Assembly: GCA_016870155.1 (NCBI GenBank)
Contig: VGCE01000005.1
Location: 62,001-126,000 of the forward strand
Length of the DNA stretch: 64,000 nucleotides
DNA from: Actinomycetota bacterium
GTDB taxonomy: Bacteria; Actinomycetota; Thermoleophilia; Miltoncostaeales; Miltoncostaeaceae
Direction: 5' to 3'
Position 1 is the stretch's first letter. Every line of letters starts with the position of its first letter. Shown piece by piece: positions 1 through 64,000 of this stretch. The translations under genes were made by a program, and so were the position numbers. The notes beneath the pieces were generated by a model, which was not told the origin of the DNA, searched no databases, and worked only from the letters and a program-made list of their open reading frames with translations.

Positions 1-162
1 AAGCGCCTGCCGGAGATCGGCAAGAGCCTGGGCAGCGGGATGCGCGAGTTCAAGAAGGGCGTCACGGGCGAGAAGCCGGCCGAGGAGCAGGTGACGGCCG
101 CGCAGGCGTCCGACCCCGCGCTTCCCCAGAAGACCGACGAGACCACTCCCGCCGGCTCCTAA
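1..162 (+). CDS. tatA: Sec-independent translocase subunit TatA/TatE, C-terminal part
   Basis: The left edge of the window cuts this gene. The visible 53 residues start KRLPEIGKSLGSGMREFKKG, the amphipathic helix that follows the single membrane anchor in TatA/TatE, and then run into an acidic, proline-rich tail ending in TPAGS before a TAA at 160-162. TatA oligomerises in the cytoplasmic membrane and forms the passage for folded proteins carrying twin-arginine signals. The N-terminal membrane segment lies outside the window. TatA and TatE cannot be told apart from this fragment; TatB is less likely given the short tail. Confidence 0.85.
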   Translation, partial: KRLPEIGKSLGSGMREFKKGVTGEKPAEEQVTAAQASDPALPQKTDETTPAGS

Positions 163-235
163 CCGGCGGCCCACCGCCCTGATACGGGCGGAATGGATCG
201 TCCCCGTCGAGGGTCCCGTCGTACGGGACGGCGGC

Positions 236-1495
236 GTGTTGATCCGCGGGGGCGTCATCGAGGCGGTGGGGCGTGAGCGTGACCTGCCCCCGTGCGACGA
301 CGTGCCCGTCACCGACATGGGCGACGCCATCCTCATCCCGGGGCTCGTGGATTCCCACTGCCACCTCGAGTGGGCGCTCATGGGCGGACTCGTTCCCGAT
401 GCCCGCTTCGGCGACTGGCTCGGGGCGTTCGTAAAACGCACCGCCGACGTCACCCCGGGCGACCGCCAAGCCGCCGCGCACTACGCCGCCCTCATCGCGC
501 TGCGCAACGGCACCACCACGATCGCCGATTCGGGGCCCAGCGGGTTCGCCGTGGGCGCGGCGAGCGATGCCGGCCTGCGAGCCATCGTGCACATGGAGGT
601 CTTCGGCCGCGATTCAGGTGCCGGCGCGCGCGAGAAGGTGATCCGCCATGGCGAGGCGCTGCTTGCCGCGCGTGACGCCGCCGGGCCGCGCGTGCAGGTG
701 GGGGTGTCGCCGCACTCGCCCTACGCCGTGGGCCCGGATCTCTGGGCCGAGGTGCTGGCCGACCCGATCCTCGGTGACGGTGCGATCGCCGCGCACGTGG
801 CTGAGTCGCCCGACGAGGTGATGCTGCTCGACGAGGAGGCGGGGCCGCTGGCGGAGGCCATACGGTCGGTGGGCCGTGACCCGGCCCGCTGGCCGGGAGG
901 GGGACCGGGGGTGGTGTCGCGCCTCGAGGCGGCGGGCGCGCTGCGGCCCGGGTTGGTGGCTGCCCACTGCGTGCAGGTGCACGAGGGCGATGCGGCGATC
1001 CTCGCCGACCACGACGTGCGCGTGGCCCACTGCCCGCACTCCAACGTGCGCCTCGAGTGCGGCGATGCGCCCATCGAGATGCTGCATGCCCTTGGCGTGA
1101 CCGTGGGGCTCGGCACCGACAGCCCGGCGAGCGCCGGCGCGTACGACCTGCGCGACGAGGCCCGCTGGGCCGCCGAGGCAGCGGCGCGCCGCGGGGCGCG
1201 CCCCGTGGCATCGGAGATGCTGGCCCTGGCCACCATGGGGTCGGCACGCGTCCTCGGCGTGCATTCGCAGGTGGGGTCGCTGGCGCCGGGCAAGCGCGCC
1301 GACATCGTGGCCATCCGCCCCTTCGAGGGCGCGCCGACCGAGGCCGACCCCTCGCTCGTCGCGCTCGACCCGCGCTCGCAGGTGATCGCCGCCTGGGTGG
1401 ACGAGGAGCAGGTGCTCGGGCCCGACGGCGCCACCCGGCTCGATGCCCCCGCCATCACGGCCGCGGCCACCGAGGCCCGGCACAGGATCATGTAG
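236..1495 (+). CDS. Amidohydrolase of the TrzA/AtzB (guanine deaminase-like) family
   Basis: Metal-dependent aminohydrolase, 419 residues from the GTG at 236. The metal motif HCH (about residues 41-43), the SPHSPYAV segment, AAHVAES, AAHCVQVHEGD, VAHCPHSNVRLE and GLGTDSPAS give the zinc/iron site of a deaminating TIM barrel. Family members act on cyclic amidines such as guanine, methylthioadenosine or aminodeoxyfutalosine; the last would place it in futalosine-type menaquinone synthesis, but substrate cannot be read from sequence. The frame stays open upstream and encodes LIRAEWIVPVEGPVVRDGG, which looks like the usual first two beta strands of the family, so the true start is probably near the CTG at 179, 17 nt after the tatA stop. 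Confidence 0.85.
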   Translation: MLIRGGVIEAVGRERDLPPCDDVPVTDMGDAILIPGLVDSHCHLEWALMGGLVPDARFGDWLGAFVKRTADVTPGDRQAAAHYAALIALRNGTTTIADSGPSGFAVGAASDAGLRAIVHMEVFGRDSGAGAREKVIRHGEALLAARDAAGPRVQVGVSPHSPYAVGPDLWAEVLADPILGDGAIAAHVAESPDEVMLLDEEAGPLAEAIRSVGRDPARWPGGGPGVVSRLEAAGALRPGLVAAHCVQVHEGDAAILADHDVRVAHCPHSNVRLECGDAPIEMLHALGVTVGLGTDSPASAGAYDLRDEARWAAEAAARRGARPVASEMLALATMGSARVLGVHSQVGSLAPGKRADIVAIRPFEGAPTEADPSLVALDPRSQVIAAWVDEEQVLGPDGATRLDAPAITAAATEARHRIM

Positions 1496-1498
1496 CGT
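1493..1498 (+). promoter_or_regulatory. Putative -10 box TAGCGT for a leaderless transcript
   Basis: TAGCGT lies 6 nt before the GTG at 1505 and overlaps the stop codon of the amidohydrolase gene. It fits the TANNNT pattern seen ahead of many genes here. There is no Shine-Dalgarno sequence in the gap. Confidence 0.4.
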
Positions 1499-1504
1499 CG
1501 CGCC

Positions 1505-2149
1505 GTGCTGTTCGACGGGAAGCACCAGAAGAACCTCACCAAGGTCATCGCCATCGTGGCCATCATCGCCTTCCTCGGCTTCGGCCTGGTCGCGGGGTTC
1601 CTCGCGGTGGGCGGCGGCTGCGGCGCGGTCGACCCCCTGACCCAGGCCGTCAATGACGCCCAGACCAGCGTGCAGCAGGGCAAGTCGGCAGTGGCGCAGG
1701 CGCGAAAGGCCGTGCAGCAGTCCCCGAAGAGCGCCCGGGCCAAGCAGGACCTCGCGCAGGCGCGCAGCGACCTGGGCAAGGCGCAGATCACCCTCGCCCA
1801 GGCACGCCTCGGCGTGAACCAGCAGGACCCGGAGGCCCTCACCACCGCGCTCGCGGCCGCGCAGAGCGCGCCCGGCGACCTCGACGTGGTGCTCGGGCTC
1901 GTGACGGTGGCCACTGCGCAGAACAACCCGGCCGCGGCATTGCAGGCGCTGCAGCGCTACACCGCGATCAACCCCGGGGATGCGCAGGCCTTCGCATACT
2001 GGGGGCAGGCGGCCGAGCGGGCCGGACAGCGCAACCAGGCGGTGCTCGCCTATCAGCGCTTCCTGCAGCTCGCGCCCAATGACCCGCTGGCAGGGGACAT
2101 CCGCGCACGCCTGGCCGAGCTCTCGAAGCCAGCCACGACCACGGGCTGA
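1505..2149 (+). CDS. Membrane-anchored tetratricopeptide-repeat protein
   Basis: 214 residues. A short basic start is followed by one hydrophobic segment (about residues 13-36, ending GGGCG), then a glutamine/alanine-rich helical stretch (about 45-115) that may form a coiled coil, then two TPR-like helical hairpins (about 118-200), including NPAAALQALQRYTAINPGD and RNQAVLAYQRFLQLAPND. It should sit in the cytoplasmic membrane with the repeats outside, acting as a protein-interaction scaffold. Partner unknown. The start at 1505 lies just after the amidohydrolase stop (1495) and is probably leaderless. Confidence 0.8.
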   Translation: MLFDGKHQKNLTKVIAIVAIIAFLGFGLVAGFLAVGGGCGAVDPLTQAVNDAQTSVQQGKSAVAQARKAVQQSPKSARAKQDLAQARSDLGKAQITLAQARLGVNQQDPEALTTALAAAQSAPGDLDVVLGLVTVATAQNNPAAALQALQRYTAINPGDAQAFAYWGQAAERAGQRNQAVLAYQRFLQLAPNDPLAGDIRARLAELSKPATTTG

Positions 2150-2190
2150 AATCCTTCCCACCTGCACCCGCCCGGTGCTAGCGTGCCGCC

Positions 2191-2263
<73 letters not shown>

Positions 2264-2278
2264 TCATCCGACGCACCG

Positions 2279-2302
2279 GAGAGCCGCGAACACGCGGCTC
2301 TC
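2279..2302 (+). terminator. Hairpin terminator after tRNA-Lys
   Basis: A perfect 10 bp stem (2279-2288 with 2293-2302, GAGAGCCGCG/CGCGGCTCTC) closes on a 4 nt loop, 15 nt after the tRNA end. Only a short T run follows (CATTTG), as is common for GC-rich terminators. Confidence 0.6.
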
Positions 2303-2439
2303 GCCATTTGGGGGCATTTTCCTGCTGTGAGCACCAACGTGGTGTACCTCTCTTCCCCGCTACGAGCGGTTTTGTCCGTCGTTCGCCGCGGCCATCCGGG
2401 TAAGGTGCCGAATCCATTTCACAGGGGTCCGTGAGTTCA

Positions 2440-2494
2440 CGGCCGTCCGTCTCCCGGACGGCCGCCCGGACCGACACCGCGTCAGGGAGCTCCC
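2440..2494 (+). promoter_or_regulatory. Structured leader before the RlpA-like gene
   Basis: A perfect 10 bp hairpin (2440-2449 with 2455-2464, 5 nt loop) lies about 30 nt before the presumed start. A second small palindrome, GGGAGCTCCC at 2485-2494, contains the only good Shine-Dalgarno sequence (GGGAG, 2485-2489), so the ribosome site could be hidden by pairing. The layout resembles translational control of a secreted cell-wall gene. I could not match it to the c-di-AMP (ydaO) riboswitch or another known class. The rest of 2303-2439 shows no feature I can name. Confidence 0.35.
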
Positions 2495-2495
2495 C

Positions 2496-3041
2496 CTGCT
2501 GCATCGCATCGCCATCGCCGCCGCCTCGCTCGCCCTCATCGGGGGCGTTACGGTGGCCGGCGCCATGGCGGCGATGCCCGAGGGCATGCCCACCGCGCCC
2601 GTGCCGGCGCCGCCCTCCGGTGGGCAGAACATGTCCCCGACGGCCCCGCGCGCCCCTGTGGGCGCTGCCACGGCGGCGGCGCTGGCGGTTCCGGCAGTGC
2701 TGCCCAGGCGCACCACCGAGGCGTCGGCCTACAGCGCCTGGGACGAGGGCAACTTCTGCCCCGGCCTGCCGCAGACCAAGATGATGGACCTCACCGTGGG
2801 CAGCGACCTCGTGCCCTGCGGCGCGCACGTCCGCATCTGCCTCATCAATGGCCCGCGGTGCGTGGTCGCGCGGCGCACCGACTGGGGCCCAGGGCTCACC
2901 GCGAAGCGCCGCCTCGACCTGAACCTCGGCGTGGTGCGCGCCCTGGGCTACCGGTCGCTGTACCACTGGGGCGCGAGGATGGTGCGCTGGGAGCCGGTGG
3001 CCAACCCCGCCCGCTCTGTGGCATCCACGCCTGCGCGCTAA
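2496..3041 (+). CDS. Secreted RlpA-like double-psi beta-barrel protein
   Basis: 181 residues from the CTG at 2496, which lies 6 nt after the ribosome site GGGAG. The translated start LLHRIAIAAASLALIGG followed by an A-rich cleavage region is a good signal peptide; the next in-frame start, GTG 2553, would remove half of it. After a proline-rich linker the C-terminal half (about 95-165) has the RlpA/expansin-like barrel signature, including VVARRTDWGPG and RRLDLNLGVVRALGY, with three cysteines. Such proteins bind or cleave glycan strands in the cell wall. CTG initiation is an inference from signal peptide and ribosome site. Confidence 0.7.
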   Translation: MLHRIAIAAASLALIGGVTVAGAMAAMPEGMPTAPVPAPPSGGQNMSPTAPRAPVGAATAAALAVPAVLPRRTTEASAYSAWDEGNFCPGLPQTKMMDLTVGSDLVPCGAHVRICLINGPRCVVARRTDWGPGLTAKRRLDLNLGVVRALGYRSLYHWGARMVRWEPVANPARSVASTPAR

Positions 3042-3066
3042 TTCCCGCTAAGCATGGATGATTTTA

Positions 3067-3108
3067 AAGTCTGAATACTTGACACCTTTATGGTCTTTCC
3101 CCTAGGGT
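3067..3108 (+). promoter_or_regulatory. Promoter of the sulfite reductase operon with a possible operator
   Basis: TTGACA (3079-3084) and TAGGGT (3103-3108) are separated by 18 nt in an unusually AT-rich patch. An inverted repeat AAGT-N6-ACTT (3067-3080) overlaps the -35 box and could bind a regulator. The predicted transcript carries a leader of about 50 nt with a strong ribosome site (AGGAGGG, 3153-3159). Confidence 0.6.
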
Positions 3109-3165
3109 GCCGCGTCCGTGCCCATCACGGCACGTCCGCATGCATCGTCGCGAGGAGGGAACAGG

Positions 3166-5424
<2,259 letters not shown>

Positions 5425-5452
5425 CCCGACCGGAACCACAGGAGATACCGCA

Positions 5453-6040
5453 ATGGACCCGCACCGCATCTCGGTGAAGCTGTACCTCGACGACCCGGCC
5501 GGGCTCGACGCCGAGGCCGTCGTGCCGCCCTTCCACCGCTACATCCGCGAGGACCTCGTGGTGGGCACGCCGATCGACGTGGCGCGCTACGCGCACGTGG
5601 TGAACGGTCCGGGAATCCTCATCATCGGCCACCAGCTCGACTACGCCATCGACTACGGCGAGGGCCGGGTGGGCATCAGCGTCACGCGCAAGCGCGATGC
5701 GGGTGGCGCTTTCGCCGAGCAGGTGCGCGACCTCGCGGGCGAGGCCGCCCGCCTGTCGCTGCTGCTGCAGGGCGAGGATGGCATCGGCGACGCCGCGCGC
5801 GTGGGCACGGGCGAGGCGCTCGTGACGATCCTCGACCGCTACGAGGCGCCCAACGACGACGAGACCCTCGTGCGCGTGGATCCCGCTCTGCGCGATGTCT
5901 TCGAGCCGCTGTCGGAGTGCGCCACGGTGCATGCGGTGCGGGTGGGCACCTCGCGCGAGCCGTTCGCGGCGCGCGTGGCCATCACCTCGCCGCGCCCGCT
6001 CGAGCACTGGGCCGAGGGCTCCGCCGCGCTCGCCCGATAG
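5453..6040 (+). CDS. Uncharacterised protein encoded with sulfite reductase
   Basis: 195 residues from ATG 5453, which has GGAG 8 nt upstream; the preceding gene ends 28 nt earlier and a terminator follows, so the two form a bicistronic operon. It begins MDPHRISVKLYLDDP, is soluble and acidic, has no signal peptide or cysteine cluster, and contains PPFHRYI, HVVNGPGILIIGHQLDYAID and a basic tail segment. I do not recognise the fold. Position suggests an accessory role in siroheme enzyme assembly, electron delivery or sulfur handling, which is only a contextual guess. Confidence 0.75.
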   Translation: MDPHRISVKLYLDDPAGLDAEAVVPPFHRYIREDLVVGTPIDVARYAHVVNGPGILIIGHQLDYAIDYGEGRVGISVTRKRDAGGAFAEQVRDLAGEAARLSLLLQGEDGIGDAARVGTGEALVTILDRYEAPNDDETLVRVDPALRDVFEPLSECATVHAVRVGTSREPFAARVAITSPRPLEHWAEGSAALAR

Positions 6041-6058
6041 GGAGGTTCTCGCAGGTTG

Positions 6059-6089
6059 GTGATGGCGTGTTCGACGGCAACGCCATCAC
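6059..6089 (+). terminator. Hairpin terminator after the sulfite reductase operon
   Basis: A perfect 10 bp stem, GTGATGGCGT (6059-6068) with ACGCCATCAC (6080-6089), and an 11 nt loop, 18 nt after the stop codon. It is followed by ACTTCCC rather than a long T run. Confidence 0.55.
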
Positions 6090-6175
6090 ACTTCCCTGAC
6101 GAGCGGCTTAGAGCGCGATAGAGGTCGTCGGGCAAGGTCTCAACGGAAAGCCCTCCCAGCCCCGAGGAGCTCGCC

Positions 6176-7083
6176 GTGAAGATCTCCCGTATGCCCACCG
6201 CGACGCTCGCCGGCCTGGCCGTGGTTCCGGCCGCGGTGCTCGGCCATGGATCGATGTCCGATCCCGCGTCGCGGGCCTACCAGTGATTCTTCACGGTGAA
6301 GGATCACCCCGCGTGCGCAAAGGCCTGGGCGGCGAACCCCCAGGCGCCCTACCACTGGACCGAGCTGAACATCCGCGATGCCGCCGGGCGCCACCGCGAG
6401 CTGATCCCCGACGGCAAGCTGTGCAGCGCGGGCCGCGGCAAGTACGCGGCCTTCGACCGCACGGTCACATGGCCCGCCACCACCCTGCGCCCCGATCTGA
6501 CGGCAAGTACTTGCTGAAGTGGCATTCCACCGCGCCGCACGCCACCGTCTACCACCGCGTGTACATCACCAAGGCGTCGTATGACCCCTCGCGGCCCCTG
6601 GGCTGGGACGAGCCGGAACTGGTGCACGACTCCGGTCGCGGGGCGGCCGAGGCCACCACCGCGCTCCGCACGTCGCTGCCCGAGCGCACCGGCCGGCCGA
6701 TGATCTAGACCGTGTGGCAGCGAAGCGACTCGCCCGGGGCCTTCTACTCGTGCAGCGACGTGGTGATTGGCCGGGATGGCACCGCGCCGAACCCGGGCCC
6801 CGCTCCCGTCCCGGCACCGGCACCCGCGCCTGTGAAGCGGCGCGTGACCGGCGCGATCGCGTCTGATTGGGGCAGCGGCTTCTGCGCCGACGTCACGGTG
6901 CGGCCGGCGTCGGTGGTGCCCGTCATGTGGTCGGCTGATCTGCAGGTGGGCGGCACCATCACCAGCATCTGGGACGCCACCACGCCCGGCTCATCGGGAA
7001 CGGTGACGGTGCGCGGGGCGTCGTGGAACCCCACGGCCTCGTCGGGCTCGCGGGCGAAGTCCGGGTACTGCGCGCAGAGGTGA
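6176..7083 (+). pseudogene. Broken AA10 lytic polysaccharide monooxygenase with CBM2-like domain
   Basis: Start GTG 6176 has GAGGAG upstream. A signal peptide leads to HGSMSDPASRAYQ, where the histidine would be the N-terminal copper ligand of an AA10 LPMO. Further family segments are HRELIPDGKLCSAG, KWHSTAPHATVYH (second copper histidine) and TVWQRSDSPGAFYSCSD. A proline-alanine linker and a CBM2-like domain (SDWGSGFCADVTV, ending SGYCAQR) follow. Three lesions break the frame: TGA at 6284-6286, a single-base frameshift near 6497-6503, and TAG at 6706-6708 where homologues have tyrosine. The intact gene would have made a secreted copper enzyme cutting chitin or cellulose. Confidence 0.85.
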
Positions 7084-7131
7084 CCCCGTAGTGCGGGCAT
7101 GGGGCGGCGGTCTCGGCCAGACTGCCGCCCC

Positions 7132-8055
7132 GTGAACGTTCCTCTCTGGGCATGGATTGCCCTCGTGGTCGGCACCGTGGTGGTGATCGCCGTCGACCTG
7201 CTCTTCATCTCGAAGGGCGACAAGGAGATGAGCCTCAGGAGCGCCCTCGCCTGGACGGGCGTGTGGCTCAGCCTCGGGCTGCTCTTCGCCGTCGTGGTGG
7301 GCGTGGCGTTCGACACGCGGTACGCCACCGAGTACCTCTCGGGCTTCCTGCTCGAGTACTCGCTCTCGATGGACAACGTGTTCGTGTTCATCGTCCTGTT
7401 CGGGTTCTTCGTGGTCCCGCCCGCGGCGAAGCTGCGCGTGCTCACCATCGGGATCCTCATCGCGCTGGGCCTGCGCCTCATCGCGATCCTGTTGGGCGGG
7501 GTGCTCATCGCGAAGGCCGAATGGGTGCTCTACGTCTTCGGCGCATTCCTCATCTACACCGCATGGAAGCTGCTGCAGCACGCCGACGAGCCGGCCGACC
7601 CCGAGAAGTCGCCGATCCTCAAGTTGCTGAAGACGCGGCTCCCGCTCACGGGCACCTACGAGGGCCGGAAGTTCCGCGTGAAGGTGGACAAGAAGTGGAT
7701 GTACACCACCCTCACGGTGGTGCTGGTAATGCTGGCCGGCACCGACCTGGTGTTCGCGCTCGACAGCATCCCTGCCGCCTTCGCGGTGACCCGCGAGCCA
7801 TTCCTCGTGTTTGCGGTGAACGCCTTCGCCCTCATGGGACTGAGGTCACTGTTCTTCGTGCTCGAGGGCCTGGTGGATCGCTTCCCGTACTTGAGCTACG
7901 GCCTGGCGATCGTGCTGGCGTTCGTGGGCGCCAAGATGCTCGTGAAGGATTTCTGGCACCCGCCCATCTGGCTCTCGCTCGCGGTGATCGTGGCAGTGCT
8001 CGGCACGAGCATCATCTACAGCTGGATCAAGACGAAGCCGCCGCGCCCGGCCTGA
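7132..8055 (+). CDS. TerC/Alx family integral membrane protein
   Basis: About 307 residues from GTG 7132 (a farther start at 7099 adds a non-hydrophobic tail). Eight or nine membrane segments. TerC signatures are present: LLEYSLSMDNVFVFIVLFG early, GTDLVFALDSIPAAFAVT in the second half, and a short charged loop between them. The paired acidic residues in these motifs (MDN and ALD) are typical of the family. Members are linked to tellurite resistance and, for Alx/MeeY, manganese export; a metal-ion role in the cytoplasmic membrane is likely. It stands alone, after the broken LPMO gene. Confidence 0.9.
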   Translation: MNVPLWAWIALVVGTVVVIAVDLLFISKGDKEMSLRSALAWTGVWLSLGLLFAVVVGVAFDTRYATEYLSGFLLEYSLSMDNVFVFIVLFGFFVVPPAAKLRVLTIGILIALGLRLIAILLGGVLIAKAEWVLYVFGAFLIYTAWKLLQHADEPADPEKSPILKLLKTRLPLTGTYEGRKFRVKVDKKWMYTTLTVVLVMLAGTDLVFALDSIPAAFAVTREPFLVFAVNAFALMGLRSLFFVLEGLVDRFPYLSYGLAIVLAFVGAKMLVKDFWHPPIWLSLAVIVAVLGTSIIYSWIKTKPPRPA

Positions 8056-8125
8056 TCCGCAGACCAAGGGCCTGACAGAGGTCCCGCGCGGCGCGCGGTT
8101 CGGCCGGCAGGCGTCGGTACGGGGA

Positions 8126-8131
8126 TACGAT
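8126..8131 (+). promoter_or_regulatory. Putative -10 box TACGAT of ccdA (leaderless)
   Basis: TACGAT lies 8 nt before GTG 8140 with no ribosome site between, so the transcript probably starts at the start codon. Confidence 0.45.
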
Positions 8132-8139
8132 GGCCGCAA

Positions 8140-8856
8140 GTGGACCAGCTCTCCGTCATCTCTCTGGCCGTCGCGTTCGCGGCGGGCTTCGCGTCGTTCA
8201 TCTCGCCATGCGTGCTGGCGCTGGTGCCCGGCTACCTGTCGTTCATCTCGGGCGTGCCTGCCGACCAGGTGGACAAGCGCTGGAAGTCGGTCATCCGCCC
8301 CACCGCGGCGTTCGTCCTGGGCTTCGGGACCATGTTCGCCATCTTCGGGGCGAGCGCCGGGCTCATCGGCCGCTCGCTCGCCCGCGATCGCGAGGTGCTC
8401 AACCTCGTGGCGGGCATCATCCTCATCGTCTTCGGCATCGCGATGATTCTGCTGCCGCGCCTGGGGTGGTTGCAGTCCGACCGCCACGTGCGGCTGTCGA
8501 AGCGCCCCGAGACGCTGATCGGCGCCGGGCTCGTGGGCGCGGCCTTCGCGGCGGGGTGGACGCCCTGCATCGGGCCGATCCTCGGAAGCATCCTCACCTA
8601 TGCCGCTCCCACCGGCTCGCCGGCCGCAGGGGCCCTGCTGCTGTTCGTCTACTCGCTCGGGCTGGGGATCCCGTTCCTGCTCGCGGGCATCTTCATGACC
8701 CAGACCCTCTCGGCATCGAAGTGGCTGCGCGATCGCTGGTACGCGGTGAACGCCATCGGCGGCTCGCTGATGATCGTCCTCGGCATCCTGGTGCTCACCG
8801 GTAACCTCGAGCGCATCACCCAGCGACTCGCCACCATCGGGTTCGCAGGCCTTTAG
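8140..8856 (+). CDS. ccdA: Cytochrome c biogenesis protein CcdA
   Basis: 238 residues, six membrane segments. The paired cysteines of the DsbD/CcdA core are present: C24 in ISPCVLALVPGYLSF and C143 in GWTPCIGPILG. CcdA carries electrons from cytoplasmic thioredoxin across the membrane to reduce extracytoplasmic thiol proteins, including apocytochrome c. A thioredoxin/thioredoxin reductase pair that could feed it is encoded at 37440-38735. No ResB/CcsB-type haem ligation gene is adjacent; the next gene, 8 nt downstream, is a sugar nucleotide epimerase and may be co-transcribed by default. Confidence 0.92.
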   Translation: MDQLSVISLAVAFAAGFASFISPCVLALVPGYLSFISGVPADQVDKRWKSVIRPTAAFVLGFGTMFAIFGASAGLIGRSLARDREVLNLVAGIILIVFGIAMILLPRLGWLQSDRHVRLSKRPETLIGAGLVGAAFAAGWTPCIGPILGSILTYAAPTGSPAAGALLLFVYSLGLGIPFLLAGIFMTQTLSASKWLRDRWYAVNAIGGSLMIVLGILVLTGNLERITQRLATIGFAGL

Positions 8857-8864
8857 GAGCATCC

Positions 8865-9935
8865 GTGCGCATCGTGTCCCTCGTCGGGAACCGGCCCCAG
8901 TTCGTCAAGGCCGCGCCCCTCTGCGGCGCCCTCCGCGCCCAGGGGGACGAGGTGCTCGTGCACTCGGGCCAGCACTATGACCCCGAGCTGGCCGATCTCT
9001 TCTTCGATGAGCTGGGCATTCCGAGTCCCGACCACGCGCTCGAGGTGGGACCCGGCACGCCCGTGCACCAGGTGGCAGCCATCATGGAGCGGTTCGAGCA
9101 CGTGCTGCGCGACGAGCAGCCCGACGCCGTGCTGGTGTACGGCGACACCACCACCACGCTGGCCGGGGCGCTCACGGCGGCCAGGTGCGGAATACCCCTG
9201 GCGCACGTGGAGGCCGGGCTGCGGTCGTTCGACAGGACGATGCCCGAGGAGCAGAACCGGGTGGTCACCGACCACCTGTCCGACGTGCTGCTGTGCCCCA
9301 CCGCGCAGGCCGTGAACAACCTCGCCGCCGAGGGGATCACCCGGGGCGTGCACCTGGTGGGGGACGTCATGTTCGATGCCAGCCGCATGTTCGCGCCGCT
9401 GGCCGCCGAACGCGGGGCCGCCGCGGCCCACGGGCTCGAGCCGGACGGCTACCTGCTGGTCACCATCCACCGCGCCGCGGCCACCGACACCCCGGAGGCG
9501 CTCGACGCCATGGTGGAGGTGCTCTCGTCGCTCGGCGAGCCGGCCATCTTCCCCGTGCACCCGCGCACACGGGCCAAGCTGCAGGCGGGCGGGCGCTGGG
9601 ATGCCCTCGAGCGGGTTCCGGGCCTGGTGTTGGCGCCGCCCGCCGGGTACCTCGACTTCACGAGCCTGCTCATGAGCGCGCGCGCGGTGGTCACCGACTC
9701 CGGCGGCGTGCAGAAGGAGGCCTACTTCCACGGGGTGCCCTGCATCACGCTGCGCGACACCACCGAGTGGGTGGAGACCGTGGAGGGGGGCTTCAACACC
9801 CTCACTGGGATGGACTCCGGCGCGGTGGCGGCTGCCCTCGGCGGGCTCTCGATGCCGGCGGGACGCCCGCCGTACTACGGCGACGGCCATGCCGCCGACG
9901 CCATCGCGCGCGCGGTGGTGGCCGAGCTCGGCTAG
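8865..9935 (+). CDS. UDP-N-acetyl sugar 2-epimerase, WecB/WbpI type
   Basis: Non-hydrolysing 2-epimerase, 356 residues, start GTG 8865 with TAGGAG 6 nt upstream. It opens RIVSLVGNRPQFVKAAPL and contains GDTTTTLAG and HVEAGLRSF. The segment DRTMPEEQNRVVTDHLSDVL, then CPTAQAVNNLAAEGI and GDVMFD, is closer to WbpI (UDP-diacetamido-glucuronate 2-epimerase) than to plain WecB as I remember these families. The next plus-strand genes resemble WbpA, WbpB and WbpD, which supports a product such as UDP-ManNAc3NAcA. Plain UDP-GlcNAc/UDP-ManNAc epimerisation remains possible. The stop shares the palindrome CTAG (9932-9935) with the convergent gene. Confidence 0.85.
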   Translation: MRIVSLVGNRPQFVKAAPLCGALRAQGDEVLVHSGQHYDPELADLFFDELGIPSPDHALEVGPGTPVHQVAAIMERFEHVLRDEQPDAVLVYGDTTTTLAGALTAARCGIPLAHVEAGLRSFDRTMPEEQNRVVTDHLSDVLLCPTAQAVNNLAAEGITRGVHLVGDVMFDASRMFAPLAAERGAAAAHGLEPDGYLLVTIHRAAATDTPEALDAMVEVLSSLGEPAIFPVHPRTRAKLQAGGRWDALERVPGLVLAPPAGYLDFTSLLMSARAVVTDSGGVQKEAYFHGVPCITLRDTTEWVETVEGGFNTLTGMDSGAVAAALGGLSMPAGRPPYYGDGHAADAIARAVVAELG

Positions 9936-10528
9936 AGGTATGTGCCCGGGAACTCCGGGGGCTCGTCGTCGCGCCGGCCGCGCGGCAGTTCGTAGGCGTC
10001 CTGCGCGCCCATGCGGGCGATGAGCGCGTTCGGCCGGAGCATCAGGAATATGCGCGACTCGCGCTCGTCCTCGGCCTGCGCCCAGCGACGCGCCTCGAGC
10101 CGGTCGATGATTCCCGCACCGATGCCGGCTCCCGCCACAAGCGCCGCGGTGGCGCCGACGTCGCTCACCACGGTGTCGAGCAGCAGGAGTATCCCCACGC
10201 CGAGGAACATCATCGCGGCGGCCCGCACGCGGCGATCGCGGGAATTGGCCACGGTCTCGTGCACCATCGAGCGCGGAGGGCGCAGGGTGAGCATGGCGTG
10301 GGCGAAGCGACGACGACTCGTGACGGCCCCGAGCACGAACGCGAACAGCAGCGCGGCGCCGAACACGATCCCTGCGAACACCGGATCGACGGGGCCCTCC
10401 AGGAGCCAGAGGATGATCCAGTACGAGAGCGAGGCGAGCCCGAGCGACGTGAGCACCTGCCCGCGCCACCTGATCTCATCGTCCGCCCGCACGATCCGGG
10501 GTAGCCCGGCAAGCGCCGCATCGGCCAT
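9932..10528 (-). CDS. Four-helix membrane protein of unknown function (198 aa)
   Basis: Start ATG 10528, preceded by TATCGT 7 nt upstream on this strand. Two hydrophobic hairpins (about residues 26-65 and 100-145) flank a basic loop, and a charged amphipathic helix (EARRWAQAEDERES) follows the last membrane segment. A second 198-residue protein at 36717-37313 has the same layout. I recognise no domain. The gene sits inside the WbpI/A/B/D set but on the opposite strand, so a link to polysaccharide synthesis is uncertain. Confidence 0.75.
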   Translation of the reverse strand: MADAALAGLPRIVRADDEIRWRGQVLTSLGLASLSYWIILWLLEGPVDPVFAGIVFGAALLFAFVLGAVTSRRRFAHAMLTLRPPRSMVHETVANSRDRRVRAAAMMFLGVGILLLLDTVVSDVGATAALVAGAGIGAGIIDRLEARRWAQAEDERESRIFLMLRPNALIARMGAQDAYELPRGRRDDEPPEFPGTYL

Positions 10529-10585
10529 GGTGACTACGATACCGCCGCTGCCTGTGCCGAGAACCAACATCCCCACGGGTGCCTC
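10529..10585. promoter_or_regulatory. Divergent promoter region (57 bp)
   Basis: Separates the membrane gene from the UDP-sugar dehydrogenase. The minus-strand gene has TATCGT (complement of 10536-10541) 7 nt before its ATG. I cannot name a clear -10 box or ribosome site for the plus-strand gene. Confidence 0.4.
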
Positions 10586-11866
10586 ATGAGCACCCCATCG
10601 CCGCGCATCGGCGTGATCGGACTCGGCTACGTCGGCCTGCCGCTCGCCGTCGTGTTCGCCGAGGCCGGCGTGCCCGTTGTCGGCCTCGACGTGGTTGACG
10701 AGAAGATCGCCGCCATCAACCACGGCACCTCGCACATCGAGGACGTGCCATCCGATCGGCTCGCCCCCCTGGTGGAGTCGGGGATGCTGCGCGCGAGCAC
10801 CGACCTCGACGAGCTGTCGGCGGTCCAGGCCATCGTCATCTGCCTGCCCACGCCGCTTGATGAGCACCGCGAGCCGGACCTCAGCGCGGTGCTCGGCGCC
10901 GCCCGCGATATCGCCCCGCGCCTCCAGAGGGGACAGTTGGTGGTGCTCGAGAGCACCACGTATCCGGGCACCACGCGCGAGGAGCTCGCACCGCTGCTGG
11001 AGGAGTGCGGGCTCAGAGCCGGGGAGGACTTCCACCTGGCCTTCAGCCCCGAGCGGGTGGACCCGGGCCGCGAGGACTGGACCACCCGGTCGACCCCGAA
11101 GGTGGTGGGCGGGCTCACCCCGGCATGCACGGCCACGGCGCTTCAGGTGTATGGCCAGGCGTTCGACACGCTGGTGCCGGTGTCCACACCCGAGGTGGCC
11201 GAGATGACCAAGATCCTCGAGAACGTCTTTCGCAGCGTGAACATCGCGCTGGTCAACGAGACGGCGATCCTGTGCGATCGCATGGGAGTGGACGTGTGGG
11301 AGGTCATCGACGCCGCAGCCACCAAGCCGTTTGGCTACATGCCGTTCCGGCCGGGGCCGGGCCTGGGCGGCCACTGCATCCCGATCGACCCGTTCTATCT
11401 CACGTGGAAGGCGCGCGAGTACGACTTCCACACCGAGTTCATCGAGCTCGCGGGCAAGATCAACTCGCAGATGCCCTACTTCTGCGTGAGCAAGCTCGCG
11501 CGGGCGCTGAACGATCACGAGAAGGCGCTCAAGGGTGCGAAGGTGCTGGTGGTCGGCGTGGCCTACAAGGCCGACGTGAACGACATGCGCGAGAGCCCGG
11601 CGCTCAAGGTGATGTCGCTGCTGGTCGAACGCGGGGCCGAGCTGAGCTACCACGACCCCCATGTCCCCGCGCTCGAGCCGGGGCATGGGATCGACATCGC
11701 CCTGCGAAGCGTGGACCTCACCGACGAGGCGCTGGCGGATGCCGACGCCGTGGTGGTGGTCACGGCGCACGCGGGCATCGACTGGCAGCGCGTGGCCGAT
11801 GGCAGCCGCCTCGTGGTGGACTTCCGCAACGCAGTGCCCAGGGGGGAGAACGTGTGGACGCTGTGA
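10586..11866 (+). CDS. wbpA: UDP-N-acetylglucosamine 6-dehydrogenase (WbpA/WecC type)
   Basis: 426 residues. NAD-dependent four-electron oxidation of a UDP-HexNAc to the uronic acid. Rossmann motif GVIGLGYVGLPLA at the N terminus, STTYPGTT, FSPERVDPG, the catalytic cysteine C264 in GGHCIPIDPFYL, and the C-terminal UDP-binding domain with KVLVVGVAYKADVNDMRES. Family length and motif order are normal. WbpA substrates are UDP-GlcNAc; plain UDP-glucose dehydrogenases are close relatives, but the downstream WbpB/WbpD-like genes favour UDP-GlcNAc. It overlaps the next gene by 13 nt. Confidence 0.88.
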   Translation: MSTPSPRIGVIGLGYVGLPLAVVFAEAGVPVVGLDVVDEKIAAINHGTSHIEDVPSDRLAPLVESGMLRASTDLDELSAVQAIVICLPTPLDEHREPDLSAVLGAARDIAPRLQRGQLVVLESTTYPGTTREELAPLLEECGLRAGEDFHLAFSPERVDPGREDWTTRSTPKVVGGLTPACTATALQVYGQAFDTLVPVSTPEVAEMTKILENVFRSVNIALVNETAILCDRMGVDVWEVIDAAATKPFGYMPFRPGPGLGGHCIPIDPFYLTWKAREYDFHTEFIELAGKINSQMPYFCVSKLARALNDHEKALKGAKVLVVGVAYKADVNDMRESPALKVMSLLVERGAELSYHDPHVPALEPGHGIDIALRSVDLTDEALADADAVVVVTAHAGIDWQRVADGSRLVVDFRNAVPRGENVWTL

Positions 11867-12882
11867 CGCCGCTTCGCATGGCGGTGGTGGGCATGTCGTA
11901 CTGGGGCCCCAACCTCGCGCGCAACTTCGACCGCCTCGAGGGCTCGGAGCTCGCGTGGGCCTGTGACCTGGATGAGTCGCTGCTCGACCGCCACCGCGCG
12001 GCGTTCCCGCGCACCGAGTTCACCACCGACCTGGGCGAGGTGCTGGCCGACCCCGGCGCCGACGCGGTGGTCATCGCCACCCCGGTGCCCACCCACGCCG
12101 CCCTGGCGCTGCGGGCCATCGAGGCCGGCAAGCACGTGTTCGTGGAGAAGCCCCTGGCGCTCACCGCCGCCGATGCCCGCGCGGTGGCCGAGGCCGCCGG
12201 GGCCGCGGGCGTGACGCTCATGGTGGACCACCTCCTGGTGCTGCACCCGGGCGTCACCAAGGTGAAGGAGCTCGTGGACAGCGGGCACCTGGGGCAGGTG
12301 CACTACCTCTACGGCAACCGGCTCAACCTCGGCATCGTGCGCAGCAACGAGAACGCCCTGTGGAGCCTGGGGCCGCACGACATCAGCGTGATGCTGCACA
12401 TCGTGGGCGAGCCCGCGGTGGAGGTGTCGGCCACCGGGGCCTGCTACCTGCAGGAGGGCATCGAGGACGTCGTGTTCGGGCGCATCCTGTTCGAGAGCGG
12501 GGTCATCGGGCACCTGCACCTCTCGTGGCTCGACCCGCACAAGATGCGCCGCATGACGGTCATCGGATCGGAACGCATGGTGGTGTTCGACGACATGGAG
12601 AGCGAGCGCAAGATCACCGTGTACGACAAGGGTCCGGTGCCGCGCACGGGTGACTACGGCGAATACATCCAGGTGCGATCGGGCGATATCTTCAGCCCGA
12701 AGATCGACAGCGCCGAGCCGCTGCGCCTGGTGTGCCAGCACTTCCTCGACAGCATCCGCGCGGGCACCGCCCCCGTGGCCGACGGCTGGGCCGGCCTGGC
12801 CACCGTCGAGGTGCTCGAGGCCATGGACACATCGCTGGCCGAGGGCGGCCGGCCGATCACCCTGGAGGGGGCATCCCGATGA
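11854..12882 (+). CDS. wbpB: Gfo/Idh/MocA oxidoreductase, WbpB-like
   Basis: 342 residues from GTG 11854, chosen because GGGGGGAG ends 5 nt upstream; GTG 11863 is an alternative. N-terminal NAD fold (VGMSYWGPNLARNF), the family EKP signature (VEKPLALTAADA), then RLNLGIVRSNENALWSLGPH, typical of UDP-GlcNAcA 3-dehydrogenases. WbpB oxidises C3 of UDP-GlcNAcA so that an aminotransferase (WbpE) can add nitrogen. No WbpE-like gene lies in the window. Overlap with both neighbours indicates one transcript. Confidence 0.85.
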   Translation: MDAVTPLRMAVVGMSYWGPNLARNFDRLEGSELAWACDLDESLLDRHRAAFPRTEFTTDLGEVLADPGADAVVIATPVPTHAALALRAIEAGKHVFVEKPLALTAADARAVAEAAGAAGVTLMVDHLLVLHPGVTKVKELVDSGHLGQVHYLYGNRLNLGIVRSNENALWSLGPHDISVMLHIVGEPAVEVSATGACYLQEGIEDVVFGRILFESGVIGHLHLSWLDPHKMRRMTVIGSERMVVFDDMESERKITVYDKGPVPRTGDYGEYIQVRSGDIFSPKIDSAEPLRLVCQHFLDSIRAGTAPVADGWAGLATVEVLEAMDTSLAEGGRPITLEGASR

Positions 12883-13574
12883 GCCGCGAGAACCTCGTGC
12901 TGGGGGAGGGCGTGCAGATCGCCGACGACGTGGAGATCGGGGCCAACGTGGTGATCCACGCCGGCACGGTCATCGGCGCGGGCTGCGTGATCCAGGACAA
13001 CGTGGTGCTGGGCAAGATCCCGAAGCTCGCGTCGCGCTCCACGTCGCAGGCCCGGGAGCTGCCCGGCCTCGTGCTGGCCGAGAGCGTCACCGTGTGCTCG
13101 GGCGCCGTGGTGTTCGCCGGGAGCAGCATCGGCGCGCGCACGGTGATCGGCGACCAGGCCTTCGTGCGCGAGGACGTGCAGATCGGCCAGGACTGCGGAA
13201 TCGGCCGCTCGGTGTGCGTGGAGAACCAGACCACCATCGGTGACCGCTGCAACATCCAGAGCAACTCGTACATCACGCGCCTGTGCGTGCTGGAGGACGA
13301 CGTCTTCATCGCGCCGTGCGTCACCACGACGAACGACAACTTCATGGGCCGCACCGAGGGACGTCACGAACTGCTGAAGGGCGCGACCATCCGCCGTGCC
13401 GCACGCATCGGCGGTGGCGTGGTGATCCTCCCCGGCATCGAGATCGGCGAGGAGGCCTTCGTCGCCGCGGGCGCCCTGGTGACCAAGGACATCCCCGCCG
13501 GCAAGCTGGTGGCCGGTCTGCCCGCGCGCGTGTGGCGCGACGTGCCCGAGGAAGAACTGCTCGAGAACCAGTAG
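12879..13574 (+). CDS. wbpD: Hexapeptide-repeat N-acetyltransferase, WbpD-like
   Basis: 231 residues from ATG 12879, overlapping the previous stop (ATGA). Nearly the whole protein is left-handed beta-helix repeats (IADDVEIGANVVIHAGTVIG and so on), with a conserved asparagine-rich loop TTTNDNFMGR and the usual C-terminal GLPARVWRD. WbpD acetylates the 3-amino group of UDP-GlcNAc3NA with acetyl-CoA. Position directly after WbpA and WbpB-like genes supports that role; serine or other sugar acetyltransferases share the fold. Confidence 0.85.
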   Translation: MSRENLVLGEGVQIADDVEIGANVVIHAGTVIGAGCVIQDNVVLGKIPKLASRSTSQARELPGLVLAESVTVCSGAVVFAGSSIGARTVIGDQAFVREDVQIGQDCGIGRSVCVENQTTIGDRCNIQSNSYITRLCVLEDDVFIAPCVTTTNDNFMGRTEGRHELLKGATIRRAARIGGGVVILPGIEIGEEAFVAAGALVTKDIPAGKLVAGLPARVWRDVPEEELLENQ

Positions 13575-13668
13575 CGCCCCGGCGTAATCCGGACCCGAAG
13601 GCTGCGACCACCCCCACCGCCTGCACCCGCATCAGGTCGGTGAGACACCTACCCCGCGAGGCTGCCCA

Positions 13669-14733
13669 TCACCTGACGCGGGCGCCCGTGATGATGCGGC
13701 CGATGCGGTTGCCGGCAAGCTCGGTGAACCACACGTTCCCATCGGGGCCATCGGTGATGCCCAGCGGGCCGGCGCCCTTGGACAGGCCCCGCGAGAACTC
13801 GGTCACGACGCCCTTCGGCGTGATGCGGCCGATGCGGTTGCCATCGGGCTCGGTGAACCACAGGTTGCCGTCGGCGGCAGAGGTGATGAGGCCCGGTTTC
13901 GCGCCTGCGCTTATCCCCTTGCGGAAGATCGTGACGCGCCCCTTCATGGTGATGCGGCCGATGGCATCGGCGGCATTCATCGTGAACCACATCGCGCTGT
14001 CCGGGCCGCGGGTGATGCCCGCGGGCTTCGAGGCGACCGGGATCCCCTCGGCGAACCGCGTCACCACGCCCTTCGGCGTGATGCGGTAGATCGAGTTCCC
14101 GGGCTGGTCCTTTTCGCCGTTCCAGGCCCCGGTGAACCATAGGTTGCCGTCCGGTCCCAGAGAGATGTCGAAGGGTCCCGCCCCCCGCTGGATGCCCTTG
14201 CTGAAGGTGGTGATGCCGCCCGCCATGTCGATGCGCCCCACCGAGCTGGCCCCGAGCTCGGTGAACCACACCATGCGACCGGGACCCCAGGTGATGCCCG
14301 ACGGAGCCGGGGCCGCGCCCTCGGCGGCCATGGGATCGATGCCGGGCCCGAACTCGGTCACCACGCCCTGCGGCGTGATGCGCGCGATGCGCATGCCGGC
14401 GAGCTCGGTGAACCACAGGTTGCCGTCAGGTCCCGCCGTGATGCCGAATGGCCGCGCGCCATCGCCGATGCCGGCCCGGAACTCGGTCACCCGCCCGCGC
14501 ACCGTAATGCGGGCGACGCCGTAGTTGTCATCCCCTGCCTGGGTGAACCACAGGGCGCCGTCAGGTCCGTTGGTGATCGCCAGCGGGGCCGAGTCCCTCG
14601 AGATCCCGGCCGAGAACTCCGTGATGCCGCCCACGGCGCCGGCGCCGGAAGAAGGCAGGGCGCCGATCACCGCGAGGGCGGCGACGCCCGCTGCCGCCAC
14701 CCGCCATGCCCCAGGCCTCACCCGCGCGGGCAC
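13669..14733 (-). CDS. Secreted Vgb-like beta-propeller protein
   Basis: 354 residues from GTG 14733, one base after the rfbB stop; an ATG at 14766 inside rfbB is the alternative. A signal peptide (ending about residue 35) precedes seven repeats of roughly 45 residues with the pattern GPDGxxWFTE...IGRIT..G.VTEF, i.e. a seven-bladed propeller of the virginiamycin B lyase/SMP-30 group. Most such secreted proteins are unlikely to be antibiotic lyases. Being last in a rhamnose operon, it may bind or process a surface polysaccharide, which is inference. Confidence 0.8.
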   Translation of the reverse strand: MPARVRPGAWRVAAAGVAALAVIGALPSSGAGAVGGITEFSAGISRDSAPLAITNGPDGALWFTQAGDDNYGVARITVRGRVTEFRAGIGDGARPFGITAGPDGNLWFTELAGMRIARITPQGVVTEFGPGIDPMAAEGAAPAPSGITWGPGRMVWFTELGASSVGRIDMAGGITTFSKGIQRGAGPFDISLGPDGNLWFTGAWNGEKDQPGNSIYRITPKGVVTRFAEGIPVASKPAGITRGPDSAMWFTMNAADAIGRITMKGRVTIFRKGISAGAKPGLITSAADGNLWFTEPDGNRIGRITPKGVVTEFSRGLSKGAGPLGITDGPDGNVWFTELAGNRIGRIITGARVR

Positions 14734-14734
14734 G

Positions 14735-15733
14735 TCAGGCCCTTCGATCGGCGTAGTTCTTCGCATACCACTCAGCGTACTCGCCGCTCTTGATGGGCTC
14801 CCACCAGGGGCGCCCGTCGCGGTACCACTCCACGGTGGCGGCCAGGCCCTCGTCGAAGTCCACCTGCGGGACCCAACCCATGGCGCGCATGCGCGATGTG
14901 TCGAGCGCGTAGCGCCGGTCGTGGCCCGGGCGATCCTCGACGAAGGTGATGAGCTCATCCGATGCGCCGGTGTGGGCGAGGATGCGCCGGGTAATCTCCA
15001 GGTTGGGCCACTCGTTGCCGCCGCCCACGTTGTACGCCTGGCCTGCCTCGCCGTGCTCCGTCGCGAACCAGATGCCCTCGGCGTGGTCGCGCACGTGGAT
15101 CCAGTCGCGCACCTGCTGGCCATCGCCGTACACCGGCAGCGCAAGGCCGTCGAGCGCGTTGGTGATGAACAGCGGCACGAGCTTCTCGGGGTACTGCCGC
15201 GGGCCGTAGGTGTTCGACCCGCGCGTGATGACGATGTCGTAGCCGAAGGTGTGGTGGATCGCCAGGGCCTGCAGGTCGCCGCCGGCCTTGCTGGCCGAGT
15301 ACGGCGACGAGGGCTGAATGGGGTCGGTCTCGCGGAAGGCCCCGGTGGGGATCGACCCGTACACCTCGTCGGTGCTCACCTGCACGAACCGGCGCACGCC
15401 GGCCTCGCGCGCGGCCATGATGAGCGTGGCGGTGCCCACCACGTCGGTCTGGATGAATTCGGTGGGGTTGTGCAGCGAGCGGTCCACATGGCTCTCGGCC
15501 GCCAGGTTGATGACCACCTCGCAGCCGTCCACCGCCTGCTGCGCCACATCGGGGTCGGCGATATCGCCGTGGATGAACGCGTACCGCGGGTTGTCCATGA
15601 GCTCGGCCACGTTGGCGGGGTTGCCCGCGTAGGTGAGCTTGTCGAGGTTGACCACCTGGTGGCCCTGCTCGATGGCCACGCGGATGACCTCGGACCCGAT
15701 GAACCCGCACCCGCCGGTGATGAGGACCTTCAC
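14735..15733 (-). CDS. rfbB: dTDP-glucose 4,6-dehydratase
   Basis: 332 residues from GTG 15733; upstream extensions are not homologous. NAD-binding GGCGFIG (7-13), STDEVYGS (120-127), catalytic YSASK (Y145, K149), NTYGPRQYPEKLVPLF. Converts dTDP-glucose to dTDP-4-keto-6-deoxyglucose, second step of dTDP-L-rhamnose synthesis. Overlaps rfbD by 4 nt. The usual C3/C5 epimerase gene (rfbC) is missing from this operon. Confidence 0.93.
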   Translation of the reverse strand: MKVLITGGCGFIGSEVIRVAIEQGHQVVNLDKLTYAGNPANVAELMDNPRYAFIHGDIADPDVAQQAVDGCEVVINLAAESHVDRSLHNPTEFIQTDVVGTATLIMAAREAGVRRFVQVSTDEVYGSIPTGAFRETDPIQPSSPYSASKAGGDLQALAIHHTFGYDIVITRGSNTYGPRQYPEKLVPLFITNALDGLALPVYGDGQQVRDWIHVRDHAEGIWFATEHGEAGQAYNVGGGNEWPNLEITRRILAHTGASDELITFVEDRPGHDRRYALDTSRMRAMGWVPQVDFDEGLAATVEWYRDGRPWWEPIKSGEYAEWYAKNYADRRA

Positions 15734-16566
15734 GAACGCTCCCTGATGTAGTCGGCGAGGGCATCCTCCCACGCACGCAGGCGCGGGGCTCCCTCGTGGG
15801 TCACCTCGAGCACGCTCACCGCGGGGCGGGGCGCCGGGCGGGCGAAGGCCTCGGTGGTGGTGTCGCGCACCTCGCACTCCACGCCCGCAAGCCGGTAGGC
15901 CTCGCGCGCGAAGTCGGCCCAGGTGGTGCTGCCGCCGCCCGCCACGTGGTAGATGCCTGCGGGCTGGTCGGCAAGCGCCACGAGGGCCGGGCAGAGATCA
16001 CGGGTCCAGGTGGGGCAGCCCACCTGGTCGGCCACCACGTCCACGTGGTCGCGCGCGGGATCGGACCCCAGGCCGATCATGGTGTCCACGAAGTTGCGGC
16101 CGTGTGCGCCGTAGAGCCACGCCGTGCGGCCGATGCGCGTGCCCTCGGGATGCTCCAGCTCGGCCAGGCGCTCGCCCGCCAGCTTGGTGCGCCCGTAGGC
16201 CTGGATGGGGTCGGTGGCGTCGTCCTCGGCATAGGGCCCGCCCGTGCCGGGGAACACGTAGTCGGTGCTCACGGCCACGAGCGCCGCGCCGGCGTCGCGC
16301 GCGGCGATGGCCACGTTGCGCGTGCCCTCGCCGTTCACCCGCAGCGCCTGCTCCTCGTCCTGTTCGGCACCGTCCACGTCGGTCCACGCGGCCAGGTGGA
16401 ACACCACCTCAGGGGCGGCCTCGCCCACGGCGCGCATCACGGCCCGGCGATCGGTGATGTCGAGCTCGGGCAGGTCGAGGCCCACGGCGTGGTGCCCCTC
16501 GGCCGCGAGGTGGTGCATGAGGTCGGTGCCGAGCATGCCCCGGTGCCCGATGACCAGCGCGTGCAC
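15730..16566 (-). CDS. rfbD: dTDP-4-dehydrorhamnose reductase
   Basis: 278 residues, start GTG 16566. Extended SDR with VIGHRGMLGTDL at the nucleotide site, STDYVFPG, YGRTKLAGE (catalytic Tyr/Lys), RTAWLYG and VADQVGCPTWT, all typical of RmlD. Reduces dTDP-4-keto-rhamnose with NADPH as the last step of dTDP-L-rhamnose synthesis. Lies 9 nt after the rfbA stop and overlaps rfbB, so the three form one operon. Confidence 0.92.
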   Translation of the reverse strand: MHALVIGHRGMLGTDLMHHLAAEGHHAVGLDLPELDITDRRAVMRAVGEAAPEVVFHLAAWTDVDGAEQDEEQALRVNGEGTRNVAIAARDAGAALVAVSTDYVFPGTGGPYAEDDATDPIQAYGRTKLAGERLAELEHPEGTRIGRTAWLYGAHGRNFVDTMIGLGSDPARDHVDVVADQVGCPTWTRDLCPALVALADQPAGIYHVAGGGSTTWADFAREAYRLAGVECEVRDTTTEAFARPAPRPAVSVLEVTHEGAPRLRAWEDALADYIRERS

Positions 16567-16575
16567 CGCCGCCGC

Positions 16576-17649
16576 CTAGGTGAGGCCGATCACCGACGAG
16601 TCGCCCAGCACGAACCGGTAGGCCCGGGGCTTGGCGTCGCTGCGGGTGATGCGCACCTCGCGGCCGATGAGGCTGCTCTCCACGCGGGCGTCGAGGTCCT
16701 CCAGGTGCACGCGCTCGAGCAGGATCGAGTGCTCGATCTCCGCGCGGCGCACCACGCAGCCGGTGGAGATGGAGGAGTAGGGCCCGATGTAGGCGTTCTC
16801 CACCACGGCGCCCTGGCCGATCACGGCGGGGCCGCGCACGTGGCTGTTCACGAGGCGCGCGCCGGCCTCGATCACCACGCGGCCCTCGACGTCGCTGTCG
16901 ATGAGCTCGCCGTCCACCCGCGGCTCGATGACGTCGAGGATCAGCCGGTTGGCCTCGAGCATGTCCTCCACCTGGCCGGTGTCCTTCCACCAGCCGGTCA
17001 CCACATGCGGCTCCACCCGGCGCCCCTGGTCGATCAGGAGCTGGATGGCGTCGGTGATCTCCAGCTCGCCGCGCGCCGAGGGCTCGATCTTCTTCGCGGC
17101 GTCGAGGATCGTCGGCGTGAACATGTACACGCCCACGAGCGCCAGGTCGCTCCTGGGCTGGGCGGGCTTCTCCTCGAGGTTCACCACGCGGTCGCCGTCG
17201 AGCACCGCCACGCCGTAGGACGACGGATTGGGCACGTGCTGCAGCAGGATCATCGCGTCGGGGTCCGACGCGCGGAACTCCTGCACCAGCGGCGTGATGC
17301 CGTCGCGCAGCAGGTTGTCGCCCAGGTACATCACGAACGGGCTGTCGCCCAGGAAGTCCTCGGCCGTCAGCACCGCGTGCGCCAGCCCCAGGGGCGCCGA
17401 CTGCGGGATGAACGTGACCCGCACGCCGAGGGCCGAGCCGTCGCCGATCGCCTCGCGGATCTCATCGCCGGTGTCGCCGATGATGATGCCGATGTCAGTG
17501 ATGCCGGCATCGCGCAGGGCCTCGAGCCCGTAGAAGAGCACGGGCTTGTTGGCCACGGGCACCAGCTGCTTGGCCGAGGTGTGCGTGATGGGCCGGAGCC
17601 GCGTGCCGGCGCCGCCCGAGAGCACCAGTCCCTTGAGTTCCCTGCTCAC
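16576..17649 (-). CDS. rfbA: Glucose-1-phosphate thymidylyltransferase, long form
   Basis: 357 residues, start GTG 17649. Nucleotidyltransferase motif LVLSGGAGTRLRPITHTSAK, product-site GDNLL, then from about residue 240 left-handed beta-helix repeats (SDVEGRVVIEAGARLV, GPAVIGQGAVVENAYIGPYS). The extra C-terminal helix domain marks the long StrD-like group common in actinobacteria and archaea rather than the 290-residue RmlA. Makes dTDP-glucose from dTTP and glucose-1-phosphate. First gene of the rhamnose operon, with TAGGGT 8 nt upstream. Confidence 0.9.
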   Translation of the reverse strand: MSRELKGLVLSGGAGTRLRPITHTSAKQLVPVANKPVLFYGLEALRDAGITDIGIIIGDTGDEIREAIGDGSALGVRVTFIPQSAPLGLAHAVLTAEDFLGDSPFVMYLGDNLLRDGITPLVQEFRASDPDAMILLQHVPNPSSYGVAVLDGDRVVNLEEKPAQPRSDLALVGVYMFTPTILDAAKKIEPSARGELEITDAIQLLIDQGRRVEPHVVTGWWKDTGQVEDMLEANRLILDVIEPRVDGELIDSDVEGRVVIEAGARLVNSHVRGPAVIGQGAVVENAYIGPYSSISTGCVVRRAEIEHSILLERVHLEDLDARVESSLIGREVRITRSDAKPRAYRFVLGDSSVIGLT

Positions 17650-17657
17650 GACGGGCG

Positions 17658-17663
17658 ACCCTA
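17658..17663 (-). promoter_or_regulatory. Putative -10 box TAGGGT of the rfb operon
   Basis: On the minus strand, 8 nt before the rfbA GTG (17649), no ribosome site in between; likely leaderless. It lies in the 72 bp gap after glycerate kinase. Confidence 0.4.
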
Positions 17664-17721
17664 GCAGCGGCGCCGAATCGCCATGTGCCGCGGCGCACTG
17701 CGGCGACGCGCGCCCGGCATA

Positions 17722-18837
17722 TCAGGCGCGCAGCGCCACCACGCACGCCGCGGCGGCGGCCAGGTCGTCGCCGGTGGCGGCAAGGGCGTCGGGCAGCGGG
17801 CGCACGACCCGGCCGATGGGAAGCGCCGCCACGAGTCCCATCTGCCTGGCGACGCCGGGCGGCACGTCCACCTGGCCGAACAGCCCCACGCACGGCACCC
17901 CGGCATCGGCGCAGGCGGCTGCCACCGCGGCCGGCGCCTTGCCCGTGAGGGTCTGGACGTCGAGCCGGCCCTCGCCGGTGATGCACAGGTCCGCCCCGGC
18001 CAGGGCATCGGCCAGCCCGGCGGCCCGGGTGACCAGCGCCCCGCCATCGGTGAGCGCTGCGCCGAGCATGGCCATCATGCCGCCCGCCGCACCGCCCGCG
18101 GCGCCCGCACGCGGCACGGCCGACACATCGGGCAGCCCCTGCGCCGCGAACACCCCCGCCAAGTTCACGAGCCCCTCGTCCAGGCGCTCCACGGCCGCCG
18201 GCGTGGCCCCCTTCTGGGGGCCGAACACCTGCGCCGCGCCCTGCGGCCCGACGAGCGGGCTGTTCACGTCGCACGCCACGTCGATGGGCACGGACGCCAG
18301 CCGGGGATCGAGCCCGGAGAGGTCCACCCGCCGCACGCGCAGCAGCGCACCGCCGATGCCCGCAATCTCCTCGTCGTCGTCGCCCAGCGCACGGGCGCCC
18401 AGTGCGATGGCCAGGCCCAGGCCGCCATCGGTGGTGGCACTGCCTCCCACGCCCACGATCATGCGCGTGCATCCGGCGTCGAGCGCGGCGCGCATGAGGT
18501 CGCCGGTGCCCGCAGTGCTGGTGGCCTCGGGATCGCGCTCGTGGTCGGCGAGGCGCTCATAGCCCGATGCCTGCGCGAGCTCCACCACCGCGGTGCCGTC
18601 GGGCAGCAGTCCGTAGGCGGCGGTGACAGGACGCCCCAGCGGGTCGCGCGCGGCCGCCTGCACCAGCTGCCCGCCCGCTGCCGCCACCAGGGCGTCGAGC
18701 GTGCCCTCCCCGCCGTCGGCCACGGGCACCTGCACCACACCGGCACCGGCCAGGCCGGCGCCGGTGGCGATGGCCGCTGCGGCATCCGCCGGGCCCAGCG
18801 CCGCCTTGAAGGGCGCGGGCGCCGCGACGACCCGCAT
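17722..18837 (-). CDS. Glycerate kinase (GlxK/GarK family)
   Basis: 371 residues. ATP-dependent phosphorylation of D-glycerate, normally to 2-phosphoglycerate in this family. It opens RVVAAPAPFKAALGPADAAAA and contains VPVADGGEGTLDAL, GVGGSATTDGGLGLA, DVNSPLVGPQGAAQVFGPQKG and ITGEGRLDVQTLTGKAP, all family hallmarks. The start ATG overlaps the SDR stop (TGATG), so both are read together. Alanine-rich throughout; nothing missing. Confidence 0.92.
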   Translation of the reverse strand: MRVVAAPAPFKAALGPADAAAAIATGAGLAGAGVVQVPVADGGEGTLDALVAAAGGQLVQAAARDPLGRPVTAAYGLLPDGTAVVELAQASGYERLADHERDPEATSTAGTGDLMRAALDAGCTRMIVGVGGSATTDGGLGLAIALGARALGDDDEEIAGIGGALLRVRRVDLSGLDPRLASVPIDVACDVNSPLVGPQGAAQVFGPQKGATPAAVERLDEGLVNLAGVFAAQGLPDVSAVPRAGAAGGAAGGMMAMLGAALTDGGALVTRAAGLADALAGADLCITGEGRLDVQTLTGKAPAAVAAACADAGVPCVGLFGQVDVPPGVARQMGLVAALPIGRVVRPLPDALAATGDDLAAAAACVVALRA

Positions 18838-19709
18838 CAGTTCCGCGGGGTCGGGGGCCCCGGTGCCCAGTCGAGGTCGAGGAAGCCCCGCAGCCGCTCC
18901 TGGAACTCGACGTCGTCGGCCGAGGTGCGGATGGCCTCATCCAGCTCGGCGGCGTCGTCGCCCACCACCACGCGAATGGGCGGTGGGTTGGCGTGCAGGG
19001 CGTCCCAGATGGCCTCGGCACACGACGCGGCCGTGCTGGAGTCGGGGCGCTCGCGCCACTTGCCGAACCCCGCGCGCAGGTCGCCGAACAGCGACGCGTA
19101 CGGCGAGTCGGGATCGGTCACCCCGCCTGTGAGCCGCGTCGCGCTGGGGAAGTCGGTGTCGATCATCCCCGGCTCGATCATGATGACGCGCACCCCGAAG
19201 GGGCCCATCTCCACAGAGAGGGCCTCAGACAGGGCATTCAGCGCGTACTTGGACGCGTGGTAGAAGCCCACGAGCGGGTTGGTGAGCCGCGCGCCGATGG
19301 ACGAAACCGTCACGATCGTGCCGCGTCCGGCCTCGCGCATGGCGGGCGCAAGCGCCTGCACCATCGCCGCGGCGCCCCATACGTTGGTCTCGAACATCTC
19401 GCGCGCCACACCCAGGTCGCCGCTCTCCTGCGGGCCCATCATCGCGAAGGCCGCGTTGTTCACGAGCACGTCGATCGCGCCCCCGCCGGCCAGGTCGGTG
19501 GCCACCGCGGCGGCCGCCGTGATCTGCGCGGGCCGTGTGACGTCGAGCTCCACCAGGGTCAGCCTCGACGGGTCGTCGTACTCCTCCTGCGCGCGGGCGA
19601 CGTCGCGCACGCCGGCCACCACGGCATATCCACCGCGGGCCATGCGCTGGGCGGTGGCGCGGCCGACCCCCCGGCCGGCGCCGGTGACCAGTGCGACGGG
19701 AGTGCTCAC
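18837..19709 (-). CDS. Short-chain dehydrogenase/reductase
   Basis: 290 residues from GTG 19709. Classical SDR: TGAGRGVGRATAQRM at the cofactor site, NNAAFAMMG, active-site serine in TVSSIGA, and YHASK (catalytic Tyr/Lys). The C-terminal part (EPGMIDTDFPSA, then a helical tail) resembles oxidoreductases of lipids or ketones; the substrate cannot be assigned. Its probable promoter (TAGGCT, 7 nt upstream) lies inside the end of the histidine kinase gene, and it is followed without gap by glycerate kinase. Confidence 0.85.
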   Translation of the reverse strand: MSTPVALVTGAGRGVGRATAQRMARGGYAVVAGVRDVARAQEEYDDPSRLTLVELDVTRPAQITAAAAVATDLAGGGAIDVLVNNAAFAMMGPQESGDLGVAREMFETNVWGAAAMVQALAPAMREAGRGTIVTVSSIGARLTNPLVGFYHASKYALNALSEALSVEMGPFGVRVIMIEPGMIDTDFPSATRLTGGVTDPDSPYASLFGDLRAGFGKWRERPDSSTAASCAEAIWDALHANPPPIRVVVGDDAAELDEAIRTSADDVEFQERLRGFLDLDWAPGPPTPRN

Positions 19710-19716
19710 GCGCGGG

Positions 19717-19722
19717 AGCCTA
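19717..19722 (-). promoter_or_regulatory. Putative -10 box TAGGCT of the SDR gene
   Basis: Minus strand, 7 nt before GTG 19709; overlaps the last codon and stop of the histidine kinase gene. Suggests separate leaderless transcription of SDR and glycerate kinase. Confidence 0.35.
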
Positions 19723-21516
19723 CCCGGGCGCAGGCCCCCGGGCGTCACGGGGCAGGCGCACGGTGAAGGCGCTGCCGCGACCGGGACCGGACCTGACCGT
19801 GATGTCGCCGCCGTGGGCTCGCACGATGCCGCGGGCGATGGCCAGGCCGAGCCCGGCCCCCTGCTGGTCCACGCGCTCGCGCGCGGCGTCGGCGCGGTAG
19901 AAGCGGTCGAACACGCTGTCGATGGCCTCGGGCGCGATGCCCTCCCCGGTGTCAGACACCGACATCACGGCATCGGCGCCCTGCACGTGGGCCTGCACGG
20001 TGATTGTGCCGCCCGGCGGGGTGTGCCGGGCCGCATTGTCGAGGAGGATCAGCAGCACCTGCTCCAGCCGGGCCGGGTCGCCATCCATGGGCACCGGCGA
20101 CGACGCCTCCACGCGCAGCGTCACCCCCTCGCGCTCGGCCAGCACCGCGCGCGGGCGGGCCGCCGCGAGGATGGTGGCGGCGAGGTCCATGGGCTCGCGC
20201 TCCAGCGGCACGCCGCCCGAGTCGAGGCGCGCCAGCTGCAGCTGCTCCTCCACGAGGCGCTGCAGGCGCGCCGACTCGGCGCTCATCAACCGCACGAACT
20301 CGCGGCGATCATCTGCCGGCATGGACTCGTCCTCCATCAGCTCGAGCAGGCCGCGGATGGCGGCGACGGGCGTCTTGAGCTCATGCGAGACATTGGCCAC
20401 CAGCTCGCGGCGGGTGCGCTCGAGCGCGCGCTCCTGCGTGACGTCGCGGATCGTGAGGATCACCGTGCCGGCGGGCTCCGACAGCGGCACCGCCTCCACG
20501 GCCAGCGCGTCGCCCTCGGCGGTGGTGACCTCGGGCGCCTCCACCGGCTCGGCCTCCGCGCGTGCACGGCCGACGAGCTCCACGAGCCGCGGGCCGAGGT
20601 CGTCCACGCGGGATTCCCGGCCCGAGGCCAGGCCCAGCATGCGCACTGCCGCGTCGTTGGTCACCACCACGGCGTCCCCCGGATCGACCATCAGCACCCC
20701 CTCGGCCAGGCCGGCCACCAGGCTGCGGGCACGATCGCGCTCGCCGGTGGCCGTGCTGATGAGATCCTCCACGCGATCGGCCATGCGGTTGAGGCCGCCC
20801 GCGAGCGTGGCCACCTCGCGGGGGGATGACTCCGGCGCGCGCGCCGAGAGGTCGCCGGCCGACAACGTGGCCGCGGTGGCGGCCACGCGCCCGATGCGCC
20901 GGCCGAGCACGCGCGCCAGCACCACGCCCGCGACGGTGGCGAGCAGCAACACGGCGATGACGGCGAACAGCACGCGTCGCTGCAGGGCGCCGATCTCGGC
21001 GGCGGGCGAGGGCACGGGCACCGCCACCTCGGCGATGCCCACCACGTTGCCGCCCTGGGTCACGCGCACGGCCGAGAACACCGTGCGGGCATCTCCCGGG
21101 CCCTCGGCCACGCGGGTCCGCACCGGGGCGGGCGAGAACGACGTGTCGGCGAGGTCGCCCTCCTGCGTGAGTGCGTCATCGGGGAACGCCCCGGGCACGG
21201 AGGCGAGCCCGGCCGCGTGCCACCCGGTGGCGATGTCGTAATACCGGGCGCCGCCGCGCACCTCGGATGCCAGCCGCCTGACATAGGCGTCGCCCTGCTG
21301 GCCGGTGAGCCCATAGCCCGATCCCGGGACCTCCGACAGGCTGTCGAGCACCCGCACCGTCGACTGCGAGGTGCGCTCAGTGGCGCCCGACACCACGCTG
21401 CCCACGAGCGTGGGCAGCAGCACGAGGAACATCAGCAGGCTCGCCGCCACGCCCAGCGTGATGAATGACCCGATGAGCCAGGTCTGGAGCCCGGTGCGCT
21501 CCCGGGGCCGGCTCAC
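19720..21516 (-). CDS. Sensor histidine kinase (PhoR/VicK-like)
   Basis: 598 residues, start GTG 21516 overlapping the regulator stop (GTGA). Order: membrane helix (about 12-35), extracytoplasmic sensor region (35-175), second membrane helix (about 183-205), HAMP, a PAS-like domain (about 265-360, EGVLMVDPGDAVVVTNDAAV), HisKA with the phospho-accepting histidine near 378 (NVSHELKTPVAAIRG), and the ATPase domain (LLDNAARHTPPGG, DTGEGIAPE, GAGLGLAIARG). Same architecture as PhoR/SenX3 partners of RegX3-like regulators. Works with the adjacent response regulator. Confidence 0.93.
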   Translation of the reverse strand: MSRPRERTGLQTWLIGSFITLGVAASLLMFLVLLPTLVGSVVSGATERTSQSTVRVLDSLSEVPGSGYGLTGQQGDAYVRRLASEVRGGARYYDIATGWHAAGLASVPGAFPDDALTQEGDLADTSFSPAPVRTRVAEGPGDARTVFSAVRVTQGGNVVGIAEVAVPVPSPAAEIGALQRRVLFAVIAVLLLATVAGVVLARVLGRRIGRVAATAATLSAGDLSARAPESSPREVATLAGGLNRMADRVEDLISTATGERDRARSLVAGLAEGVLMVDPGDAVVVTNDAAVRMLGLASGRESRVDDLGPRLVELVGRARAEAEPVEAPEVTTAEGDALAVEAVPLSEPAGTVILTIRDVTQERALERTRRELVANVSHELKTPVAAIRGLLELMEDESMPADDRREFVRLMSAESARLQRLVEEQLQLARLDSGGVPLEREPMDLAATILAAARPRAVLAEREGVTLRVEASSPVPMDGDPARLEQVLLILLDNAARHTPPGGTITVQAHVQGADAVMSVSDTGEGIAPEAIDSVFDRFYRADAARERVDQQGAGLGLAIARGIVRAHGGDITVRSGPGRGSAFTVRLPRDARGPAPG

Positions 21517-22211
21517 TCCGCCGACCCGTCCTCCCGGCCGAGCGCGTAGCCGACGCCGCGCACGGTGCGGATGATCACCGGGTTCGCGGGGTCGCGTTCG
21601 ATCTTCTGACGCAGGTGGCGCACGTGCACGTCCACGCTTCGTAGGTCGCCGTAGAACGAGCCGTCCCATAGGTGGTCCATGAGCTCCTCGCGGGTAAATA
21701 CCCGGCGCGGCGACTTCATGAGCTTGAGCAGGATCTCGAACTCCGAGAACGTGATCGGGATGTCCTCGCCGTCGCGCATCACGGTGCGCGCCGCGGGGTC
21801 CACCTCGATGTCGCCCACCCTGATCGGGTCCTCCTGCACCGGCACCACGCGCGCCCGGCGCAGGTTGGCCTTCACCCGCGACACCAGCTCGCGCGGCGAG
21901 AAGGGCTTGGTCACGTAGTCGTCGGCGCCCATCTCAAGGCCGAGCACCTTGTCCACCTCGTCGTCACGCGCCGACAGCATGATGATCGGCACGTTTCGGA
22001 TGGCGCGGATTCGCCTGCACACCTCGATGCCGTCGAGGCCCGGCAGCATGAGGTCGAGCACCACCAGGTCGACCGGCTCTCTCTCGATGATCTCGAGGGC
22101 GTCGTCGCCGCGACCGGCAGACAGCACCTCGAATCCGCCCTCCTTCAGGGCGTACTCCACGACCTTGCGGATGGACCTCTCATCGTCCACCACGAGCACC
22201 CGTTCGGACAT
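21513..22211 (-). CDS. OmpR-family response regulator (RegX3/PhoB-like)
   Basis: 232 residues. Receiver domain with acidic pair DD (9-10), phospho-acceptor D53 in VLDLMLPG, and K102 in TKPFSPREL; C-terminal winged-helix DNA-binding domain (REELMDHLWDGSFYGDLRSV, ending RTVRGVGYAL). Controls transcription after phosphorylation by the kinase encoded next. Divergent to htrA with a 56 bp gap that holds two direct repeats 11 bp apart, the spacing OmpR-family dimers prefer. Leaderless start likely (TAGCAT 6 nt upstream). Confidence 0.94.
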   Translation of the reverse strand: MSERVLVVDDERSIRKVVEYALKEGGFEVLSAGRGDDALEIIEREPVDLVVLDLMLPGLDGIEVCRRIRAIRNVPIIMLSARDDEVDKVLGLEMGADDYVTKPFSPRELVSRVKANLRRARVVPVQEDPIRVGDIEVDPAARTVMRDGEDIPITFSEFEILLKLMKSPRRVFTREELMDHLWDGSFYGDLRSVDVHVRHLRQKIERDPANPVIIRTVRGVGYALGREDGSAE

Positions 22212-22267
22212 GGCGCGATGCTACCGGTCCTAACCCGGCCCTAACGATCACGCGGTACAACGTAAGC
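22212..22267. promoter_or_regulatory. Divergent promoter with 11-bp direct repeats
   Basis: CCTAAC occurs at 22229-22234 and 22240-22245, one helical turn apart (GTTAGG on the other strand). The -10 boxes face outward: TAGCAT for the regulator (complement of 22218-22223) and TACAAC for htrA (22256-22261), each 6 nt from its start codon. The repeats cover the place of the htrA -35 element, the usual position for activation by a PhoB-type regulator. Confidence 0.55.
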
Positions 22268-23497
22268 ATGAGCGATACCAATGCAGCCGGAACACCACCC
22301 GACCTGCCGCCCCGCAGGCCCTCCCCGCAGGATCCGTCGCGCGCGCGGCGCGCCGCCGCCCTGGTGATTCCCGCGCTCGTGGGCGCGGCCGTTGCCCTGG
22401 GGGTGATGGCGGCCACCGGAGAGTTCGACGACGGCAACGTCACGGTGATTCGCGAGAGCGCGCCGGTGACCACCGGCGCCTCGTCGCCATCCGACGCCGC
22501 CGTGGTGGCGGAGGACGCCGTGCAGCGCAGCGGCGGCGACCTCTCGGTGCAGGAGATCGTGCGGCGTGAGTCTCCGGCGGTGGTGCTGATCGAGGCCAGG
22601 TCGGGATCGGACGGCGGCGGCCTCGGATCGGGATTCCTCATCGACCGCGAGGGGCACATCCTCACCAACGCGCACGTGGTGGACGGCAGCGAGGACACCA
22701 CCGTGACCTTCTCGGACGACACCCGCGAAAAGGCGCGCATCCTGGGCGTCGACAAGTCCACCGACCTCGCCGTGCTGAAGATCGACACCGTGCCCAAGGG
22801 CGTGAAGCCCGCGCCGCTCGGGTCGAGCAGCAGCCTGGTGGTGGGGCAGGAGGTCGTGGCCATCGGCAACCCCTACGGCCTCGAGCACACCGCCACGACG
22901 GGCATCGTCTCGGCCCTCGAGCGGGCCATCGAGGCGCCCAATGGCTTCACGATCCAGAATGCCATCCAGACCGACGCGGCCATCAACCAGGGCAACTCCG
23001 GCGGGCCGCTGTTCGACCGCGCCGGGCGCGTGATCGGCATGAACTCGCAGATCGCCAGCCAGAACGGCGGCAACGTGGGCCTGGGCTTCGCGGTGCCCAT
23101 CGACACGATCAAGCCGATAGCGAAGTCGGTGGTCGATGGCGGTGCCCCCGAGCAGGCATGGATCGGCATCACCGGTCGCGACCTCACGCCCGCCATGGCC
23201 AGGGCGCTTGACCTCGGCGATCGTCGCGGCGTGGTGATCGCGGAGGTGGTGAAGGACAGCCCGGCAGCCGATGCCGCGCTCGAGGGCGCGACCAACCCCA
23301 AGGCCGACGTGCCCCGGGGCGGCGACCTGATCGTCGCCATCAACGGGAAACGCGTGCAGGACATGGCCGACGTCAGCCGCGGGGTGGCCAGCCGCAGCGT
23401 GGGAGAGACGATCACCGTGACGGTGCTGCGCGACGGCGAGGAGAAGACGGTGACCGTGCGGCTCGAAGACCGGCCCGCCAGCCTCGGAAGCGGCTGA
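22268..23497 (+). CDS. htrA: HtrA/DegP-type serine protease with PDZ domain
   Basis: 409 residues. Cytoplasmic proline-rich N terminus, one membrane anchor (about 29-48), then a trypsin-like domain with His near 134 (TNAHVVD), Asp near 165 (STDLAVLKI) and Ser near 243 (QGNSGGPLF), and a C-terminal PDZ domain (about 295-400, with GDLIVAINGKRVQDM). Degrades or senses misfolded proteins outside the membrane. Divergent from a two-component regulator, with possible regulator-binding repeats in between; coupling of envelope stress sensing and HtrA is a familiar arrangement. Confidence 0.94.
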   Translation: MSDTNAAGTPPDLPPRRPSPQDPSRARRAAALVIPALVGAAVALGVMAATGEFDDGNVTVIRESAPVTTGASSPSDAAVVAEDAVQRSGGDLSVQEIVRRESPAVVLIEARSGSDGGGLGSGFLIDREGHILTNAHVVDGSEDTTVTFSDDTREKARILGVDKSTDLAVLKIDTVPKGVKPAPLGSSSSLVVGQEVVAIGNPYGLEHTATTGIVSALERAIEAPNGFTIQNAIQTDAAINQGNSGGPLFDRAGRVIGMNSQIASQNGGNVGLGFAVPIDTIKPIAKSVVDGGAPEQAWIGITGRDLTPAMARALDLGDRRGVVIAEVVKDSPAADAALEGATNPKADVPRGGDLIVAINGKRVQDMADVSRGVASRSVGETITVTVLRDGEEKTVTVRLEDRPASLGSG

Positions 23498-23528
23498 CGA
23501 ACGGCGGCGACAGCGGGTCCGGCCCTCC

Positions 23529-23534
23529 TATGCT
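23529..23534 (+). promoter_or_regulatory. Putative -10 box TATGCT of the GNAT-pdh operon
   Basis: TATGCT ends 7 nt before GTG 23542. The ATG within this box (23530) is in frame but is better explained as part of the promoter. Confidence 0.45.
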
Positions 23535-23541
23535 GGTTTGC

Positions 23542-24054
23542 GTGCCGACGCACGATCACCTCATCCGCAGGGCCGGCCTCGGTGACGCCGGCACCATCGG
23601 TGCCATCTACGACGAGGCCATCGCGACGGGCGTGGCCACGTTCGCCGCAGGTCTGCACGACGCAGATGAGCGTGCGGCGTGGCTGGCGGGTCGCGGTGAT
23701 CGCGCACCGGTGTGGGTGCTCGAGCGCGACGGCGGCGTGGTGGCCTGGGCGGCCCTGGCGCCCTTCTCGCATCGCGAGTGGTATGACGGCGTGGCCGAGT
23801 ACACGGTGTACGTGTCGGGCACGGCCCAGGGCGCGGGCGTGGGCGGGCAGATGCTCGACCACCTCATCGGCGAGGCGCCCGCGCTGGGGTACTGGAAGCT
23901 GGTGGGGATGGTCCTCGAGGGCAACGACGCCGGCCTGGCGCTCGCGCGCCGGCGGGGCTTCCGCGAGGTGGGCACCCACCGTGCGCATGGGCACGTGAAC
24001 GGGGCCTGGCGCGACGTGACCGTGGTGGAGCTGCACTTGGAGCAGGCGCGATGA
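23542..24054 (+). CDS. GNAT N-acetyltransferase, phosphinothricin acetyltransferase-like
   Basis: 170 residues from GTG 23542. Starts with IRRAGLGDAGTIGAIYDEAI and has the acetyl-CoA loop GTAQGAGVGGQML, then LEGNDAGLALARRRGFREVG and GAWRDVTVVEL near the C terminus, as in the PAT/YwnH group that acetylates small amines or amino acid analogues. Resistance to phosphinothricin is not implied. Its stop overlaps the pdhA start (ATGA), so it is the first gene of the pyruvate dehydrogenase operon, for no obvious reason. Confidence 0.85.
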   Translation: MPTHDHLIRRAGLGDAGTIGAIYDEAIATGVATFAAGLHDADERAAWLAGRGDRAPVWVLERDGGVVAWAALAPFSHREWYDGVAEYTVYVSGTAQGAGVGGQMLDHLIGEAPALGYWKLVGMVLEGNDAGLALARRRGFREVGTHRAHGHVNGAWRDVTVVELHLEQAR

Positions 24055-25073
24055 GCGGCTCGCCGCCGCCCGTGCCGCCGCCTGAAGAGATGCGGGAGAT
24101 CTTCCGCGCGATGACCCTCATCCGCCGCTTCGAGGAGCGCGCCGCCGAGGAGTACATGGCCGGGCGCGTCGGGGGGTTCCTGCACCTGGCCATCGGCGAG
24201 GAGGCCGCCATCGTCGGCACGGTGTCGGCGCTTCGCCCGGATGACCCGCTCACCTCCACCTACCGCGAGCACGGCCAGGCCCTCGCCCGCGGCACCGACC
24301 CACGGGCCATCATGGCCGAGCTGCTTGGCAGGGCCACCGGCATCTGCGGCGGCCGCGGCGGATCGATGCACCTCATGGATATCGAGCGATCGTTCTATGG
24401 CGGCTACGGAATCGTGGGTGGCTCCGTGCCCCTGGCGCTGGGACTCGCGTGGGCCGCCCGGTACTCGGGCACCGACCGGGTATCGGTGACCATGTTCGGG
24501 GAGGGCGCCGCCGGCCAGGGCGTGGTGTCGGAATGCTTCAACATGGCCGGCCTCTGGGACCTGCCGATCGTGTTCCTCATCCTGAACAACCAGTACAGCA
24601 TGGGCACGCCGGTGGAGCGCGCCGCCGCCGTGGAGGACTTCTACCCGCGCGCCGCCGCCTACGACATCGAGTCGTGGAAGGTGGACGGCATGGACGTGCT
24701 TGCCGTCCGCGCGGCGCTGTCGGAGGCCGCGCGACTGGCGCGCGACGAGCGGCGCCCGGCGTGCGTGGAACTTCTGGCCTACCGCTACAAGGGCCACTCG
24801 ATGAGCGACCCTGACACCGTGCGGGCGGCCGAGGAGAAGGAGCGCTGGAAGGCCCGGGACCCGCTGGTCACCTTCGAGCGCGTGCTGCTGGGCGAGGGCA
24901 TCATCGACGCCGACGCCATCGCCGCCATGCAGGCTGAGGTGGACGAAGTGGTGGACGACGCCACCACCTTCGCGCGCGAGAGCCCGGAGGTGCCGGTGTC
25001 CGAGCTCGCGGACGACGTCTACGCCCAGCCTTGGAACGACGACCCGCGTGGGAGCGCGCTGATGCGGCCATGA
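24051..25073 (+). CDS. pdhA: Pyruvate dehydrogenase E1 component, alpha subunit
   Basis: 340 residues. Thiamine diphosphate-dependent decarboxylase subunit. TPP motif begins GEGAAGQG and ends ILNN, with GGRGGSMHLMD and GYGIVGGSVPLALGLA before it and the phosphorylation-loop region YKGHSMSDPDTVR after it. Size and motif order fit E1a of PDH rather than the single-chain AceE. Forms an a2b2 tetramer with the next gene product and feeds acetyl groups to E2. Substrate could be a branched-chain keto acid or acetoin, but the match to PDH-type E1 is better. Confidence 0.9.
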   Translation: MSGSPPPVPPPEEMREIFRAMTLIRRFEERAAEEYMAGRVGGFLHLAIGEEAAIVGTVSALRPDDPLTSTYREHGQALARGTDPRAIMAELLGRATGICGGRGGSMHLMDIERSFYGGYGIVGGSVPLALGLAWAARYSGTDRVSVTMFGEGAAGQGVVSECFNMAGLWDLPIVFLILNNQYSMGTPVERAAAVEDFYPRAAAYDIESWKVDGMDVLAVRAALSEAARLARDERRPACVELLAYRYKGHSMSDPDTVRAAEEKERWKARDPLVTFERVLLGEGIIDADAIAAMQAEVDEVVDDATTFARESPEVPVSELADDVYAQPWNDDPRGSALMRP

Positions 25074-26071
25074 GCACCGAGGCCAGGGACATCACCTACC
25101 GCGAGGCCATCAACCAGGCGCTGCGCGAGGAGATGCAGCGCGATGAGTCGGTGTTCCTCATGGGCGAGGACATCGGCCACTTCGAGGGCGCATTCAAGGT
25201 GACCAGGGGCCTGCTCGAGGAGTTCGGCGAGCAGCGCGTGGTGGACACCCCAATCACCGAGGCGGGCTTCACGGGCCTCGGCATCGGCGCGGCCATGGCA
25301 GGGCTCAGGCCGGTGATCGAGATCATGACCGTCAACTTCGCCCTGGTGGCGATGGACCAGATCGTGAGCAACGCGTCGAAGGTCCACTACATGTTCGGGG
25401 GCCAGGTGCCGGTGCCGATGGTCATCCGCATGCCCGGCGGCGCCGGCCACCAGCTCTCGGCGCAGCACTCGCACTCGCTCGACGCCGTGTTCGCCCAGGT
25501 ACCCGGCCTCAAGGTGGTGGTTCCCGCCACGCCGGAAGACGCCAAGGGCCTGTTGAAGACGGCCATACGCGACGACGACCCGGTGATCGTGCTCGAGAGC
25601 GAGGGCCTCTACGGCAAGAGGGGCCCAGTGGGCGGCGAGGACCACCTCATCCCCTTCGGCCACGCCGTGGTGCGCCGCCCGGGGCGCGACTGCACGATCA
25701 TCGCCCACTCGCGCATGGTGTGGGTGGCACTGGCGGCGGCCGAGCAACTGGCTGCGCAGGGCGTGGAGGCCGAGGTGATCGACCCACGCACGTTCCGCCC
25801 CCTCGACCTCGACACCCTGGCCGGGAGCGTGCGGCGCACGTCGCGCGCGGTGGTGGTGGACGAGGGCTGGCCCGAGTGCGGCATCGCCGCGGGCGTGGCG
25901 GCGCACCTCTACGAGGCCTGCTTCGACTGGCTCGACGCCCCCATCGGGCGGGTGAACTCGGCCGATGTGCCCATGCCGTACGCGAAGAACCTCGAGCAGG
26001 CGGCGATCCCGCAACCCGACGACGTGGTGGCGGCCGTCATGGCCACGCTGGCACGGGAGGTGCCCCGGTGA
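25070..26071 (+). CDS. pdhB: Pyruvate dehydrogenase E1 component, beta subunit
   Basis: 333 residues from ATG 25070, overlapping the pdhA stop. Transketolase-like beta chain: MGEDIGHFEGAFKVTRGL, DTPITEAGFTGLGIGAAMAG, MPGGAGHQLSAQHSHSLDA, then the C-terminal domain with VIDPRTFRPLD and VVVDEGWPECGI. Supplies half of the TPP site and the E2-docking surface. The residues around TPITE and QHS are as in cyanobacterial and plastid E1b. Confidence 0.92.
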   Translation: MSTEARDITYREAINQALREEMQRDESVFLMGEDIGHFEGAFKVTRGLLEEFGEQRVVDTPITEAGFTGLGIGAAMAGLRPVIEIMTVNFALVAMDQIVSNASKVHYMFGGQVPVPMVIRMPGGAGHQLSAQHSHSLDAVFAQVPGLKVVVPATPEDAKGLLKTAIRDDDPVIVLESEGLYGKRGPVGGEDHLIPFGHAVVRRPGRDCTIIAHSRMVWVALAAAEQLAAQGVEAEVIDPRTFRPLDLDTLAGSVRRTSRAVVVDEGWPECGIAAGVAAHLYEACFDWLDAPIGRVNSADVPMPYAKNLEQAAIPQPDDVVAAVMATLAREVPR

Positions 26072-27438
26072 GCGACCTGCTCATGCCCAAGCTCTCGGAC
26101 ACCATGGAGGAGGGCACGGTGCTGAAGTGGCTCAAGGCAGACGGCGACGCCGTCGCCAAGGGCGATCCCCTCGTGGAGATCGAGACCGACAAGGCCACCA
26201 TGACCGTGGAGGCGCCCGAGTCGGGCATGCTGCGCATCATCGCCGCCGAGGGCGACACGCTCGACATCGGCGCCCCGATCGCGGCCATCGGCGAGGGAGG
26301 CGCGGCCGCGGTGGCCGAAGACCCGGGTGCGACAGGGGTGATCGAGATACCCGATGCCCCAACGCAGGAGATCGAGGCGGTGGTCGCTGCCGATGCCGCA
26401 CCGGCCGCGGCCTCCGCGCCTGCCGTGGAGGCGGCCCAGGCGGCAGAGCAGGGCGGGCCGCAGGGCATCCCCACGGCCGATGACGGCACGGCTGACTCCA
26501 TCGCGGCGGCGTTCGCGCCCGCCGATGTGAACGCCACGGCCGAGCATATGGCCGCGTCACCGCTGGCGCGCACCATCGCGGCGCGCGCCGGGCTCGACCT
26601 GGCCACCGTGCGCGGCACAGGCCCCGGCGGCCGAATCGTGAAGGCCGACGTCGAGGCGGCGCTCGCCGGGGCACCGGCCGGAACCACCATGGCCGTGCCG
26701 CCGCCAGGCGCGGCTTCGGCGGCGCAACCGGCAGCGGTGGTGCTGGAGCCCTGGCCCGCGGGCCGGCGCACGCCGCTCACCCGCCTGCAGCGCACCATCA
26801 GCACCCGCATGGAGCAGTCCAACGACATCCCGGGGTTCACTCTGGAGCGCGACGTGGACACCACGGCGCTCGCCGCGACCCGGGCCGACCTGCGCGTGGC
26901 GCTGCCCGAGCACAACCGGCCCAGCGTGAACGACTTCGTCATCCGCGCGGTGGCCATGGCCGCGCGCGAGCGCCCGGACATCGTGTCGCGCATCGACGGC
27001 GATGAGTACGTGGTGCCCGATGCCGTTGACGTGGGCGTGGCGGTATCGGTGCCCGGCGGCCTCATCGTGCCGGTCATCCACGATGCCGACTCCAAGGGCG
27101 TGTCGGCCATCGCCGCGGAGGTGCGCGACCTTGCGGGCCGTGGCCGCTCGGGCGCGCTCCGCCCCGACGAGCTCGAAGGGTCGGTGATCACCGTGACCAA
27201 CCTCGGCATGTTCGGCATCGACCGCTTCCAGGCGGTCATCAACCCGGGCGAGGCGGCGATAATCGCCGTGGGCCGCGGGGTGTCCAAGCCCGTGGTGGTG
27301 GAGGACGAGGTGGTGGTGCGCGACGTCATGACCCTGTCTCTCTCGGTGGACCACCGCGTGGTGTATGGCGCCGAGGCCGCCACCTTCCTCGGCCGCGTGG
27401 CGGAGCTCCTCGAGCACCCCGCCGCGCTGCTGGTGTGA
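26068..27438 (+). CDS. pdhC: Dihydrolipoamide acetyltransferase (E2)
   Basis: 456 residues, start GTG 26068 overlapping the previous stop. One lipoyl domain with the lipoylated K42 in EIETDKATM, an alanine-rich linker, a peripheral-subunit-binding domain (about 164-200, SPLARTIAARAGLDLATVRG), second linker, and the catalytic domain ending SVDHRVVYGAEAATFL with active-site H429. Here the usual HRxxDG is HRVVYG, as I recall for plastid and cyanobacterial E2. Moves acetyl from E1 to CoA. E3 is not in the window. Confidence 0.92.
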   Translation: MSDLLMPKLSDTMEEGTVLKWLKADGDAVAKGDPLVEIETDKATMTVEAPESGMLRIIAAEGDTLDIGAPIAAIGEGGAAAVAEDPGATGVIEIPDAPTQEIEAVVAADAAPAAASAPAVEAAQAAEQGGPQGIPTADDGTADSIAAAFAPADVNATAEHMAASPLARTIAARAGLDLATVRGTGPGGRIVKADVEAALAGAPAGTTMAVPPPGAASAAQPAAVVLEPWPAGRRTPLTRLQRTISTRMEQSNDIPGFTLERDVDTTALAATRADLRVALPEHNRPSVNDFVIRAVAMAARERPDIVSRIDGDEYVVPDAVDVGVAVSVPGGLIVPVIHDADSKGVSAIAAEVRDLAGRGRSGALRPDELEGSVITVTNLGMFGIDRFQAVINPGEAAIIAVGRGVSKPVVVEDEVVVRDVMTLSLSVDHRVVYGAEAATFLGRVAELLEHPAALLV

Positions 27439-28172
27439 TGTCGCACGGCGCCCCGGGCCCCTCGCCGGCACACGCTGACGGGGCGGCGGCGAACGTGGAT
27501 GCGGGCACGCGGCGCCCCGCCCTGCTCGCCCGAACCGAGCGCATCGGCTACATCGGGGCGTGGGACGAGCAGCGCAGGCTGGCCGACCTCGTGCGATCGG
27601 GTGACAGCCCGGCGGTGGTGTGGCTTCTCGAGCACGACCCGGTGTACACCTACGGGCGCCACGGCACGCGGGATGACCTGCACGCCGACGACGCGGTGCT
27701 GGCGGCACTCGGGGCCACCTGCCTGGCCAGCGACCGCGGTGGCCAGATGACCTGGCACGGGCCCGGCCAGGTGACCGGCTACGTGATCATCGACCTGCGA
27801 CGGGGCCCCGGCGTGCGACGCTTCGTGCAGGCCCTCGTGGACGCCATGACCGACGCCTGCCATTCCTGCGGCGTGCCCGGGGCGGTGGGCGACCACGACG
27901 CCATGGGCACCTACGTGGATGGCCGCAAGCTCGGCAGCGTGGGCATACGGGTGGCCGAGGGCGTGTCGATGCACGGCATCGGGCTCAACGTGGACCCCGA
28001 CCTCGCGTGGTTCGCCCGCATGAGCGCCTGCGGCGCGCCCGACGTTCCCGCCACGTCCATCGCCGCCGAGGGAGGATCGCCCGACCGCGCAGGGGTGGAG
28101 GCGGCCCTGGCCGAGTCGCTCGCGGCGCGCCTCGGCCTTGCGCTGGATGCCACGCCGGGCCTCGTGCGCTGA
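27438..28172 (+). CDS. lipB: Lipoyl(octanoyl) transferase LipB
   Basis: 244 residues from ATG 27438 (TGATG overlap with E2; GTG 27435 also possible). Transfers octanoyl from acyl carrier protein to lipoyl domains, first step in lipoylation. The family motif is GRHGTRDD, then RGGQMTWHGPGQVTGYVI, the active-site pair K164 (GRKLGSVGIRV) and C198 (SACGAPD), and HGIGLNV. About 30 extra residues at the N terminus look unstructured. Its place after E2 ties modification to the enzyme that needs it. lipA is not in view. Confidence 0.93.
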   Translation: MSHGAPGPSPAHADGAAANVDAGTRRPALLARTERIGYIGAWDEQRRLADLVRSGDSPAVVWLLEHDPVYTYGRHGTRDDLHADDAVLAALGATCLASDRGGQMTWHGPGQVTGYVIIDLRRGPGVRRFVQALVDAMTDACHSCGVPGAVGDHDAMGTYVDGRKLGSVGIRVAEGVSMHGIGLNVDPDLAWFARMSACGAPDVPATSIAAEGGSPDRAGVEAALAESLAARLGLALDATPGLVR

Positions 28173-28182
28173 CGCGCCTCCG

Positions 28183-28356
28183 CTACGGGAGCATGCGCTC
28201 CCACTCCACCAGCGCCCGGCCCACCAGGTCGTGGTCAGCGGGATCCCCGCCGGCCTTGCGCACCAGGTCGTCGAGCTCGTCGGGAGGTATCTCAAACGGC
28301 TCGGAGTCGGGCCGGGCCGCCCGCAGGGCGTCGGCCAGCGCGCCCGGGTCGATCAC
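28183..28356 (-). CDS. Small acidic protein, 57 residues
   Basis: GTG 28356 overlaps the stop of the membrane gene before it (GTGA), and the reading frame runs to TAG at 28185-28183. The sequence starts MIDPGALADALRAARPDSEP, contains IPPDELDDLVRKAGGD and ends VEWERMLP. It is acidic and probably helical, with no signal or membrane segment. Translational coupling is the main reason to accept it. Function unknown. Confidence 0.6.
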   Translation of the reverse strand: MIDPGALADALRAARPDSEPFEIPPDELDDLVRKAGGDPADHDLVGRALVEWERMLP

Positions 28357-28568
28357 GGGACCAGGTTGACGGCGGCCGCGAGGCCCAGCACCAGCAATAG
28401 CGCGCCGTAGCCGGTGTAGTCCACGGCCAGCAGCACGATGGCCACCACCACCAGAATTACCGAGAGGCCGGCCCAGAAGCCCGACGGGATGCCCGCCGCG
28501 CCGAAGCCCCAGCCGCCCACGGGGGGCGTGGCCGGGTTGCGGCGGCGCATGCGTTCCGGGTCGCTCAT
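28353..28568 (-). CDS. Small two-helix membrane protein, 71 residues
   Basis: ATG 28568, with TAGGAT 7 nt upstream. A basic N terminus (PERMRRRNPATPP) and glycine-rich stretch precede two hydrophobic helices (about 32-48 and 51-69) ending AAAVNLVP. Co-transcribed with the 57-residue protein. Resembles small integral membrane proteins of unknown role found widely in actinobacteria. Confidence 0.65.
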   Translation of the reverse strand: MSDPERMRRRNPATPPVGGWGFGAAGIPSGFWAGLSVILVVVAIVLLAVDYTGYGALLLVLGLAAAVNLVP

Positions 28569-28626
28569 AAGTCCTATCCTACCGGCGGGTCCCGTCGCTG
28601 CTCATCGCCCCGGTACCCTGTGATGC
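28569..28626. promoter_or_regulatory. Divergent leaderless promoters, small membrane gene and hsp20
   Basis: TAGGAT (complement of 28576-28581) faces the membrane gene, TACCCT (28614-28619) faces hsp20; both are 7 nt from the start codons. I see no CIRCE or HAIR-type repeat that would mark a heat-shock repressor site. Confidence 0.5.
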
Positions 28627-29076
28627 ATGGGAAGTGCTGAGGAGGACCTGCTCGTGCAATACCGGCGCCTCGAGCATGAACTTGACCGGATGTTCGCCGA
28701 GCTGGCGGGGGGCGGCAGGCCGCCACGCGCCGCCGGCATGCGCGCGATGGCCGATGTGTGGCTGGCCGACGACCCGCCGCGCGTCGTGGTGCAGCTGGAC
28801 GTGGCGGGCGTTAACCCGCAGGCGATCAGCGTGGAGCTGGAGGATGACCTGCTGGTGGTGCGCGGCAAGCGCCGGCGCCCCACGGGCGAGCGCCGGGTGT
28901 ACCAGCACGCCGAGATCGAGTGGGGCCGCTTCGAGAGGCGGCTGCGCGTGGGTGCGCCCGTGGACGTGGACGCCGCCACCGCGGACTACGACAGGGGCAT
29001 GCTCACCATCACCCTTCCGCTGGCCCCGCGCCGCGGGCCCGAGACCGTGCGGGTGAACGTGCGAGGCGATGCATGA
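28627..29076 (+). CDS. Small heat-shock protein, Hsp20/alpha-crystallin family
   Basis: 149 residues. N-terminal arm with EDLLVQYRRLEHELDRMF, then the alpha-crystallin domain (about 38-140): VVVQLDVAGVNPQAISVELE, LVVRGKRRRP, FERRLRVGAPVDVDAA, and a closing GMLTITLPLAP motif with a short tail. Binds unfolding proteins without ATP. The stop overlaps the lon start (ATGA), so holdase and protease are made together. Confidence 0.92.
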   Translation: MGSAEEDLLVQYRRLEHELDRMFAELAGGGRPPRAAGMRAMADVWLADDPPRVVVQLDVAGVNPQAISVELEDDLLVVRGKRRRPTGERRVYQHAEIEWGRFERRLRVGAPVDVDAATADYDRGMLTITLPLAPRRGPETVRVNVRGDA

Positions 29077-31496
29077 GCGACGCGCCTGCGGACACCGGCA
29101 CGGCCGTGCCCGTGGAGGTGGGCGGCAACACCGTGGCCGAGGATGTCATGGTGACGCCCGCCGAGGCCGGGCCCCCGCCCGAGATCACCTGGCCGGCCGA
29201 GCTGCCGGTGCTGCCCCTGAAGGGCACCGTGGTGTTCCCCGATGCCGTGGCGCCGCTGGCGATCGGCGAGGAGCGCAGCATCCGCCTCGTGGACGACGTG
29301 ATGGACCGCGAGGTGCGGCGCCTGGTGCTGGTGAGCGCCCGCGACGCCGAGACCCAGGAGCCCGCGCCCGACGACCTCTACGACGTCGGCGTGGTGGCCA
29401 CCGTGGAGAAGATGCTGCGCGTGCCCGACGGATCGATGCGCGTGCTCGTGCATGGCGGCGAGCGCGTGCGCCTCACGGGGTATCCGTCGCGCGAGCCGTT
29501 CCTCGTGGCCGTGGTGGATCCCATGCCCGACATGCTCGAGGAGTCGGACGAGCTCAGGGCGCTCGCCGGCAACGTTCAGGCGGCCTTCGCCCGGGTGGTG
29601 GACCTCGTGCCCTACCTGCCCGATGAGCTCAACATGGCGGCGGCCAACCTGGACGACCCCTCCACGTTGTCGTACCTGGTCACGTCGTCGCTGCGGCTGC
29701 CCGTGGCCGAGAAGCAGGAGCTGCTGGAGGAGGTGCGGGTGTCGGTGCGCCTGCGCCGCCTCAGCGAGATACTCGCCCGGGAGATCCAGGTGCTGGAACT
29801 CGGCGCGCGCATCCAGGCCGAGGTGGAGCAGGACATCGAGACGGGCCAGCGGGAGTTCGTGCTGCGCCAGCAGCTGAAGGCGATCCAGGACGAGCTGGGC
29901 GAGGGTGATGAGGCCGAGATCAACGAGCTCAGGCGGCGCATCGGCGAGGCCCCGCTTCCCGACGATGTGCGCACGGCCACCGAGCGCGAGCTCGCCCGCC
30001 TGGGGCGCATCCCCGACCAGTCGGCCGAGCACCAGGTGATCAGGACCTACCTCGACTGGATCCTGGACATCCCGTGGGGCAACTACACCGAGGACGACCT
30101 CGACCTGCACCGCGCGCGGCGCGTGCTCGACGAGGACCACTACGACATCGAGCGGGTCAAGCGGCGCATCCTCGAGGAGCTCGCGGTGGCGAAGCTCAAG
30201 GGCGACGCCTCGGGCACGGTAATCCTGTTCGCGGGACCGCCCGGCGTGGGCAAGACCTCGCTGGGGCGCAGCATCGCCCGCACCCTCGGCCGCGAGTTCG
30301 CGCGCATCAGCGTGGGCGGCGTGCGCGACGAGGCGGAGATCCGCGGGCACCGGCGCACCTACGTGGGGGCCATGCCCGGGAGCATCGTGCGCGCCATCCG
30401 CGACGCCGGGTCGATGAACCCGGTGATCATGATCGACGAGATCGACAAGATGGGGTCGGACGTGCGCGGCGACCCCTCCTCGGCGATGCTCGAGGTGCTC
30501 GACCCGGCGCAGAACTCGACGTTCCGCGACCACTACCTCGACCTGCCGCTCGACCTCTCGAAGGTGCTCTTCGTCTGCACTGCCAACGTGCTCGACACCA
30601 TCCCGCGGCCGCTGCTCGACCGGATGGAGCTGATCAGCCTCCCGGGCTACACCGACGACGACAAGGTGCACATCGCCCGGCAGTACCTCATCCCCCGGCA
30701 GCTCGAGGCCACCGGGGTGCCGGCCGACACGGTGGACATCACCGATGCCGGGCTGGCTACGGTGATCTCGGAGTACACCCGCGAGGCCGGCGTGCGCGGG
30801 CTGGAGCGCCGCATCGGCGCGCTGCTGCGCCGCGTGGCGCTCCACGTCGCGCAGGGCAGGGATGGCGTGGGCGTGATCGGCCCCGACGAGGCGCGCGAGA
30901 TGCTGGGCCCGGAGCGCGTGCATCCCGAGGCCAAGCGGCGCACCGCCGAGCCGGGCGTGGCCACGGGCCTGGCGGTCACGGGCGCCGGTGGGGACATCCT
31001 TTTCGTGGAGGCCAGCGTGATGCCCGGCAAGGGCTCACTGGTGGTCACCGGCCAGCTCGGCGAGGTGATGCGCGAGTCAGTGCGCGCCGCGCTCACGTGC
31101 GTGCGGGCCCGGGGCTGCGAGCTGGGACTCGACCTCCCGGAGGACTACTTCAGCGAGCACGACATCCACGTGCACGTGCCGGCGGGGGCGATCCCCAAGG
31201 ACGGCCCGTCGGCGGGCATCACTATCGCGACCGCGCTGGTGTCGGCGCTATCGGGCCGCACGGTGAGCGCCGACGTGGCGATGACCGGCGAGATCACGCT
31301 GATGGGCCAGGTGCTGCCCGTCGGCGGCGTGCGCGACAAGGTGCTGGCGGCGCTGCGCGCGGGGATCCACGCGGTGGTCATCCCGGCAGGCAGCGAGGAC
31401 CAGCTCGAGGAGCTCTCCGACGAGGCCCGCGAGCAGGTGACCGTCGTGCTCGCCGGCGACATCTCCGATGTGGTTCCGGTGGCGATCCCGGCCTGA
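29073..31496 (+). CDS. lon: ATP-dependent protease Lon
   Basis: 807 residues from ATG 29073. LonN substrate domain starts near residue 42 ([16 protein letters not shown]), helical middle with [20 protein letters not shown], Walker [12 protein letters not shown] (about 387), Walker [10 protein letters not shown], and the protease domain with the Ser/Lys dyad: Ser in [11 protein letters not shown] (about 713) and Lys in [10 protein letters not shown] (about 756). The first 40 residues are an acidic extension. Cytoplasmic protease for misfolded proteins and short-lived regulators. Co-transcribed with hsp20. Confidence 0.96.
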
Positions 31497-31521
31497 GGCC
31501 GGGGGTCCCCGGGGTCGAGGC

Positions 31522-31650
31522 CTACGGGATGGCCGAGAAGCCCGCGGAACCGGCGACGATGAGCAGCGCCGCGAAGGCGGCGGCCGGATACACCGTGCGC
31601 CACTCCTCCGGATGCCCGCCCGCCGAGCGCCGGGCCTTCTACACGGCGAC
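31522..31650 (-). pseudogene. Detached C-terminal end of the membrane gene at 31651
   Basis: Reading on past the TAG of the neighbouring gene in the same frame gives VAV, another TAG, then KARRSAGGHPEEWRTVYPAA and a hydrophobic helix (AFAALLIVAGSAGFSAIP) before the third TAG (31524-31522). The composition and hydrophobic end look like the missing last helix of the upstream product. It has no start codon of its own beyond an internal GTG, so it is probably not translated separately. Confidence 0.45.
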
Positions 31651-31971
31651 CTAGGCCACGTAGAAGCCGAACACCAGGAAGCACGCCGAGTAGACGGCGA
31701 GGCCCCACGAGAGCAACGCGGCCACCACGGCCAGCACGCCCCATGCGAGGTTCGCGAGGCCCACCTCCACCTGGAACGCCTTGGTGGTGCCGCTATCCCA
31801 GCCCATGCGGGCGGCGTCGCCACGGTTGAGCAGCGAGTGGCGTATCCACGACAGGATTCCCGCGATGCCCTTCGCGAGCAGGCACGGCCAGCGCAGGTCG
31901 GGGTCCGGCGATAACGCGGTGCTCAGCGCCCAGCCGAGTCCGCCGGCGCCCACCGCGTATGTGAGCCCCAT
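31651..31971 (-). CDS. Membrane protein resembling DUF6790, probably truncated
   Basis: 106 residues from ATG 31971 (starts further upstream are possible). Three hydrophobic helices with WIRHSLLNRGDAARMGW and TTKAFQVEVGLANLAWG, a pattern I associate with DUF6790-like proteins, in which the FQ.EVG.AN motif precedes two more helices. The product here stops at GFYVA; a plausible remainder lies in frame behind two TAG codons. Either it works in shortened form or the gene is decaying. Function unknown. Confidence 0.55.
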   Translation of the reverse strand: MGLTYAVGAGGLGWALSTALSPDPDLRWPCLLAKGIAGILSWIRHSLLNRGDAARMGWDSGTTKAFQVEVGLANLAWGVLAVVAALLSWGLAVYSACFLVFGFYVA

Positions 31972-32107
31972 GAGGAATCCCGATGCCTTCCTCAATTCAT
32001 GCCCCACCCCGTGTTCGTGCCTGACCGCGTGCCCGAAGACACGGGCGCTCTCGACGTCCCATCGCCGAAGACCTCTCGCACACCTGCCGCACGCAACCTG
32101 GGGTCTG

Positions 32108-32113
32108 TACCCT
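32108..32113 (+). promoter_or_regulatory. Putative -10 box TACCCT of the peroxiredoxin gene
   Basis: 41 nt before ATG 32155, so this transcript would carry a short leader with a ribosome site (GGAG, 32146-32149). The 183 bp between the decayed membrane gene and this gene holds nothing else I can name. Confidence 0.35.
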
Positions 32114-32154
32114 TCCGAGAGCCCGGATTCACAGGCGAACCAGCCGGAGAACGC

Positions 32155-32610
32155 ATGGCCCTTGGCATCGGCACCGAAGCACCCGACTTCACCCTCACCA
32201 ACACCGAGGGCGAGGAGGTCACGCTTTCGGAGCTCCGCGGCACGCCGGTGTACCTGAACTTCTTCCCGGCGGCCTTCTCGCCGGTGTGCGTGGACTGGTT
32301 CGGTGGCATCGGCAACGACGCGAGCCCGTACGAGGGCGCCGTGGTCATCGGCATCAGCGTCGACAACAGGTGGTCGCTCACCGAGTTCAAGAAGCAGATG
32401 AAGGCTGACGCCGCGCACTTCCTCGCCGACTTCCAGCCCAGGGGCGAGGTCGCGAAGGCGTACGGCGTGTTCCTCGACCAAGCGGGCGTCTCAGGCCGGG
32501 CGACCTTCGTGATCGACGCCAACGGCGTCATCGTGGACGTCGACCGGGTGGCGCCGCTCGAGACGCCGGACATGGACCGCCTCATCGCCTCGCTGGCCAG
32601 CTGCAGGTAG
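32155..32610 (+). CDS. Peroxiredoxin (AhpE/thiol-peroxidase type)
   Basis: 151 residues from ATG 32155 with GGAG 5 nt upstream. Thioredoxin fold; the peroxidatic site is FFPAAFSPVC with C45 and serine at the position often held by threonine. VVIGISVDNRWSLTEFKKQM and GRATFVIDANGVIVDVD follow. The only other cysteine is the penultimate residue, which could serve as resolving cysteine or be accidental. Reduces hydroperoxides with electrons from thioredoxin or another small thiol protein; the trx pair at 37440-38735 is a possible donor. Confidence 0.9.
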   Translation: MALGIGTEAPDFTLTNTEGEEVTLSELRGTPVYLNFFPAAFSPVCVDWFGGIGNDASPYEGAVVIGISVDNRWSLTEFKKQMKADAAHFLADFQPRGEVAKAYGVFLDQAGVSGRATFVIDANGVIVDVDRVAPLETPDMDRLIASLASCR

Positions 32611-32617
32611 CGCCACG

Positions 32618-32905
32618 ATGTTCCTTCTGCTCGGCCGCTACCTCGAGCCGGTTGACGAGGTGGAGGTGCACCTCGACGCCCACCGCGCATGGGTGCGCGA
32701 GCACGCCGAGGCAGGGCGCGTCATCGCCGCCGGCCGGGAGGTCCCCCTGCAGGGAGGCCTCCTCGTCGCGGTCGGCGTCACCCGCGATGAGGTGGATGCC
32801 ATGATCGCCGCCGACCCCTACGTCACCGAGGGCGTGGCCGAGTACGACGTGCGCGAGTACGACGTTGTGCTGGCCGCCCCGGGCGCAGAGGGCCTGAAGA
32901 GCTAG
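32618..32905 (+). CDS. YCII-related protein
   Basis: 95 residues, 7 nt after the peroxiredoxin gene. Ferredoxin-like fold family: LLGRYLEPVDEVEVHLDAHR with the conserved His, then AGRVIAAGREVPLQGGLLVAV and DPYVTEGVAEYDVREYDVV with the conserved Asp. YCII domains are found as putative small hydrolases or lactone-handling enzymes; role here unknown but co-transcription with peroxiredoxin is likely. Confidence 0.8.
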   Translation: MFLLLGRYLEPVDEVEVHLDAHRAWVREHAEAGRVIAAGREVPLQGGLLVAVGVTRDEVDAMIAADPYVTEGVAEYDVREYDVVLAAPGAEGLKS

Positions 32906-32960
32906 AGGGCCCGGTCCGGCACCCGATAGCCCGGCGCTCACCAGCCGGAGGGTGTGTTGG

Positions 32961-33968
32961 TTACTCGACGGCGGTGTTGGCGAGCTGCCCGCAGGCAGCA
33001 GCGATATCCGCCCCCCGCGATCGCCGCAACGAGGGGTGCAGTCCCGCGTCCTGCAGCGCCTCGGCGAACCCCCTGACGCGCTCGGGGGATGATCCGCGGT
33101 AGTGCCCGGTAGCGGCGTTGTACTCGATGAGGTTCACGTGGAAGCGCCCATCGCGAAGGAGGGCGGCGAGGCGCCGGGCGTCGGCCACCGAGTCGTTCAC
33201 CCCGTCGAGGAGCAGGTACTCGATGAACACGCGCCGGCCGGTGCGGTCGGCGTAGCGACGGCAGGCGGCGAGCACGTTGGCGATGGGCCAGCGGTTGTTG
33301 ATGGGCATGAGCGCCGTGCGGGTGTCGTCCTCGGCGGCGTGCAGCGAGAGCGCGAGGCGAACGGGGACCTCGAACGAGACCATCTCCTCGATGCCCGGGA
33401 CCCACCCCGCGGTGGACACCGCGATCGAGCGTGCCGAGATGCCCAGGCCGTCGGGCGCGTGGATCTCGCGGATGGCGCCGAACACCGCCGGGGTGTTCTG
33501 CAGCGGCTCCCCCATGCCCATGAACACCACGTTGCTGAGGCGGGCGCCGGCCTCGCGGGCCGCGTCGGCGGCGAGGAAGGCCTGGTCGGCGATCTCGCGG
33601 GCGGTGAGGTCGCGGCCGGGGCCCATCGCGCCGGTGGCGCAGAAGCGGCAGGCCAGCGCGCAGCCGGCCTGGCTGGATACGCACAGGGTGCGGCGTCCGC
33701 GGGCATGCGTGATGAGCACGCTCTCGATGGCCAGCCCGTCGGCGGTGCGCAGGCGCCACTTGATGGTGCCGTCGCGGCTCTCGGCCATCGCGTCAGGGGT
33801 GACGGTCCACAGCGGGGCCACCTCGGCCAGGCGCCCGCGCAGGTCCTTGGGCAGGGTGGTGACGTCGTTCCAGTCGCGGGCGCCGGCGCGGCGCGCGTCG
33901 TCCACCTGCTTCGCGCGGTAGGCCGGCTCGCCCCACGACTTGAGGATCGATGCGATCTGGTCGCTCAT
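32961..33968 (-). CDS. rlmN: 23S rRNA/tRNA adenine-C2 methyltransferase RlmN
   Basis: 335 residues from ATG 33968. Radical SAM enzyme with cluster ligands C103, C107 and C110 (GCALACRFCATG), MGMGEPLQN, NLIEYN and a catalytic cysteine near the end (AAACGQLANT) with its partner C319-type region in GADIAAACG. Methylates A2503 of 23S rRNA and A37 of some tRNAs through a protein-bound methyl intermediate. Overlaps the transporter gene upstream by 4 nt. Confidence 0.94.
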   Translation of the reverse strand: MSDQIASILKSWGEPAYRAKQVDDARRAGARDWNDVTTLPKDLRGRLAEVAPLWTVTPDAMAESRDGTIKWRLRTADGLAIESVLITHARGRRTLCVSSQAGCALACRFCATGAMGPGRDLTAREIADQAFLAADAAREAGARLSNVVFMGMGEPLQNTPAVFGAIREIHAPDGLGISARSIAVSTAGWVPGIEEMVSFEVPVRLALSLHAAEDDTRTALMPINNRWPIANVLAACRRYADRTGRRVFIEYLLLDGVNDSVADARRLAALLRDGRFHVNLIEYNAATGHYRGSSPERVRGFAEALQDAGLHPSLRRSRGADIAAACGQLANTAVE

Positions 33969-35164
33969 GCGGCCGAGGAACCTAGCGTGATCGGCTCGCG
34001 GTACGGAATGACCCGGGGAAACAGCCGGCGACCGGCGAGCACGATCCAGGCGGCGAGCAGGCAGGCGGTGCAGCTGAACACGATGAGGGCGTTGGTGAGC
34101 CCGATGGCCTGCGACAGGTACCCCAGGCCCACCGTGGGGATGGTGCCGGCGTACGCGTACATGTAGAACGCCGACATCAGCTTGCCGCGCTCCTCCACAG
34201 GCACGATCGTGCCGCAGATCACGGTGCCCCCCTGCAGGATGAGCCCGTTCACGAACCCCAGCAGGGCGGCGGCCACCACCACCAGCACGGCGCTGCCGGC
34301 AAACGCGGCGACCGCGATGAGCCATGTGACCACGGCCGATACCGACACGCCGATCATCACGGCCCGACGCGGCTCGACGTTGCGCGTGAGAATGGGCGTG
34401 AGCCCGCCGAACCCCAGCACGAGGAACCCGCAGAGCCCGGCAATCGCCACGTTCGTGGCACCGAGCGTGTTGTAGAGGAAGAGCGGCACGAGCGAGAGCA
34501 CGGTGCCCTCCATGAACGACATCGTGAAGGCAGCGGGCCCGATGAACCCCGCGAATCCCATGCCCTGCCCCTTGGGGATTCCCACGCGCATCTCGAACTT
34601 GTACGGACGCCGTGGCACGGTCTCGCGGGCGATCAGCACGCACACCAGCCCGATCACCATCAGCGCCACGTGGAACTCGAACGGTCGGTGCAGGGGGTTG
34701 CCCCAGTACTGGGCAATGAGCCCGCCCATGAGCGGGCCGAGCCCGAACCCGATGCGGAAGGCCGCGCCGGCCGTCATCGACGCCAGCGCCTTCGCGCCGG
34801 GGCGGGCGTGGTCGATGATGAACGCCGTGCCCACGCCCAGGTACATGCCGATCGCCAGCCCCTGCAGCACGCGCCCGGCGAACAGCAGCGGCACCGACTC
34901 GGCGAACGAGAACACCAGCGACGCGGAGGTCATCACGAGCATGGCCGGGATGGCCAGGCGCTTGCGGCCGAGGCGATCGGCGACGTTACCCGCCAGCAGC
35001 ATGGTGGGCACGACCGTGGCCGTGTAGGTGGCGAACAGCAGCATGAGCACGCCGTTCGACAGCTGGTAGGTGCCCTGGTAGAGCGGCAGCAGCGGCGTGA
35101 TGACGCTGGTGCCCATCGTGAACACCAGCAGCGCCACGAGGGCGAGGTACGACCCCCGGGTCAC
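33965..35164 (-). CDS. MFS transporter, 12 helices
   Basis: 399 residues from GTG 35164, which overlaps the stop of the preceding MFS gene (GTGA). Begins TRGSYLALVALLVFTMGTSV; loop 2-3 motif GNVADRLGRKRLA is typical of the superfamily, with GRVLQGLAIGMYLG in helix 4. Looks like a drug:H+ antiporter-1 type efflux pump; substrate unknown. Middle gene of the order DHA2 transporter, this gene, rlmN. Confidence 0.85.
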   Translation of the reverse strand: MTRGSYLALVALLVFTMGTSVITPLLPLYQGTYQLSNGVLMLLFATYTATVVPTMLLAGNVADRLGRKRLAIPAMLVMTSASLVFSFAESVPLLFAGRVLQGLAIGMYLGVGTAFIIDHARPGAKALASMTAGAAFRIGFGLGPLMGGLIAQYWGNPLHRPFEFHVALMVIGLVCVLIARETVPRRPYKFEMRVGIPKGQGMGFAGFIGPAAFTMSFMEGTVLSLVPLFLYNTLGATNVAIAGLCGFLVLGFGGLTPILTRNVEPRRAVMIGVSVSAVVTWLIAVAAFAGSAVLVVVAAALLGFVNGLILQGGTVICGTIVPVEERGKLMSAFYMYAYAGTIPTVGLGYLSQAIGLTNALIVFSCTACLLAAWIVLAGRRLFPRVIPYREPITLGSSAA

Positions 35165-36666
35165 CTGCTGCCGCCGGGCCCCGTGCCGGACACCCGGGCC
35201 ACGATGGTGGCGCCCGGCCCGATGACGCGCGGCACGCGAAATGCCGCGATGGCGCCGAGCACGAGGATCCCCGCGCCCACCAGAAGCGCATTGCGCATGC
35301 CATCGGCCACCAGGGCGCGAAGTGGGGCGCTCACCAGTCCGTCCTCGGCGGTGACGGTGGCGGGGATCGTCATGGCCACGACGGTACTGAGCAGCGCGCC
35401 GCCGAGCGCGCCGCCCGAGTAGCGCGACACATTGGGCAGCGACGACGCCACGCCGAGGCGGTCCTCCGGCACCTCGTGGATGACCGTGGTGGTGACCGGC
35501 GCGGTGGAGACCGCAAGGCCCAGGGCCAGCAGCACCATTCCGGGCAGCACCGCGTAGTAGGCCTCGAACCCGAACCCGTACGCCAGCGCTAGCGCGCCGG
35601 CGGCCGCGAGCACCAGCGACACCCGCATCATGCGATCGCTGCCCAACCGCGTGAGGAGGCGGCCCGACGCCGGCGACCCCACCATGAACGACAGCGCCAC
35701 GGGGGTGATGGCCAGCGACAGCATTACGTCGTTGTAGCCCAGCACGGCCGTGAAGTAGAACGGCAGCAGCAACAGCGTGCCGAACATCGTGGCGCCCACG
35801 CAGAAGCCGGCGATGTTGGGATTGCGCACGGTGCGCAGGCGGAACAGCCCGAGGTCGAGCATGGGATCGGACGCGCGGGTCTCGCGCCAGCAGAACAGCG
35901 CCAGCCCAAGCACCCCCAGGGCCAGCACGCCCAGCGTCTTGCCCGACGCCCACCCCCAACTCGAGGCGCTGGTGAGGGCGGTGAGTATGGGGAAGAGCCC
36001 GAGGGCCGCGAGCACGGCGCCCGCGAGGTCGAAGGGCCGCTTGGGCCCGGGCGGCCTACGGTGCATCACCAGCGCGGCGCCGATGAGCACCAGGGCGCCC
36101 ACCACCGGGGTGAACCAGAACACGCTGCGCCAGCCCGCGATGCCCACGAGCACGCCCGCGATGTTGAGCGAGACGACCGGGGCCACCGTGATGATGGCCG
36201 TCAGTATCCCGATGGCCAGCCCGCGCTGGTGCGGCGGGAAGAGGATCGCCGCGTAGGCGTACGCGGTAGGGGCCATGGCCGAGGCCCCCACGCCCTGGAG
36301 GATGCGGAACACCACCAGCGACGGCTCATTCCAGGCGAGCGCGCACAGCACCGAGGCCAGCACCATCACCAGCACGCCCATCACGAAGATGCGGCGCCTG
36401 CCGTACAGGTCGCCGGCGCGACCCGCGATTGGCAGCAGCACCGCCTGGGTGACGAGGAAGCCCGTCACCACCCAGCCCGCCGTGGATACGTTGGCGTCGA
36501 AGTCGCGCGAGATATCCGGCAGCGCGATATTGACGATGCTGATGTTCAGCACCGAGAGCATCATGCCGCCGGCCACCACCGTCATGGCCATCCACCGCCA
36601 CCGCGGGCTCGCCCGCAGCCGAGCGCGGATGGCGCGCAGGCGCGCTGGCAGCAAGGTCTCCCGCAC
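35161..36666 (-). CDS. MFS transporter of the DHA2 (14-helix) type
   Basis: 501 residues, start GTG 36666. N-terminal basic tail, then SVLNISIVNIALPDISRDF in helix 1, GWVVTGFLVTQAVLLPIAGR, GDLYGRRRIFVMG (motif A), RILQGVGASAMAPTAYAYAA (motif B/C region). Fourteen helices by hydrophobicity. Proton-driven export of amphipathic compounds is the usual family role. Leaderless start likely (TACCCT 7 nt upstream). Co-transcribed with the second MFS gene. Confidence 0.88.
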   Translation of the reverse strand: MRETLLPARLRAIRARLRASPRWRWMAMTVVAGGMMLSVLNISIVNIALPDISRDFDANVSTAGWVVTGFLVTQAVLLPIAGRAGDLYGRRRIFVMGVLVMVLASVLCALAWNEPSLVVFRILQGVGASAMAPTAYAYAAILFPPHQRGLAIGILTAIITVAPVVSLNIAGVLVGIAGWRSVFWFTPVVGALVLIGAALVMHRRPPGPKRPFDLAGAVLAALGLFPILTALTSASSWGWASGKTLGVLALGVLGLALFCWRETRASDPMLDLGLFRLRTVRNPNIAGFCVGATMFGTLLLLPFYFTAVLGYNDVMLSLAITPVALSFMVGSPASGRLLTRLGSDRMMRVSLVLAAAGALALAYGFGFEAYYAVLPGMVLLALGLAVSTAPVTTTVIHEVPEDRLGVASSLPNVSRYSGGALGGALLSTVVAMTIPATVTAEDGLVSAPLRALVADGMRNALLVGAGILVLGAIAAFRVPRVIGPGATIVARVSGTGPGGSR

Positions 36667-36716
36667 ACCGCCGAGGGTATACCCCGCGGGGGTCCAACGG
36701 GCTAGCCTTCCCCACC
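36667..36716. promoter_or_regulatory. Divergent leaderless promoters (50 bp)
   Basis: TACCCT (complement of 36674-36679) serves the DHA2 transporter, TAGCCT (36703-36708) serves the membrane gene to the right; gaps to the start codons are 7 and 8 nt. No regulator gene or obvious palindrome is present. Confidence 0.45.
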
Positions 36717-37313
36717 GTGGCGAGGAAGACGCGCAAGACGCCCACGGCGATCCGCGTGGGCGACCGTGACCTGCTCTGGGACTACGCCCGCCTCGCGCGC
36801 ATGTACGGCATCCAGCTGCTCGGGGTGTCGGTGGCGCTCGTGGTGGTCTCCATCATCCTCGAGGCGACATCGGAGGATGGCTGGTCGTGGTGGTGGCTCG
36901 GCACGCTGACCGCGATGACCGGCATCACCGGCCTGGTCTTCTTCCCGATCCTGCGGGTGTGGCTGCGCAGGGGCGGCCTGCCATCCATCCGCCTGCCCGA
37001 CGCGCAGCCCGCCGAGGGGCGGCGCATGCTCGCCGCCGCGCCCGGCGACTGGCGCAGCTTTGCCGCCATCGTGGCCATCCTGCTCTTCATCTCGGCCGCC
37101 GCCACCCTGCTGTTCCTCGTCGCGGTCCTCGGCCGCGGCGGCACCGCCGAGGGCGTGGTCATCGGCGTGCTGCTGGCCTGGGGCTTCGTCACCCTCGAGG
37201 ACGCCCGGCGCATCGCCCGCGCCCAGATCGAGCAGAAGCGCACCTACTGGGCCGCCGCCCGCCGCCCATGGGGCGCCGGCAACCGCCTGGTCTTCACCGT
37301 CCCACGCGGGTAG
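36717..37313 (+). CDS. Four-helix membrane protein of unknown function (198 aa)
   Basis: 198 residues from GTG 36717. Basic start (ARKTRKTPTAIRVGDRD), helices at about 30-48 and 58-76, a loop with RLPDAQPAEGRRMLAAAP, helices at about 112-135 and 140-158, then a charged helix DARRIARAQIEQKRTYWAAA. The same length and topology as the protein at 9932-10528, including the charged helix directly after the fourth segment. No known domain. Confidence 0.75.
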   Translation: MARKTRKTPTAIRVGDRDLLWDYARLARMYGIQLLGVSVALVVVSIILEATSEDGWSWWWLGTLTAMTGITGLVFFPILRVWLRRGGLPSIRLPDAQPAEGRRMLAAAPGDWRSFAAIVAILLFISAAATLLFLVAVLGRGGTAEGVVIGVLLAWGFVTLEDARRIARAQIEQKRTYWAAARRPWGAGNRLVFTVPRG

Positions 37314-37332
37314 GGAAGAGCCGCTGGACCGC

Positions 37333-37390
37333 CACCCCGGTGTCAGGCACTTAACCGAACTCGCTTGGTTAAGTGCCTGACACCGGGGTG
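37333..37390. repeat. 58 bp hairpin element with perfect 24 bp arms
   Basis: Left arm 37333-37356 and right arm 37367-37390 are exact reverse complements; the spacer is GAACTCGCTT. The arms contain GTGTCAGGCACTTAACC and its complement, which is distinctly AT-richer than the surroundings. It begins 20 nt after the stop of the membrane gene and ends before the trxB promoter. It may act as a terminator, but the length and perfection suggest a REP-like or MITE-like element. I recall the TGTCAGGCAC core from dispersed palindromes in other genomes; unverified. Confidence 0.85.
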
Positions 37391-37406
37391 ACCCTCCGCG
37401 GCGTGG

Positions 37407-37437
37407 TAGCCTGCTACTCCATACCGGAGGGGGGTAT
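37407..37437 (+). promoter_or_regulatory. trxB promoter with CsoR/CstR-type operator
   Basis: A possible -10 box TAGCCT (37407-37412) is followed by ATACC-N7-GGTAT (37421-37437). The inverted repeat encloses the trxB ribosome site GGAGGGG (37426-37432). Pseudo-palindromes of the form ATACC...GGTAT with a G/C-rich centre are typical CsoR-family operators, and a gene of that family is the fourth gene of this operon (38996-39280). Confidence 0.55.
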
Positions 37438-37439
37438 CG

Positions 37440-38402
37440 GTGGGTGATGTGAACGAGGTGGTCATCATCGGCAGCGGGCCCGCGGGGCTGACGGCCGCCA
37501 TCTATGCCGCGCGGGCCGGGCTGGAGCCGTTGGTGATCGAGGGCTACGGGGCCGGCGGGCAGCTGATGATCACCACCGATGTCGAGAACTACCCCGGGTT
37601 CCCCGACGGCGTCCAGGGGCCGGAGATGATGCAGATGTTCCGTGCGCAGGCCGAGCGGTTCGGCACGCGATTCATCACGGCCGACGTCAGCAGCGTGGAC
37701 TTCTCGGAGCGCCCCTTCCGGGTGTGGGTGGGCGACGACGAGCACGTGGCGGACGCCGTGATCGTGTCCACCGGTGCGTCCGCGCGGTGGCTCGGCATCG
37801 AGGGCGAGGCCCGGATGATGGGCCGCGGCGTGAGCGCCTGCGCCACCTGCGACGGGTTCTTCTTCAAGGACAAGCCGGTGGTCGTGGTGGGCGGCGGCGA
37901 CACCGCAATGGAGGAAGCCCTGTTCCTCACCCGCATGTGCGAGGGCGTCACCATCGTCCACCGCCGGGATGAGTTCCGGGCGTCGGCCATCATGGCGCAG
38001 CGCGTGCTCGACAACCCGAAGATCACTGTGCGCTGGAATTCCGTGGTGGAGGACGTCGAGGGCGACACCGTGGTGACCGGCGTGGCGGTGCGCGACGTGC
38101 TCACCGGCGAGGAGGAGGTCATCCCGGCCGCCGCGATGTTCGTGGCCATCGGCCACCAGCCCAACACGGCGCTGTTCGAGGGCCTGCTCGACATGGATGA
38201 CGAGGGCTACCTGCGCACCACGCCGGGCAGCACCTGCACCAACATCGAGGGCGTCTTTGCGTGCGGGGACGTCCAGGACACCGTCTACCGGCAGGCGGTC
38301 ACCGCCGCCGGCACCGGATGCATGGCGGCGATCGACGCCGAGAGGTGGCTCGAGGCCCAGGAGGCCGGAGCCGGGGATCACGCGGGCGCGCACGCCGACT
38401 GA
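37440..38402 (+). CDS. trxB: Thioredoxin reductase
   Basis: 320 residues from GTG 37440 (GGAGGGG 7 nt upstream). FAD site GSGPAGLTAAIYAARAG (11-27), NYPGFP, redox pair in CATCDG (about 134-139), NADPH site VVGGGDTAMEEAL, and the second FAD motif GVFACGDVQD. Low-molecular-weight TrxB type. Passes electrons from NADPH to thioredoxin, encoded 12 nt downstream. The C-terminal tail is slightly long and acidic/His-containing. Confidence 0.95.
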   Translation: MGDVNEVVIIGSGPAGLTAAIYAARAGLEPLVIEGYGAGGQLMITTDVENYPGFPDGVQGPEMMQMFRAQAERFGTRFITADVSSVDFSERPFRVWVGDDEHVADAVIVSTGASARWLGIEGEARMMGRGVSACATCDGFFFKDKPVVVVGGGDTAMEEALFLTRMCEGVTIVHRRDEFRASAIMAQRVLDNPKITVRWNSVVEDVEGDTVVTGVAVRDVLTGEEEVIPAAAMFVAIGHQPNTALFEGLLDMDDEGYLRTTPGSTCTNIEGVFACGDVQDTVYRQAVTAAGTGCMAAIDAERWLEAQEAGAGDHAGAHAD

Positions 38403-38414
38403 CGAGGAGACGAG

Positions 38415-38735
38415 ATGGGTGAGGTCATCGAGATCACCAGCGACACCTTCCAGGGGCTGGTGCTGGAGAGCGAGAAGCCGGTGGTGGTGGACTTCTGGGC
38501 GCCGTGGTGCGGACCGTGCCGCATGATCGCCCCGGTGATCGACGAGATCGCCGCCGACCGCGAGGACATCGTGGTGGGCAAGGTCAACGTGGACGACGCG
38601 CCGGACATTGCGCAGCGCTATGGGATCCAGGGCATCCCGTTCATCGGGCTGTTCGAGAACGGCCAGCTGGTGCGCAACGCCGTGGGCGCCATGCCGCGCG
38701 CGGGCGTCGAGCAGGCCCTGGGCCTGGGGGGCTGA
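38415..38735 (+). CDS. trxA: Thioredoxin
   Basis: 106 residues, ATG 38415 with GAGGAGA upstream. Active site WCGPC (31-35) within VVDFWAPWCGPCRMIAPV, cis-proline in GIPFIGLFENG. Cytoplasmic disulfide reductant for peroxiredoxin, CcdA, sulfite/sulfate assimilation and others. Directly after trxB. Confidence 0.95.
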   Translation: MGEVIEITSDTFQGLVLESEKPVVVDFWAPWCGPCRMIAPVIDEIAADREDIVVGKVNVDDAPDIAQRYGIQGIPFIGLFENGQLVRNAVGAMPRAGVEQALGLGG

Positions 38736-38739
38736 CCCG

Positions 38740-38991
38740 GTGCCCACCTATGACCTCCGGTGCGCGTCATGCGACTCCGAGTTCGAGGTGTTCCGGCAGG
38801 GCTTCCTGCGCGAGGAGGACCGCGCGTGCCCGTCGTGCGGGCAGCCCGCTGAGCAGCTGTTCACCGGCTTCGTGGCCACGCGATCGAGCACGCAGATGGC
38901 AGGTGCGGTCGCGGGCGGCGGGGCGGCATCGGCGCCGGCCCCCTCGGCTGGCGGATGCGGGCACGGCGGCTGCGGCTGCGGAGGCCACTAG
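38740..38991 (+). CDS. FmdB-type zinc-ribbon protein with Cys/His-rich tail
   Basis: 83 residues from GTG 38740, 4 nt after the trxA stop. N-terminal FmdB ribbon with two CxxC knuckles (LRCASCDSEFEVF, ACPSCGQP), a Ser/Ala/Gly linker, and a tail GGCGHGGCGCGGH rich in Cys and His. The ribbon probably holds zinc; the tail looks like an additional metal or persulfide binding site. Role unknown, but location between thioredoxin and a CsoR-family sensor points to thiol or metal handling. Confidence 0.8.
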   Translation: MPTYDLRCASCDSEFEVFRQGFLREEDRACPSCGQPAEQLFTGFVATRSSTQMAGAVAGGGAASAPAPSAGGCGHGGCGCGGH

Positions 38992-38995
38992 AGCC

Positions 38996-39280
38996 GTGGC
39001 CACCACCGCGTCCACGCCGCCCACCCGCGAGCAGATCAAGGTGCGGCTGCGCCGGGCCGAGGGGCAGCTGCGCGGCGTGCAGCGCATGCTCGACGAGAAC
39101 GCGGCCTGCGAGGACGTCCTGGTGCAGCTGGCAGCCGTGACCGCCGCCCTCGACCAGGTGGGGCTTCACCTCATCGGCGAGCGCCTGCGCCAGTGCCAGC
39201 AGGCGGACGGCACCATGTGCTCCGAGGAGCTCGAGCAGGGCCTCTCCACCCTGCTACGCCACACGCGGCTTTCCCGGTAG
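38996..39280 (+). CDS. CsoR/FrmR/RcnR-family repressor, CstR-like cysteine pattern
   Basis: 94 residues from GTG 38996, 4 nt after the previous stop. All-helical DUF156 fold: REQIKVRLRRAEGQLRGVQR, then C38 and C67 in the sensing positions (spacing 29). The histidine expected at +25 in the copper sensor CsoR is replaced by R63, so a Cu(I) site is unlikely; the two-cysteine pattern matches the persulfide sensor CstR. H58 and C75 are extra. It probably represses its own operon through the ATACC...GGTAT site at 37421-37437. A formaldehyde or metal role is the alternative. Confidence 0.85.
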   Translation: MATTASTPPTREQIKVRLRRAEGQLRGVQRMLDENAACEDVLVQLAAVTAALDQVGLHLIGERLRQCQQADGTMCSEELEQGLSTLLRHTRLSR

Positions 39281-40249
39281 CCGGGGCGCAAGGCGCTGCA
39301 GGGTGCGGCGCAGGCCAAAGGTGCCGAGCTCGCCGATGAAGGCCAGCACGCCGATCGCCCCCGCATACCCCTGGAACGGGCCGGTGAAGCGCACCATGAG
39401 CCCGCTGTAGAGCAGGGCCGCGACGAAGATCCACCCGGCGTTCGGCAGGCGGGTGAGGGCGGTGCCGGCCAGCGCCGCGCCGCCCAGCCACGCGCTGGCC
39501 ATCACGGCGCCCTGCGAACCGAGGCCCGGCGCGAGGGCGATGCCCGCGCTCACCGCGAGCGCGGGCAGGCCGACGCAGAACATGTAGTTGAGGTCCGTGC
39601 GGTTGCGCAGCAGCCACGTGACCAGAGCGCCGGTGATTCCCACCGGCACCACCGCCCACGTGGGCAGCCCATCGGTGGGCGGCAGCAGGTCGGCGTCGCC
39701 GCGGCCTCCCAGGAAGTCGGCGATCCCATACGCGATCGCCGACCCCAGGAACGCCATGAGGCCGATGCGCCCGCCGAAGGCCGGCATCACCGCAGGCCCG
39801 ACCATGCTCCACAGCGTGCCGGCGATTGCGCCCGAGAGGGCCACCCACCACCACGAGACGGTGACGCTCGGACCGATGAGCCCGACGAAGCCGCCGGCGA
39901 AGCCCGAGCACGTGGCGGGGAAGTCAATGACGCGACGCGACTGCGCGATGCCGAGCGCCACCAGCACCAGCGACACTGCGACCACGGGCTGCACGCCCAG
40001 TTCGCGGGCGAGCAGGAAGGTGGCCATCGTGCCGACCAGCCCCGTCGCGACGTCCATGGCCCGGACGCGGGCGGGGGGGTGCGAAGAGGCGACGGCGAGC
40101 CAGACGCCCACCAGCCCGACCAGGCCGAGCAGGGTCGCGACCACCCTCATGTAGATCGTCGGTGCGTACGTGAAGGAGGTGACGTACACCATGACGATGC
40201 CGATGAACATCGCGGCGGCCAGCACGTAGGTGCCCGCATTGGGCTTCAT
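39254..40249 (-). CDS. Polytopic membrane protein, paralogue of the gene at 40246
   Basis: 331 residues from ATG 40249, overlapping the previous stop (ATGA). About ten hydrophobic helices. Segments ARELGVQPVVAVSLV, TCSGFAGGFVGLIGPSVTVS, FGGRIGLMAFLGSAIAYGIA and RLPNAGWIFVAALLYSG align by eye with the neighbour product. I do not recognise a named family; it could be a transporter or a scaffold in the membrane. It ends inside the last 27 nt of the convergent CsoR-family gene. Confidence 0.75.
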   Translation of the reverse strand: MKPNAGTYVLAAAMFIGIVMVYVTSFTYAPTIYMRVVATLLGLVGLVGVWLAVASSHPPARVRAMDVATGLVGTMATFLLARELGVQPVVAVSLVLVALGIAQSRRVIDFPATCSGFAGGFVGLIGPSVTVSWWWVALSGAIAGTLWSMVGPAVMPAFGGRIGLMAFLGSAIAYGIADFLGGRGDADLLPPTDGLPTWAVVPVGITGALVTWLLRNRTDLNYMFCVGLPALAVSAGIALAPGLGSQGAVMASAWLGGAALAGTALTRLPNAGWIFVAALLYSGLMVRFTGPFQGYAGAIGVLAFIGELGTFGLRRTLQRLAPRLPGKPRVA

Positions 40250-41259
40250 GCCCGAGCCTGCCTTCCCCGGCGCAGGGCCGCGCCGCGCAGCCGCGGCGTT
40301 ACCCAGGTGCCCACGCGCAGCGCGCCCATGGCCACGAGCACCGCGATGGTGCCCGTGGCGCCGATCACGCCCACGTGGCCGGTCAGGGGGCCCTCGAAAT
40401 GCAACATGTACGCGCCGTACATCAACCCTGCGAGCGTCACCCATCCGGCGTTGGGAAGTCGTGCCGGCGCCGACAGGCCCACCATGGTCCCGCCGAACCA
40501 CGCCGAGGCGAGCACCGGCTCGAGCGCGCCCATCCCAGACAGGTGCACGCCGCCGCACACGACGAGCGAGGTCAGGCCCGAGGCCAGCGCGAGGTCCCAG
40601 CCCAGCCGCTGGATGAGCACCCATGTGAGCACGGCCGCCACGCCGCCGATGGGGATCATGGCCATATGCGCCAGGCCCTGCACCTCGGGCAGCACGACGG
40701 CTTTGTGCTCGTACCCCAACGCCGACGCGAGCCAGTAGACGAACGACGACCCCATGAGTGCCACCAGCCCGAGGCGCCCTCCCACCCCGGGCAGCACGTA
40801 CGGGCCGATCACCGACCACAGCAGGCCGGCGAGGCCGCCCGCCAGCAGCACCCAGCCGAAGGGCACGGCGACGGCGGGTGCGAGGAGGCCCACGAATGCG
40901 CCGGTGTAGGCCGAGCACTCCGATCGCACGTCGAGCGGGCCGCGCGGCGCAACCATCATGCCGATGATGACCGCGGTGATCGACACCGCCACGAGCGGGG
41001 GGACTCCCATCTCGCGGCTGAGCAGCAGCGACAGGGCGGTGGCCACCACGCTCGCCGCCGCGTCGGCCATGCGCGGGCGCGGAACCCTCAGCGAATCGCG
41101 CACCGCGACGAGGGCTCCGATGGTGGCAAGGATGATGGCGATCACCACGATCGCGAGCGGCAGCGGCTCGGCACCGATGATGAACGCGACGACGTACATC
41201 GCGATGAGGGAGCCCAGGGTCACCGCCGCGAGGGCATATGTCCAGACGGTGCGCCTCAC
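40246..41259 (-). CDS. Polytopic membrane protein, paralogue of the gene at 39254
   Basis: 337 residues from GTG 41259, overlapping the HAD gene stop (GTGA). About ten helices. SREMGVPPLVAVSITAVIIG, ECSAYTGAFVGLLAPAVAVP, VGGRLGLVALMGSSFVYWLA and RLPNAGWVTLAGLMYGAYML mirror the neighbour product, with a single cysteine in the same place (DVRSEC/DFPATC). A tandem duplication is the simplest explanation. Function unknown. Confidence 0.75.
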   Translation of the reverse strand: MRRTVWTYALAAVTLGSLIAMYVVAFIIGAEPLPLAIVVIAIILATIGALVAVRDSLRVPRPRMADAAASVVATALSLLLSREMGVPPLVAVSITAVIIGMMVAPRGPLDVRSECSAYTGAFVGLLAPAVAVPFGWVLLAGGLAGLLWSVIGPYVLPGVGGRLGLVALMGSSFVYWLASALGYEHKAVVLPEVQGLAHMAMIPIGGVAAVLTWVLIQRLGWDLALASGLTSLVVCGGVHLSGMGALEPVLASAWFGGTMVGLSAPARLPNAGWVTLAGLMYGAYMLHFEGPLTGHVGVIGATGTIAVLVAMGALRVGTWVTPRLRGAALRRGRQARA

Positions 41260-41951
41260 CGGGCGATGATCCCGGGAATCTCGGTGAGCGTGGTGATCAC
41301 CTCGGGCCCGGTGGTGCCCCGGCCGGCGGCATCTCCTGTCCGGTCGAGCAGCAGGGCCCGCAGCCCGGCGCCACGGGCCCCCTCGTAGTCCTCGGCCAGG
41401 CGGTCGCCCACGTGCAGCGCACGGGAGGCCTCCACCCCCGCCGCCTCGGTGGCATGAAGGAAGATCGCCGGGTCGGGCTTGGCCGCCCCCACCGAGGCGC
41501 TCACGGCGATCACCGCGAAGCGATCGTCCACGCCGAGCGCCGCGAGGTGGTCGGGCAGCGCGCAGTCCCAGTTGCTCACCACGCCGAAGCGTATGCCCTG
41601 CGCGTCGAGTGCGTCCATGGCGCCGAGGGCGTCGTGGTGCAGGCGGAAGCGCAGTGAGGCCACCAGCAGCTCGGTGGCGCGGGGAGCGGGCGGGGCGCCG
41701 GGCCCCAGCGCATGGGCAAGCACCGCGCCGCACTCGGCGCGCAGTGCGCGCAGGCCGGCAGGGTCGCCCGCGATGTGCATGCGCGCCCGGTAGTGGGCGA
41801 CCTCCGCGCGCAGCGCCTCATCCACCACATGAGGGTCGATGTCGTACCCGGCGGCCGCGAGCTCCGCGTGGAGGATGGGCCCCGGGGGGTCCATCGCCAC
41901 GAGGGTCCCGAAGGCATCGAGCAGCACGAGGTCGGGCGGTGAGGGCGCCAT
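41256..41951 (-). CDS. HAD-superfamily hydrolase
   Basis: 231 residues from ATG 41951. Motif I is LLDAFGTL with nucleophile D11 and F in place of the second aspartate, as in the haloacid dehalogenase/HDHD3-like branch; motif II VVSNWD, motif III lysine in GAAKPDPAIF, motif IV HVGDRLAEDYEGA. The alpha-helical cap lies between motif I and II. Likely acts on a small phosphorylated or halogenated compound; substrate unknown. First gene of the operon with the two paralogous membrane proteins. Confidence 0.87.
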   Translation of the reverse strand: MAPSPPDLVLLDAFGTLVAMDPPGPILHAELAAAGYDIDPHVVDEALRAEVAHYRARMHIAGDPAGLRALRAECGAVLAHALGPGAPPAPRATELLVASLRFRLHHDALGAMDALDAQGIRFGVVSNWDCALPDHLAALGVDDRFAVIAVSASVGAAKPDPAIFLHATEAAGVEASRALHVGDRLAEDYEGARGAGLRALLLDRTGDAAGRGTTGPEVITTLTEIPGIIAR

Positions 41952-42019
41952 GACGAGGCAGGGTAAGCGGCAACCGGGGCGAAGGGACCGGCTGCGGGGC
42001 GGTCCTATACTCGGCGGCC
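41952..42019. promoter_or_regulatory. Divergent leaderless promoters (68 bp)
   Basis: TACCCT (complement of 41960-41965) faces the HAD gene and TATACT (42006-42011) faces the small membrane gene before PBP1A. Both boxes lie 8 nt from their start codons. TATACT is among the best -10 matches in the window. Confidence 0.5.
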
Positions 42020-42535
42020 GTGCCCGCTGCTGCCGCCATGACGACCCAACCTGCCCAGAGCCCGCGACGGATGTCCCGATCGGCCACGGTCGCCCTGATC
42101 GTGGCCGGGGTGGTGGTGGTGGCGTGGATCCCCTCGTTCATCGCCACCGCGTACGCCGAGGAGCCGGCGTCCGGGTACCTGGCCAACCCGGCAGAGGGGT
42201 GGGGGTTCCTGTGGGAGGCCGTCACGGCGTCGCGCAACCCGCGCCTGGGCACCTCGGACGCCGCAATGCAGCACGCCGCGCAGGTGTGGGCGGGTGCGCC
42301 CGCAGTGGCAGGCGACGTGTCGCTCAAGGCGATCCCCGACGAGTGGACCGTGCCCGTGCCGCCGGGCGGGGTCGCACCTGCTGCCGAGCGGTCCGAGGCC
42401 CGCCCCGAGGATGAGCTCAACTGGGTGGTGTCCGGGCGCGTGATGGGCGGCCCCGAGCAGGTGATCGGCCTGCTCGACTACCGCAGCGGCCGCGTGGAGT
42501 GGGACATCCGCCCGCTGGCGGGCGCACCGCGATGA
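42020..42535 (+). CDS. Single-pass membrane protein encoded before PBP1A
   Basis: 171 residues from GTG 42020. Cytoplasmic basic start, one membrane helix (about 24-44, VALIVAGVVVVAWIPSFIAT), then an extracytoplasmic domain with YLANPAEGWGFLWEAV, SDAAMQHAAQVWAGAPAV and WVVSGRVMGGPEQVIGLLDY. No family recognised. Overlap with the PBP1A start (ATGA) suggests a partner in peptidoglycan synthesis, inferred from position only. Confidence 0.72.
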   Translation: MPAAAAMTTQPAQSPRRMSRSATVALIVAGVVVVAWIPSFIATAYAEEPASGYLANPAEGWGFLWEAVTASRNPRLGTSDAAMQHAAQVWAGAPAVAGDVSLKAIPDEWTVPVPPGGVAPAAERSEARPEDELNWVVSGRVMGGPEQVIGLLDYRSGRVEWDIRPLAGAPR

Positions 42536-44751
42536 AGATCGACCGCCTGCGCAGGCGGCGCGAGAAGCGTGCCAGCCACGGCCGCATCGGCCTCGGCAGG
42601 GTGATCCTCATGGCCCTGCTGGTGCTGGGCACGGTGCTGGGCGTGGCGCTGGCCACCAGCTACCAGTCGGTCACCGCGGACCTCCCGGACATCGACGAGA
42701 TGCAGCCGGTGGGGCTGGGGCAGAACTCGCGCATCTACGACCGCAACGGGAAGATCCTCGGCTACATCGCCGGGGTTACCAACCGCACGGAGATCCCCCT
42801 CGCGCGCATCCCGGTCGACCTGCGCGAGGCGACCGTGGCCATCGAGGACAAGCGCTTCTACGAGCACGGCGGCGTGGACTGGGTGCGCATCGTCGGCGCG
42901 GCGGTGCGCAACGCCATGGACAGCGGCGGCCTTCGCCAGGGCGGCAGCACCATCACGATGCAGCTGGTGAAGAACCTCTACGACCCCGACGCCCCGCGGG
43001 ACTTCTCGCAGAAGATCAGGGAGGCCCACCTGGCGCAGGAGGTGGAGCGGCGCTTCACCAAGGACCAGATCCTCGCGAAGTACCTCAACGGGGTCTTCTA
43101 CGGCCAGAACTCCGTGGGCGTGCAGGCGGCGTCGCTCACCTACTTCGACAAGCCGGTCTGGGCCATCAACCTGCCGCAGGCCGCGCTGCTGGCGGGCCTG
43201 CCGCAGGCGCCGTCGGCGTACAACCCCTTCGTCAACCCCAAGGACGCCACCACCCGGCGCAACGTGGTGCTGCAGGAGATGGCCGACCAGGGCCACATCA
43301 CGCAGGCCGAGGCCGACGAGGCCAAGGCGTCCGACCTGCTGCTGAAGCGTGGCAGGACCTACGAGCGCAAGCGCGAGGGCTACTTCTTCGACTACGTGCG
43401 CCAGGAGCTCATCGACCGCTACGGCGAGCAGCGCGTGCAAAACGGCGGGCTCGCGGTGCGCACCACCATCGATCCCAGGCTGCAGCGCGCCGCCGAGCAG
43501 GCGATCGCGGGCAACCTCGGGCAGGAGGGCGACCCCGCGGCCGCGGTGGTGCTCATCGATGCCCGCACCGGCTACATCCGCGCCATGGCCACCAGCCGCG
43601 AGTACGGCAAGGACAGCCAGTTCAACTACGCCGCGCAGGCCCGCCGCCAGCCGGGGTCCACCTTCAAGACCTTCGTGCTCACCCGCGCCATCGCAGACGG
43701 CATCAACCCCTACTCCACCGTCTACGACAGCCGGCCCATCGACATCAACGACCCCAGGTGGGGTCCGATCCAGGTGGCCACCTACTCCAACTCCTACCGC
43801 GGCGCGGTGCCGATATCGCAGGCCACGCTGGCGTCGGACAACACCGTGTACATCCAGATGACCCTCGATGTGGGGCCGGAGCGCGTGGTGGACATCGCGA
43901 AGAAGATGGGCGTGCAGAGCGACCTGCCCGTGGTGCCCTCCATCGGCCTCGGGTCGGGCGAGGTGACCCCGCTCGAGATGGCGGCGGCATACGCGCCGCT
44001 GGCCAACGGCGGGTTCCGCGTGAAGCCCATCGCCATGACCGACCTGGGCACGGGGATCCCGAAGGGCGACCTCGCCACGCCCAAGCGCACCCGGGTATTC
44101 CAGGACGGCGTGGCGTATGAGGTCACCCGCATCCTGCGCGACAACGTGACCAGCGGCACCGGTGGTGCCGCCAACATCGCGCCCAACGTCGCGGGCAAGA
44201 CCGGCACCACCGATGACTACACCGACGCCTGGTTCGTGGGCTATACGCCCCGCTATGTGTGCGCGGTGTGGGTGGGCTATCCGAACGACGACGGGGTGCG
44301 CCGGTCGATGACCAGCGTGCACGGCATCACGGTGGCCGGCGGCACCTTCCCTGCGCAGATCTGGGGCGACTTCATGAAGATCGCCGCGAAGGGAGACGAC
44401 GGCCTGGAGTTCCCCCTGCCCAACAACCCGGTGGAGTGGTCGGCGTTCTCGTCCGACTTCACCGAGTCGGCCGGGTCGTACATGGTGAGCTCGGCCAAGA
44501 GCACCAGCACCGCCAAGACCACGAAGACCGACACCAGGCCCGGCACCACCACCAACGTGCCGAGGCCCGCGCCCACCACGGGCCCGACCACGATCACGCC
44601 GGCGCCTGCACCGGCTCCCGCTCCTGCTCCGGCGCCTGCACCGGCTCCTGCACCGGCTCCTGCTCCTGCTCCTGCTCCGGCTCCGGCACCGGCACCGGCA
44701 CCCGATCCTGCCCCGGCGCCTGCACCGCCGCCGACGCCCACGACCCCCTAG
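42532..44751 (+). CDS. Bifunctional penicillin-binding protein 1A
   Basis: 739 residues from ATG 42532. One membrane anchor (about 22-42), glycosyltransferase family 51 domain with catalytic Glu in AIEDKRFYEHGG (about 105) and QGGSTITMQLVKN, then the transpeptidase domain with active Ser in PGSTFKTFVL (about 376), SDNTVY and KTGTTDDYTDAWFVGYTP. Polymerises and cross-links peptidoglycan. After the transpeptidase there is a Ser/Thr-rich stretch and a tail of about 22 Ala-Pro pairs. The stop forms CTAG with the convergent gene. Confidence 0.95.
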   Translation: MKIDRLRRRREKRASHGRIGLGRVILMALLVLGTVLGVALATSYQSVTADLPDIDEMQPVGLGQNSRIYDRNGKILGYIAGVTNRTEIPLARIPVDLREATVAIEDKRFYEHGGVDWVRIVGAAVRNAMDSGGLRQGGSTITMQLVKNLYDPDAPRDFSQKIREAHLAQEVERRFTKDQILAKYLNGVFYGQNSVGVQAASLTYFDKPVWAINLPQAALLAGLPQAPSAYNPFVNPKDATTRRNVVLQEMADQGHITQAEADEAKASDLLLKRGRTYERKREGYFFDYVRQELIDRYGEQRVQNGGLAVRTTIDPRLQRAAEQAIAGNLGQEGDPAAAVVLIDARTGYIRAMATSREYGKDSQFNYAAQARRQPGSTFKTFVLTRAIADGINPYSTVYDSRPIDINDPRWGPIQVATYSNSYRGAVPISQATLASDNTVYIQMTLDVGPERVVDIAKKMGVQSDLPVVPSIGLGSGEVTPLEMAAAYAPLANGGFRVKPIAMTDLGTGIPKGDLATPKRTRVFQDGVAYEVTRILRDNVTSGTGGAANIAPNVAGKTGTTDDYTDAWFVGYTPRYVCAVWVGYPNDDGVRRSMTSVHGITVAGGTFPAQIWGDFMKIAAKGDDGLEFPLPNNPVEWSAFSSDFTESAGSYMVSSAKSTSTAKTTKTDTRPGTTTNVPRPAPTTGPTTITPAPAPAPAPAPAPAPAPAPAPAPAPAPAPAPAPAPDPAPAPAPPPTPTTP
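44599..44733 (+). repeat. Ala-Pro coding tandem repeat in the PBP1A tail
   Basis: Imperfect GCxCCx repeats (units such as GCTCCTGCACCG) encode about 22 consecutive Ala-Pro pairs with one Asp-Pro break. Likely to vary in copy number by slippage and to form a stiff, extended rod reaching into the wall. Confidence 0.85.
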
Positions 44752-45257
44752 GGGGAGTCTGCCGGCTGCAGCGCCCCGCCCTCGTCGGGGGCGCCATCGC
44801 CCGCGCGGGGCGTAATGAGCAGGATTCCGGCCATCCCCGCGAGCGCCGCGGCCGCGAGGCATGCCCAGGCCGCGGGCATCACGCTCACCGACCACTCGCC
44901 CGCGAGGACGGCGTCGGGCAGCCCGGCCCGCTGGGCCACCACCTCCACGCGTGGCGACAGCGCCACCAGCGCGGCCCAGGCGACGCCGAGAATGGCCCAG
45001 AGGATGGACAGCCCGCCGATCACCCGGGCACCGCGGGTGCCGTGCGGCAACGACCACCACAGCGCGAGGACGCCGGTCACCACCATGGCCACGCCGATGA
45101 TGGGAAGGATCCACGAGGCTCCGCCGGCCCCGTAGCCGGAGAGCGACGCGCTGCCCGTGGGCAGCGACGCCCCGTACCACGGCAGCGCGGGCAGGGCCAT
45201 CAGCAGCACCCCGCAGGCCACGATGGCGATGCCCAGCGCCCGGGAGCGCCCGCTCAT
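44748..45257 (-). CDS. Four-helix membrane protein of unknown function (169 aa)
   Basis: ATG 45257 overlaps the stop of the DUF2079 gene (ATGA). Four hydrophobic helices (about 7-25, 48-66, 80-99, 127-148), a serine/glycine-rich loop after the first (LPTGSASLSGYGAGGAS), and a polar tail. No domain recognised. Last gene of the minus-strand glycan operon starting at 51654; stop shared with PBP1A as CTAG. Confidence 0.7.
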   Translation of the reverse strand: MSGRSRALGIAIVACGVLLMALPALPWYGASLPTGSASLSGYGAGGASWILPIIGVAMVVTGVLALWWSLPHGTRGARVIGGLSILWAILGVAWAALVALSPRVEVVAQRAGLPDAVLAGEWSVSVMPAAWACLAAAALAGMAGILLITPRAGDGAPDEGGALQPADSP

Positions 45258-46786
45258 GGCACCGCCTCCCCAATCCGCTGGAACACCATCACCCCGTCGC
45301 GGTCGTACACCAGACGGAAGTCCCTGCGGGCTTGGAGGTCCTCGAGGGCCAGGCGGAAGCCCGGCAGGTCGAGCCGATCGAGCATGTTGGGTCTCGTGCG
45401 ATCAACCATAACCCACTCCGCATCGCGGATGACGGGGAACACCAGCACCCGGCGGCGCGCCGACAGGTGACCGCCCGCATTGTTGCCCACCGACACCACG
45501 GCGTCGCCGGGAATCAGCGCCGCGCCGTCCGCCAGCGCCTGCGCGTGTCCCGGCATGAGCTGGTACTGATCGATGCGCGAGGGCGTGGCGCGCGAGAAGG
45601 GTGTGCCGATCGGCACGGGGCCGGTGATGAGCGTGCCGAGCAGGCCCGCCGCCACCAGGGCGATCGCCACGGCCCCGGCCGGGCGCAACAGCCGCGCGAG
45701 CCACTCCGGACGCGCGCGTCGCCGCAGGCCGGCGAGCCCCAGCATGGCGGCGGCCACGAGGAACGGGCTCACCACGGCCGCATAGTGGAACTCGATCGAG
45801 TAGTTGGGCCACCAGTCGGCAAGCATGTTGACCAGCAGGTCGGGCAGGGCCGCGGCGGCGAGTAGCGGCGCGAACAGCGGCAGCAGCAACAGGGGCAGCA
45901 GCAGCGCGAGCAGGTACGACAGGCGCGACCACCCGCCGACCGTGGTGATGACGTCTATGGGGTTGCTGAGCGCCCCGACCAGGGCCTCTGACGGCGTGTC
46001 GCCGAAGCGCCCGAAGCGCTCGCCGAAGGGCTCGGGCACGCCGCTGCCAATGGCCGGGATGATCACCAGCACGCAGATGGCCGACCACGCGATGGAGGCC
46101 ACCGACACGATCGCGCCCGCGACATACCGCCGCTGGCGCACGATGATCCAGATGCCCAGGATCGCCAGGGCGAGGCCCACCTGCTCCTTGCCCAGGAGCG
46201 CCAGGCCCACCGCGATGCCCAGCACCCAGTCGCGGCGCGCCTCGGCGGCCCAGATGGCCAGCATGATCAGCGGGACGGCCAGGGTGACCGCATGCAGGTC
46301 GGTGACCACCGCCCACTGCAGGGGCGCATAGAGAAGCCATGCCACCGCGCCCGCGACCGCGAGGCGATCGTCGCCCAGCCAGCGGCGCCCCAGCAGGAAC
46401 GCCGGGATCGCCCCGGCTGCCACGGCCACCGACTGCGCCACGAGCAGCGGCGCGGCGGAATCGCTGAACCACTGGAAGGGCACCAGCACCACCAGCAGCG
46501 GGTCCACGTGCGATCCCAGGCGCGACACCTGGTCGCCCGCGGCGTTGGTCGCCATGAGCAGGTCGCCGTGCGCGGTGTTCCAGATGGCCTGGACCATGTT
46601 GCCCAGGTCGAACCGGCCGGTCCACCAGGAATCGTGCCGTGCCACCGACAGCCACGAGAACACCGCGGCCCATATCGCGGCCAGCAGCAGCACCAGCGTG
46701 AGGGGAAGGTCGCGCAGCAGGCGCCACTGATGCCAGCCTGCCGCCGGCCCGCCGCGCGCACTCGTCGGCTGGGGGGCGCTGCTCAC
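45254..46786 (-). CDS. DUF2079 membrane protein (GT-C-like fold)
   Basis: 510 residues. About ten membrane helices followed by a soluble C-terminal domain of some 90 residues. Early loop SWWTGRFDLGNMVQAIWNTA with acidic residues, then SHVDPLLVVLVPFQW, is the DUF2079 signature and corresponds to the catalytic first loop of GT-C glycosyltransferases. Probably uses a polyprenyl-phosphate sugar as donor on the outer face. Starts 4 nt inside the preceding gene (overlap 46783-46786). Confidence 0.85.
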   Translation of the reverse strand: MSSAPQPTSARGGPAAGWHQWRLLRDLPLTLVLLLAAIWAAVFSWLSVARHDSWWTGRFDLGNMVQAIWNTAHGDLLMATNAAGDQVSRLGSHVDPLLVVLVPFQWFSDSAAPLLVAQSVAVAAGAIPAFLLGRRWLGDDRLAVAGAVAWLLYAPLQWAVVTDLHAVTLAVPLIMLAIWAAEARRDWVLGIAVGLALLGKEQVGLALAILGIWIIVRQRRYVAGAIVSVASIAWSAICVLVIIPAIGSGVPEPFGERFGRFGDTPSEALVGALSNPIDVITTVGGWSRLSYLLALLLPLLLLPLFAPLLAAAALPDLLVNMLADWWPNYSIEFHYAAVVSPFLVAAAMLGLAGLRRRARPEWLARLLRPAGAVAIALVAAGLLGTLITGPVPIGTPFSRATPSRIDQYQLMPGHAQALADGAALIPGDAVVSVGNNAGGHLSARRRVLVFPVIRDAEWVMVDRTRPNMLDRLDLPGFRLALEDLQARRDFRLVYDRDGVMVFQRIGEAVP

Positions 46787-47703
46787 GAGCCGCCCCTGCG
46801 CCGCCCGGCGGTGGCCGCCAGCGCCACGAACACCAGCTCCACGGCGATGAGGAACAGCCGCGAGCTCACGCTGAGGGCCACGGCCACGCCGCCGGGAACC
46901 TGGCGCGAGAGCACCAGCGCGAGGATGGCATCGCGCACCCCGAGGCCCGAGGGCACGATGAACACCAGCATCGACACCACGAAGGCGAGCAGGAAGCCCG
47001 AGGCCACGCCGACCGGATCACCCACATCGGGGCCGCCGATGCCGCGCATGAAGGCCCACACCGCGAACCCCAGGAGGGCCGAGGTGATCAGGTACCAGCC
47101 GATCATCAGCACCACGCGCCGGAATGGCAGCAGAACCGCCAGGGGCTCGCGACGTACCTTCCGGAGCGCCCACGATGACAGCGGCCCGAACACCCGCGGG
47201 TGCAGCAGCACGGCCGACAGCGGCACCGCAAGCACGAGCCACGCGACCGGCCCCACGGCACTGCCCGAGCCGATGTCCAGCAGGGCCACCATCGCGAGCA
47301 GCGACGCCGCCACGAGGGCGATCACCTGCTCGTAGGTGGTGGCCGCCACCGTCACGCGCTTCGGCACGCCGTGGGCCTCGGCCATCACCGCCCGGCCCAT
47401 CACCATGAGCACGTTGCCCGGCACGTAGCGCCCGAGCAGCGAACGGGCCCAGGCGGACACCGTCGCCAGCACGGGCGGGGCGGGCCTGTGCAGGCCGCCG
47501 AGGATGGCCTCGTACGCCAGGGCCGACAGCGCGAGCGATGCGAGGGCCAGCACCGACGCGAGCACAAGCCATCCCGCCGACGGCTGCCAGTCGAACGAGG
47601 TCACGACGTCCCAGGCGTCCACGACCGTCCATGCCAGGGCGGCGATGATCACCAGCCCGGCCACCAGGCCGCCCCACCTCACCCACGCGCGGCGATTCGT
47701 CAC
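46783..47703 (-). CDS. UPF0104 / lysylphosphatidylglycerol synthase TM-like protein
   Basis: 306 residues, start GTG 47703. Eight or so helices; SLLGRYVPGNVLMVMGRAVM and VPSGLGVRDAILALVLSRQV match the N-terminal membrane domain of MprF and AglD-like flippases/transferases. There is no aminoacyl transferase domain. Families like this act in lipid-linked sugar or lipid flipping. Sits between GT4 and DUF2079 genes with 4 nt overlaps on both sides. Confidence 0.8.
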   Translation of the reverse strand: MTNRRAWVRWGGLVAGLVIIAALAWTVVDAWDVVTSFDWQPSAGWLVLASVLALASLALSALAYEAILGGLHRPAPPVLATVSAWARSLLGRYVPGNVLMVMGRAVMAEAHGVPKRVTVAATTYEQVIALVAASLLAMVALLDIGSGSAVGPVAWLVLAVPLSAVLLHPRVFGPLSSWALRKVRREPLAVLLPFRRVVLMIGWYLITSALLGFAVWAFMRGIGGPDVGDPVGVASGFLLAFVVSMLVFIVPSGLGVRDAILALVLSRQVPGGVAVALSVSSRLFLIAVELVFVALAATAGRRRGGS

Positions 47704-48890
47704 CCGTCACCCCGCGGGCCCCTCGCGGCACGTCGACGTCGCACGCCGTCCCGCCGCCGCGCGTCGCGCGCGGCCCTGCGCGCCCCGAGCGCCCGCACCA
47801 GCGGCGCCACCACGCGATGCGGCGTCCCGGTGCGCTCGTAGGTGGCGCGGGCCGCCGCGCCCAGGCGCACGCGGGCATCGGGATCGGCAGCCAACGAGAT
47901 AAGCGCAGCGGCCAGGGCCGCCGACTCGCCGGCGGGCACCAGCACGGCGTCGTGGCCATGCGTGAGCACCTCGCGGATGCCGGGGGTGTCCGCGGTGATC
48001 ACCGGGCGCCCCGCGGCCATTGCCTGGAACACCTTGTTGGGCACCACGCGCGACGCCTTGTCGCTGCGCCCGAAGATGCCCAGCACCACCCCGCACGCGG
48101 CCACCTCGTCGCGCAGGCGCTCGTACGGCACCCACGGCACGTGCTCGAGCGCCGACGGGGGATCGCGCTCCATCTCGTCGGCGAGCCAGTCGTCGAGCTG
48201 GCCCTCGCCCACCAGGCGCATCGGCGGGGTGCCCGGAATGCGCGCGGCGCCCAGGATGACGTCGAGCCCGTGCATCGGCGACAGCTTCCCGTACCAGAGC
48301 GCATGGCATGCCCCGCGCGAAACGGGGCTCGGCGGGAATGCCCCGGGCTCGGCGCCCACCAGCGCCACCACGATGCGGGCCGGGCTCACCCCGAAGCGGC
48401 GCACCAGGAAGTCGCCGCCCGCGACGGTATCCACCAGCACGATGTCCGCCAGCGCCAGGGCCGTGCGATCGGCCGCCGCGAGCGCCCGGGTGGCCGCCGC
48501 GCCGGTCCTGCCCCGGTCGTCCCCCAGCGTGTCGGCCAGCGACACCATCATGTCCACCACCAGCGGCGCGCGGCGCGCGCGGGCCACCAGCCACGCGGGC
48601 ACCGCGTCGGGCTGGGCGGGGTAGCCCGCGATCACGGCGTCCACGGGTCCGTGGGTGCCCGGCTCGGTGGCGAGCAGGCCGGCCCAGGCCCGTGCCCACG
48701 ATGCCCCAGACGCGGCGAGGCTGCCCGCCGACAGGAAGCCGCCAGCCTTGTGGCGCGTGCGCTCCCACACCGGCCGGTGGTGCTCGCTCACGCGCACTCC
48801 ATGGGCGCGCAGCCCATCCACCAGCACCCGCGTGCGCGGATAGCCGCGCTCGTAGGTGCCCACCCACTCCACGTGAAGCGGTCGGCTCAC
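47700..48890 (-). CDS. Glycosyltransferase, GT4-like (GT-B fold)
   Basis: 396 residues, start GTG 48890. N-terminal acceptor domain (HVEWVGTYERGYPRTRVLVD, DAVIAGYPAQPDAVPAW), C-terminal donor domain with HALWYGKLSPMHGLDVILGA, RLVGEGQLDDWL and SRVVPNKVFQAMAAGRPVIT. The last 30 residues are strongly arginine-rich. Probably cytoplasmic, transferring an activated sugar to a lipid-linked acceptor. Confidence 0.85.
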   Translation of the reverse strand: MSRPLHVEWVGTYERGYPRTRVLVDGLRAHGVRVSEHHRPVWERTRHKAGGFLSAGSLAASGASWARAWAGLLATEPGTHGPVDAVIAGYPAQPDAVPAWLVARARRAPLVVDMMVSLADTLGDDRGRTGAAATRALAAADRTALALADIVLVDTVAGGDFLVRRFGVSPARIVVALVGAEPGAFPPSPVSRGACHALWYGKLSPMHGLDVILGAARIPGTPPMRLVGEGQLDDWLADEMERDPPSALEHVPWVPYERLRDEVAACGVVLGIFGRSDKASRVVPNKVFQAMAAGRPVITADTPGIREVLTHGHDAVLVPAGESAALAAALISLAADPDARVRLGAAARATYERTGTPHRVVAPLVRALGARRAARDARRRDGVRRRRAARGPRGDG

Positions 48891-49837
48891 CCCTCGATGA
48901 CGCGCTCGATGCGCGAGGCAGCCTCGTCCTCCTCCGACCGCAATCGTCCGCGCTGGATCAGCTCGCTCACGAGCCCGATGGTGAACAGCTGGATGCCCAC
49001 CACGATGAGCAGTACCCCGAGGATCAAGAGCGGCCGGCCGCCGATGGCCTCGCCGAGGATCTTCACGATCGTGAGGTAGATGGAGATGCCCACGCCGGTG
49101 AGGAAGAGCAGCAGCCCGAGGCCGCCGAAGAAGTGCATGGGCCGGTGGCGGTACCGGCCCACGAACGAGATGGTGATGAGGTCGAGGAGGCCACGCAGGT
49201 AGCGCTCGAAGCCGTACTTCGACGACCCGTGTCGGCGGGCGCGGTGGTTCACCGGCACCTCGGCCACCCGGAAGCCCTCGGACGCCGCGATCACGGGGAT
49301 GAAGCGGTACATCTCGCCGGGAATCGCCAGCGCACGCACCACGTCGATGCGGTACGCCTTGAACCCGCAGTTGAGGTCGTGCAGCTCCACGCCGCTGGCC
49401 CTGCGCGCCACGCTGTTGAACACGCGCGATGGCATGGTCTTGTTCCAGGGGTCGTTGCGCTTCTGCTTCCAGCCCGACACCAGGTCGGCGCCCTCCTCGA
49501 GGGCGCCGAGCAGCCGCGGGATCTCCGCGGGGTCATCCTGCAGGTCGGCATCGAGGGTAATCACCACATCGCCGCGGGCCTCGCGGAACCCGGCGGTGAG
49601 CGCCGCGCCCTTGCCGAAGTTGCTGCGCAGCCGCACCACGCGGATCGGCTCATGCGCGCGTGCGAGGTCGGCCAGCACCACATCGCCTCCGTCGCGCGAG
49701 CCATCGTCCACGAAGACCACCTCGTACGGCGCGCCGATGCGATCCATCACCTGCAGCAGCTCGGCCGTGACCTCGGCAAGCGAGTCGCGCTCGTCAAACA
49801 CCGGCACCACCACCGACAGCATGCGCCAGCCGCCCAT
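48887..49837 (-). CDS. Family 2 glycosyltransferase, DPM1/GtrB type
   Basis: 316 residues from ATG 49837. GT-A domain with SVVVPVFDERDSLAEVTAEL, FVDDGSRDGG, TLDADLQDDPAEIP, then two C-terminal membrane helices (about 235-258, 268-292). Such enzymes make polyprenyl-phosphate-linked sugars at the cytoplasmic face, the donor for GT-C enzymes like the DUF2079 protein of the same operon. Overlaps the previous stop (TGATG). Confidence 0.9.
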   Translation of the reverse strand: MGGWRMLSVVVPVFDERDSLAEVTAELLQVMDRIGAPYEVVFVDDGSRDGGDVVLADLARAHEPIRVVRLRSNFGKGAALTAGFREARGDVVITLDADLQDDPAEIPRLLGALEEGADLVSGWKQKRNDPWNKTMPSRVFNSVARRASGVELHDLNCGFKAYRIDVVRALAIPGEMYRFIPVIAASEGFRVAEVPVNHRARRHGSSKYGFERYLRGLLDLITISFVGRYRHRPMHFFGGLGLLLFLTGVGISIYLTIVKILGEAIGGRPLLILGVLLIVVGIQLFTIGLVSELIQRGRLRSEEDEAASRIERVIEG

Positions 49838-51654
49838 CAGGTGCGCCCCCCGCCCACCGCGCCATCGCGGGCGGAGTCACGGCCGGCATCGCGCTTGCGC
49901 CCGCGACGCATGAGCGACGGCATGGGGCGTCGGCCCCGGCGCGCCAGGCGCTCGTCGTCGGTCGGAACCGGCCGGTACGGGCCGGCGGCCACCAAGCCGC
50001 GCCGCACGCGCGACATCACCAGCGAGCCCAGGCTCCATACGGTCACCAGCACGGCGGTGGCCAGCACGGGGCCGATGATGCCGCGGCCGCCCGCGACGGT
50101 GGTCTCCACGAGATACCACGTCGAGTATGGGATGCCGCGGTCGATGCGTCCCGCGAGCCACCACGTGAGCAACACCGCCGGCACGGCGGCCACCAGCCCC
50201 AGGGCCACCACCTGCCACGGGCGCGTGGCACGCGTGGCGATGAGCGCGCAGTGCGCGGCCGGCAGGGCGATGAGCAGCGCAAAGGGGCTCGATATCCACA
50301 GCAGCAGGCACACCACGCCGAGGGCGATCACCCCGGCGGCCGCCCGCGATGCCACCTCGGCGTCGCGGCGCATGGCGCGCTGGCGCACCACGACCCACGT
50401 GAGCCCGCCCGCGCCGAGCGAGAGCAGGATCGCCACGACGGCGGCGAGGTCGAAGGGCACGGCCTCGGCGAGCGGTGGCCACCCGCCTGCGACCCCGGCG
50501 GTCATGCCGGCCGTTGCCAGCAGGTGACCCACCACGATGGCCACCACCACGGGCAGCGCGCGCCACAGGAGGGCGGCCGTGAACGGGAACAGCCGCACGC
50601 CGGCGCGGCGCAGCCGTACGGCGAGGTCGATCGACGCCACGAGGATCGGCAGCGCGAGCAGCAGGATGACGATGCGGCTCATGATCGGCCGCAGCTCACG
50701 GCCGTTGATCACCACCCCCGCCGCGGGGGATGGCAGGGCGTCGGCCTGGTCGAGTGATGCGACCAGGGTCTCGGCGGTGCGGCCGGCGTCCCCGAGGGAG
50801 TCCTCCTTCGCGAGCGCGACGTTGCTGGCCAGGGGGCCCTGGGGCCGCGCGGACAGGGAGGCCGCCGGGATTCCCGACGCGATGTATGCCGACTGGTCGC
50901 CGGACGTCTGCGGAACGGCCATCCCGGCCATCTGCGGGAAGGGCCCGGGGTAGCCGGTCACCGACGCGTCGGCGCGCTGCGCGGCCTGCTCGGCGGCGGC
51001 CGCCATGGGGATCGACCGACGGCCATCCCGGGCGTCGTCCCAGATGTGGATGCCCGCCGTGGTGCCCGCGGGGTCGTCGAGCGACAGGGCGGCGCCCATG
51101 GGCGTGCCGGAGAAGCGGCTGGCGAACCACCGGGCGCCCGCGTTGCCCTGGGTGGACGCCCCGGTTGACACGATGAACATCGGGCGGTTTCGCGCCACTG
51201 TGCCCAGCGACCGCGCCAGCTGCAGCAGCACGGCCGACCCGCTCTCGCCGCCGCGCACCCCGGGCGGGGTGTCGCGCGGCGCCGAGATGATGAGCGCGCC
51301 CTGCGTGGACGATCCGGTGCGGGCGGGCAGGGCCACGAACAGGTTCTCGGTCACCACGCGGCCACCGGGGGTCATCACCGAGAAGCGCTGTCGGCGCACC
51401 GGGGTGGCCCCGGGCACTACCTTCATCTGGTCGGCCATCCAGTTGGCCGAGGCCACGTCGCCGGGCGTGCCCGGCACGCGCTCGGGCGCCACCGTGGCCA
51501 TGTCCGCGGCGATGCCGCGCGCGGCCATCGCGTCGAACGCGGGCGGCAGCGGCGGGTCGGGCGTGCCACCCGGTGTTTCCAGCGTCAGCAGGGCCACGAA
51601 CAGCGCGAGCGCCGCCACGAGCCATGAGAGCCGGTAGAGGCGCCCGTTCAGCAT
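49837..51654 (-). CDS. M28-like membrane pseudopeptidase with multi-helix C-terminal domain
   Basis: 605 residues from ATG 51654. Anchor helix (about 8-24), an extracytoplasmic M28-fold domain (about 45-315), seven or eight helices, then a basic cytoplasmic tail (RRGRRPMPSLMRRGRKRDAG). Segments align by eye with aminopeptidase M28 but the metal ligands are gone: the HxD site reads SAPRDTPPG, the GADDNASG loop reads VRGGESGSAVL, and the EE pair is replaced in VSTGASTQGNAG. It probably binds rather than cleaves. First gene of the glycan operon. Confidence 0.75.
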   Translation of the reverse strand: MLNGRLYRLSWLVAALALFVALLTLETPGGTPDPPLPPAFDAMAARGIAADMATVAPERVPGTPGDVASANWMADQMKVVPGATPVRRQRFSVMTPGGRVVTENLFVALPARTGSSTQGALIISAPRDTPPGVRGGESGSAVLLQLARSLGTVARNRPMFIVSTGASTQGNAGARWFASRFSGTPMGAALSLDDPAGTTAGIHIWDDARDGRRSIPMAAAAEQAAQRADASVTGYPGPFPQMAGMAVPQTSGDQSAYIASGIPAASLSARPQGPLASNVALAKEDSLGDAGRTAETLVASLDQADALPSPAAGVVINGRELRPIMSRIVILLLALPILVASIDLAVRLRRAGVRLFPFTAALLWRALPVVVAIVVGHLLATAGMTAGVAGGWPPLAEAVPFDLAAVVAILLSLGAGGLTWVVVRQRAMRRDAEVASRAAAGVIALGVVCLLLWISSPFALLIALPAAHCALIATRATRPWQVVALGLVAAVPAVLLTWWLAGRIDRGIPYSTWYLVETTVAGGRGIIGPVLATAVLVTVWSLGSLVMSRVRRGLVAAGPYRPVPTDDERLARRGRRPMPSLMRRGRKRDAGRDSARDGAVGGGRT

Positions 51655-51714
51655 GAGGGCGCAGTATCGCATCGGGGTGCGGGTCCCCGCGAAATACGGC
51701 ATTACAGTAGGGGC
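51655..51714. promoter_or_regulatory. Divergent leaderless promoters (60 bp)
   Basis: GATACT (complement of 51663-51668) lies 8 nt before the M28-like gene; TACAGT (51703-51708) lies 6 nt before the trehalose-phosphate synthase gene. No palindrome stands out. Confidence 0.45.
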
Positions 51715-53196
51715 ATGGAGGGCCGCCCACTCATCCTGGTGTCAAACCGCGGTCCCGTCGGCTTCATCGACGATGGCGAGGGGGGCACGCGGGCCGAGCG
51801 CTCGGGCGGCGGCCTGGTGACGGCCCTCACCGGACTCATCGACCTCGTGCCGGCGCTGTGGATATCGGCCGCCATCGAGGACGGCGACTTCCGGGTGGCC
51901 GCCGAGGCCGATGGGCCGTTCCCCGTGCCCGGGGCCGGCCGCGATACCGCGGGGCGGTTCGTGGTGATGCACCCCGAGGTGTACGAGCGCTACTACAACG
52001 TGGTCGCCAACCCCATGCTGTGGTTCATCCAGCACTACCTGTGGGACCTCTCGAACGTGCCGGACATCCGGGACGAGGAGCTCGCGGCATGGAGCGAGGG
52101 CTACCTGGTGGCCAACGACATCTTCGCCGACGCCGTCGTGGATGCCCTGGCGACCAGCCCCGACGCCGTCGTGATGATCCACGACTACCACCTCTACACC
52201 ACCCCGGCATCCATACGCGGGCGGGCGCCCGGGGCATTCCTGCACTTCTTCGTGCACATCCCCTGGCCGCAGCCCGACTACTGGCGCGTGCTGCCGCCGC
52301 ACATCCGCGACGCCATCATCGCCGGGCTGCTCTCGTGCGACATCGTGGCCTTCCACACCCAGCGCTACGCGCGCAACTTCCTGCTCTCGTGCGAGGACCT
52401 GCTGGGGCTCGAGGTGGACTACGCGAACCTCACCGTGCGCTACCGCGATCGCACGGTGGCGGTGCGGCACTACCCGATCTCCATCGACGCCGACGGCTTC
52501 AGCGCGCTGGCCACGTCCGAGTCGGTGGCCGCCGAGGAGGCCACCTTCCTGCGCCGCCGGCGCCGGCACCTCATCGCCCGGGTCGATCGCACGGACCTCT
52601 CGAAGAACATCCTGCGGGGCTTCACGGCGTTCGATGTGTTCCTCGACCGGCACCCCGAGTTCCACGAGGACATCACCTTCTTCGCGATGCTGCAGCCCTC
52701 GCGCCAGGACGTGCCCGAGTACGTGGAGTACGTGGAGCGCATCACCGAGCTCGTGAGCCGCATCAACACCAAGCACGGCAACACCGACTGGATGCCCATC
52801 GACCTGCGCTTCGAGAACAACCTGCCGCTGGCGGTGGCCGCCTACAAGCACTTCGACGTGATGCTCGTGAACTCCATCTTCGACGGCATGAACCTCGTCG
52901 CGAAGGAGTCGATGCTTGTGAACGAGCGCGACGGCGTGCTGATCCTCTCCGAGAACGTCGGGGCGGTGGAGGAGATCGGCGCGTACTCGCTCGTGATCAA
53001 TCCCTTCGACGTAGAGGCGCAGGTCGAGGCCCTGCACCAGGCCCTCAGCATGCCGCGGGCCGAGCGGCGCGCGCGGGGCGATGCCATCCGCAAGGTGATC
53101 AACGAGAACGACATCGCGCGCTGGCTTCAGGCCCAGGTGGCCGACATCGAGCACATCCGTGGCAGGGCGGTGCTGCCGCCCCACGGGGACGGCTGA
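51715..53196 (+). CDS. Trehalose-6-phosphate synthase family glycosyltransferase (GT20)
   Basis: 493 residues. GT-B enzyme using a nucleotide-glucose donor and glucose-6-phosphate (or a related phosphate) as acceptor. VSNRGPVGF at the N terminus, LWFIQHYLWDL, IHDYHLY, FFVHIPWPQPDYWRVLPP, the phosphate-binding Arg/Lys in VDRTDLSKNILRGF, and FDGMNLVAKESMLVN near the C terminus. The VDR...K residues are kept although the usual LDYSKG reads TDLSKN. No phosphatase (otsB) is nearby, so trehalose, glucosylglycerol or another product is possible. Confidence 0.88.
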   Translation: MEGRPLILVSNRGPVGFIDDGEGGTRAERSGGGLVTALTGLIDLVPALWISAAIEDGDFRVAAEADGPFPVPGAGRDTAGRFVVMHPEVYERYYNVVANPMLWFIQHYLWDLSNVPDIRDEELAAWSEGYLVANDIFADAVVDALATSPDAVVMIHDYHLYTTPASIRGRAPGAFLHFFVHIPWPQPDYWRVLPPHIRDAIIAGLLSCDIVAFHTQRYARNFLLSCEDLLGLEVDYANLTVRYRDRTVAVRHYPISIDADGFSALATSESVAAEEATFLRRRRRHLIARVDRTDLSKNILRGFTAFDVFLDRHPEFHEDITFFAMLQPSRQDVPEYVEYVERITELVSRINTKHGNTDWMPIDLRFENNLPLAVAAYKHFDVMLVNSIFDGMNLVAKESMLVNERDGVLILSENVGAVEEIGAYSLVINPFDVEAQVEALHQALSMPRAERRARGDAIRKVINENDIARWLQAQVADIEHIRGRAVLPPHGDG

Positions 53197-53255
53197 TTGC
53201 GTCACGCCGGGGTGGTGCCGGACCGGGTTGGCCCCCCCGCTCCCCGGGCCTCCGC

Positions 53256-53261
53256 TAGCCT
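53256..53261 (+). promoter_or_regulatory. Putative -10 box TAGCCT of the envelope polysaccharide locus
   Basis: Lies 48 nt before GTG 53310, in the 113 bp gap after the GT20 gene. Gives a leader of about 40 nt with CGGGAG as ribosome site. A short 15-codon frame (ATG 53272) also lies in the leader. Confidence 0.35.
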
Positions 53262-53309
53262 CGCTGCCGCTATGGGGCGCTCTCTCACCACTCCGCGGGA
53301 GCAGATCGC

Positions 53310-54374
53310 GTGCGGCTGAGCTCCACGACCCCCTTGGGGCGGGCCATCACCGCCATCGCGGGCATCGCCGTGGCAGGGGCCAGCGCCGTCGGCGCCGGGG
53401 CCGCGCAGGGCGCGGTGACCATCGGTGGCTGGGGGCAGATCTACGCCGACATGGGCGGCGGCGCCATCGCGTGGGCCGACGCCCAGCCCGCGAAGACCAC
53501 GACCTTCACCTACTGGCGCGTGGACGCCGCGCATGCCCGGGTGACCAGCCGGGGCATCAGCGGCGACACCGAGCCCGTGGCCGTGCGCACCAGCGCGGGG
53601 CCGCTCACCGGGGTGGACATCCGCATGGCCGGACCGCAGCGTGCGTTCACGCTCACGGCATCGGGGTCGGCCTTCGCGGGTCCGGTCATCTGGTGCTGCA
53701 CCCCCGAGGACCTCGAGGTGGTGGTGTCCAGCGACGGCGACGGCGCGGCGGCGCATCCGTTCGGCGTCGGCATGGACGGCACCCGGGTGCGGTGGATCGC
53801 CGGCGGCCCCGGCGGCGCGTTCCTGGGCTCGGGCGACGCGGTGGAGAGCGCCGAGCGCGTGACGTCGGCGGGCATTGCCGGCAACCCCGGCCCCGGGCTG
53901 GCATCGGTGGCCCAGGGCATCGCGGCCTGGGCCGACGTCGGGGGGTCATCCGTGCGCATCGGCGTGCCATCCGACGCCGGGGTGACGGGAGTCCGCGAGG
54001 TGCCCCAGGGCGGCCGCGTGGAGCAGGTTCGCGCCGTGCCCGGATTCGTGGTGGCCGTGGTGCGGGCGGGCGGCTGGCGCGTGACGCGCACCGACGCCGC
54101 GTCCGGAGCGGTCACGGTGGTGTGGAAGGGCGCGGCGCGACCGCAGATCGGCGCGGGCGGCAAGGCCATCGCCATCGGCGCGGGTCGCGCGGTGCTCACC
54201 AGCCGCGCAGGTGCGGCGAAGAGGGTGGGCGACGCCAAGGGACAGGTCGCCGCAGTCGCCACCGATGGATCGCGCGTGGCGGTGTTCGAGCGGGTATCAC
54301 GCAAGGCGAAGGTCGGGAAGGCCACGAAGACGGTGCGCACCACCGCGGTGCGCATCGTGGGGAGGGTGCGATGA
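53310..54374 (+). CDS. Secreted repeat-rich beta protein of unknown function
   Basis: 354 residues from GTG 53310 with CGGGAG 7 nt upstream. Signal peptide (about 1-34, cleaved near AQGA). The rest is Gly/Ala/Val-rich beta structure with recurring segments (GGAIAWADA, QGIAAWADVGG, RVAVFERV), perhaps a beta-propeller. A CC pair occurs in VIWCCTPED. Ends with a lysine-rich stretch (RKAKVGKATKTVRT). No named family. Overlaps the glycoside hydrolase start by 4 nt. Confidence 0.7.
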   Translation: MRLSSTTPLGRAITAIAGIAVAGASAVGAGAAQGAVTIGGWGQIYADMGGGAIAWADAQPAKTTTFTYWRVDAAHARVTSRGISGDTEPVAVRTSAGPLTGVDIRMAGPQRAFTLTASGSAFAGPVIWCCTPEDLEVVVSSDGDGAAAHPFGVGMDGTRVRWIAGGPGGAFLGSGDAVESAERVTSAGIAGNPGPGLASVAQGIAAWADVGGSSVRIGVPSDAGVTGVREVPQGGRVEQVRAVPGFVVAVVRAGGWRVTRTDAASGAVTVVWKGAARPQIGAGGKAIAIGAGRAVLTSRAGAAKRVGDAKGQVAAVATDGSRVAVFERVSRKAKVGKATKTVRTTAVRIVGRVR

Positions 54375-55492
54375 GGACCTGGCGCATGCTCGCAGGGGTC
54401 GCAGCAGTGGCAACGGCGGCCGCCGTTGCCGTGCCCGCCTCGGGGGCCCAGCTGGCCTTGCAGGATGATCAACTGCACAACCTCTCGGGCCCGGCGCTCG
54501 ACCAGCGCCTCGAACTGCTCCAGTCGACGGGAACCAAGGTGTCGCGCGTTGACATCATCTGGCGTTCGGTCGCGAAGACGCGACCGGGGGAGCCCATCGA
54601 CCCGGCTGACCCCGCATACGACTGGTCGCGCTACGACCAGATCCTGAAGGGACTCATCGCGCGCGACATCACCCCGATGATCACCTTCTACTGGACGCCC
54701 GAGTGGGCATCGCGCACCGGCCAGTCGAACGCCGCGCCGCGGGTGGCCGACGCCGCGTCGTTCGCCACCGCCATCGCCCGCCGCTACAACGGCACCTGGC
54801 CCGACGGCTCAGGGGGCACCCTGCCCATGGTGAAGCGCATCGAGATCTGGAACGAGCCCAACATCGGCACCTTCTGGTTCCCGCAGTGCCGCAGGCAGGG
54901 CGGGCGCTACGTGATGGAGTCGGCGCGCCAGTACTCCGCGCTGGTGGCCGCGGCCTACCCGCAGGTCAAGGCGGTCCACCCCAGCTCCATCGTCACCGGC
55001 GGTGTCACCGGCCCGGTGGGCGGATCGGTGTGCGACAAGGCCAACTCCTCCGTGGGCACCATCACCTTCGCCGAGGAGATGATCCGGCAGAAGGTGCCGA
55101 TCGATGCCTGGAGCATGCACCTCTACCCCATTGGTTCACCGCTGCAGGCCTACTTCGTGCCGTCGTGGAAGACCATCCCGCAGATCACGCGGCTGGTGGA
55201 TAGGCTGAAGCCCGGTGCGCCCATCTACGTGACGGAAACCGGCTATCACACGTCGTACAACCGCTACCACCGCTACTTCGTCAGCGAGACCCAGCAGGCC
55301 GCGTGGGTGGGCGAGACCATGCAGGCCGCCAACCAGTACCCGCGGGTCGAGGTTGCCGTCTGGTTCAACCTCCAGGACAACCCCTTCTGGACCGGGGGAC
55401 TGATGCGCATGAACGGCACCAAGAAGCCGGCCTGGGCGCAGTTCACCGCGCAGGCGGGCGCCACGTCGCGCCCGGCCACCTGGGCTCCATGA
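54371..55492 (+). CDS. Secreted glycoside hydrolase, clan GH-A (TIM barrel)
   Basis: 373 residues from ATG 54371. Signal peptide ending near residue 26 (PASGAQ). Barrel strands include VSRVDIIWRSV, TPMITFYWTPEWASR, the acid/base Glu near 161 in EIWNEPNIG, HLYPIG, and the nucleophile Glu near 290 in IYVTETGYHTS; VAVWFNLQD ends the barrel. The two-glutamate retaining mechanism of GH5/GH39-like enzymes is clear; substrate not. It could trim the polymer made by this locus. Confidence 0.85.
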   Translation: MRTWRMLAGVAAVATAAAVAVPASGAQLALQDDQLHNLSGPALDQRLELLQSTGTKVSRVDIIWRSVAKTRPGEPIDPADPAYDWSRYDQILKGLIARDITPMITFYWTPEWASRTGQSNAAPRVADAASFATAIARRYNGTWPDGSGGTLPMVKRIEIWNEPNIGTFWFPQCRRQGGRYVMESARQYSALVAAAYPQVKAVHPSSIVTGGVTGPVGGSVCDKANSSVGTITFAEEMIRQKVPIDAWSMHLYPIGSPLQAYFVPSWKTIPQITRLVDRLKPGAPIYVTETGYHTSYNRYHRYFVSETQQAAWVGETMQAANQYPRVEVAVWFNLQDNPFWTGGLMRMNGTKKPAWAQFTAQAGATSRPATWAP

Positions 55493-56262
55493 ACGCGGGC
55501 GGCCGCAGCGACGACAGGCTGGATGACGTCCGCGCGTACTACGACCGCATCGCCCCGCGACTGCGCGCGGTGGAGCAGCAGAACTGGCACCTGCAGGGCC
55601 GCATCTCCTGCGTGCTCGCCACCATCGACCGCTACGGGCCCGGGCCCGGCGGGCGCGTGCTCGACGTCGGCTGCGGCGGGGGGTTCCTGCTCGAGGAGCT
55701 CGCGGGGCGCGGCTACACGGGGGTCGGCATCGACCTCTCGCCCGAGTCGGTGGAGATCGCCAACTCCCGGCTCGCGGACCTCGGCGGCGGCGGTCGGCTG
55801 CGCGCGGACGTGGGCAGCGCCTACGAGCCGCCCGATGGCCCGTTCGACCTGGTGTGCCTCACCGACGTGCTCGAGCACCTGGAGGACCCGCGGGGCTGCC
55901 TGAAGGCCCTGCGCGAGCAGATGGCACCGGGCTCGCTGCTGGTCATCTCCACCCCCAACCGGCGCAGCCTGCCCGGTGCACGGCGCTGGCTCGCCGAGAA
56001 GGGCGTGCCCGGCATCCACCTGAGCCTCGCCCCCATCGACAACTGGCAGACATGGGTTGACCTCGAGTCGCACGCCGCCGCCGCGGGCATGGTGCCCGTG
56101 AGCAAGCGCGGCATCTTCTTCCGGCCGGGTGGCAGGGTCGGATCGCAGATCGGACGCGTGTACCGCTACGACCGGGTGCGCGACCTCGAGCGGCGGGCGT
56201 CCGGGACCCCGCTCGGGCGGTTCGGCTTTTACATCGTCCTGGGCTTCCGGCCGCTGCCCTGA
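55489..56262 (+). CDS. SAM-dependent methyltransferase, class I
   Basis: 257 residues from ATG 55489, overlapping the hydrolase stop. VLDVGCGGGFLLEELAGRG is the SAM loop, followed by GIDLSPESVEIA, LTDVLEHLEDP and STPNRRS, like UbiG and sugar/aglycone methyltransferases. The C-terminal part (GIFFRPGGRVGSQIGRVYRY) may bind the acceptor. In this context a sugar O-methylation or lipid methylation is plausible. Confidence 0.85.
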   Translation: MNAGGRSDDRLDDVRAYYDRIAPRLRAVEQQNWHLQGRISCVLATIDRYGPGPGGRVLDVGCGGGFLLEELAGRGYTGVGIDLSPESVEIANSRLADLGGGGRLRADVGSAYEPPDGPFDLVCLTDVLEHLEDPRGCLKALREQMAPGSLLVISTPNRRSLPGARRWLAEKGVPGIHLSLAPIDNWQTWVDLESHAAAAGMVPVSKRGIFFRPGGRVGSQIGRVYRYDRVRDLERRASGTPLGRFGFYIVLGFRPLP

Positions 56263-57254
56263 TGCCCGACCGGGGGCGTCGCGGCATCATCGCGGGCGGC
56301 ATCGTGGTGCTGGTGCTCGTGGCGTTCTCGGTGTTCGTGCTGCCGTTCGCGTTCACCACGCCCCCGCCCATCATCACGCGCTTCGTCGCCACCCGCGCGT
56401 TCAGTCCCGGCAGCGAGGCGGGCCGGTCCATCGGCACGGTGGCCATACGCCTCAGCGAGCCCAGCAATGTGTCGATCACGATCAAGGACCCCTCGACGGG
56501 CACGATCGTGGCGCGTCTCGTCGACGGCGACGACCCGGTGCGCACCACGACCCTCGCGGTGCGCTGGGACGGCACCGACCTCGACGGCAAGCGGGTGCCC
56601 GACGGCACTTACGCCATCGACCTCGAGGCCCGGGCCGGCGAGAAGAAGTTCTCGAAGAGCCGCAGGGTGGTGGTCGACACCACTGCGCCCTCCCCTGAGG
56701 TGACCGTCACCTCCACGCCCACCGCGTGCGTGACCGAGGTGAGCGCGCCGGGCGAGGCGGCCGAGGTCACCTTCGCGGCCCCCAACGCCGGGGTCACGCA
56801 GAAGCCACGGGCCCTCGCACCGCGCGGTAGCACCACCTGGACATGGAACGGTCGCGGCACGAGCGGTGCGCTCGTGCCGCCCGGCATCCAGGTGATCCAG
56901 GTGACCAGCGAGGACGACCGCGGCAACCGCGACTCGGTGGCGCGCACCTGCTGGGTGTCGCACCTGGCGGCCCGGGCTGTGCCCGGGCGCCCGGCAGCAG
57001 GCGGCCAGGTGGGCGTGGTGGTGGAGGGGCAGCGTGACCCCGAGGTGACCCTCGCCCTGCGACGGCGCCTGGGCAGCCCCGGCGGTGCCGCGGGAGTGCG
57101 GGTGCTCGGAGACCCGGTGGGCGAGCCGGTCACCGGGCCGGCGTCCACCGCGCGCATCACGATTCCCGCCGGGCAGGCGCCAGCCGGCCTGTGGCTGCTC
57201 GCCGCCACCGACGACGCCCACCAGGCACTCATCGGATTCCGGGGCGAGGGATGA
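56262..57254 (+). CDS. Membrane-anchored protein with FlgD-like Ig domains
   Basis: 330 residues. One anchor helix (about 9-30) and a large outside part. VRWDGTDLDGKRVPDGTYAI, followed by a strand with KSRRVVVDTTAP, is the FlgD-type Ig-like repeat; a second (TWTWNGRGTSGALVPPGIQV) follows at about 190-225. Two cysteines (ACVTE, RTCWV) may pair. The C-terminal 90 residues form another beta domain. Likely a wall- or glycan-binding structural protein. TGATG overlap with the previous gene. Confidence 0.75.
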   Translation: MPDRGRRGIIAGGIVVLVLVAFSVFVLPFAFTTPPPIITRFVATRAFSPGSEAGRSIGTVAIRLSEPSNVSITIKDPSTGTIVARLVDGDDPVRTTTLAVRWDGTDLDGKRVPDGTYAIDLEARAGEKKFSKSRRVVVDTTAPSPEVTVTSTPTACVTEVSAPGEAAEVTFAAPNAGVTQKPRALAPRGSTTWTWNGRGTSGALVPPGIQVIQVTSEDDRGNRDSVARTCWVSHLAARAVPGRPAAGGQVGVVVEGQRDPEVTLALRRRLGSPGGAAGVRVLGDPVGEPVTGPASTARITIPAGQAPAGLWLLAATDDAHQALIGFRGEG

Positions 57255-58786
57255 GCACCGAGGCCATCCGCTTCGCCGCGGCCATCATCGCGGCTGTCGG
57301 CCTGGTGCTGATGCTCACGCCCACCCCGCTTGCCGAGGTCGTGCGCCTGCCCGATCGCGGGCGCCGCCTGGCCGGGCTCGCGGTGCTGCTCATCGGCTGG
57401 GTGGTGATGGCCGGCACCCTCGTGCCCGACGGCGTGTCCGACCGACTGTCCACGCCGGTGGGTCTCGTAGCCGGCATCGTGGGCGTGCTGGTGGCGCTCG
57501 CGGTGCTCATGGCGCTGGGCTGGCTGGTGGCCAAGCGCCCGTGGGTATGGTTCCTGCTGCTGGGCCTGGCCCTGCCCGTGCGGATTCCCCTCACGCTCGG
57601 CGGCGAGAGCGCCAACCTGCTGCTGCCGCTCTACGGCGTGATCGTCCTGGGAATCGCGGTGCTCTGGTGGATGGAGCGCCAGGGCACGCGCGAGCGCCTA
57701 TGGCCGTCGTCGGTACTCGACCTGCCCTTGATGCTGTTCGTCGGCTTCACGCTGGTATCGCTGCTGTGGTCATCCGACGTGCCCGAGGGCGCGGTGAAGG
57801 CCACGTTCTTCTGGATCCCCTTCGTGCTGCTGTACCTCATCGTGGTGGCCATCTGGCGCCAGGGCAAGGCCCTGGTGAGCCTCGCAATCACCACCATGGC
57901 CATGGCCGTGCCGGTCGCCGTGCTCGCGCTGGGCCAGTACGCCTCGGGCGACATCCTGTGGAACCACCGGCTCATGCAGTCGAACGTCTACAGCCGGTTC
58001 TTCCGGGTCAACTCGATCTTCTACGACCCGAACATCCTGGGCCGGTACCTGGCGCTGGCGCTGCTCATCACGGTTGCGGTGGCGTGGATGAAGCGCGGCA
58101 GCACGCGCACGCTGGTCACCTGCGGGGCGGCGGCCGCCATCTACTCGGCGGCGCTGGTCGTCACCTTCTCGCGCAGCACCGCGCTCATGCTCATGGTGGG
58201 CCTGTTCATCATGGCCCTGCGCATGTTCGGCTGGCGGCGCACGGTGCTGGTGGCGGTGATCATGGCCGTGGCGGGAAGCGCGGCGGCGCTCGCCGGATCA
58301 AGCCAGGTGAGGGCGGCGCTCACGTCCACCGAGCGGCTCGAGAAGGTGAGCGAGGGGCGGTTCGACCTGGTGGGTGGCGGCGTGGACATCTTCCGGGAGC
58401 ACCCCGTGGCCGGCGGGGGCCTGGGGTCATTCGCCACCGACTACGCCAACCTGCTCTCCGGGAAGGAGCTGCGAAAGACGCGCGTGGTCATCTCGCACAA
58501 CGCACCGGTGACGATCCTCAGCGAGGAGGGCGCCATCGGGTTCGCGCTCTTCGTGTGGCTCTGCGTGATCGCCGTGATCATCGGCATCCGGGCCACACGC
58601 GACCGCGACGAGGACGTCGGCGTGCCGTCGGCCACCATGCTCGCCGCGCTCGTGGGCATCTTCGTGCACGCGCTCCTTTACTCGGCGCTGTTCGAGGACC
58701 CCTATACGTGGGTGCTCGCCGCAGGGCTGGTGGCGTCGGCCGCCATCGCCCCGCGCGGCGGCGGGGGTGCAGGGGGCCACCCGTGA
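57251..58786 (+). CDS. O-antigen polymerase/ligase-like membrane protein (Wzy/WaaL)
   Basis: 511 residues from ATG 57251. Twelve or so helices. The large outside loop after helix 9 or 10 holds RFDLVGGGVDIFREHPVAGGG and VVISHNAPVTILSEEG; the arginine and histidine of this loop are the conserved features of Wzy_C proteins. NSIFYDPNILGRYLALALL is another family segment. Joins lipid-linked repeat units, or ligates them to an acceptor. First of two such genes in the locus. Confidence 0.85.
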   Translation: MSTEAIRFAAAIIAAVGLVLMLTPTPLAEVVRLPDRGRRLAGLAVLLIGWVVMAGTLVPDGVSDRLSTPVGLVAGIVGVLVALAVLMALGWLVAKRPWVWFLLLGLALPVRIPLTLGGESANLLLPLYGVIVLGIAVLWWMERQGTRERLWPSSVLDLPLMLFVGFTLVSLLWSSDVPEGAVKATFFWIPFVLLYLIVVAIWRQGKALVSLAITTMAMAVPVAVLALGQYASGDILWNHRLMQSNVYSRFFRVNSIFYDPNILGRYLALALLITVAVAWMKRGSTRTLVTCGAAAAIYSAALVVTFSRSTALMLMVGLFIMALRMFGWRRTVLVAVIMAVAGSAAALAGSSQVRAALTSTERLEKVSEGRFDLVGGGVDIFREHPVAGGGLGSFATDYANLLSGKELRKTRVVISHNAPVTILSEEGAIGFALFVWLCVIAVIIGIRATRDRDEDVGVPSATMLAALVGIFVHALLYSALFEDPYTWVLAAGLVASAAIAPRGGGGAGGHP

Positions 58787-59856
58787 GCGCGCGGCCGCTT
58801 CGGGTGATGTGCCTGTCCAACATGTACCCGGGGCCGGGGGCACCCGACTACGGGGCGTTCATCGAGCGCATGTGCGATTCGATGGAGCAGCGCGGCGTGG
58901 AGGTGCACCGGGTGGTCATCCGCACGCGCTCGTCGGGGCGCCTGCGCACGCCGCTCAAGTACGCCGGGCTCACGGCGAGGGCCCTCGTGGCGAGCCTCCG
59001 CGCCGACGTGATCTGGGCCCACTACCTGTTCCCCACTGGGCTCATCGCCGCCATCGCCGGATCAGCCGCACGCACCCCGTGGGTGATCACCGCGCACGGC
59101 GGCGATGTGGCAAATCTCTCGAACGGCATGGTCCGACGGCTCAGCGGGCCGCCCGCGCACGCGGCCACGGCGGTGATCGCCGTGAGCGAGTGGCTGGGCG
59201 GGCGCATGTACGCCGAGGGTCTTCGCCCGGAGCGCGTGGAGGTGGCCAGCATGGGGGTGGACGCCCGGCGGTTCGCCATCGGCGACCGCGGCGCGGCACG
59301 TGAGCGGCTGGGGCTGCCGCCCGATGCGCCCGTGGTGCTCGCGGTGGGCGGCCTCAGCGCACGCAAGAACCCGCTGGGCCTCATGCGCGCCTTCGCCATT
59401 CTGCGGGGCGAGATGCCGGACGCCCGGCTGGCCTTCGTGGGCTCGGGCCCGCTTGCGGGCGCCGTGGATGCCCAGGCCCGCCGGATGGGCCTGGATGACG
59501 TGGTGATTCGCACGGGCCTGGTGCCCAACGCCGCGGTGACCGACTGGATGACCGCCTGCGATGTGGTCGCGCTCGTGAGCCTGGTGGAGCCGCTGGGCGT
59601 GGCGGCGCTCGAGGCCATGGCCAGCGGGCGCCCCGTGGTGGGCACCGAGGTGGGCGGCCTGAAGGAGGTCGTGCCGGACGGCCTGGCGGGCCTCATCGTG
59701 GATCCCCACGACGATGCGGCCATCGCCGCGGCGCTCGCGCGCATGATCATCGCGCCACCCGACCCCTCGACGTGCCGCGAGGCGGCCCTTGCCCACTCGC
59801 TCGACGTCGAGACCGACCACGTGCTGGAGGTGCTCGCGGCAGCCGCCCGCGCGTGA
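58783..59856 (+). CDS. Glycosyltransferase, GT4 family
   Basis: 357 residues from GTG 58783 (GTGA overlap). LRVMCLSNMYPGPGAPDYGA, ITAHGGDVANLS, VEVASMGVDARRF, then donor-domain GLSARKNPLGLMRAF, FVGSGPLAGAV and EPLGVAALEAMASGRPVVGT with the E-x7-E motif. Adds a sugar in the cytoplasm to a lipid-linked acceptor. Confidence 0.9.
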   Translation: MSARPLRVMCLSNMYPGPGAPDYGAFIERMCDSMEQRGVEVHRVVIRTRSSGRLRTPLKYAGLTARALVASLRADVIWAHYLFPTGLIAAIAGSAARTPWVITAHGGDVANLSNGMVRRLSGPPAHAATAVIAVSEWLGGRMYAEGLRPERVEVASMGVDARRFAIGDRGAARERLGLPPDAPVVLAVGGLSARKNPLGLMRAFAILRGEMPDARLAFVGSGPLAGAVDAQARRMGLDDVVIRTGLVPNAAVTDWMTACDVVALVSLVEPLGVAALEAMASGRPVVGTEVGGLKEVVPDGLAGLIVDPHDDAAIAAALARMIIAPPDPSTCREAALAHSLDVETDHVLEVLAAAARA

Positions 59857-59872
59857 CCCCCTGGAAAGGGGG
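59857..59872 (+). terminator. Short hairpin between two polysaccharide modules
   Basis: CCCCCT (59857-59862) pairs with AGGGGG (59867-59872) around GGAA, directly after the stop codon. It has no T run; it may be a weak terminator or a processing site before the next promoter (TACCGT). Confidence 0.4.
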
Positions 59873-59888
59873 GACGATGGGGTGTTGC

Positions 59889-59894
59889 TACCGT
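59889..59894 (+). promoter_or_regulatory. Putative -10 box TACCGT of the second polysaccharide module
   Basis: 8 nt before ATG 59903. It supports that ATG as the start and separate leaderless transcription of 59903-64000. Confidence 0.4.
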
Positions 59895-59902
59895 GGGGCG
59901 AG

Positions 59903-61360
59903 ATGTCGCTTGGTTCCGCCACCCGGCCGAGCGGGGCCTCCGGGGGCCTCGGCCTGCGCGCCGGGATCCTCATGCTGCTCGCCGCGGCCGCCGCCGGCGC
60001 GCTCGCCGTATTCGCGCCCATCCCCGGGGTGGTGCTGGCCGTGGTGCTGCTCGGCGCGGTGCTGCTGGGAAGCACCTCGCTGCCGTCGCTCGGCCGGGTG
60101 GCCGTGCTGGTGGCGATGGTGGCCGCGATCATCGGGCCCAACCTCGCGGTGCCGGGGGCCCAGGAGGCCTTCGCGTTCCGGTTCGTCGCCGGCCTGATCA
60201 TCGTTGGCATCGGCGTGTGGCTGGTGATGGGGCGTGGCCTGCCGGTGCCCTACGGCCTCGGCTGGCCGGTGGCGATCGCAGCCACGTGGGTGGGGTGGGC
60301 GCTCGTCACCACGCTGTGGGCCATCTCGTCCACCGATGCCATCCGCTGGTCGATCTTCCTGTTCATGATGAGCGGGCTGATGCTGGCGATCCCCGTGGCC
60401 GCGTCCACGAAGCGCCGGCTCGCGTGGTTCCTCGGAGCACTGGGCATCACCTTCGTGCTCGCGGTGCTGGTGGCCTTCGCAGAGATCGCCACGGGGGTGC
60501 GGCTGCCCACCAGCGCGCTGGCCGAGCGCGTGGGCGCCTTCGCCGCCACGTCGTTCTTCGGCAACCAGAACAACTTCGCCACCTACCTGGCGCTCACGCT
60601 GCCCTACCTCGTGGTGCTGCCGGTGATCGCGCGCGATGTGCGCCTGAGGGTGCTCGGCGTGGCCGGCGCGGTGGTGTCCATCGCGCTCATCCTCTTCAGC
60701 GGGTCGAAGGCGAACCTCATCGCCGCCGGCATCATCCTCGTCGGCATGCTCGTGGTGATGGCCACCGAGCCCGCCATGCGCCGGGCGTTCATCGCGGCCG
60801 TCGCGGTGGTGGCGATCGCCCTGGCGCTGATCATCCCGTCGCTGTTCGGGGCGGGCATCGTGCCGCTGCCCGAGCAGGCCGTGGCCAAGCTCGACTTCGG
60901 CACCCTGCAGGCGCAGGTTCAGAGCGGATCGGGCTCGGGCGCGGTGCGCAGCTCGCTGCTGGGCACGGGAGTGGACCTCGCGGTGCAGAGCGGCGGCGCC
61001 GGCGTGGGCGCGGGCAACGCCGAGGTGGCGGTGCGCGAGAAGCAGGGCTACGAGGGCGTGGCCAACCTGCACAACTGGACCCTCGAGGTGCTGGTGGACA
61101 CCGGCGTGATCGGCCTGGTGCTGTTCGGCCTGCTTTACGTGTACATGCTCGTGGGCAACCTGCGCGTGGCACGGCGCACCCACGACCCGTGGCTGCGCTA
61201 CATGGGCCTTGCCGGATCGCTGGCGCTGCTCGGGTTCATCGTGGGCAGCCTCGGGCCATCCACGGCAATCCACTTCGCTCCGATGTGGATCACCTTCGGC
61301 CTCTGCCTCACCACGATCGTGCTGGCCCGCCGCGGCGGACCCGACGGGATGGCCCCATGA
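59903..61360 (+). CDS. O-antigen polymerase/ligase-like membrane protein (Wzy/WaaL), second copy
   Basis: 485 residues from ATG 59903. Twelve or so helices; SFFGNQNNFATYLALTLPYL is the typical Wzy_C segment with the NxNxF-like motif, and the outside loop contains GAVRSSLLGTGVDLAVQ and GVANLHNWTLEVLVDTG with the conserved His. Unlike the first copy it has a longer loop with Gly/Ser repeats. Co-transcribed with the GT4 gene that follows. Confidence 0.85.
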   Translation: MSLGSATRPSGASGGLGLRAGILMLLAAAAAGALAVFAPIPGVVLAVVLLGAVLLGSTSLPSLGRVAVLVAMVAAIIGPNLAVPGAQEAFAFRFVAGLIIVGIGVWLVMGRGLPVPYGLGWPVAIAATWVGWALVTTLWAISSTDAIRWSIFLFMMSGLMLAIPVAASTKRRLAWFLGALGITFVLAVLVAFAEIATGVRLPTSALAERVGAFAATSFFGNQNNFATYLALTLPYLVVLPVIARDVRLRVLGVAGAVVSIALILFSGSKANLIAAGIILVGMLVVMATEPAMRRAFIAAVAVVAIALALIIPSLFGAGIVPLPEQAVAKLDFGTLQAQVQSGSGSGAVRSSLLGTGVDLAVQSGGAGVGAGNAEVAVREKQGYEGVANLHNWTLEVLVDTGVIGLVLFGLLYVYMLVGNLRVARRTHDPWLRYMGLAGSLALLGFIVGSLGPSTAIHFAPMWITFGLCLTTIVLARRGGPDGMAP

Positions 61361-62550
61361 GGGTCCTCATGATCAGCCACATGTACCCCAGCCCGGTCAA
61401 CCCGACCGGCGGCATCTTCGTGCACGAGCAGGTGAGGGCCCTCATCGACCGCGGGCATGAGGTGCGCGTGGTGTCGCCCAAGGGGTGGGCGCCGCCGGGG
61501 CTCGGGCGCTGGAAGGCCTACCGCGACGTGGTGCCGGAGGACACCCTGGACGGCGTGGTGGTGCACTACCCGCGCAAGCTCACGCTGCCCGGCGGGCGGC
61601 TGGGGCACCGCAACGCCGATGCCTTCCTCGCGGGAATCCGCCGCACCGTGCGACGCATCCACCACGACTGGCCGTTTGACGTGATCCACGCCCACATGAT
61701 GGTCCCCGACGGCTGGGCGGCCGCGCGCATGGCCCGCGAGCTGGGCGTGCCGGCCGTGGGCACGGCGCACCGGGCCGACGTGCTCGACGTGCCCGCCGAG
61801 GGCCGGCTGTCGCGCATGCGGGTGGCCGAGGCCATCCAGGAGCTCGACGCGGTGATCACCGTCAGCCGCGCCATCGGCGACGCCGCGGATGCCATCGCGC
61901 GCCCGCGGCGGCCCATCACGGTGGTGCCCAACGGGGCGGATGCCGAGGTGTTCCTGCCCCGCGATGCGGCCGGCGCGCGCGAGCGCCTGGGCATCCCGGA
62001 TGATGGCCCGGTGGTGTCGTACGTGGGCAAGCTGGTGCCTCGCAAGGGCGTGGACACCCTCATCGAGAGCATGGGCCTGCTGCAGGTCCGGGGCGGCGCG
62101 CCGCGCCTGGTGATGGCGGGCATCGGCGGGCTGCGCGAACCGCTGGAGCAGCGGGCCGCCCAGCTGGGCGTGGCCGATCGCATCACCTGGCTGGGCAAGG
62201 TGCCGCACCACGACGTGGGCTGGGTCATGTCCACGGGAGACGTGTTCGTGCTGCCGTCGCTGTCCGAGGGCCTGCCCACCGTGGTGTGCGAGGCCATGGC
62301 CTGCGGGCTGCCCGTGGTGGCCACCGCCGTGGACGGCACCCCCGAGATCGTGGACGACCCCGCCACGGGCCTGCTGGTGCGCCCGCACGACGCCGAGGGG
62401 CTGGCCGACGCCCTGGCGCGGGTGCTGGGCGACGCCCCGCTGCGCGCCGCCATGGGGGCGGAGGCCCTGCGGCGCTCGGAGGCCGACTACACCTGGGCGG
62501 CCAACGCGGCGCGCATGGAGGCCGTGTACGAGATGGTGATCAGGGGATGA
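61357..62550 (+). CDS. Glycosyltransferase, GT4 family
   Basis: 397 residues from ATG 61357. MISHMYPSPVNPTGGIFVHE, VIHAHMMVPDGWAA, VPNGADAEVF, YVGKLVPRKGVDTLIES, PSLSEGLPTVVCEAMACGLP. A well-kept GT-B enzyme. Overlaps both neighbours by 4 nt. Confidence 0.92.
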   Translation: MRVLMISHMYPSPVNPTGGIFVHEQVRALIDRGHEVRVVSPKGWAPPGLGRWKAYRDVVPEDTLDGVVVHYPRKLTLPGGRLGHRNADAFLAGIRRTVRRIHHDWPFDVIHAHMMVPDGWAAARMARELGVPAVGTAHRADVLDVPAEGRLSRMRVAEAIQELDAVITVSRAIGDAADAIARPRRPITVVPNGADAEVFLPRDAAGARERLGIPDDGPVVSYVGKLVPRKGVDTLIESMGLLQVRGGAPRLVMAGIGGLREPLEQRAAQLGVADRITWLGKVPHHDVGWVMSTGDVFVLPSLSEGLPTVVCEAMACGLPVVATAVDGTPEIVDDPATGLLVRPHDAEGLADALARVLGDAPLRAAMGAEALRRSEADYTWAANAARMEAVYEMVIRG

Positions 62551-63716
62551 CCGCGCCCGGTGACGCGGTGGCCGTGGTGCTGCAGGCATCCGGCCCCAAC
62601 GCGCTCGGCATCATCCGCTCGCTCGCAGCCGAGGGCGTGCCGGTGATGGCCACCGACCCCGACCCGCGGGCCATGGGCCTGCGCTCGCGCCACGCGCGCA
62701 AGGTGGTGCTGCCCGACCCGGTGGACGACCCCTCGGCGTTCGTGGACGAGCTCGAGGTGCTCGGGCGATCGCTGCACATGCGAGGCGTGCTCTTCCCCAC
62801 CCACGACGAGGCCATCGAGGCCATCGGCCCGCACGAGCAGCGGCTGGCCGAGTGGTTCGACATCCCGTGGTCGCCCTGGCCGCACCTGGCGCCATACCTC
62901 GACAAGTCGGCGCAGCACGCCGCCGCGCGGCGCATCGGGTTCCCCGTTCCCGCCACGGTGGAGCCCGCCGACGAAGCCGGCCTGGCCGCAGCCATCCCCG
63001 GCCTGAGGTTCCCGGTCATCCTCAAGCCCCGCGTCGATGCGGCCGGCTTCAAGCGCGCGTTCGGGCGCCAGGTGCTGGAGGCCGCCGATGCCGAGGGTCT
63101 GCGCACGCAGTGGCACCGCGCGGCCGCCCACCTGCCCCAGGTGTCGGAGGTCATCCCCGGCGGTGACGACTGCCTGTGGACCCTGGGGTCGTACCGCGAT
63201 GCCCAGGGGCGCCCGCTGGCGTCGTTCACCGGGCACAAGCTGCGCCAGTGGCCACCCGGGTTCGGCACGGCGCGCGCCGCGGAGGCCTGGTGGGACCCGG
63301 GCCTTGCCAAGCGGTGCCATGCGCTGCTCGACGAGATGGGCTTCCACGGCATCTCGCAGGTGGAGGTCAAGCGCGACCCGCGCGATGGGCGCGACTACCT
63401 CATCGAGGTCAACCCGCGCTCATGGCTGTGGATCTCGCTGGCCACCGAGGCCGGCGTGAACATCCCGCTGGCCGCCTACCTCGACGCCGTGGGCCGACCG
63501 GCCACATGGCCCGAGGGACACCGCAGCGACATCCGCTGGGTGCTCTCGGCCAAGCACCTGCCCGCCAGCGCCGCCGAGGTGCGCCGTGGCCGGTGGGGCC
63601 GCAGCGCCGCCACCCGGAGCCTGCGCCCGCCGGTGGTGGACGGCGTGCTGTCGGTGAGCGACCCCGGCCCGGGCCTGGGCCAGGTGGGCCGCATCATCCG
63701 CGGGAAGGCCTCGTGA
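62547..63716 (+). CDS. ATP-grasp ligase of the carboxylate-amine type
   Basis: 389 residues from ATG 62547. Pre-ATP-grasp domain with VVLQASGPNALGIIRSLAAE, then DKSAQHAAARRIGFPVPAT, FPVILKPRVDAAGFKRAFGR (ATP-binding lysine) and YLIEVNPRSWLW (metal-binding Glu/Asn). Similar proteins in actinobacterial surface-polymer loci are thought to attach an amino acid or other amine to a carboxylate, e.g. on a sugar acid. Substrate unknown. Confidence 0.85.
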   Translation: MTAPGDAVAVVLQASGPNALGIIRSLAAEGVPVMATDPDPRAMGLRSRHARKVVLPDPVDDPSAFVDELEVLGRSLHMRGVLFPTHDEAIEAIGPHEQRLAEWFDIPWSPWPHLAPYLDKSAQHAAARRIGFPVPATVEPADEAGLAAAIPGLRFPVILKPRVDAAGFKRAFGRQVLEAADAEGLRTQWHRAAAHLPQVSEVIPGGDDCLWTLGSYRDAQGRPLASFTGHKLRQWPPGFGTARAAEAWWDPGLAKRCHALLDEMGFHGISQVEVKRDPRDGRDYLIEVNPRSWLWISLATEAGVNIPLAAYLDAVGRPATWPEGHRSDIRWVLSAKHLPASAAEVRRGRWGRSAATRSLRPPVVDGVLSVSDPGPGLGQVGRIIRGKAS

Positions 63717-64000
63717 GCCCCCTGCGCGTGCGCATCACGGGGTGCCGGGCGGCGTTCCTGCCGCGGGCACGGTGGGTGCTCGAGACGCTCGCCGAGGGCC
63801 TCGGTCGCGAGGTGGAGTTCGTGGACGACGGCAGCGATGCGGCCGTGGAGATCACGTACGCGCCCGAACCCCCTGACGAGGGCGCATGGATTCCCATGCA
63901 GCACGACGCCCAGGAGTTCTTCGAGGGCCAGGACGCCTTCCCCGGCGAATCCGTGCACCGCGCGGGAGACCTCACGCTGCTCTTCCCGCCGGCCGCATCC
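63713..64000 (+). CDS. N-terminal part of a protein resembling polysaccharide deacetylase partners
   Basis: GTG 63713 overlaps the ATP-grasp stop; the window ends after 96 codons. Begins SPLRVRITGCRAAFLPRARW and contains VEFVDDGSDAAVEITYAP, then DAQEFFEGQDAFPG and DLTLLFPP. The layout recalls the DUF7033-like domain placed before polysaccharide deacetylases next to ATP-grasp genes, but the enzyme domain is outside the window, so this is a weak assignment. Confidence 0.5.
   Translation, partial: MSPLRVRITGCRAAFLPRARWVLETLAEGLGREVEFVDDGSDAAVEITYAPEPPDEGAWIPMQHDAQEFFEGQDAFPGESVHRAGDLTLLFPPAAS

What the first reader, a model, noticed from the sequence alone, without database searches (positions are those of the whole stretch)
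37333..37390. Perfect 24 bp inverted repeat, 58 bp, between membrane gene and trxB
The arms match without a single mismatch and are AT-richer than their surroundings, which is far beyond a normal terminator. The TGTCAGGCAC core suggests a dispersed REP/MITE-type palindrome. If repeated in the genome it would be a non-autonomous element; it also sits where the trxB -35 region would be and could insulate or modulate that promoter.
Basis: seen in the sequence. Interest (0 to 1): 0.55.

Follow-up and report, generated by a model that had tools for sequence, protein, structure and literature searches.

The report
Mobile DNA hairpin beside trxB
The perfect palindrome in front of the thioredoxin reductase gene is one of about two dozen copies of a small hairpin element scattered through this uncultured actinobacterium's genome, and it was most likely spread by a transposase-like protein whose gene lies between two copies of the same hairpin arm.

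Summary
In detail: 37333-37390 is a perfect 24-bp inverted repeat with a 10-nt loop. The genome (1.81 Mb) holds 50 copies of the arm (reversed-sequence control 0): 21 short inverted pairs of 56-96 bp, one 709-bp pair enclosing an HuH/Y1 transposase gene of the RAYT kind, two arms around a resident UDG gene, and 4 solos. The trxB copy is absent at this place in 19 of 19 other species of the genus. Ten copies of 71 bp share a diverged but homologous spacer between near-invariant arms, as in REPINs. Copies sit at gene ends, half of them between convergent genes, with no target duplication beyond 2 nt. In 8 species a RAYT lies beside the same ferredoxin gene; its flanking arm type differs between species and is each genome's commonest of three types counted. 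But 9 of 20 genus genomes lack a detected Y1_Tnp gene, and two of these carry many copies. The arms lack the GTAG tag of classical REPs and resemble the terminal repeats of 'TIRYT' transposases. This is a new family of a known kind. Orthologous copies that differ in spacer orientation or arm type hint at rewriting in place, not shown. Effects on trxB are untested.

The parts
37334..37389 (.). whole element (56-bp class), ACCCC...GGGGT; with one further matching base on each side the perfect palindrome is 37333-37390
   Evidence: boundaries from comparison with 22 other pairs in the genome; sequence
37334..37356 (+). left arm ACCCCGGTGTCAGGCACTTAACC, the commonest arm (36 of 46 arms compared)
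37339..37350 (+). arm core GGTGTCAGGCAC; cores beside other RAYTs fit GGKGNCAGNCMCC, this arm fits 12 of those 13 positions (T instead of the last C)
   Evidence: comparison by eye
37357..37366 (.). spacer/loop GAACTCGCTT; similar to the other three 56-bp copies (GAAAGCGTTC, GAAGGCGTTC, GAAGGCCTTC)
37367..37389 (-). right arm, exact reverse complement of the left arm
36717..37313 (+). upstream ORF, 198 aa with hydrophobic stretches, no Pfam family; 20 nt lie between its stop and the element
37407..37412 (+). TAGCCT, possible -10-like TANNNT hexamer upstream of trxB; noted by eye, weak
   Evidence: sequence comparison; no promoter called
37421..37437 (.). ATACCGGAGGGGGGTAT, imperfect palindrome found (up to 3 mismatches) in front of trxB in 19 of 19 other species; looks like a CsoR-family operator
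   Evidence: the operator reading is recalled, from no call
37440..38402 (+). trxB, thioredoxin-disulfide reductase
   Evidence: TIGR01292 405 bits, cut-off 343

Best explanation
The palindrome is a short, non-autonomous, REPIN-like mobile element. Two identical 23-24-nt arms stand in inverted orientation around a small spacer. It belongs to a family mobilised in trans by a RAYT/TIRYT-type HuH tyrosine transposase whose own gene is bounded by the same two arms (709-bp parent unit, genome contig C3:216123-216831). Inferred mechanism, by analogy with IS200/IS605 and TnpA-REP: when the strand is single (lagging strand or cruciform), the two arms pair into a hairpin, the transposase recognises the folded arm (core GGTGTCAGGCAC) and cuts and joins single strands through its tyrosine, and a copy ends up in another intergenic spot without duplicating the target. 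Shown here: dispersal, the link to the RAYT gene, the pairing of the arms, homologous spacers, absence at the same site in related species, location at gene ends, no target duplication beyond 2 nt, and a match between the RAYT's arms and the commonest of three counted repeat types in 8 species. Inferred: the transposition reaction itself, strand specificity, and any effect of the hairpin on trxB.
For: 50 arms in 1.81 Mb with zero control hits. By position they make 21 short inverted pairs of 56-96 bp, the RAYT pair of 709 bp, a pair 987 bp apart around a UDG gene (which I read as two solos), and 4 solos. The RAYT gene lies between its arms (C3:216347-216676, minus strand, within 216123-216831) and its stop codon lies within the downstream arm. 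It matches Y1_Tnp at 45.8 bits, cut-off 23, and NCBIfam REP_Tyr_transpos at 78.6 bits, cut-off 80. The N-H-x-H residues and Y...NP are invariant in 9 aligned RAYTs of the genus. The ten 71-bp copies have homologous spacers (187 of 250 matches to their consensus; 300 shuffles treated alike: mean 124, max 140), while 36 of 46 arms are letter-identical. The palindrome is missing before trxB in 19 of 19 species. Of 22 pairs with two called neighbours, 11 lie between convergent, 9 co-directional and 2 divergent genes; none lies wholly inside a called gene, though 5 overlap the called end or start of one by 16-20 nt; one 2-nt target duplication among 23 pairs. A RAYT sits beside the ferredoxin gene in 8 of 18 loci examined; in those 8 species its arm type is the commonest of three types counted. 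A second RAYT in the same genome has its own, different repeat.
Against: No transposition was observed. In the genus 11 of 20 genomes have a Y1_Tnp match and 9 do not; among the 9 are G014 and G007, with 28 and 26 core hits, and G016 with 11. G014's RAYT site is closed up; G007 (87% complete) gave no proper match for that locus; G016 is 65% complete. So copies can outlive the RAYT, or another enzyme serves. The RAYT score is just under the NCBIfam cut-off. Most tested copies are old: 12 of 14 short-pair sites tested (of 21) hold a paired copy in at least one of five relatives (my reading). In G002, G003, G004 and G018 the matching repeat count is small (5, 8, 9, 7) and 3, 3, 5 and 3 of these are the RAYT's own flanks. 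In G005 the margin is 19 to 13. The third pattern is one base longer than the other two.
Confidence: 0.9

Rival explanations
1. It is a fixed local regulator or transcription terminator/insulator of the upstream gene and trxB.
For: It forms a very stable hairpin 20 nt after the upstream stop codon; family members favour gene ends, half of them between convergent genes.
Against: Absent at this site in 19 of 19 congeners that keep the gene order; no terminator called; the same sequence occurs at about 25 unrelated places. A secondary effect on read-through is not excluded.
Confidence: 0.07
2. It is a MITE of a conventional DDE transposon.
For: Inverted repeats, short length, many copies.
Against: One 2-nt target match among 23 pairs. 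The gene found between the same arms is an HuH/Y1 enzyme. Spacer and arms behave as in REPINs. I did not search the genome for DDE transposases.
Confidence: 0.03
3. The family is no longer mobile: relics inherited vertically and kept because the hairpins help the host (for example as barriers between convergent genes).
For: Many sites are shared between species. A solo arm beside the UDG locus is nearly unchanged in 7 of 10 species examined (decayed in G006, no core found in G019 and G001). Copies persist in G014, where no Y1_Tnp gene was detected.
Against: Paired copies at the trxB, L014 and L033 sites were seen only in this species among those examined (L033 alignments are ambiguous). Remnants or internal deletions occur at 6 of 70 site-by-species cells (my reading), so sites are also lost.
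Confidence: 0.2

Closest known systems
TIRtron / TIRYT (TIR-associated tyrosine transposase) and their dispersed TIR families, Di Nocera et al. 2013 (PMC3733652; passages read)
   Same: HuH/Y1 transposase gene between long inverted repeats unrelated to GTAG REPs; the repeats also occur elsewhere in the genome, often as dimers; repeats may overlap the gene's end.
   Different: Motif shared by some of their TIRs is GGGGWSAS; here the corresponding stretch reads GGTGTCAG (one change). Other RAYTs of the same genus do have GGGGTCAG beside them. The word Actinobacteria occurs 0 times in that paper's main text.
REPIN (REP doublet forming hairpin), Bertels and Rainey 2011 (PMC3116915; passages read)
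   Same: Inverted pair of short ends, hairpin, spacer more variable than the ends, extragenic, linked to a RAYT, solos as a minority.
   Different: Smaller population (21 short pairs against 430 doublets reported in P. fluorescens SBW25), no GTAG tag, some spacers only 10 nt.
TnpA-Y1 class 2 proteins, Quentin et al. 2018 (PMC6006769; outline, abstract and sections 12 and 15 read)
   Same: HuH plus Y...NP signature; low-copy gene; repeats at both sides in several subclasses.
   Different: Their subclass 2.1, which they say probably corresponds to TIRYT, has a C-terminal HTH domain and no REP found; this protein is 190 aa with only Y1_Tnp detected.
IS200/IS605 (IS608-type) insertion sequences
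   Same: Y1 HuH chemistry, sub-terminal hairpins, no target duplication (the last recalled).
   Different: Two non-identical Y1 genes in the genome, dispersed hairpins; the IS200 equivalog model was not reported for this RAYT at E 0.001.

Membership tests
REPIN | Two REP-like ends in inverted orientation able to form one hairpin | tested here: met
   21 short pairs plus the RAYT pair; 44 of 50 arms in pairs if the UDG pair is counted as solos
REPIN | Many dispersed extragenic copies, ends more conserved than spacer | tested here: met
REPIN | Linked RAYT gene flanked by the same repeat | tested here: met
REPIN | Excision/insertion events in reads | not testable with these tools
   no reads available
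classical REP (GTAG-tagged) | GT[AG]G tetranucleotide at the foot of each palindrome | tested here: not met
   no GT[AG]G on either strand of the arm
TIRtron/TIRYT | HuH/Y1 transposase gene bounded by long TIRs unrelated to GTAG REPs | tested here: met
TIRtron/TIRYT | GGGGWSAS motif in the TIR (shared by some, not all, TIRs in the paper) | tested here: not met
   GGTGTCAG, one mismatch; 10 of 80 wider relatives have GGGGWSAS on both sides, 0.6 expected from shuffles
TIRtron/TIRYT | TIR copies elsewhere as singles, dimers or groups | tested here: met
RAYT (NF047646) | NCBIfam equivalog cut-off of 80 bits | tested here: inconclusive
   78.6 bits; the second RAYT of the genome 89
TnpA-Y1 subclass 2.1 | C-terminal HTH (Bac_DnaA_C, HTH_23/28) | tested here: not met
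   only Y1_Tnp found by Pfam (E 0.001) in 190 aa
DDE-type MITE | Target-site duplication | tested here: not met
   one 2-nt match among 23 pairs

The most novel reading that the evidence does not exclude
The element population is rewritten in place: at long-lived insertion sites shared between species, the repeat is replaced or converted so that its arm type follows the resident RAYT and its spacer can be flipped. In G012, whose RAYT has GGTGACAGGCACC arms, 4 of the 14 short-pair sites tested (11 readable there) carry at least one arm with the GGTGACAGGCAC core in the junction where G000 has GGTGTCAGGCACTT arms (L103, L012, L014, L034; the boundary is clearly identical only at L103). At L034 the spacers of G014 and G007 are 25 of 25 identical only when one is inverted. 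A RAYT would then act as a sequence-homogenising enzyme on fixed sites and not only as an inserter.
Probability: 0.25. Interest if true: 0.65.

Novelty: new member of a known kind. Interest (0 to 1): 0.4.

Why it matters
It shows, in an uncultured actinobacterium whose nearest RAYT relative in the named collection is a metagenome bin, a full REPIN-like system built on a TIRYT-like arm: parent unit, offspring, solo relics, absent and remnant sites, and species-specific arm types. The genus offers a natural series (same RAYT locus in 8 species, at least four arm types, presence or apparent loss of the RAYT) for asking why such populations persist and how enzyme and repeat change together.

Tried and rejected
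Composite transposon carrying a DNA-repair gene: the arms at C2:82793 and 83779 enclose a UDG-family gene (PF03167). Close UDG orthologues occur in 7 other species and a partial one in G011; in G007 the gene lies next to the same right-hand flank. Of these stretches one (G005, another arm type) has a core on the left side of the gene; the others have a right-hand core only or none. So I read the arms as separate solos around a resident gene; the G005 left core speaks a little against that.

Fixed terminator, Rfam RNA: no terminator called; Rfam gave 7 hits, all far under their gathering scores, 6 of them microRNA hairpins. Phage origin: 10 pattern hits but no relative of the RAYT by tblastn, and no exact arm, in viral contigs. 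Plasmid relatives of the RAYT: 22 records, all under 60% identity.

Hits set aside: 8 of the 57 GGTGTCAGGCAC cores in the own genome (four tandem units at C2:51622-51696, and C2:52923, C4:118380, C9:12437, C13:7597) are not among the 50 arms. Paper search by arm sequence: 130 papers, 25 listed, none of the listed titles about repeats. Searches for REPIN, RAYT, TIRYT, RAREFAN and actinobacterial terms showed no description of this family in the listings.

Occupancy table: of 70 cells (14 short-pair sites by 5 relatives), by my reading: 25 hold a paired copy of the same or a near type, 4 a G012-type arm, 6 a remnant or internal deletion, 17 no element, 18 undetermined (contig ends or no match). 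L033 alignments may be paralogous. The window site was examined separately in 19 species.

Spacer orientation was compared at six sites: three show a flip, L103 does not, L038 and L037 are unclear.

Full report
Observation. Window 37333-37390 is a perfect 24-bp inverted repeat with a 10-nt loop, the longest of 15 listed for the window, folding at -68.5 kcal/mol, z = -11 against 200 shuffles. It has 60% G+C against 72% for the window. The exact core TGTCAGGCAC occurs in the window only in its two arms.

Copies. In the window's own genome (1,811,387 bases, 16 contigs, 97.83% complete) GGTGTCAGGCACTT occurs 44 times, reversed control 0; CCGGTGTCAGGCACTTAACC with up to 3 mismatches occurs 50 times, 41 exact and 9 with one mismatch, control 0. 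Reading them gives 21 short inverted pairs (ten of 71 bp, four of 56 bp including this one, seven others of 58-96 bp), a 709-bp pair around a transposase gene, a 987-bp pair around a UDG gene, and 4 solo arms. Of the 46 arms in these 23 pairs, 36 are the identical 23-mer ACCCCGGTGTCAGGCACTTAACC. The ten 71-bp copies share a diverged spacer (187 of 250 matches to consensus; 300 shuffles treated alike: mean 124, maximum 140), so for this class the doublet with its spacer is the unit that was copied.

The enzyme. A search for Y1_Tnp found two genes in the genome. One lies inside the 709-bp pair. It is a 190-aa HuH protein (PF01797 45.8 bits; NF047646 REP-associated tyrosine transposase 78.6 bits, just under the cut-off of 80). 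By sequence, the PDB search gave only weak hits: Y1 transposases and TnpA-REP 4er8 (E about 0.3), with two RuBisCO small-subunit chains at similar E-values. Its stop codon lies in the downstream arm. The second Y1 gene is flanked by a different repeat, TCGGTGACAGTCACC, which has 126 places at up to 2 mismatches, many counted on both strands because the core is nearly palindromic.

Absence at this site. The upstream ORF-trxB neighbourhood was found in all 20 genus members. None of the other 19 has the palindrome there; 18 of 19 have no related core, and G008 has a single different core, GGTGTCTGACACC, in an intergenic region of about 1.2 kb. In G014, G007, G013, G006, G001 and G015 only 39-45 bp separate the end of the upstream-gene alignment from the trxB start. 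In five others (G011, G016, G012, G005, G019) an unrelated repeat (GGGTTCGTCCGGGTT/ACC...CGGGGCGG) sits in the same region, so this spot is variable and I cannot point to the exact pre-insertion sequence.

Other sites. Joined flanks of 14 of the 21 short pairs and of the UDG pair were looked up in five relatives, and 53 junction stretches were read. Paired copies of the same or a near type occupy 25 of 70 site-by-species cells, G012-type arms 4, remnants or internal deletions 6, no element 17, undetermined 18 (my reading). Twelve of 14 copies are shared with at least one relative, so much of the population is old; the trxB copy is among the lineage-specific ones. Remnants such as ACCCCGGTG or ACACCGGGG at otherwise closed sites look like deletions within the palindrome.

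Placement. With a simple codon-usage gene caller of my own, 11 of 22 pairs with two called neighbours lie between convergent genes, 9 between co-directional and 2 between divergent genes; none lies wholly inside a called gene, though 5 overlap a called gene end or start by 16-20 nt. Many abut a stop codon within a few bases. I have no background count of intergenic types for this genome, so enrichment is not tested. No target duplication was seen beyond one 2-nt match among 23 pairs.

RAYT and arm type across the genus. Y1_Tnp matches occur in 11 of 20 genus genomes. At the SirB-like gene/ferredoxin locus a RAYT match is present in 8 of 18 loci examined (G000, G011, G012, G005, and beside the ferredoxin gene in G002, G003, G004, G018), not found in 9, and not assessable in G015, whose stretch ends at the ferredoxin gene. 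Of the 9, G014, G006, G001 and G009 have only 76-85 bp there; G016, G019, G013 and G010 have 650-924 bp that I did not examine. G007 and G017 gave no proper match for the locus. The arms at the RAYT differ: GGTGTCAGGCACTT in G000 and G011, GGTGCCAGGCACTT in G005, GGTGACAGGCACC in G012, GCTGACAGGCACC in the G002 group. Genome counts of the patterns GGTGTCAGGCAC, GGTGCCAGGCAC and GSTGACAGGCACC, written T/C/A: G000 57/2/0 (8 of the 57 are outside the family), G011 30/2/1, G005 3/19/13, G012 3/7/11, G002 0/0/5, G003 1/2/8, G004 1/0/9, G018 0/0/7. In 8 of 8 the RAYT's type is the commonest of the three; in the last four, 3, 3, 5 and 3 of the A hits are the RAYT's own flanks. Against a simple rule, G007 and G014 have 26 and 28 T-type cores with no Y1_Tnp match, and G015 has 87 C-type cores while its detected RAYT is flanked by GGTGACAGTCACC.

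Wider relatives. The nearest is an uncultured actinobacterium bin (LaPlata-b_bin-1680; same contig number and length as G011's RAYT contig), then Gaiellaceae, Solirubrobacterales and further actinobacterial bins, then many phyla. Of the 80, 13 have a GGKGNC[A/T]GNCMCC core in their flanks (0.05 expected from shuffles), 10 have GGGGWSAS on both sides (0.6 expected), and 1 (the G011 record) has the exact T core. I derived the GGKGNCAGNCMCC pattern from the genus first and then applied it here; the arm of the window fits 12 of its 13 positions.

What it is. By anatomy it works like a REPIN: a copied doublet of inverted ends served by a RAYT. It is not a classical GTAG REP. The nearest published kind is the TIRtron/TIRYT with dispersed TIR families (PMC3733652, passages read), although the GGGGWSAS motif is met only with one mismatch (GGTGTCAG). 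Quentin et al. (PMC6006769, outline, abstract and sections 12 and 15 read) found no REPs for their subclass 2.1, which they say probably corresponds to TIRYT; the present protein lacks a detected HTH tail, so I leave the subclass open. I saw passages of PMC3116915, PMC8266576 and PMC8049555, and only search listings of the other papers.

Effect on trxB. Unknown. Fifty nt lie between the element and the trxB start, and 31 nt between it and a conserved operator-like palindrome. A CsoR/RicR-family gene (PF02583 74 bits) follows trxA, so regulation by that repressor is plausible; this part is inference.

Unexplained. Spacer orientation differs between species at the same site: L034 (G014 against G007, 25 of 25 flipped against 18 unflipped), L009 (G000 against G011, 23 against 18) and L005 (G000 against G007, 18 against 13), while L103 keeps one orientation in 5 species; L038 and L037 are unclear. 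Passive inversion between perfect repeats is the plain reading. A solo arm beside the UDG locus is kept almost letter for letter in 7 of 10 species examined (G000, G013, G005, G016, G007, G014, G011), decayed in G006 and not found in G019 and G001.

Noticed in passing
window 37421-37437 and 39008-39280: Operator-like ATACCGGAGGGGGGTAT before trxB, found at up to 3 mismatches in 19 of 19 other species, and a CsoR/RicR-family repressor gene after trxA; suggests a repressor-controlled trxB-trxA operon.
   Followed up: partly
L032 (G000:C2:239076-239402): Second RAYT-family gene with its own dispersed near-palindromic family TCGGTGACAGTCACC, 126 places at up to 2 mismatches.
   Followed up: partly
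L067, L069, L071, L072, L086 (region before trxB in G011, G016, G012, G005, G019): Another repeat, GGGTTCGTCCGGGTT/ACC...CGGGGCGG, in the same intergenic region of five relatives, twice in two of them; a similar piece lies beside the copy at C1:441232.
   Followed up: no
L149 and L150 (site L034 in G014 and G007): Same insertion site, spacer identical in 25 of 25 bases only after inversion; weaker flips at L009 and L005.
   Followed up: partly
L166, L168-L171, L163, L165: Solo arm beside the UDG locus, nearly unchanged in 7 of 10 species examined although flanks differ.
   Followed up: partly
G015 (contigs): 87 GGTGCCAGGCAC cores, many closely spaced and at contig ends; the RAYT detected in this genome has a different flanking repeat.
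   Followed up: no
L096 1023-1096 (G000:C2:51622-51696): Four tandem 21-bp units with GGTGTCAGGCACC, set aside as lacking the TTAACC part of the arm; not analysed further.
   Followed up: no
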